Shown here: one piece after another, positions 1 through 20,788 of the stretch
Numbering within the stretch: position 1 is the first letter of the stretch
Layout of the letters: each line of letters opens with the position of its first letter
Virus record (IMG/VR): IMGVR_UViG_3300000477_000018
Coordinates: 1 to 20,788 of that record
Origin: a virus
Length of the DNA stretch: 20,788 bases
Reading direction: 5' to 3' (one strand)
Position numbers and translations under genes: made by a program
Notes under the pieces: model-generated
Told to the model about the DNA's origin: nothing
Database searches by the model: none
The model's input: the letters and a program-made list of their open reading frames with translations, nothing else

Positions 1-9
1 ATAATGTGC

Positions 10-86
10 GTAAATAAGCGGAAACAGGCGCATTTGCGCGTTAAATTAATTTAATTGGGTTTAACCAGCGTTAAGCGGGGTTGATA
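10..86 (+). repeat. 10-bp phased motif array upstream of early promoter 1
   Basis: Motifs related to GTTAAAC begin at 10, 20 (weak), 30 (weak), 40, 50, 60, 70 and 80, exactly 10 bp apart. The clearest units are GTTAAATTAA (40), TTTAACCAGC (60) and GTTAAGCGGG (70). The last unit runs into the -35 box at 81. The same arrangement, in the same register to the -35 box, precedes the next two promoters. One helical turn of spacing suggests protein binding along one DNA face; that role is inferred. Confidence 0.6.
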
Positions 87-109
87 ATATTAATTTTATA
101 TGTTATAAT
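81..109 (+). promoter_or_regulatory. early promoter 1 (TTGATA-17-TATAAT)
   Basis: The -35 box TTGATA is at 81-86, the spacer is 17 nt and the -10 box TATAAT is at 104-109. The bases from the -10 box onward are nearly identical to those at 946-975 in front of the third gene. It would transcribe the small gene at 163. Confidence 0.75.
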
Positions 110-162
110 TAATATATAATAAATAATAATTAATAAATAAAATATTTAAGGGGGTGGGTTAA

Positions 163-342
163 ATGGGTTTTAAAAATTTACGCGAAAATTTATTTTTTAA
201 TTATTTTAAATTAAAAAATAAATTAAACGACGAGGAATTAAATATTATAATGTTAGCGAATAATATTATAATAGGAATTATTAAAAAAGACGATGAAAAA
301 ATTAATAAAAATTTACGCAAACTCGAAAAAACACTTAAATAA
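163..342 (+). CDS. small Lys/Asn-rich protein of unknown function (59 aa)
   Basis: A complete reading frame of 59 residues starts at ATG 163 (MGFKNLRENL...) and ends at TAA 340-342. It has its own promoter (81-109), a strong purine-rich ribosome binding site (AAGGGGGTG, about 148-155) and its own rho-independent terminator (354-387), so it looks like a real monocistronic gene despite its length. The product is basic and rich in Lys, Asn, Ile and Leu, with no signal peptide, membrane segment or motif that I recognise. Its unit layout matches those of the two following genes, one of which encodes a DNA-binding-like protein. A small early phage protein is the likeliest reading; no specific function can be given. 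Confidence 0.65.
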   Translation: MGFKNLRENLFFNYFKLKNKLNDEELNIIMLANNIIIGIIKKDDEKINKNLRKLEKTLK

Positions 343-353
343 CACGCAAGTTT

Positions 354-387
354 GGGGGGTTATATAAACCCCCTAATTTTTTTTTTT
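354..387 (+). terminator. rho-independent terminator
   Basis: GGGGGTT (355-361) pairs with AACCCCC (367-373) around a 5-nt loop. An 11-base T run (377-387) follows two bases after a short TAA. It closes the transcript of the 59-residue gene. Confidence 0.85.
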
Positions 388-423
388 CAGCGTAAAATAA
401 ATTAAAAAGTTTTTATATTTTGC

Positions 424-500
424 GTAATACGCAGTAAATGAAAGTTAATGTGAGTTAAACGGTGTTAAACAAGTATAAACATGTTTTACCGCGTTTGAGT
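424..500 (+). repeat. 10-bp phased motif array upstream of early promoter 2
   Basis: Units start at 424 (GTAATACGCA), 434 (GTAAATGAAA), 444 (GTTAATGTGA), 454 (GTTAAACGGT), 464 (GTTAAACAAG), 474 (TATAAACATG), 484 (TTTTACCGCG) and 494, which contains the -35 box. This is the cleanest of the three arrays. Register to the -35 box is the same as in the other two. Confidence 0.7.
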
Positions 501-523
501 TTTTATAAATTATATGTTATAAT
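495..523 (+). promoter_or_regulatory. early promoter 2 (TTGAGT-17-TATAAT)
   Basis: The -35 box TTGAGT is at 495-500, the spacer is 17 nt and the -10 box TATAAT is at 518-523. The surrounding TATATGTTATAAT and downstream ATATATAATAA are shared with early promoters 1 and 3. Confidence 0.75.
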
Positions 524-554
524 AAATATATAATAAGGAAAGGGGGTTAAACAA

Positions 555-761
555 ATGAAATTTAAAAATAAAAATATCAATGAAATTAAATTATTATTTA
601 CATTATATTTAATCGAAAAAACAAAAAGTAAATTAACAAAAACAATTAAAAATAATATCGATGATTATTTTAATGAAATGATAAGTTACAGTAACCTCGA
701 AAATTACGAAAGTTTAAAACAAATGTATTACGATTATTTATTATATTTAAATTACAGATAA
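555..761 (+). CDS. small hypothetical protein (68 aa)
   Basis: A 68-residue frame starts at ATG 555 behind a strong ribosome binding site (GGAAAGGGGG, 537-546) and ends at TAA 759-761. It has its own promoter (495-523) and terminator (772-820). The product is rich in Lys, Asn, Tyr and Leu and looks fully helical, with a Tyr-rich C-terminus (YYDYLLYLNYR). No signal peptide, membrane helix or family motif is recognisable. Codons are strongly AT-biased like those of its two neighbours and unlike those of the structural genes. It is probably a small early protein, possibly regulatory or host-directed; that is a guess from position only. Confidence 0.7.
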   Translation: MKFKNKNINEIKLLFTLYLIEKTKSKLTKTIKNNIDDYFNEMISYSNLENYESLKQMYYDYLLYLNYR

Positions 762-771
762 TATTTATAAG

Positions 772-820
772 CCGGGTTATAATTATTACAAATTAATATT
801 TATATTATAGCCCGGTTTTT
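772..820 (+). terminator. rho-independent terminator
   Basis: CCGGGTTATAAT (772-783) pairs with ATTATAGCCCGG (804-815) with one T-G wobble. The loop is about 20 nt, and TTTTT (816-820) follows directly. It lies 10 nt after the stop of the 68-residue gene. Confidence 0.75.
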
Positions 821-851
821 ACAAATTAATTAAAATTTTTTAAAATTTTGC

Positions 852-928
852 AGTAAACTACGTTATTTAACGTTAACGTAAGTTAAACGCATATAAACAG
901 TTATAACAGCGTTATAGCGTTGTTGTGT
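852..928 (+). repeat. 10-bp phased motif array upstream of early promoter 3
   Basis: Units begin at 852 (AGTAAACTAC), 862 (GTTATTTAAC), 872 (GTTAACGTAA), 882 (GTTAAACGCA), 892 (TATAAACAGT), 902 (TATAACAGCG) and 912 (TTATAGCGTT), and 922 joins the -35 box. Spacing and register match the arrays at 10-86 and 424-500. Confidence 0.65.
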
Positions 929-951
929 TTTTGTAAGTTACATGTTATAAT
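923..951 (+). promoter_or_regulatory. early promoter 3 (TTGTGT-17-TATAAT)
   Basis: The -35 box TTGTGT is at 923-928, the spacer is 17 nt and the -10 box TATAAT is at 946-951. Transcription should begin near 958, at the foot of the stem-loop at 959-994. Confidence 0.7.
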
Positions 952-958
952 TAATATA

Positions 959-994
959 TAATAAATAATAATTAAAACACATTATTATTTATTA
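959..994 (+). promoter_or_regulatory. 14-bp perfect inverted repeat at the expected transcript start
   Basis: TAATAAATAATAAT (959-972) is the exact reverse complement of ATTATTATTTATTA (981-994), with the 8-nt loop TAAAACAC. It would sit at the 5' end of the mRNA of the duplicated HTH gene, as an RNA stem-loop or as a dyad operator just after the promoter. The other two units lack it. Confidence 0.55.
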
Positions 995-1023
995 AATAAA
1001 TTAATTAAAAGGGGCGCATAAAA

Positions 1024-1320
1024 ATGGCAAACAAATCGCAAAAAATTAGGCAAATATTTAAAAAAAGTAACCACAAATTAACAATTAGTAAAATTAGTAA
1101 AAAGGCGGGCGTACGTTACCAGTTTGCGTACCAGGTAATAAAACGTTATTGTAGTAAAAATAATATTACAATGCCAACAAACAAACAAAAACAAACTAAA
1201 GCCGCCAAAATACGTAAACTTTACGATAAGGGCCTAACAATAGGCGCAATTAGTAAAAAATTAAACACCAATTACACGTACGTTTGGAGCGTTTGCGATA
1301 AGTACCGCAAAAGCGAGTAA
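1024..1320 (+). CDS. protein with duplicated helix-turn-helix-like module (98 aa)
   Basis: ATG 1024 follows the ribosome binding site AAAAGGGGC; the stop is TAA 1318-1320. The protein is strongly basic and consists of two copies of one module. Copy 1 (about residues 8-45) and copy 2 (about 62-97) both read KIRxhaxK...LTIxxISKK followed by a second helix with aromatic residues (YQFAYQVIKRY and YTYVWSVCDKY). Short helix, LTI turn, ISKKx and recognition helix is what a helix-turn-helix looks like, so DNA binding is likely. Each copy resembles resolvase- or transposase-type HTH modules, but no catalytic domain is attached. It is a plausible regulator of the three units with phased motifs, including its own; this is inference. 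Confidence in the gene is high and in the exact role low. Confidence 0.75.
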   Translation: MANKSQKIRQIFKKSNHKLTISKISKKAGVRYQFAYQVIKRYCSKNNITMPTNKQKQTKAAKIRKLYDKGLTIGAISKKLNTNYTYVWSVCDKYRKSE

Positions 1321-1332
1321 ACCAAGTAGTAT

Positions 1333-1358
1333 GCGGGGTTTTACAGCCCCGCTTTTTT
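1333..1358 (+). terminator. rho-independent terminator
   Basis: GCGGGG (1333-1338) pairs with CCCCGC (1347-1352) around an 8-nt loop and is followed by TTTTTT (1353-1358). It ends the HTH gene transcript. Confidence 0.85.
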
Positions 1359-1370
1359 ATTTTTATAAGT

Positions 1371-1521
1371 ATTGCAAAAACTTTCAATACTTACAAACTT
1401 ATAAACATTAACAAAATTATAAGTTTTATAAACTATGTAAAGTTTAAAAGTTTTGCAAAAACTTACAGAGTGCGTAATTTTATTAATGTTTATAAATTTA
1501 TAAGTATTAAAAGTTTTGCAA
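1371..1521. repeat. long imperfect inverted repeat with internal palindromes
   Basis: The left arm (1371-1419) and right arm (1475-1521) are reverse complements over about 47 nt with four substitutions and one indel. The 55-nt centre holds further dyads: TAAGTTTT (1420-1427) with AAAACTTA (1458-1465), and AAGTTTTGCAAAAACTT, nearly a palindrome. TTGCAAAAACTT occurs three times, near 1372, 1452 and 1516. The stretch is AT-rich and has no gene. It could be a cruciform-type replication or partition site, a decayed element or a minus-strand RNA; I cannot choose. Confidence 0.6.
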
Positions 1522-1596
1522 AAACTTCAAAAATTCACAATTATATAAATATTTTGCACCGTACCCCGGTAGGGTATGGGTAGACGCACGGCTGTT

Positions 1597-1787
1597 TAGT
1601 AATATAGTCGTTTAACCGACGAAACCGGGTGGATTGTTTAATAGTTTAGAGGTTTAACCGACGAAACAATCTGGGCCCAGTAGATTTTTCAGTATAGTAG
1701 TTTAGACGTTTAATCGACTAAACTAAGGATGAGGAGAATGAACGTGACCAATTCTGGATAGTAGTTTAGACGTTTAATCGACGAAAC
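1597..1787. repeat. four imperfect 29-bp dyad repeats
   Basis: Copies are at 1597-1625, 1639-1667, 1695-1723 and 1759-1787. The shared form is TAGTAGTTTAGACG then TTTAAYCGACKAAAC. Gaps are 13, 27 and 35 nt. Each copy is a partial palindrome: GTTTAG/CTAAAC arms in copy 3, GTCG/CGAC in copy 1, and ATTGTTT/AAACAAT reaching into the flanks in copy 2. They lie about 600-800 bp upstream of the small terminase gene. A multi-site protein binding region is the best reading, possibly for the terminase small subunit (a pac or cos site) or a regulator. Confidence 0.65.
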
Positions 1788-1809
1788 TCTGATACTCCCT
1801 CCGGGGACG

Positions 1810-2070
1810 GGGCGGGGATGGTGAGTAGGGCAACGCCCTTTGATATCTGAACGGCTCGAGCGTCATCATAGATAGGGAAAAAGCGCGATATTTGCGATAC
1901 AGATATAGCAAAATCTGCGGGAAATCGCAAAGCTTTCTTAGAAATTTTTTGAGAGAAAAAGAGCTTAATAGAATAGATCGGATCTGTGAAATCCCGCGCT
2001 TTAAATCGCAGATATGCGAGAATTCAACGATCCTTCTCAGGGTACACTCTCCCCCTCAGAGTCCCCGCCC
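1810..2070. other. gene-free, structured region
   Basis: I find no credible gene here. GGGCGGGGA (1810-1818) and TCCCCGCCC (2062-2070) are a 9-bp inverted pair enclosing smaller stems. AGGGC/GCCCT forms a tight hairpin (1827-1839). TTTGCGAT (1891-1898) pairs with ATCGCAAA (1924-1931) around CAGAT/ATCTG (1900-1904/1913-1917). ATCTGTGA (1982-1989) pairs with TCGCAGAT (2006-2013) with one wobble. It may be a structured RNA or part of a packaging site. Confidence 0.35.
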
Positions 2071-2180
2071 AACGTCATAGAATGCCGTAAAGTATGGTGG
2101 GTAATACCCATGGGACAATGGAGTTGTGGACGTCCTCTTCACCATGGACAGACCTATCTACGCGTTGTCTGCCCTCCTCC

Positions 2181-2280
2181 CTTGTGAAAGCTTTAGAGAG
2201 CAAAATTAAAAAATTTTTCCAGAAATTTTTCAAGAAAAACCTTGTGTTTTCTTTAGAAAACTTTAGAAAGCTTTAGTTTC
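2181..2280. repeat. 10-bp phased CTTTAGAAA repeats upstream of the late promoter
   Basis: Units start at 2251 (CTTTAGAAAA), 2261 (CTTTAGAAAG) and 2271 (CTTTAGTTTC), preceded by CTTGTGTTTT (2241). An earlier pair, CTTGTGAAAG and CTTTAGAGAG (2181 and 2191), is on the same 10-bp phase. GAAAGCTTTAG occurs twice. The array ends 24 bp before the -35 box of the promoter at 2305. It is probably a binding array for a regulator or a curved upstream element. Confidence 0.5.
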
Positions 2281-2304
2281 TTGAGATATTTAAGAATTTT
2301 GAAC

Positions 2305-2333
2305 TTGAAATTGATTATATTATATCATATAAT
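2305..2333 (+). promoter_or_regulatory. late (structural operon) promoter (TTGAAA-17-TATAAT)
   Basis: The -35 box TTGAAA is at 2305-2310, the spacer is 17 nt and the -10 box TATAAT is at 2328-2333. This close to consensus it should be recognised by the host vegetative sigma factor unless blocked. No terminator with a clear T run was seen between it and the tail genes, so it may drive the whole block. Confidence 0.7.
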
Positions 2334-2339
2334 ATAATC
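2313..2339. promoter_or_regulatory. perfect 27-bp palindromic operator over the late promoter
   Basis: GATTATATTATAT (2313-2325) and ATATAATATAATC (2327-2339) are exact reverse complements around one C. The dyad covers the spacer and -10 box of the promoter at 2305-2333, the classic place for a repressor operator. It is all A/T apart from the outer G/C pair and the central C. Confidence 0.65.
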
Positions 2340-2395
2340 AGAGATACACATCTTTGTGATGATATCGATCAACACGAACAGGGGAGGGGACACTC

Positions 2396-3349
2396 ATGAG
2401 TAGAACAGCTGTACTTAAAGAACTCGCAGATAGAATGGACGAGCTAGTGGATTCTGTACCGACAAATCAACAGACGGGGGAACCTCGCGCTTATGTGGAT
2501 CCTTCTACAGTAACGGAAGAACTCAACGAAGAGTATCATTACAAAGTAACGACCGGAAATTCAAAGACCAATGGACTCAAAGAAGTAAACGAGAGTAACT
2601 CATTGAAAGTCCTCGAGAAAGCGACAGTACCATTGGATTATAGCGAAGGTTATCCAACAGTAGACGGTTACCCATTCTGGGAGCGTTTAGACGGTGAGCC
2701 CGAGAATTATTACCAGATGTTTAAGCACTACCGTGATACACCTCTTCGCGGTGAGAAGCGGGCGTTCGCTAAGACCGCAAGACAGTTCGACGAAAAGCCC
2801 GAAATCATGTCGGCTCTCGCTCGCGTATACCAATGGCAACAACGAGTGAAGGCCTTTGATAAGAAGCGAGATTTAGAACGCGAGATGCAGCGTGCCCATT
2901 ATATTAAGGAACTCGAAGGTGACCATTACGATGCAGCGACAAAGATCTTCGAGAAGTGTATGGAATACTTTAATAAAAACAGTAAAGCAATGAAACCCAG
3001 TGTCGCTTTAAAGTGGTTCAAAACCGCTATAGAGTTGTCTCGATTATCACTCGGCCTCTCCCCAGACAAGCCTGATGCAGAAGCGGTTAAGAACTTGCAA
3101 CAGACACTCGTTCAAATTAATAATACACCAGATAATTCAAAGAACACTATCAACGCCGTTGCGCAGTCAGGACAGGCCAAGGATGATAGAGAGCAAGAAG
3201 CCGAGCATATGCAAGAAGTTATAGATATTCTGGCAGATACAGGTCTTTTGCCAGATTCGGAGAAGAGCGACGACAAAATCACGGACATCAATACCGAACG
3301 AGGCAATCTAACCGGACCTAACGGTGGTGAGACCGATGACGACAACTAA
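2396..3349 (+). CDS. terS: terminase small subunit (probable)
   Basis: A 317-residue protein starts at ATG 2396 behind GGGGAGGGG. The small terminase recognises phage DNA and hands it to the large subunit and portal for packaging. Residues about 90-160 hold the telling segment: a Trp-Glu-Arg-Leu / GEP ... MFxxYRD motif followed by an HTH-like stretch ending in WQQRVKAFDK. This pattern is frequent in small terminases of Firmicutes phages. A helical segment (about 165-220) suits oligomerisation, and the acidic tail ends in DDDN. The N-terminal 85 residues are polar and low in complexity, making the protein longer than many small terminases. It overlaps the large terminase gene, which supports the call. 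The assignment rests on motif memory and gene order. Confidence 0.75.
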   Translation: MSRTAVLKELADRMDELVDSVPTNQQTGEPRAYVDPSTVTEELNEEYHYKVTTGNSKTNGLKEVNESNSLKVLEKATVPLDYSEGYPTVDGYPFWERLDGEPENYYQMFKHYRDTPLRGEKRAFAKTARQFDEKPEIMSALARVYQWQQRVKAFDKKRDLEREMQRAHYIKELEGDHYDAATKIFEKCMEYFNKNSKAMKPSVALKWFKTAIELSRLSLGLSPDKPDAEAVKNLQQTLVQINNTPDNSKNTINAVAQSGQAKDDREQEAEHMQEVIDILADTGLLPDSEKSDDKITDINTERGNLTGPNGGETDDDN

Positions 3350-5762
3350 TGATAGTCGGACGGGAGAAAAGCGCTTACGTGTGTCTGATCTGGAATTACC
3401 TGAGTTAAACAGACTGAAACAGAAACTCAATCCGAAGTTGACTAAGTATATACCGCACGACCCGTTCCCAAAACAGCAAGCATTTCTTTTGTTGACTCAT
3501 AAAGAAGCTTTTTATGGTGGGGCGGCTGGGGGCGGAAAAGATTTGGCAACCACGACCCCGATAATTACTGACAAAGGATGGAAGACCGTGGGCACTCTAA
3601 CAAAAGATGATCGCGTAGCGGCTCTGGACGGATCGTGGTCTGAAATAGAATACATCACACCCGAACGCGTCCCTGAGAAGTCATATCGAATCACGTTCAG
3701 TGACGGTTCACAAATAGATTGCAGTGATACACACTTATGGCTCGTCGATCGTAAAGAGCAAATTAACCGCAATCATCGACACTGGATAAATGTAGAACGC
3801 CGAGTAATGACTACTGAACAGATGATTGAAGACGGTGTACGTTATAAAGCCCACGGACGTAAAAATAAACAAAAGCGTTTTATGTTACCACAGCATCGCG
3901 GTTACAAAGGGGTAGAACGAGACTTCGATGACGTGTCGCCGTACTTACTCGGTTTGTGGCTAGGCGACGGTCGATCAATACGTGGTGAGATAGCTACCGG
4001 TGATGAAGATGTTTTACACGTTGTTGAAAAGTTATACGAGCGCGATCGAGACATCGAAATAATTGATACTAACTCAAATTGTAAGATAATACGTATAAAA
4101 GGTTTGACTGAACAGTTGAGAGAATTAGGAGTGTTAAATAATAAACACATTCCTTTAGAACATAAATTAGCAAGTAGAGACCAACGTTTACGTTTATTAC
4201 AGGGGCTCATGGATAGTGATGGATATATACAACAACGAGGACGTGCAGAGTGGGGACAAAAGGCAGAGCGGCAACAACTATTCGACGATGTATGTGAACT
4301 CGTGGCAAGTCTCGGATATAAGTACAGTACAACCGTTGCTCCTTCTACTTATGACGGACAAGAATTCCCCAGTAATCGTATCACATTTACACCTCGTGAG
4401 GTAGTCGCAACCATTCCTCGTAAACGTGCACGTATAAAAGATGATGGTAAACAAGATTACAATTCTGCCATATACATTGAAAAGATTGAAGAGGTAGATT
4501 CCGTACCCATGAAGTGTATCCGCATTAAACATGAAAGTCATACATTCCTCGTTGGCAAATCGCAAATACCAACGCATAACAGCGATGCGCTCTTGATGGC
4601 GGCATTACAGTTCGTGGATGTTCCTGGGTACGCCGCGATCCTTTTTAGAAAGACGTACAAAGAGCTGGCGTTACCAGAGGCGTTGATTTTTCGTGCCAAA
4701 GAGTGGTTAACTCCGTATATGAACAGTGGAGAGGTTCGTTGGTCGGAACAAGATAAGATGTTCACGTTCCCGAGCGGTGCTACTCTCTCTTTTGGTTATC
4801 TGGAGACAGACACCGACATGTCGCGTTATCAATCAGCAGAATTTCAATTTATCGGTTTTGATGAGTTGACACACTTCAAAGAGAAACATTACCGTTATCT
4901 ATTCTCACGGTTAAGAAGACTCAAGGGCGTGGACATTCCATTGAGAATGCGTGCGGCCAGTAATCCAGGAAGTCAGGGACATGAGTGGGTAAAACAACGT
5001 TTCTTGATAGACGGACCCAGTGAGGGCAGGATATTTATCCCAGCCACGTTAGATGACAACATCCACATCGATAGAGAAGAATATATGAAGTCTCTACAAG
5101 AGTTAGACCCGATCACGCGAGAACAGCTTGAGAAAGGTGATTGGGACATAGAGCCCGAAGGAAACATGTTCAAGCGCCAGTGGTTCGAGATCGTGGAAGC
5201 GGCACCATCCAGAGCAGCACGTGTCCGATACTGGGACTTAGCTGCAACCCAAGAAGCTCCCGGGAAAGATCCAGATTGGACCGTGGGTGTGAAGATGGCA
5301 GCTAAAGATGGGATTTATTACATCGAAGATGTACGCAGAGTTAGGGAAGACCCTGCCGGTGTAGAACAGTTGGTGAAACACACAGCCCAACTCGACGGTA
5401 GAAGCGTGCCGATATTCATGGAGGAAGAGCCTGGATCGTCAGGAAAGAACAACACATATCATTATCAAAGATATGTATTGAGTGGTTTTACTTTCGAAGG
5501 TGACCGTGTCACCGGATCTAAAGTCATTCGCGCCAATCCGTTAAGTTCGGCCGCAAAAGCGGGAAATGTCAAGATTGTCCGTGGTGCGTGGAACAGCGAT
5601 TTTCTCGACGAGATCGCACTATTTCCTCTTGGTAATTACAAAGATCAAGTAGACGCGACGAGTGGAGCGTTATCTAAGATTAATGAGAAAAACGTAGTCC
5701 AATCAGATCCAGAAGCCATGGAGGCGCTGAGAGGAGCAAGAGTATACTCTAGAACGATGTAA
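3336..5762 (+). CDS. terL: terminase large subunit interrupted by an intein
   Basis: This is the ATP-driven DNA packaging motor and nuclease. I prefer ATG 3336 (808 aa), since GGTGGTGAG lies just before it; GTG 3324 would add four residues and has no such site. The gene overlaps the small terminase stop by 14 nt. The Walker A motif GGAAGGGK (61-68) is cut after its Lys by a 347-residue intein (69-415), and the host protein resumes at SDALLMAAL. Walker B is FIGFDE (Asp509, Glu510). The C-terminal RNase H-like nuclease shows YWDLA (Asp634), DWTVG (Asp647) and DQVDATSGA (Asp770, Asp773). After splicing the protein would be 461 residues, normal for the family. The uncorrected product would lack a working ATP site, so packaging depends on splicing. 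Confidence 0.93.
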   Translation: MTTTNDSRTGEKRLRVSDLELPELNRLKQKLNPKLTKYIPHDPFPKQQAFLLLTHKEAFYGGAAGGGKDLATTTPIITDKGWKTVGTLTKDDRVAALDGSWSEIEYITPERVPEKSYRITFSDGSQIDCSDTHLWLVDRKEQINRNHRHWINVERRVMTTEQMIEDGVRYKAHGRKNKQKRFMLPQHRGYKGVERDFDDVSPYLLGLWLGDGRSIRGEIATGDEDVLHVVEKLYERDRDIEIIDTNSNCKIIRIKGLTEQLRELGVLNNKHIPLEHKLASRDQRLRLLQGLMDSDGYIQQRGRAEWGQKAERQQLFDDVCELVASLGYKYSTTVAPSTYDGQEFPSNRITFTPREVVATIPRKRARIKDDGKQDYNSAIYIEKIEEVDSVPMKCIRIKHESHTFLVGKSQIPTHNSDALLMAALQFVDVPGYAAILFRKTYKELALPEALIFRAKEWLTPYMNSGEVRWSEQDKMFTFPSGATLSFGYLETDTDMSRYQSAEFQFIGFDELTHFKEKHYRYLFSRLRRLKGVDIPLRMRAASNPGSQGHEWVKQRFLIDGPSEGRIFIPATLDDNIHIDREEYMKSLQELDPITREQLEKGDWDIEPEGNMFKRQWFEIVEAAPSRAARVRYWDLAATQEAPGKDPDWTVGVKMAAKDGIYYIEDVRRVREDPAGVEQLVKHTAQLDGRSVPIFMEEEPGSSGKNNTYHYQRYVLSGFTFEGDRVTGSKVIRANPLSSAAKAGNVKIVRGAWNSDFLDEIALFPLGNYKDQVDATSGALSKINEKNVVQSDPEAMEALRGARVYSRTM
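3540..4580 (+). other. class 3-type intein with LAGLIDADG homing endonuclease, inside terL
   Basis: Block A is DLATTTPIITDKGW, with Asp where class 1 inteins have Cys or Ser. Block B carries Trp in SDTHLWLV (Trp135 of the host ORF counted from ATG 3336). Block F has Cys394 (MKCIRIKHESHTFLVG). Block G is PTHN with Thr413, ending His414-Asn415, then extein Ser416. This Trp-Cys-Thr triplet plus a non-nucleophile first residue is the signature of class 3 inteins, in which the block F Cys starts the reaction. Between blocks lies a two-motif LAGLIDADG endonuclease (LGLWLGDG about 205-212; LLQGLMDSDGYI about 287-298), so the element can probably home. The insertion point directly after the Walker A Lys is a known intein hot spot. 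The second half is more AT-rich than the flanking exteins. Confidence 0.88.
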
Positions 5763-5773
5763 ATAATAGGAAA

Positions 5774-7348
5774 GTGAGGCGGAAAGCATTGGGAATTAAA
5801 TCAGGTTTTTCCAAAGCAAAAAACAGAATAGCCAGCGAGATAAGACGTCTCGGCGACTGGTATCCGATAGCACGTATGAGTGGCGGAAGACTCACCAGTA
5901 AGTACAGTCTTGTGAGTAAGAAGAGGGTAAGCCCTCAACTCGCACGACAACTGTACTACAATAGCCACGATGATTATAAACTAGGTGGTGGGCTGGCCAA
6001 GCCTATAATAAACACCGCTGTTGGATTTATGGGAACGCCCCGTATGAAGGTAGAAGACGAAGAGGCGTCGGAAGTTCTAACCTCTTTTATGAATGAGAAT
6101 ACATCGAAAACACAACGGACGCATCGAAATACACTTCGAGACGGGCGCTCTTATGTTCGGTTGACACGATCACAGTTGGGCTATTCGGCACTCTACCCAG
6201 AGAAGGACGCAGTCTTACGATATCAGATATTAAAACCTGAAGAAATACAAGAAGTGGAAAAGCACGTCTTCACGGGAGAACCCATCCGGTATGTGATTGA
6301 GACTACACACCAGATATCGGATAGTACAGAATCCACGATTACACAAGAGATAACTCCGGACACCATTGAGACATCGGTTCGGGGTGAAGCACCTGAAGGT
6401 CTCGAAGAAGGTATAGCAGACAATCCATGGGGATTTATTCCCATTGTGGAATTCAATAACGAGAAAGAATCGGACCAAGTAGAACCGCGAAGTGATTTAG
6501 AGGGTGTAGAACCTTATATCAAGGCTTATCACGACGTGTTTCTACACGCTATTCAAGGTTCTAAACTACACTCCACGCCCAGATTGAAAATGACGGTAAA
6601 GGACGTAGCAGGGTTTCTGCAGAATAACTTTGGTGTTACAGATCCACAGAAATTCATTAAAGAAGGAAGACAGATCGATCTCGAAGACAAAGACCTCCTC
6701 ATATTCACCGAAGAGGGAGAAGATGCAGAATATATAGAGGTAGAGTCGGCAATCGGTTCGGCAGAGCCTTTACTACATCTAATATTTTATTGTATAGTGG
6801 AGAATTCCGAGACACCAGAATTCACGTTCGGGGCGCATCTACCTGCAAACTACGCATCGGTACGTGAACAGATGCCTGTCTTGATCAGAAAGGTCAGCCG
6901 GAAGAGAGAAGCCGTGAACGAACCTTGGAGTCGTCTCGCTAGATGTGTATTGGCGATGACGAGTATAGCGGAGAACAGGCATTTTTCTACACACCAGACT
7001 GAACTCGATTGGGACACTATAGACCCACGAGATTCCGGTGAGAAAGCTGAAGAACTCTCCAATGTAGTAGATGCACTAACCGACGCACTAGATGCGCGGA
7101 TAATATCCCACAAAACTGCGGTAGACTATCTGCGCAGATTTGTAGAGGACATGCCCGCATACGCAGAGGACGACGAAGACCGAAGCGAACGAGACCGCAT
7201 ACTCCAAGGTATAGACGAACTATACCCCAATGGTACCGACGACGGTAATGGAGAGATTGACCCAGGTAATGCTTTTCAAGCAGAGGTAGTAGAGTTGTTC
7301 GAAAAATATCACACGGGAACAAACAACGCCCGTGAAGGTGGTGGGTGA
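5774..7348 (+). CDS. portal protein
   Basis: The dodecameric portal forms the DNA entry vertex of the head and docks the terminase. The 524-residue length fits the SPP1 gp6-like family. Typical features are an N-terminal LARQLYYNSHDDY segment, GGGLAKPIINTAVGFMG, the DGRSYVRL strand near residue 120, a NPWGFIPIVEFNN segment (about 215-228) and a long helical stem region followed by FGAHLPANYASVREQMPVL (about 350-370). The C-terminus is acidic. GTG 5774 lies 11 nt after the terL stop; TTG 5789 is another possible start, since a GAGGCGG-like site precedes it. It sits between large terminase and the head genes as expected. Confidence 0.88.
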   Translation: MRRKALGIKSGFSKAKNRIASEIRRLGDWYPIARMSGGRLTSKYSLVSKKRVSPQLARQLYYNSHDDYKLGGGLAKPIINTAVGFMGTPRMKVEDEEASEVLTSFMNENTSKTQRTHRNTLRDGRSYVRLTRSQLGYSALYPEKDAVLRYQILKPEEIQEVEKHVFTGEPIRYVIETTHQISDSTESTITQEITPDTIETSVRGEAPEGLEEGIADNPWGFIPIVEFNNEKESDQVEPRSDLEGVEPYIKAYHDVFLHAIQGSKLHSTPRLKMTVKDVAGFLQNNFGVTDPQKFIKEGRQIDLEDKDLLIFTEEGEDAEYIEVESAIGSAEPLLHLIFYCIVENSETPEFTFGAHLPANYASVREQMPVLIRKVSRKREAVNEPWSRLARCVLAMTSIAENRHFSTHQTELDWDTIDPRDSGEKAEELSNVVDALTDALDARIISHKTAVDYLRRFVEDMPAYAEDDEDRSERDRILQGIDELYPNGTDDGNGEIDPGNAFQAEVVELFEKYHTGTNNAREGGG

Positions 7349-7350
7349 GT

Positions 7351-8157
7351 ATGAAAAGACCCAGCAATAGCCCCGAACACAATAAGAGAATAGTTGCTGA
7401 ACGCCTCTCCGACATGGTACAAGATGAAGGAAACGCTTGGGCCGGAGAAGACACAGGAGAGAAGGGATATTCCAAGATTGTAGATATACGGAACATGTCC
7501 CATGTTTCGATAGCTGGTGTAGCCATCGAGCATACGCAATTAGTTACATGGGTGTCTGGTAATGGTGCAGATTTTTACTATGCGTCGGAGATACCGATAA
7601 TAGAACCTGAACCAGCTCCAAGCGATAACGTAGCTTTTTATGGAGAAGGTTTTTCAACACCTAATACCACAACCGACGGTGATATCGAAAATTTAGCTGA
7701 AGAGCATTTGATGGAAGACGAGTGGGAAACACACGACGATAGTCCAATTATAATAGACATTAACTTACCAGACGAAATAAATTTAGTAGCTTACGAAATA
7801 GCACCAGTAAGTGGAGGTAGGTTCTTTCCCACAGCATGGGATTTAGAAGCAGATGATGCAGGGTCTTGGACGACATTAGATTCTGAAACAGCAGTTGCAG
7901 GGGACTGGGATGGACTTACATTGAGCTCTTATACTTTAGATTATGTCGGAGCATACGACCATTATAGATTTTCGATGTCATATGAGGATACGAGTTTAAG
8001 GTTAGCGCAAATACGCTTGTTAGCAGAAGTAGACGATGAGCAACTTATTGAACCGCTCTATTTTCATTATGCCGGAGAAACTGTAGGTGCTAGATATATA
8101 AGATTGCAGAGTATAGAAGACGTGTTTATCACCGCATCTATATGGGCAAAGCCCTAA
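7351..8157 (+). CDS. discoidin-like (F5/8 type C) domain protein, possible head surface protein
   Basis: ATG 7351 is preferred because AGGTGG lies 9 nt upstream; GTG 7345 overlaps the portal stop and is too close to it. The product is 268 residues. Residues about 90-236 look like a discoidin or galactose-binding beta sandwich: PIIIDINLP, AYEIAP, FFPTAWDLEADDAGSWTTLD, a YRFSMS strand and AQIRLLAE. The flanking parts (about 40-85 and 236-268, the latter with VGARYIRLQ and VFITASIWAKP) look like strands of another beta domain into which it may be inserted. Such domains often bind sugars. Its place between portal and protease suggests a head protein displayed on the virion; that is inference. A minor head protein is the alternative. 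Confidence 0.55.
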   Translation: MKRPSNSPEHNKRIVAERLSDMVQDEGNAWAGEDTGEKGYSKIVDIRNMSHVSIAGVAIEHTQLVTWVSGNGADFYYASEIPIIEPEPAPSDNVAFYGEGFSTPNTTTDGDIENLAEEHLMEDEWETHDDSPIIIDINLPDEINLVAYEIAPVSGGRFFPTAWDLEADDAGSWTTLDSETAVAGDWDGLTLSSYTLDYVGAYDHYRFSMSYEDTSLRLAQIRLLAEVDDEQLIEPLYFHYAGETVGARYIRLQSIEDVFITASIWAKP

Positions 8158-8217
8158 AAGATGCTTGTAACTTAAATATAAGACGATAGTTGATTACCCC
8201 GTTAAGGAGGTGAGTTA

Positions 8218-10134
8218 ATGGCATTAACAAAGAAGAAAGACGATCAAAAGTCAAATAAGTCGGACAAGATGCATACTTTTCCTGAACTTGTCGCCGGACC
8301 CACCACAGGTGAGATTTCTGTAGACGTCGCCGTTGATACTGTACCGTTAGATGAAGATGACTTAGCCGTGGTAGAGAAGCTTACCGAGGGAGATGATTCT
8401 CCGTGCTGGGTAGCCATGGAGATTTTAGAAGGACCCGGGTCACACGGTGATTATCAGGCCAGTGCGATAAAAGCTGTTGTAGAACAAGTCAATGAACAAG
8501 AACCGATGGGTTTTCTCGGTCACCAGAAACAGGAAGATTTACCTTATGAATTCCCAGATCCAACCACGCACTGGTTTGCAGCCGAATTCGAAGAAGCAGA
8601 CAACGACAACGGACGTTCCAAAGCTATTGTATACGGCTTGGTAGATCAAGCTTTTCCAAATCTTCGTAGATGGATAAGAGCGAATCGTATAAAAGAAATA
8701 AGTATCTACGGCGAACCTGTATACGAATCTGGTACACGGGACGTTATAAACTATAATCTGTACTCTATAGATTGGGCTCCGCGCGGTAGAAGTGGTATGG
8801 AGACCTCCTTACTATGGTCTTCAGAAATGGACGACCCTCGAGGCGAACAAGACGGCGATGAAGGCATGGACACCTGGACAAAAGAAGATGCCCAAGAATG
8901 GTTGGAGGATAACGATTACTCCTACGGTGATACAGCGTATGATAAGATGGTCAACTGGCATGCTTTTACTCAGGAAGATCCCGACGAGTTCGAAGAGTTC
9001 CGAACTGAAGAAGAACCCTTCGGATTTGACGCCGAAGACGGTGTACACGTCATCTATGGCCTAGATGAAGATGAGAACACCACCGTACAGTCAATAAGAT
9101 TCTACCATGGTGAAGGAGATGCCGGTGAAGATGATGATGATGATGAAGATGGTGAATCCGGCGAGATGGATGGTAGCTATAACGAACTTATAGACTTCAT
9201 GAGACAGGCTGTGCGTGAGTATTTTGGTGAGGAAGACACTTACATCTACTTACACCGTCTATACGAAGACCACGCCATTGTAGAATACAATAACGAGGGT
9301 AGTAGTGGATATTGGTGGGTTGATTACGAATTGTCGGAAGAGAATGGACAAGTTGAAGTGGCTTTTGGTGATCCTGTTGAAGTGGTAGAGGAAAGACAAT
9401 ATGTTAAAGTCGAAGAAGAAGAAGATCAGGGACTAATTGAGTCCCTAAATCAAGAAGAGAGGAGTGATGTTATGACTATCGCAGAAATGTTAGCCGAAAT
9501 AAGAGCGGCTATAGCTAAGGGAGAGTACTCCCGGGAAGATACTCTTAATGAGTTAGGAATTACTGGAGAACAGGCATTGGCATTGTTGGATGATGACCGT
9601 TTGGAACAGTTGGAAAACGCTGCTGAAATTGGAACTAAGTTGATTAAGGCTCTCGGATTTTCTACCGAAGATACCGTTGATGATCTCGTATCAACAGCTG
9701 GCGAGATGTTCGACGTCTATTCCATGGTAGCAGACGCCGAGAACCCTGTAGAATTCACCAGTGAAATGTGCGACGTCTACAACCAGTTGCAAGATACTTC
9801 TGGCGAAACTAAAGATGTCAATGAATTTACAGGTGAGTTATTGACTTCCTACACCGAGAAGTTGAAAGAGACTAACGGTGAAGTGATCAATAACGTCGTT
9901 CAAGATAAAGTCAAAGGAGAACAGAGCCAGAAGCTCATCAAGAGACTCTTGAATGTTCCTGAAGACGCCGACAAAGAAACTATCACCGGTGAAGTAGAGG
10001 ATCTCTTGGAAGATGAAGAAGTGAAAGGCATGTTAAGTAAGCTTTACACCGACAACGCCCCATCCGGAGAAACTAAGAAGAAAAAATCCGGTAAAGGTTT
10101 CAAGTCGGAGAAAACCACCAAAGTAAAAGCTTAA
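8218..10134 (+). CDS. prohead protease fused to scaffold
   Basis: The 638-residue product starts at ATG 8218 behind a near-perfect GGAGGTGAG. The N-terminal 190 residues resemble phage prohead proteases of the S80/T4 gp21-like group: a GFLGHQ motif (candidate catalytic His102) and a KEISIYG motif (candidate Ser162), with TTHWFAAEF and GLVDQAFPNLRRWI between them. These enzymes cut scaffold and capsid parts during head maturation. Residues about 215-400 are a very acidic middle part with a run of Asp (about 304-310) and a small beta domain. From Met419 the rest is helical and ends with a Lys-rich tail (KKKKSGKGFKSEK), typical of scaffolds that touch the capsid protein. An internal start allows the scaffold to be made alone. 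It lies just upstream of decoration and capsid genes. Confidence 0.8.
   Translation: MALTKKKDDQKSNKSDKMHTFPELVAGPTTGEISVDVAVDTVPLDEDDLAVVEKLTEGDDSPCWVAMEILEGPGSHGDYQASAIKAVVEQVNEQEPMGFLGHQKQEDLPYEFPDPTTHWFAAEFEEADNDNGRSKAIVYGLVDQAFPNLRRWIRANRIKEISIYGEPVYESGTRDVINYNLYSIDWAPRGRSGMETSLLWSSEMDDPRGEQDGDEGMDTWTKEDAQEWLEDNDYSYGDTAYDKMVNWHAFTQEDPDEFEEFRTEEEPFGFDAEDGVHVIYGLDEDENTTVQSIRFYHGEGDAGEDDDDDEDGESGEMDGSYNELIDFMRQAVREYFGEEDTYIYLHRLYEDHAIVEYNNEGSSGYWWVDYELSEENGQVEVAFGDPVEVVEERQYVKVEEEEDQGLIESLNQEERSDVMTIAEMLAEIRAAIAKGEYSREDTLNELGITGEQALALLDDDRLEQLENAAEIGTKLIKALGFSTEDTVDDLVSTAGEMFDVYSMVADAENPVEFTSEMCDVYNQLQDTSGETKDVNEFTGELLTSYTEKLKETNGEVINNVVQDKVKGEQSQKLIKRLLNVPEDADKETITGEVEDLLEDEEVKGMLSKLYTDNAPSGETKKKKSGKGFKSEKTTKVKA
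9472..10134 (+). CDS. nested in-frame scaffold protein (220 aa)
   Basis: Inside the protease gene and in the same frame, ATG 9472 (Met419) is preceded by AGAGGAG (9458-9464) with a 7-nt gap, an excellent ribosome binding site. Translation from here gives MTIAEMLAEIRAAIAKGEYS and on to the common stop, a 220-residue acidic, mostly helical protein with a basic C-terminal tail. That is the usual make-up of capsid scaffolds. The arrangement copies phage lambda, where scaffold Nu3 is the separately started C-terminal part of protease C. Sharing the C-terminus would let the protease be built into the prohead through scaffold contacts. The start site is seen directly; its use is inferred. Confidence 0.65.
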   Translation: MTIAEMLAEIRAAIAKGEYSREDTLNELGITGEQALALLDDDRLEQLENAAEIGTKLIKALGFSTEDTVDDLVSTAGEMFDVYSMVADAENPVEFTSEMCDVYNQLQDTSGETKDVNEFTGELLTSYTEKLKETNGEVINNVVQDKVKGEQSQKLIKRLLNVPEDADKETITGEVEDLLEDEEVKGMLSKLYTDNAPSGETKKKKSGKGFKSEKTTKVKA

Positions 10135-10137
10135 CCA

Positions 10138-10175
10138 CTAACGACCAATTAAACGACTGATCAAACGGTTGTTAG
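10138..10175 (+). promoter_or_regulatory. intergenic stem-loop with short tandem repeats
   Basis: CTAACGACC (10138-10146) pairs with GGTTGTTAG (10167-10175), one G-U wobble, loop 20 nt. The stretch can also be read as 12-bp degenerate repeats with core (T)AAACGAC. No T run follows, so it is more likely an mRNA stability or processing element than a strong terminator. Confidence 0.4.
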
Positions 10176-10198
10176 TTTGTTACAATTATAATTATTAT
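10169..10198 (+). promoter_or_regulatory. possible internal promoter before capsid genes
   Basis: TTGTTA (10169-10174) and TATTAT (10193-10198) are 18 nt apart, and TATAAT also occurs at 10187-10192 with poor spacing. It could give extra decoration and capsid transcripts. The evidence is weak. Confidence 0.3.
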
Positions 10199-10218
10199 GT
10201 AAAGGAGGGACAAAAATA

Positions 10219-10962
10219 ATGACTGACTTGTATGCCGGCCAACGTTACAATTTCGTATCTGAAACTGAGCATCCACATCCACGAGCAGAGGTTGGTGAAT
10301 GGGATGCGATAGCCGTTACGGTACCTGAAGATGTGAGTGTCGACGCGGGCGAATTCGTATATATCGGAGGTTTCTTCGGTGTAGCTCTTCAAGAATCCGA
10401 AGAGGGTTCTGAAGACGAAATCGGAATTCAAATGAAACCTGCTGAATACGAAACCGACCAAATCGATGTCGGAGATGACTTCGTGAAGGGAACCAATATC
10501 TTCTTCGACCCAGTGAACAGAGAATTTTCTGAAAGCGACTGGAACTGGGAATCTGCCGCACATGCTACCGGCTCTACCATGGAAGCCAATATCGAAGGTG
10601 CGTTAGAGGACTTAGGATTCGACGCGGACCTCTTCACAGTGTCTGATGAGGGTGATGAGGAATTCCACATTACCTTTGATGTCGAAGCTGGAATTACTCG
10701 TTTAGGAGTCAATCTAGACTCACTTTCCGGTACTGGTGAAGTATCTTATGAGAAGACACAGGACTGCAATTTCGACGACGAAGGTGAAGTGTGGGAGATT
10801 GACATCGACAACGCTAGTGGAGGCAGTTTAGATATTGGTGTTGAAGGGCTGTGGGCAGGATTAGTAAGTGTAGAGAAAGATGATGATGATATTGTCTGGT
10901 TCTTACTGCCTGCGTTTAATTATCAGCCTACTACTGATGAAGGCGATCTTACGTTAGAATAA
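10219..10962 (+). CDS. head decoration protein-like (DUF2190-type N-terminus)
   Basis: ATG 10219 follows AAAGGAGGG. The first 115 residues of 247 look like the small beta proteins annotated DUF2190 or head decoration in many phages: AIAVTVPEDVSVDAGEFVYI, a FGVALQE strand, then VGDDFVKGTNIFFDPVNREF. The usual family protein is only about 110 residues. Here it continues with an acidic beta-rich extension (about 115-247) that I do not recognise, ending DDIVWFLLPAFNYQPT. Its position between scaffold and major capsid genes is the normal place for a capsid decoration protein. It would stabilise the mature head or add a surface domain. The family call is moderate; the role of the extension is unknown. 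Confidence 0.6.
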   Translation: MTDLYAGQRYNFVSETEHPHPRAEVGEWDAIAVTVPEDVSVDAGEFVYIGGFFGVALQESEEGSEDEIGIQMKPAEYETDQIDVGDDFVKGTNIFFDPVNREFSESDWNWESAAHATGSTMEANIEGALEDLGFDADLFTVSDEGDEEFHITFDVEAGITRLGVNLDSLSGTGEVSYEKTQDCNFDDEGEVWEIDIDNASGGSLDIGVEGLWAGLVSVEKDDDDIVWFLLPAFNYQPTTDEGDLTLE

Positions 10963-10993
10963 TATAACTAATTATTAGGAGGTGAATATTAAT

Positions 10994-12037
10994 ATGTCTG
11001 TTAAAATTTATAGTATTGAGTCTTTACGTAAAGAGAACAGGAATAAGAATATAGAAACAGAAATTCCTTATGAAGTAGCAGGCGAGACACGCCGTGTACC
11101 GAAAAAAATGGTCAACGGTGAGTTGGAAGTGCCTGTACTATCAAAGCCGGCCGGTGAGTTAATGACTACAGATCCCGGCATGGAGGAAATGATGGAGAAG
11201 GTAGTTCTCGACGTCGAATTAGGTCGAGAGCGAGTACCTACCGTCTATGAACCTATTTATGATAGATTGGAAGATCCCAATTTCCCACGTATCTTAGATG
11301 CTAAGTGGGCACTGGAAGGAATGTGTATCTTCCTTAAGAGATTAGAGGGTAACGACGTGAAAATGGGAGCTATCGCGGCACACGAAGGACCTATTGCCCG
11401 AATTGAATCTTGGGCAGCAGGCTTCGAGTACACCGAAGAGATGGTTCTTTATGATCACGGATTTGAGGTAGAGGTGTTGAACAGAGCATTCGGCGAAGCT
11501 TACAACGCTTTACTGAACCACATCCATCTATTTCCTATTATCGACTTTAATTATACCAGTGATAACCAAACCTCTTCTGAGGGAGAAGATGGAGAACCTT
11601 ACGCGTTGCAGATCAAGAAAACCTTGAGGCAAGCGCTTAAGGATTGCGTCAACGCGCGTAGACCTGCCAATACATTGTTAGCCAGTAAAGAACACGCCGG
11701 CGATATCGAGGATGCTCTCGAGACAATGTTATACGATGGTACAGAGTACGCTTCTATAGGTGCTATCGACAACATCATCTACTACGACGGATGGCAAACC
11801 AAAGTAGGTAAGAAGACTTACACCTACGAAGGATGCCCTAGTGATAAGGCTTATCTCATTAGACCTAATCGTGGATTCAAAGAGCTCGTCAAAGTGCCTC
11901 TGAGAATTGACGGACAACCTGGGCCAATCCGTCGATTAGTAGAAGAACAAATCGTCGGTAGAACCCACCGTGGAGTATTCGCGGCTGTTGAAGAAAATGT
12001 CCAAGAAGTGAACATTGATGAAGTAACTAACGAATAA
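10994..12037 (+). CDS. major capsid protein
   Basis: The HK97-fold shell protein is the likeliest product. ATG 10994 is chosen because AGGAGGTGA (10978-10986) would overlap an upstream GTG at 10982; the product is then 347 residues, a usual length. Features include an N-terminal arm, a long helix-rich part (GMCIFLKRLEGNDVKMGAIAA), an Asn- and Ser-rich loop (NYTSDNQTSSEGEDGE), and a C-terminal P-domain-like end (AYLIRPNRGFKELVKVPLRI, then GRTHRGVFAA). It is acidic throughout. The order protease-scaffold, decoration, capsid and then connectors supports the call more than any single motif. The strong ribosome binding site fits a highly made protein. Confidence 0.8.
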   Translation: MSVKIYSIESLRKENRNKNIETEIPYEVAGETRRVPKKMVNGELEVPVLSKPAGELMTTDPGMEEMMEKVVLDVELGRERVPTVYEPIYDRLEDPNFPRILDAKWALEGMCIFLKRLEGNDVKMGAIAAHEGPIARIESWAAGFEYTEEMVLYDHGFEVEVLNRAFGEAYNALLNHIHLFPIIDFNYTSDNQTSSEGEDGEPYALQIKKTLRQALKDCVNARRPANTLLASKEHAGDIEDALETMLYDGTEYASIGAIDNIIYYDGWQTKVGKKTYTYEGCPSDKAYLIRPNRGFKELVKVPLRIDGQPGPIRRLVEEQIVGRTHRGVFAAVEENVQEVNIDEVTNE

Positions 12038-12102
12038 ACTCCGTCTGTACTAGCTAGTAACTGACTAGTAACTAAAGGAAGAGAAGGAAAGGAGCAGTCG
12101 TT

Positions 12103-12474
12103 ATGGAAGTAACAGAAGAGAATAGAGACCACCTCAGGAGCTTAATCAACGAAACGTATGATCCCGAAGAAGAAGACGCGGACGTAACGCGCTTCTCGGA
12201 GGTTGAAGTAGAACGGCTGCTCAGTAATGCCCGAAATATTTACTGGGCGGCTTCTGAGGGATGGATGCAAAAAGCCGGCAGGTACCAAGCGGAGATGCAG
12301 GATGTTCGGCGTACCGAATCTGGGACAGAGACATACGAAGCTACACGCTTACTGGACCGAATTCGTTACGCGCAGAAGATGGCGGACTATTACCAAGACC
12401 TCGCCGAGAAGGGCGGAACTGCTACACAAAGAACGTCGCCAATACTACTCAGCGCGAAGAAACACCAGATGTAA
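12103..12474 (+). CDS. head-tail connector (adaptor-like) protein
   Basis: The 123-residue product starts at ATG 12103 behind AAAGGAG. It is a small, all-helical acidic protein: an N-terminal helix (NRDHLRSLINETYD), a SEVEVERLLSNARNIYWAASEGWM helix and a C-terminal one (RLLDRIRYAQKMADYYQDLAEK), then a GG and an unstructured tail. This shape and its place right after the capsid gene match head completion or adaptor proteins (SPP1 gp15 type) that bind under the portal. Exact family membership was not verifiable. Overlapping frames in this span look like shadows. Confidence 0.55.
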   Translation: MEVTEENRDHLRSLINETYDPEEEDADVTRFSEVEVERLLSNARNIYWAASEGWMQKAGRYQAEMQDVRRTESGTETYEATRLLDRIRYAQKMADYYQDLAEKGGTATQRTSPILLSAKKHQM

Positions 12475-12575
12475 GCACCTCGTCACACGAATGCACCTCT
12501 TAATGGTACAAGTCCGGCGGCACATTACAGATAGAGTTACAGAAATGTTATGTAAGAAAGGAGGGGAGATAACCT

Positions 12576-13046
12576 GTGATCAGTAAAAGTGATTTACCAC
12601 TAACGGTTCCAGGTGAGGATGTGCCTCAGATGGTTAAAGTCCGACGTAATATGACTCGGGTCGCGATCATAGAAGATCCTGTTGAGGTAGTATTGCAACG
12701 TAAATCGACCGGGGATGGTGAAGCTGGTGGGTTTGATACTGGCAGTGATCCTGAGGAGTTATCTCCCCAAATCTTTAGAATATACTCCTACGGACGTTTA
12801 TGGGATGTAGATGAAAGAGATTCTCGCGGTGGTGTACGTCGTGAACTTCTATGGTCTATCCTAGCAATGTTCAACGCAGACATCCAAAGAGATGACTACT
12901 TCGACATCGTGACCGAGAAAGTACCTCAAACAGGTGACAACGACGATGACGGGCCAAAACGTAGATTCGAAGCGCGTTTTGTACGTCCACAAACTCTTCA
13001 CGGTAATGTTGTTTCCAAGCAAGTCGAGTTACGAGAATTGACCTAA
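12576..13046 (+). CDS. head-tail connector (stopper-like) protein
   Basis: The 156-residue product starts at GTG 12576, with AAAGGAGGGG about 11 nt upstream, slightly further than ideal. The chain looks beta-rich: VKVRRNMTRVAIIEDPVEVVLQ, FRIYSYGRLWDV, and a C-terminal RRFEARFVRP segment. It is charged and has no transmembrane segment. In siphoviruses the gene after the adaptor usually encodes the head closure or stopper ring (SPP1 gp16 type), which fits size and fold type. The assignment is from position and general look. The 101 nt before it (12475-12575) contain no gene. Confidence 0.5.
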   Translation: MISKSDLPLTVPGEDVPQMVKVRRNMTRVAIIEDPVEVVLQRKSTGDGEAGGFDTGSDPEELSPQIFRIYSYGRLWDVDERDSRGGVRRELLWSILAMFNADIQRDDYFDIVTEKVPQTGDNDDDGPKRRFEARFVRPQTLHGNVVSKQVELRELT

Positions 13047-13085
13047 TAGGCTACACACAGTAGTTTGCGGAAAGGTGTGGTGTAA

Positions 13086-13808
13086 ATGGCTTTAACACAA
13101 TCGACATATCAAGCGGCACGTATTGGTGCTGACGTTCGAGCCGGTGTTAGTGGAAGTGCTTCTAAGATTGCAACACGTGCTACTAACAAGTTTACCGGTC
13201 GGAGAATCATCGGTGGTTTGATGGGCGGTTCACCGGGAGCAGCGCAATATGGTGGAAGGACACCTTCACCAGTCGCATTAGGTGTCGGAATCACAGCTGG
13301 ACTCGCACCGGGCGGCTCTCGCTCCATGGTTGCGGGTTTATATAATTTATCCCGGTCTTTGAATGATATCGACACGTATCTAGCAACTAGTCCATCAGGT
13401 ATAGCCACCAGATGGCGTAACAAATTGATAGGTCGACAAGCATTCAAACGAATTGTAAAACAAGCAGCTTTCCGGGGAAAGAAAGCAGTCTTCCGTAATC
13501 TGGATTCGTGGGTTACTCGTGTAGAAGGAGGCGTATTCGCCATAAGTCAGAACTACGCGAATCGGATGGAGCAATATGCTAAAGCGAACGCACCGTGGAC
13601 TGATCGAACAGGAGCCGCTAGACGTGGATTGTTTGGACGCACACGCGAACAGGGTACGTGGTTAATGACTGGTATCGCACACTCAGTAGATTACGGTCCG
13701 GCTTTAGAACTAGGATATCACGGTCAGTATGCTATTCTGAAGCCTACCAGAAATCACTTCGCACCCATGTACTTCCGTGACGTGAAAAGGACGGTGGGAA
13801 TCGAATGA
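13086..13808 (+). CDS. HK97 gp10-like tail completion / neck protein
   Basis: ATG 13086 follows a GGAAAGGTGTGGTG site. The diagnostic part is the C-terminal half of the 240 residues: a helix with NRMEQYAKANAPWTDRTGAA, then RGLFG, GIAHSVDYGPALELGY and YAILKPTRNHFAPMY. This 'ApWtdrTG...YgxxLE' pattern is characteristic of HK97 gp10-type proteins that join the tail to the head. The N-terminal half is unusually long, basic and Gly/Ala-rich, with hydrophobic Gly-rich stretches (about 60-80), and is not part of the usual domain of about 120 residues. Unlike most proteins here it is basic. It overlaps the next gene by 4 nt (ATGA), so the two are probably translationally coupled. Confidence 0.75.
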   Translation: MALTQSTYQAARIGADVRAGVSGSASKIATRATNKFTGRRIIGGLMGGSPGAAQYGGRTPSPVALGVGITAGLAPGGSRSMVAGLYNLSRSLNDIDTYLATSPSGIATRWRNKLIGRQAFKRIVKQAAFRGKKAVFRNLDSWVTRVEGGVFAISQNYANRMEQYAKANAPWTDRTGAARRGLFGRTREQGTWLMTGIAHSVDYGPALELGYHGQYAILKPTRNHFAPMYFRDVKRTVGIE

Positions 13809-14272
13809 CAGACAACAACAACAACAATGAACAAGAAGGTAAAAGACCTTTTCGTGGCGTTCTCTACAATTTCTTAGGAGAGGAGTGCGAGACCATCACC
13901 AATTGGTACCAACCCTTCTTCGATTGGGAAGATGCGGCAAAGATACTTGGAGTACCAACAATAGGAGAGTTACCCAAACCATATGGAGTAATCCTTCTAG
14001 ATGATGAAGAACAAAGCGCTAATCTCGATGTCGGGTTCTTCCAAGGTATTGAAGTGTGGCCTTACTTCGAACCCGGGAATTTTATCCCGGTGGATCGCGC
14101 GCAGTCTGAGATTATAAAACTTTTCCATAAGAAACTCGTTACCGTAGAAGACTACGACGGTGCAGAACAGACCTATCTGTTAGAATACGTTGGATCAGGT
14201 CGAGATTATCACGACACAGACTTACGTGCCATAACAAGAAGATTGGACTTCCGTACACCACGTGTGCGGTGA
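13805..14272 (+). CDS. tail terminator-like protein
   Basis: The 155-residue product starts at ATG 13805, overlapping the stop of the previous gene (ATGA coupling). It begins with a polar Asn run, followed by an alpha/beta domain: a short helix with DWEDAAKILGVPT, PYGVILLDDEE, GIEVWPYFE, the segment SEIIKLFHKKLVTVEDYDG, and a last strand YLLEYVGSGRDYHD. Gene order (gp10-like protein, this gene, major tail protein) is exactly where siphoviruses put the tail terminator that caps the tail tube. I know no sequence motif that proves it. Confidence 0.5.
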   Translation: MTDNNNNNEQEGKRPFRGVLYNFLGEECETITNWYQPFFDWEDAAKILGVPTIGELPKPYGVILLDDEEQSANLDVGFFQGIEVWPYFEPGNFIPVDRAQSEIIKLFHKKLVTVEDYDGAEQTYLLEYVGSGRDYHDTDLRAITRRLDFRTPRVR

Positions 14273-14314
14273 GAAACTGTCATAAAAACAAACTGAGAGA
14301 GGAGGACGAACAAT

Positions 14315-14923
14315 ATGTCTGATGTAATGCCTTTATACGGATGTAGATTGTTAGAAGTAGACAAATTGGACTCAGATACTGATTTCGACCCAGAAGACGA
14401 TCCTGTTGTCCTAGAAGTACCGCAGGAGGCTGGTGTAGAACCAGACATTATAGAAGGTGCTCGAGATGAACTTCGTGGTGGCGACCGTTTAGTTGCTGTT
14501 ATCGAAGAAGAGGATTACTTGGCCGGATTAAACATCACGTTTAATAACGCCGAGTTAGACCCGGAATCCATTAAGATTATCGCTGGTGGTGGAGATCTAA
14601 TCGAAGACGAGGAAGAAGAGCCGAATGTTATTGGTTACGAATCACCAACCTTCGACGATCAACACGATGGAAGAGTGCCTTTCCAAGCCAAGCTTTATGT
14701 AGCGCAATATAAAGAAGGGTTCAGTGAAAGAGAAGAGCTAGAAGGATTTATCGAGTTCACTTTTCCATACTGTAAGGGACAAATCCCTTCTGTTTCACCT
14801 GCTGGACAGACCTTCATGGTACCGAGCTTTACCATAGAGGCTAGGGAACACAAGCATTCTGATCCTAAACAGGGAGCTTTCAAATTTAAAGAAGTCGATG
14901 TAGGCGACCTCCCAAGTGTTTAA
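14315..14923 (+). CDS. major tail (tube) protein
   Basis: The 202-residue product starts at ATG 14315 behind GAGAGGAGGA. It is acidic and beta-rich: YGCRLLEVDKL at the start, RLVAVIEEEDYLAGLNITF, a stretch around GGGDLIEDEEEEP, then FQAKLYVAQYKEG, GFIEFTFPYCKGQIP and a C-terminal FTIEAREHK strand. The alternation of strands and the KLYVA...FTFPYCKG end match phage major tail proteins seen in Gram-positive siphophages. It is followed by structured intergenic DNA and then the tail chaperones and tape measure, the standard order. It would polymerise around the tape measure to form the tail tube. Confidence 0.78.
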   Translation: MSDVMPLYGCRLLEVDKLDSDTDFDPEDDPVVLEVPQEAGVEPDIIEGARDELRGGDRLVAVIEEEDYLAGLNITFNNAELDPESIKIIAGGGDLIEDEEEEPNVIGYESPTFDDQHDGRVPFQAKLYVAQYKEGFSEREELEGFIEFTFPYCKGQIPSVSPAGQTFMVPSFTIEAREHKHSDPKQGAFKFKEVDVGDLPSV

Positions 14924-14927
14924 ACAA

Positions 14928-15037
14928 ACCTAGCCCTTGACACGAGTTAACAAAGTTTGCGGGCTAGGTAGCTAGCACCGAAAGAGAGTGGTCCGGGCTC
15001 TCTGCCCGCAATTTATAAGGCTTATACAGCCTATAAA
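14928..15037 (+). promoter_or_regulatory. three consecutive stem-loops after the major tail gene
   Basis: Stem 1 is ACCTAGCCC (14928-14936) with GGGCTAGGT (14961-14969). Stem 2 is CGGGC (14994-14998) with GCCCG (15004-15008), overlapping an alternative AGAGAG/CTCTCT. Stem 3 is TTTATA-A-GGCT (15012-15022) with AGCC-TATAAA (15028-15037). None has a proper T run. They may protect or cut the highly expressed tail mRNA or attenuate transcription into the chaperone and tape measure genes. Confidence 0.45.
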
Positions 15038-15044
15038 ACCGGAG

Positions 15045-15088
15045 AAATAACTAAAACTGGCTAATTAAAGCCGACTGATTAAAACCGG
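15045..15088. repeat. degenerate 14-bp tandem repeats
   Basis: About three successive units, TAACTAAAACTGGC, TAATTAAAGCCGAC and TGATTAAAACCGGA, run up to the ribosome binding site of the next gene. They resemble the AATTAAACGAC core in other gaps (about 10147 and 20737). Confidence 0.45.
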
Positions 15089-15098
15089 AGGTGTTAAC

Positions 15099-15641
15099 AT
15101 GTCAGATAAAGACATTAAACAAGATCAAGATCAAGAACAGAAACAAAGCAAGTACGAAAATAAAGATTTAAGAGTAGCATCTGTTGAAGATGTTAAAGAA
15201 CAGATGAGAGGTGAGGTAGTACCTATTCCGGGATGGAATAACGACGACATTAACTTCCGTTTACGGAGACCATCAATCACAGGCCTTGTACGACAGGGCA
15301 AGATACCCAATGAGTTACTCGGTGTAGCGGAGAAAGCCGTGAAAGGGGATAAACAGGGGCAACCTAAAACCCCGCCAAAGCCCCCGAAGGATAGAGACGA
15401 AGATTTCGATAAGCTATGTGATTTACTACACTTGATAGCGAAGGAGGCTATCGTGGAGCCCCGCTTTGATGGACTGTTCGATAAACTCACTGACGAACAG
15501 TTGTTTTTTATATATTTCTACGTCATGCAGGGCGTCAGGGGTCTGAAAACTTTTCGTGAGCAAGTCAGAGCAGATACTGCGCTTAGGAATCAGCTCCAGA
15601 ACCTGGGGAAAAAGACCGAGCAGGATAATAAATCTTCATAA
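15099..15641 (+). CDS. tail assembly chaperone, G-type frame
   Basis: The 180-residue product starts at ATG 15099 behind GGAGGTG. These proteins hold the tape measure protein and recruit tube subunits. The N-terminus is polar (DQDQEQKQ). The core has PIPGWNNDDINFRLRRPSI, a basic proline linker near 85-100 and the typical second half: KEAIVEPRFDGLFDKLTDEQ, FFIYFYVMQGV and LKTFREQV. The 'VEP ... LTDEQ' pattern is common to Gram-positive phage G proteins. It lies directly before the tape measure gene, and its end overlaps a second frame that carries the T domain, joined by a probable frameshift at 15605-15614. Confidence 0.8.
   Translation: MSDKDIKQDQDQEQKQSKYENKDLRVASVEDVKEQMRGEVVPIPGWNNDDINFRLRRPSITGLVRQGKIPNELLGVAEKAVKGDKQGQPKTPPKPPKDRDEDFDKLCDLLHLIAKEAIVEPRFDGLFDKLTDEQLFFIYFYVMQGVRGLKTFREQVRADTALRNQLQNLGKKTEQDNKSS
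15605..15614 (+). promoter_or_regulatory. candidate ribosomal frameshift site GGGGAAAAAG
   Basis: In the G frame the codons read CTG GGG AAA AAG ACC. A +1 slip on AAA, or a -2 slip on AAG, enters the frame that encodes the T domain. The usual -1 frame reaches a stop after seven codons and gives no T domain. Confidence 0.5.
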
Positions 15642-15837
15642 AGAGGAAGATCCTTTTACATGCTATTGTTTCGATGAAGCCGTTGCATACGCATTAATGT
15701 TAGTTGAACAACCAGAAGAAACACCACAACAGAACAGCCCACCCACACCACATGGCAACCAGGAATCATTGAAACAGAAGGCAGACAAAAGTAAAAGTGC
15801 AATGGACTTCATGACTCAAGGCCAATTCAAAGGTTAA
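15613..15837 (+). CDS. tail assembly chaperone, T-type extension made by frameshift
   Basis: In the +1 frame relative to the G gene, the sequence after about 15613 encodes about 74 residues. It contains EEDPFTCYCFDEAVAYAL (about 15650-15700), a motif typical of T domains of Gram-positive phages, and ends FMTQGQFKG. This frame is open only from 15547 (TGA at 15544-15546) and the G frame stops at 15641, so ribosomes must change frame between them. GGGGAAAAAG (15605-15614) is the best slippery site: the tRNA on AAA (15609-15611) can slip +1 to AAA (15610-15612), or from AAG back two bases. A separate start at GTG 15556 lacks a good ribosome binding site. The fused G-T protein would be about 245 residues. 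Confidence 0.7.
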   Translation, partial: RPSRIINLHKEEDPFTCYCFDEAVAYALMLVEQPEETPQQNSPPTPHGNQESLKQKADKSKSAMDFMTQGQFKG

Positions 15838-15866
15838 TTAAAAACGATACGAAGGGAGGTCATTAG

Positions 15867-18800
15867 ATGTTTACAACACCAGGAGTAGGATTCGGTCAAG
15901 GTGCGAATATGGGAACGATATATGCGGAGTTTGGATTGGATATCTCACGTCTTCGCCAGGGAACTAATGAAGCACGTCAGGAAATCAACGCGTTAGAACA
16001 AGAGAGTATGCAGGCCATGAACAATGTTGGTGGAATGCTGACCGGTCTAGGATCCACATTAACCATGGGTTTGACTGCACCTCTGGCCGGGTTCTCCTTG
16101 GTAACTATCAATGCAGCGTCACAGTTCGAACAAGCAATGTCTCGAGTTGAAGCTGTTTCCGGTGCCACGGGGAGGCAGTTCGAAGATCTAACAGCTATTG
16201 CGAGAGATCTGGGACGCGAAACTTCCTTCACTGCAACACAAGCCGCTGAGGGTTTACAATACTTAGCTATGGCTGGGTGGGAAGTAGAAGACATGGTAGA
16301 AGGCATGGAACCCATCCTCCGTATGGCAGAAGCCGCACAAGTAGATTTAGGACGTGCTACAGATATTACTTCTGATATCATGACTGCTTTCCGTATACCT
16401 GCTGAAGAGGCGGGACGTGTTTCCGATGTTCTAGCCGCTAGTGCAATGTCTGCAAACACCGACGTCGAACAGCTTGGTGATACTATGGCCTATGCAGCGC
16501 CTTCCGCACAAGCCTTAGGCTTTGATCTTGAAGAGGTTGCCGCGGCCGCGGGTAAACTAGCCGACGCTGGTATTAAAGGTTCTCGTGCCGGTACTTCTTT
16601 AGACGCGGTATTCCGCGACTTATCCTCGATCACCGAGAGTGCGTCTGATGAACTAGAGGAATACAACATAGAGATATTCGATTCTGAGGATAACATGAAT
16701 GACTTGGCTGAAATCATTGAAGATTATGAAGAAGCCTTACACGGTGTGAGTGATGCCGAAGCTGCAAGGATCAAAGAGATCGGCTTGACCAGCAGAGCCT
16801 TGAGAGGTTTAAACGCTCTTATTGGTACAGGTGGTGAGGAACTAGCCGAATACACAGATGAATTACGTGAATCTGATGGCGCTGTAGATGAGATGGGAGA
16901 ATCTATTCGCGACAATCTACGCTACGAAATGACCCGGTTACGTTCCATACTCAACAGTATTCTGATCGATTTTGGTGGAGCCTTAGTACCAATGGTACGA
17001 GAGAGTGTGGTCCCGGCTGTCGAATGGTTTGCCGAGGCTGTCTCTGGTGTTTCAGAGAGTTTTGCAGAGTTAGATCCACGCGTTCAGACAGTATACGTGG
17101 GAATCGGACTTCTCGCGGGTGCCATTGGTCCGCTGATGACTATCGTTGGTAAATGGCTCACACTTAACAAAACACTCGCATTAAGTATTGCGACATTAAT
17201 TACGAAAATACACGCAAAGAAAGCCGCTCTAATCGGTCTCCTAATGGCAATAAATCCGGTAAAAGCTGCAGTGGTTGCCATAGGTGCGGCGCTGGGGGTC
17301 GCTACTACCCAAATGGCGTTATCACGAAGAGAGACAAGAGATTTAGCCGGTGAAATGGAGACTTATCTTGATAGAACCGAAGAACTAGACGAACTGGCCG
17401 ATCGATATGAAGAATTAACAGAAAAGACAGAAAGGTCTGCTAGCGAGCAAGAAGAATTACGTCAAGTAACTGAAGATCTCGCCAATCTAGTTCCTACTGC
17501 TGTAGAAGGTTGGGACGACTACAATGAAGTGTTAGGAATTAACATTGACCAGGTACGTGATTTGTCTGAAGAACAACGGAGACTAGCCGCAAATGTTATG
17601 GAGACAAGGATCCAAGAACAAGAAGCTGCATTAGAAGAAGTCGAACGTAAGTACGGCGATGTTGAGGAGAATCTACAAAATCTTAATCGCCTACACAACG
17701 AAATTTCCGAAGAGTTAGGTGAAGAGCGTGATCAAGCGATAGACATAAACGAAGTTTTAGACGTGCGTGACGATCTATTACAAGACATGCTGACTACTAT
17801 CTACGAGTCCTCTGATGGATGGGTTGACACGCTACGAAATGTAACACAAATCACCGAAGGACTTGTTTATGGTAATCTGACCATTGCGGATATGAACGAT
17901 CTATTATTAGGGATCGCCAATCGGTGGGAAGAATCGGGTGCGAAAGTTGATGAAGAACGTGAAAAGTTAGAAAGAATGCGTGAGCAGTTAGAACAAATAA
18001 GAGGCATAGAAGAAGACCGCGCAGATACCGAAGAACCCGAAGAGCCTGAAACACCGCCTGCACCAGACCCGGGACCTTATGAAGAGTTCAAGCGTATTAT
18101 GAACGAAGTTACTGAAGAGGCTAAGGAGCAAACTGCGGTACAACGAGCACTCGGTGAGGAGTATGATTTAAACGAAGTAAGGGCTGAGATATTGCGCGAT
18201 ACTCTTGCAGAGTTGTTAGAAGAAGGCGAAGCTCACGAAGAACTCATTCGACTATTAGCACGCAGATATAATACATGGACAGAAGAGGCTGAAGATACAG
18301 AAGAAACGTTTACTGATCTTGTAACACAGCTTCGTACCGTTACAGGGGTTATGGAAACGGTGGATCAACTGACCGCTGATGAAATACGTGAGAGACGTTT
18401 ACTTAATCAAGAATACGATGAGACAGAAATTAAGATTGATGAGCTCACACGCGTCATGGAGATTATGATCGAAGAGGGTGAAACGAGTGAGGCGTTATTA
18501 CGCACACTGTCAATGAGGTTAGCGGAATTCCAAGAACAGATAGACGCCACTACCATAGAGGGAGATATCTACAGAGATACCTTGATAGCCATGCATAACG
18601 AATTACAGATAGCCGAAGCTACACAAGATGCTTTAGGTAGATCATTCGATGAAACAGCATTTAGAGCGGAATACTTAGAGGATGCAATAGAGGATGCGAC
18701 TGAGAAAGTGGAGCGCGCCTATCAAGAAGGGGAAATTAGTACTGATAGATATAGAGAACTCAGCGGCCAGATAGATGAATTATCCCGCATGTATGCCACC

Positions 18801-20729
18801 TACTCGCGGGCAGCCGAGGAAACTGAAGAATCGACTTTCGATTTAGCAGCTGCGGAAAAAGAACTCCGTGAAGAGTTAGATTTAATTGAGGCCCGGTATA
18901 AAACACTTGGAGATGAGGTAGATGTTAACTCCGAAAGTGCTGATGAACTACGTAGACACATCAATCTTTTATTAAGAGAAGGTTTTGAGCCTACAAGTGA
19001 TGCGGTACAGGATGCTTACGAAGAATTACAAGAATACGAAGATATTTCCTACGATATTGTAGAGGTTGAGGAAGAACTCGAAAAAGCTCTGAGTGATGCC
19101 AGTGCCGAATACTCTGTACACGGCGACGAGATAGAATACTTACAAGAACAGTCCAGTGCCTACGAAGAAGCGGTAATAGACTTAATTGGTATCTTGGGTG
19201 AAGAGGGCTTGGCCGTAGCCGAAAACCGCGAATTGGTAGAAGGACTTCGTAACGACCACGAAGAACTCGAGGAACAAATTGAACGTATGGTCGGGTTGGA
19301 GCGAGTATACGAAGAAAAAGAAGAGGCTCTAGAACGGCTAGAAACACGTACCGAGTTGTGGACAGAAGAAATGACTGAGGCCGAAGCTGAATCACGAGCA
19401 CTCGAAGAAGAGATTCAAATCCTGGAAAGCGCGATGCATGATTTAGCAGATATATTAGGTATAGACTCCGAAGAAGTACAAGAACTTCGCGAACAGATAG
19501 TTGATCTACGCGGAGAACTTTCAGAGGCTGAACAAGAAGAAGCACTAGAACAGCTCCTAGAACGACAGGAAGAGCAACTCGAACGAACACGTCTACAGTA
19601 TGAACTTCTACATCCCGAAATGGACGAAACCGAACGTGAAGCCGCACGTCTTGAAGCTGAAATTGGAGTCATGAACGAATCACTGGTACAAATGGCCATT
19701 CTACTCGGCATGGACGCTGAAGCAGTAGAAGATCTGAAAGAAGAAATAGAAGAGTTACGCAACGAACTCGATGGGTACGCCGAAGAAGATAAGGACTTTG
19801 TAGAAGAAACTCTCAAAGCTCATGACGAAGCTTTAGAAGAATTAACTATTAAGCAAGAGTTGTGGACAGATACAATGTCTGATTCTGAGGCAGAAACACA
19901 AGCTATGGAGGAACGGTTAAGAATCTTTAAGGATACTGCCGAAGAGTTAGCCATAGAGTTGGGAGCGGACCACGAAGAAGTGGAACGTTTACGAATTGAG
20001 ATTCGGCGACTAGCCGAAGAACTGGATGAAGACGAAGAAGTCGTACGTGGTTTCTTTGAAGGTCTGCGAGAAGAACTTGAAGAAACACACGAAGATCTGG
20101 AGGATTTCTGGTACGATTTTGGTAGAACGTTACATGGTGAAGTCGCACAAATGTTCCGCGACATTCTCGATGATATGCAAAACTGGGAGGATGCAGTTAA
20201 ATCTTTATTTGACCGTATAGCAGACCACATGCTCGATGTACTGGCCGAACTTGCCGTACAGTGGGCACTCGCGCAATTCACACCAGGTTTCGCTGCAGAC
20301 TTCATGAGTTATCATCAGGGCGGACAGGTACCGGGATCACCGAACGAAGAAAGACTAGTCATGGCCCGTGGTAGTGAGTGGTACATTCCAGATGAACTGA
20401 TGGACCTTGTTCGTGCAGGTGCGCGGCAGTATTCGACAGGTGAGTACTTACGACGCGACAACGGTAATTCAAACAGTTCGTTCGATTATCAACAACTAGC
20501 GCAAGCAGTCGGAAACGAAGTGGCCAAGCATGTTAACAATGGTAATCCGAACAACCCAAATGGTAACGGTGATAACGGTGACACACCTGTTAACTTTAAT
20601 ATATACGCAATGGATAGTCAGGATGTTTCACGGGTATTCATGGAGAACGGTGAAGCTTTAGCACGAGCAGCTCTGAGTAACGCCAAATCAAACGGAACCA
20701 TGAAGAAACTGCTCGAACGGATCGACTAA
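15867..20729 (+). CDS. tail tape measure protein
   Basis: The 1620-residue product starts at ATG 15867 behind AAGGGAGG. It sets tail length and is ejected with the DNA. Residues about 80-340 are the TP901-type core: QFEQAMSRVEAVSGATG, TAIARDLGRETSFTATQAAE, LQYLAMAGW, and GIKGSRAGTSLDAVFRDL. A hydrophobic, Gly/Ala-rich stretch at about 405-485 could cross a membrane. Residues about 745-1400 are a very acidic coiled-coil region built of degenerate repeats of about 70-95 residues, for instance ETRTELWTEEMTEAEAES (about 1160) and TIKQELWTDTMSDSEAETQA (about 1325). The end has HQGGQVPGSP (about 1483), a motif common near tape measure C-termini, then an Asn/Gly-rich linker and a final helix. No peptidase or lysozyme domain was recognised. 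At about 1.5 angstrom per residue the tail would be roughly 240 nm, if the family rule holds. Confidence 0.92.
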   Translation: MFTTPGVGFGQGANMGTIYAEFGLDISRLRQGTNEARQEINALEQESMQAMNNVGGMLTGLGSTLTMGLTAPLAGFSLVTINAASQFEQAMSRVEAVSGATGRQFEDLTAIARDLGRETSFTATQAAEGLQYLAMAGWEVEDMVEGMEPILRMAEAAQVDLGRATDITSDIMTAFRIPAEEAGRVSDVLAASAMSANTDVEQLGDTMAYAAPSAQALGFDLEEVAAAAGKLADAGIKGSRAGTSLDAVFRDLSSITESASDELEEYNIEIFDSEDNMNDLAEIIEDYEEALHGVSDAEAARIKEIGLTSRALRGLNALIGTGGEELAEYTDELRESDGAVDEMGESIRDNLRYEMTRLRSILNSILIDFGGALVPMVRESVVPAVEWFAEAVSGVSESFAELDPRVQTVYVGIGLLAGAIGPLMTIVGKWLTLNKTLALSIATLITKIHAKKAALIGLLMAINPVKAAVVAIGAALGVATTQMALSRRETRDLAGEMETYLDRTEELDELADRYEELTEKTERSASEQEELRQVTEDLANLVPTAVEGWDDYNEVLGINIDQVRDLSEEQRRLAANVMETRIQEQEAALEEVERKYGDVEENLQNLNRLHNEISEELGEERDQAIDINEVLDVRDDLLQDMLTTIYESSDGWVDTLRNVTQITEGLVYGNLTIADMNDLLLGIANRWEESGAKVDEEREKLERMREQLEQIRGIEEDRADTEEPEEPETPPAPDPGPYEEFKRIMNEVTEEAKEQTAVQRALGEEYDLNEVRAEILRDTLAELLEEGEAHEELIRLLARRYNTWTEEAEDTEETFTDLVTQLRTVTGVMETVDQLTADEIRERRLLNQEYDETEIKIDELTRVMEIMIEEGETSEALLRTLSMRLAEFQEQIDATTIEGDIYRDTLIAMHNELQIAEATQDALGRSFDETAFRAEYLEDAIEDATEKVERAYQEGEISTDRYRELSGQIDELSRMYATYSRAAEETEESTFDLAAAEKELREELDLIEARYKTLGDEVDVNSESADELRRHINLLLREGFEPTSDAVQDAYEELQEYEDISYDIVEVEEELEKALSDASAEYSVHGDEIEYLQEQSSAYEEAVIDLIGILGEEGLAVAENRELVEGLRNDHEELEEQIERMVGLERVYEEKEEALERLETRTELWTEEMTEAEAESRALEEEIQILESAMHDLADILGIDSEEVQELREQIVDLRGELSEAEQEEALEQLLERQEEQLERTRLQYELLHPEMDETEREAARLEAEIGVMNESLVQMAILLGMDAEAVEDLKEEIEELRNELDGYAEEDKDFVEETLKAHDEALEELTIKQELWTDTMSDSEAETQAMEERLRIFKDTAEELAIELGADHEEVERLRIEIRRLAEELDEDEEVVRGFFEGLREELEETHEDLEDFWYDFGRTLHGEVAQMFRDILDDMQNWEDAVKSLFDRIADHMLDVLAELAVQWALAQFTPGFAADFMSYHQGGQVPGSPNEERLVMARGSEWYIPDELMDLVRAGARQYSTGEYLRRDNGNSNSSFDYQQLAQAVGNEVAKHVNNGNPNNPNGNGDNGDTPVNFNIYAMDSQDVSRVFMENGEALARAALSNAKSNGTMKKLLERID

Positions 20730-20736
20730 TTAACCT

Positions 20737-20788
20737 ATTAATTAAAACGACAAATTAATTAAAACGACAAATTAATTAAAACGACAAA
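20737..20788. repeat. perfect 17-bp tandem repeat at the window end
   Basis: ATTAATTAAAACGACAA occurs three times without change at 20737-20753, 20754-20770 and 20771-20787, and may continue past the window. It begins 7 nt after the tape measure stop and includes AATTAAAACGAC, the same core as in gaps near 10147 and 15060. Confidence 0.85.

Follow-up and report, generated by a model that had tools for sequence, protein, structure and literature searches.

Why should three promoters at one end of a viral genome fragment each be preceded by a row of short, degenerate motifs about 10 bp apart, and what might read such rows? We addressed this question in the IMG/VR virus record IMGVR_UViG_3300000477_000018, a linear fragment whose entire 20,788 bp are referred to here as the window. 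The left 1.3 kb of the window carries three small genes with one sigma-70-like promoter apiece, and the packaging and head module of a tailed phage lies downstream (terS at 2396, terL at 3324 and the portal gene at 5774). The elements of this left part are:

10-79, plus strand: array A1, seven 10-bp units (GTAAATA, GGAAACA, GCATTTG, GTTAAAT, TTTAATT, TTTAACC, GTTAAGC), lag-10 z 4.4
80: eighth unit, GTTGATA, overlapping the -35 element of P1
81-109, plus strand: promoter P1, TTGATA-17-TATAAT with TG before the -10, -35 at 81
163-342, plus strand: small ORF of 59 aa, function unknown, with an AAGGGGG ribosome-binding-like site upstream
352-376: terminator after the 59-aa ORF
424-493, plus strand: array A2, seven 10-bp units (GTAATAC, GTAAATG, GTTAATG, GTTAAAC, GTTAAAC, TATAAAC, TTTTACC), lag-10 z 5.6
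495-523, plus strand: promoter P2, TTGAGT-17-TATAAT with TG before the -10, -35 at 495
555-761, plus strand: small ORF of 68 aa, function unknown
about 771-820: readable terminator between the 68-aa ORF and array A3
852-921, plus strand: array A3, seven 10-bp units (AGTAAAC, GTTATTT, GTTAACG, GTTAAAC, TATAAAC, TATAACA, TTATAGC), lag-10 z 3.4
923-951, plus strand: promoter P3, TTGTGT-17-TATAAT with TG before the -10, ahead of the tandem-HTH gene
1024-1320, plus strand: gene for a predicted tandem-HTH protein of 98 aa, a putative phage relative of Cbp1/Cbp2 and the candidate array-binding protein
1333-1352: terminator after the tandem-HTH gene

The window sequence is confirmed by PUNK01000030.1 (L145), a separate assembly of the same virus with 99.85% identity over 3278 bp, which adds 693 bp leftward, with another small ORF and, some 670 bp before the window start, a fourth promoter of the paralogous set. 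This contig (L145 1-3970) sits in the MAG bin of a Thermoplasmata archaeon, which is probably a binning error, since the promoters, terminators and ribosome-binding sites are of bacterial type. Positions 380-490 of L145, to the left of the window, are G-rich, with repeated GGGGTACG-like words that are roughly 8-bp phased by eye. Elsewhere in the window, the terL gene (3324-5762) is interrupted at the ATP-binding loop by an intein, part of which is homing-endonuclease-like, and at the end of the record (20737-20788) a 17-bp unit, ATTAATTAAAACGACAA, is repeated perfectly 3.1 times, with a related 14-bp repeat at 15048-15087. An Rfam search and a tRNA search of the sequence gave no match.

The first-pass annotation of this DNA had described series of GTTAAAC-like motifs recurring every 10 bp before the three promoters, and this description agrees with the sequence base for base: the units start at 10, 20 and so on to 70 in A1, at 424 through 484 in A2 and at 852 through 912 in A3, and the next unit (80, 494 and 922) begins exactly one base before the TTG of the -35 element (81, 495 and 923), as had also been claimed. 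The autocorrelation that it proposed as a check reveals a 10-bp period above shuffled controls at all three arrays, with lag-10 z values of 4.42, 5.64 and 3.36 for A1, A2 and A3, respectively, against 2000 dinucleotide shuffles; the chance of any lag from 5 to 15 reaching such a z is 0.0005, <0.0005 and 0.015. The best-register match of six units to GTTAAAC, a consensus itself derived from A1-A3, has p-values of 0.003, <0.0005 and <0.0005. Among 199 control promoters, 6% reach a lag-10 z of at least 4; this set is inflated because it contains duplicate contigs and was fetched with a decamer pattern. In a sliding map of the window, 10-bp phasing stands out at P1-P3 and, more weakly, at the terS promoter. 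The profile of the 21 units, G(13) T(15) T(15) A(18) A(18). C(11), is nearly palindromic; a TpA step is present in 19 of them, and three are exactly GTTAAAC. The annotation had further held that the motifs vary while the phase is constant. The variation is plain, and the pitch is near 10 bp but not exactly 10, the spectral estimates being 9.9, 9.9 and 9.5 bp for A1, A2 and A3 (p <0.003, 0.01 and 0.007).

Since the P1-P3 regions are paralogues, with core identities of 67-81%, their common register is partly inherited. The P2 and P3 arrays are co-linear and 65% identical in register. The P1 array matches that of P2 or P3 at 0.55 when slid by one unit (10 bp), versus 0.45-0.48 unslid, and we therefore rejected the view that co-linear paralogy alone gave P1 the register of P2/P3; that the slid match is at least as good suggests that word and pitch have been maintained beyond co-linear copying. 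As for similar arrangements elsewhere, a search of viral contigs for exact GTTAA decamers yielded some 100 stretches. Most were unrelated simple repeats, an in-register promoter was rare among them, and none was homologous to the present arrays. A promoter-core pattern search matched unrelated phages that lack arrays. Three unrelated viral contigs carry GTTAA every 10 bp directly 5' of promoter-like sites (L009 at about 6278-6312, L013 at 1297-1331 and L099 at 1570-1604), perhaps as an independent promoter architecture.

Further arrays, with other pitches, lie between the tandem-HTH gene and terS:

1363-1488, unstranded: 9-bp array of about 14 units (TTATAAGTA TTGCAAAAA CTTTCAATA CTTACAAAC TTATAAACA and so on), local lag-9 z up to 3.8
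1594-1787, unstranded: 8-bp lattice with its units in four sets of four (e.g. GTTTAATA GTTTAGAG GTTTAACC GACGAAAC), local lag-8 z 3.2-3.8
2183-2304, unstranded: segment ahead of the terS promoter, weakly phased at 10 bp (z 2.4-2.9) with another word that is rich in A-tracts, CTTTAGAAAA
2305-2333, plus strand: terS promoter, TTGAAA-17-TATAAT
2396-3349, plus strand: terS, small terminase subunit (PHROG 6299, E 2.5e-15), the conserved neighbour of the tandem-HTH gene

In the sliding map, the 9-bp phasing spans 1308-1550, the 8-bp phasing 1483-1850, and the weak 10-bp phasing 2183-2357. Each set of the 8-bp lattice closes with a 16-bp palindrome, such as GTTTAACC-GACGAAAC (palindromes at 1610, 1652, 1708 and 1772). 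Two 66-nt arms that are 80% complementary and contain AAGTTTTGCAAAAACTT-like words are also found at 1354-1540, where they overlap the 9-bp array.

The AlphaFold2 model of the 98-aa protein encoded at 1024-1320 is all-helical, without any strand, and comprises two three-helix HTH domains (predicted helices 4-14, 21-28 and 32-46, then 59-68, 73-80 and 84-97; pLDDT 90.6, pTM 0.55), the low pTM suggesting that the two domains are probably flexibly linked. The NCBIfam Cbp1 model is matched by all 24 homologues (best E 7.6e-12) and Pfam HTH_23 by 22 of the 24, while P0001 scores 22.2 bits against the Cbp1 model, far under the curated cut-off of 140 for an equivalog. The top Foldseek match is Cbp2 (2lvs), with an E-value of 0.042 and a probability of 0.95, not significant by itself, and Cbp2 (2lvs) is matched at 5e-5 by profile. 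We claim no family from the fold, since all VIA-align matches have Z under 8. A small-terminase PHROG is weakly matched by six of the 24 homologues, and a late-activator PHROG is matched weakly at E 0.0099. On the predicted fold and the profile matches, the protein would be a phage relative of Cbp1/Cbp2 with tandem HTH domains. Single-HTH homologues of 55-70 aa also adjoin terS (L162 77-283, L163 605-814 and L164 4165-4329), and are possible ancestors or partners of the tandem form.

Close relatives of this protein were found neither by a single-sequence search of IMG/VR nor in named phages; homologues emerged only when an alignment was used, on about 20 further contigs, and their genes adjoin terS/terL in nearly all loci. 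In these loci the half-site GTTTMNYC (one mismatch allowed) sits on an 8-bp lattice, in both direct and inverted orientation. Same-strand pairs at 8, 16 and 24 bp number 34, 22 and 21, versus 3.1, 2.0 and 2.6 in shuffles, and convergent pairs number 57, 21 and 16, versus 1.5, 0.3 and 1.2. As the motif was first seen in the window, G004 and L148, before the family lattice, circularity was addressed with held-out loci, from which the motif-derivation loci are excluded: they hold 64, 32 and 25 pairs at 8, 16 and 24 bp and far fewer at most other spacings, with some smear beside 16 and 24 bp, and they are partly non-independent, the HTH proteins of L154 and L155 being closely similar. In 217 kb of control non-coding DNA the distribution is flat, without half-site peaks at 8, 16 or 24 bp. 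The 16-bp palindrome of two half-sites (at most one mismatch) occurs 36 times in 250 kb of family loci versus once in 1.13 Mb of control loci, which were gathered by pattern searches and include duplicates. Units in opposite orientation on one lattice are not expected from slippage. The general maximum z differs only modestly between family and control loci (medians 3.75 versus 2.45, p 3e-4), since tandem repeats raise the control values, and the lattice test is much sharper. An unsupervised EM motif search picked out TTCNGAANNTTCNGAA in G001 and, in L154, a GTTAAC pattern at 8 bp; it was swamped by base composition in several loci, and dyad counting and half-site spacing were used in its place.

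The lattice is not uniform across these phages. In the closest relative, G001, whose capsid-region protein is 67% identical to the product of window positions 10982-12037 and whose HTH protein is 52% identical to that of the window, TTCNGAA recurs on a 9 to 9.5 bp lattice across 2.4-2.8 kb of non-coding DNA up to terS, and no GTTT palindrome is found; L159 likewise carries TTCNGAA at 9 bp. The palindrome of the window is common to phages whose HTH proteins are more distant than that of G001. Three loci, L157, L158 and L164, carry the gene yet show no lattice pair or a single one. The lattice was not found in the named capsid or terminase relatives without a full homologue (phiCD27, psiM2, psiM100, BSP7 and Youna2), of which only Youna2 has a weak HTH-family match, elsewhere in its genome and one single-mismatch palindrome. 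Ahead of bacterial phages, the archaeal phages psiM2 and psiM100 (about 49%) are the nearest named relatives of the G001 large terminase (L133 4763-6181). The arrays at promoters are more restricted. Across 47 wider-family promoters there is no signal at lag 10; the terS promoter of G001 does give one (z 5.7), and that of the window a weak one (z 2.4-2.7). Outside this virus, the G001 promoter is the one place where a 10-bp promoter array like those at P1-P3 was found. The same array in related phages, which had been suggested as a further check, is thus not generally conserved.

The statement that no phage control system of such a form has been described was too strong, as comparable arrangements exist in the omega heptads at three promoters, the ParR iterons and protein p6 of phi29. 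Omega (ParB of pSM19035) binds 7-10 contiguous heptads over the promoters of three genes, its own included, in direct and inverted orientation, each lone unit being weak (PMC9499535, PMC5016525). The present units are likewise short and contiguous, occur in direct and inverted orientation, and overlap three promoters, one of which belongs to the candidate's own gene. However, omega units are 7 bp long, whereas those found here measure 9.5-10 bp at promoters and 8 and 9 bp elsewhere, and omega is a ribbon-helix-helix protein, whereas the candidate is modelled as an all-helical tandem HTH; no ParA partner was seen in the window fragment. In ParR/parC, iterons of about 10 bp stand in a row around the promoter, much as here, and the nucleoprotein filament autorepresses (PMC5016525), but ParR is a ribbon-helix-helix protein with an actin-like partner, neither of which is seen here, no ParM-like protein being present among the subset of proteins scanned in the 20.8-kb fragment. 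The p6 system resembles the proposed one in that a protein of the phage coats periodic DNA and silences an early promoter, and the pitch differs among relatives, being 12 bp in phi29 and 11 bp in GA-1 (PMC10899789); it differs in that p6 reads bendability at 11-12 bp, whereas the half-site here is base-specific, the pitch is 8-10 bp and the protein has HTH domains. Cbp1 lays three HTH domains along a CRISPR repeat of 24-25 bp and forms chromatin-like coats or arrays with Cren7 that suppress or favour promoters (PMC10883916). By this arithmetic, each HTH domain of Cbp1 would cover about 8 bp, since three of them span one repeat, in agreement with the lattice described here. Cbp1/Cbp2 and the candidate are both small proteins with tandem HTH domains; for the candidate it is further proposed that, as in Cbp1, each domain takes about 8 bp of repeat DNA and that the protein coats the DNA. 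Unlike them, the present protein is encoded by a phage beside terS, has two HTH domains, scores far below the Cbp1 cut-off and has no known CRISPR link, and its putative sites are contiguous units of 8-10 bp rather than 24-25 bp repeats with spacers.

Our tentative reading, which we consider plausible, is that the arrays are rows of weak sites for a small phage DNA-binding protein, likely the Cbp1-like tandem-HTH protein encoded at 1024-1320, and that the early promoters are probably repressed by it. One unit of 8-10 bp would be recognized per HTH domain, and with molecules bound next to each other a series of poor, degenerate sites could turn into a coated segment. The units are spaced by 8 or 9 bp away from promoters; at the three early promoters the spacing is close to one turn (9.5-10 bp), and there the arrays run into the -35 element and the coat would end on one face, that on which sigma and the alpha subunits sit; contact between coat and RNA polymerase is suggested by the register of the arrays. 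Over the last unit the coat could compete with sigma region 4, and accumulating protein might then shut the strong early promoters, its own gene's included. We propose repression and autoregulation because the -35 element is overlapped by the last unit and the gene of the candidate itself lies behind the third array; repression is the likely outcome, with activation as a second possibility. Protein architecture, synteny and co-occurrence point to the 98-aa protein as the candidate binder, and the different word in G001 weakens this assignment: since that word differs while more distant HTH phages share the window palindrome, either recognition has changed rapidly or the sites are read by some other protein. 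To serve all three pitches, a single protein would also need a flexible linker, the lattice is absent or reduced to a single pair in some loci with the gene, and promoters of the wider family lack 10-bp arrays. The earlier idea of a protein lining phased sites is nevertheless the better supported one, given that the related lattice is sequence-specific with sites in both orientations, that the candidate has a tandem-HTH architecture, and that relatives without the gene lack the lattice; its corollary of a single DNA face does not hold generally, since pitches of 8 and 9 bp are seen in the related lattices. A broader version, which we regard as doubtful though possible, is a phage chromatin in which the terS-adjacent Cbp1-like protein coats non-coding DNA with a pitch tuned by place and lineage (8, 9 or 10 bp), the one-turn form shutting early promoters or handing the DNA to the late packaging stage.

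For the promoter arrays, the chief competing explanation is that they are extended UP elements, in which A/T-rich minor grooves once per turn upstream of the -35 element hold the alpha C-terminal domains of the host RNA polymerase, giving strong promoters without any phage protein. The A/T maxima of P1-P3 do fall at about -43, -53, -63 and so on, in register with the proximal (-45 to -37) and distal (-58 to -45) UP subsites (PMC2613000), and these early promoters are otherwise strong, of the extended -10 type. Described UP elements, however, lie at about -60 to -37 (PMC2613000), whereas the arrays extend to about -106, with a TpA step in nearly every unit and the order GTT..AAC instead of A-tracts, and alpha domains would not explain similar words at 8 and 9 bp off promoters; with TpA steps and non-promoter lattices opposing it as a full answer, we judge this explanation unlikely. 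Phased bending dispenses with sequence-specific reading altogether: A/T and TpA steps once per turn would curve or soften the DNA, which then wraps RNA polymerase or a histone-like protein. A wedge model with assumed curvature parameters gives net bends of 69 degrees for A1 and 77 degrees for A2 against about 35 in shuffles (p 0.037 and 0.023), but A3 is no more bent than its shuffles (p 0.42), so that the modelled curvature is modest and in A3 absent. That p6 of phi29 reads bendability in a 12-bp repeat and turns off an early promoter (PMC10899789), and that the terS promoter of the window is weakly 10-bp phased with a different word, would suit bending; lattices at 8 and 9 bp would not sum bends in phase, and a specific half-site flipped on one lattice indicates base reading, which makes bending quite unlikely in our estimation.

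Two other possibilities start from the position beside terS. The arrays, at least those next to terS, could belong to a packaging start site, with either the small terminase or the HTH protein, acting together with it, as the reader, as the adjacency of HTH gene, lattices and terS in nearly all loci and the weak small-terminase matches of some homologues would allow; we find this improbable, with lattices that span kilobases (in G001 the non-coding DNA up to terS), phased arrays before early promoters, and TerS genes also present in relatives without lattices. Alternatively, the protein could be a late-gene regulator of the RinA/ArpU type, the early arrays having another cause. Its gene lies immediately upstream of terS, the late-activator PHROG is weakly matched, and the terS promoter of G001 is preceded by 10-bp phasing; yet no family-level match to RinA or ArpU was obtained, and arrays are also found at early promoters and far from promoters, leaving this reading very improbable.

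The DNA at the left of the window looks like a docking track for a coat protein made by the virus itself, which probably controls the three early genes. Should binding to the lattice be as proposed, the early genes and terminase region of a phage lineage would be controlled by a coat written in the sequence, with a pitch that can be read from the genome. Such a system would then offer a route to study how HTH arrays count base pairs and how two HTH domains tolerate 8, 9 and 10 bp, and it would show a change of specificity (GTTTMNYC to TTCNGAA) under a constant architecture. Cbp1, known as an archaeal CRISPR-repeat protein, would join a broader repeat-coating family that includes phages, and the lattice itself provides a sequence signature for finding such phages.
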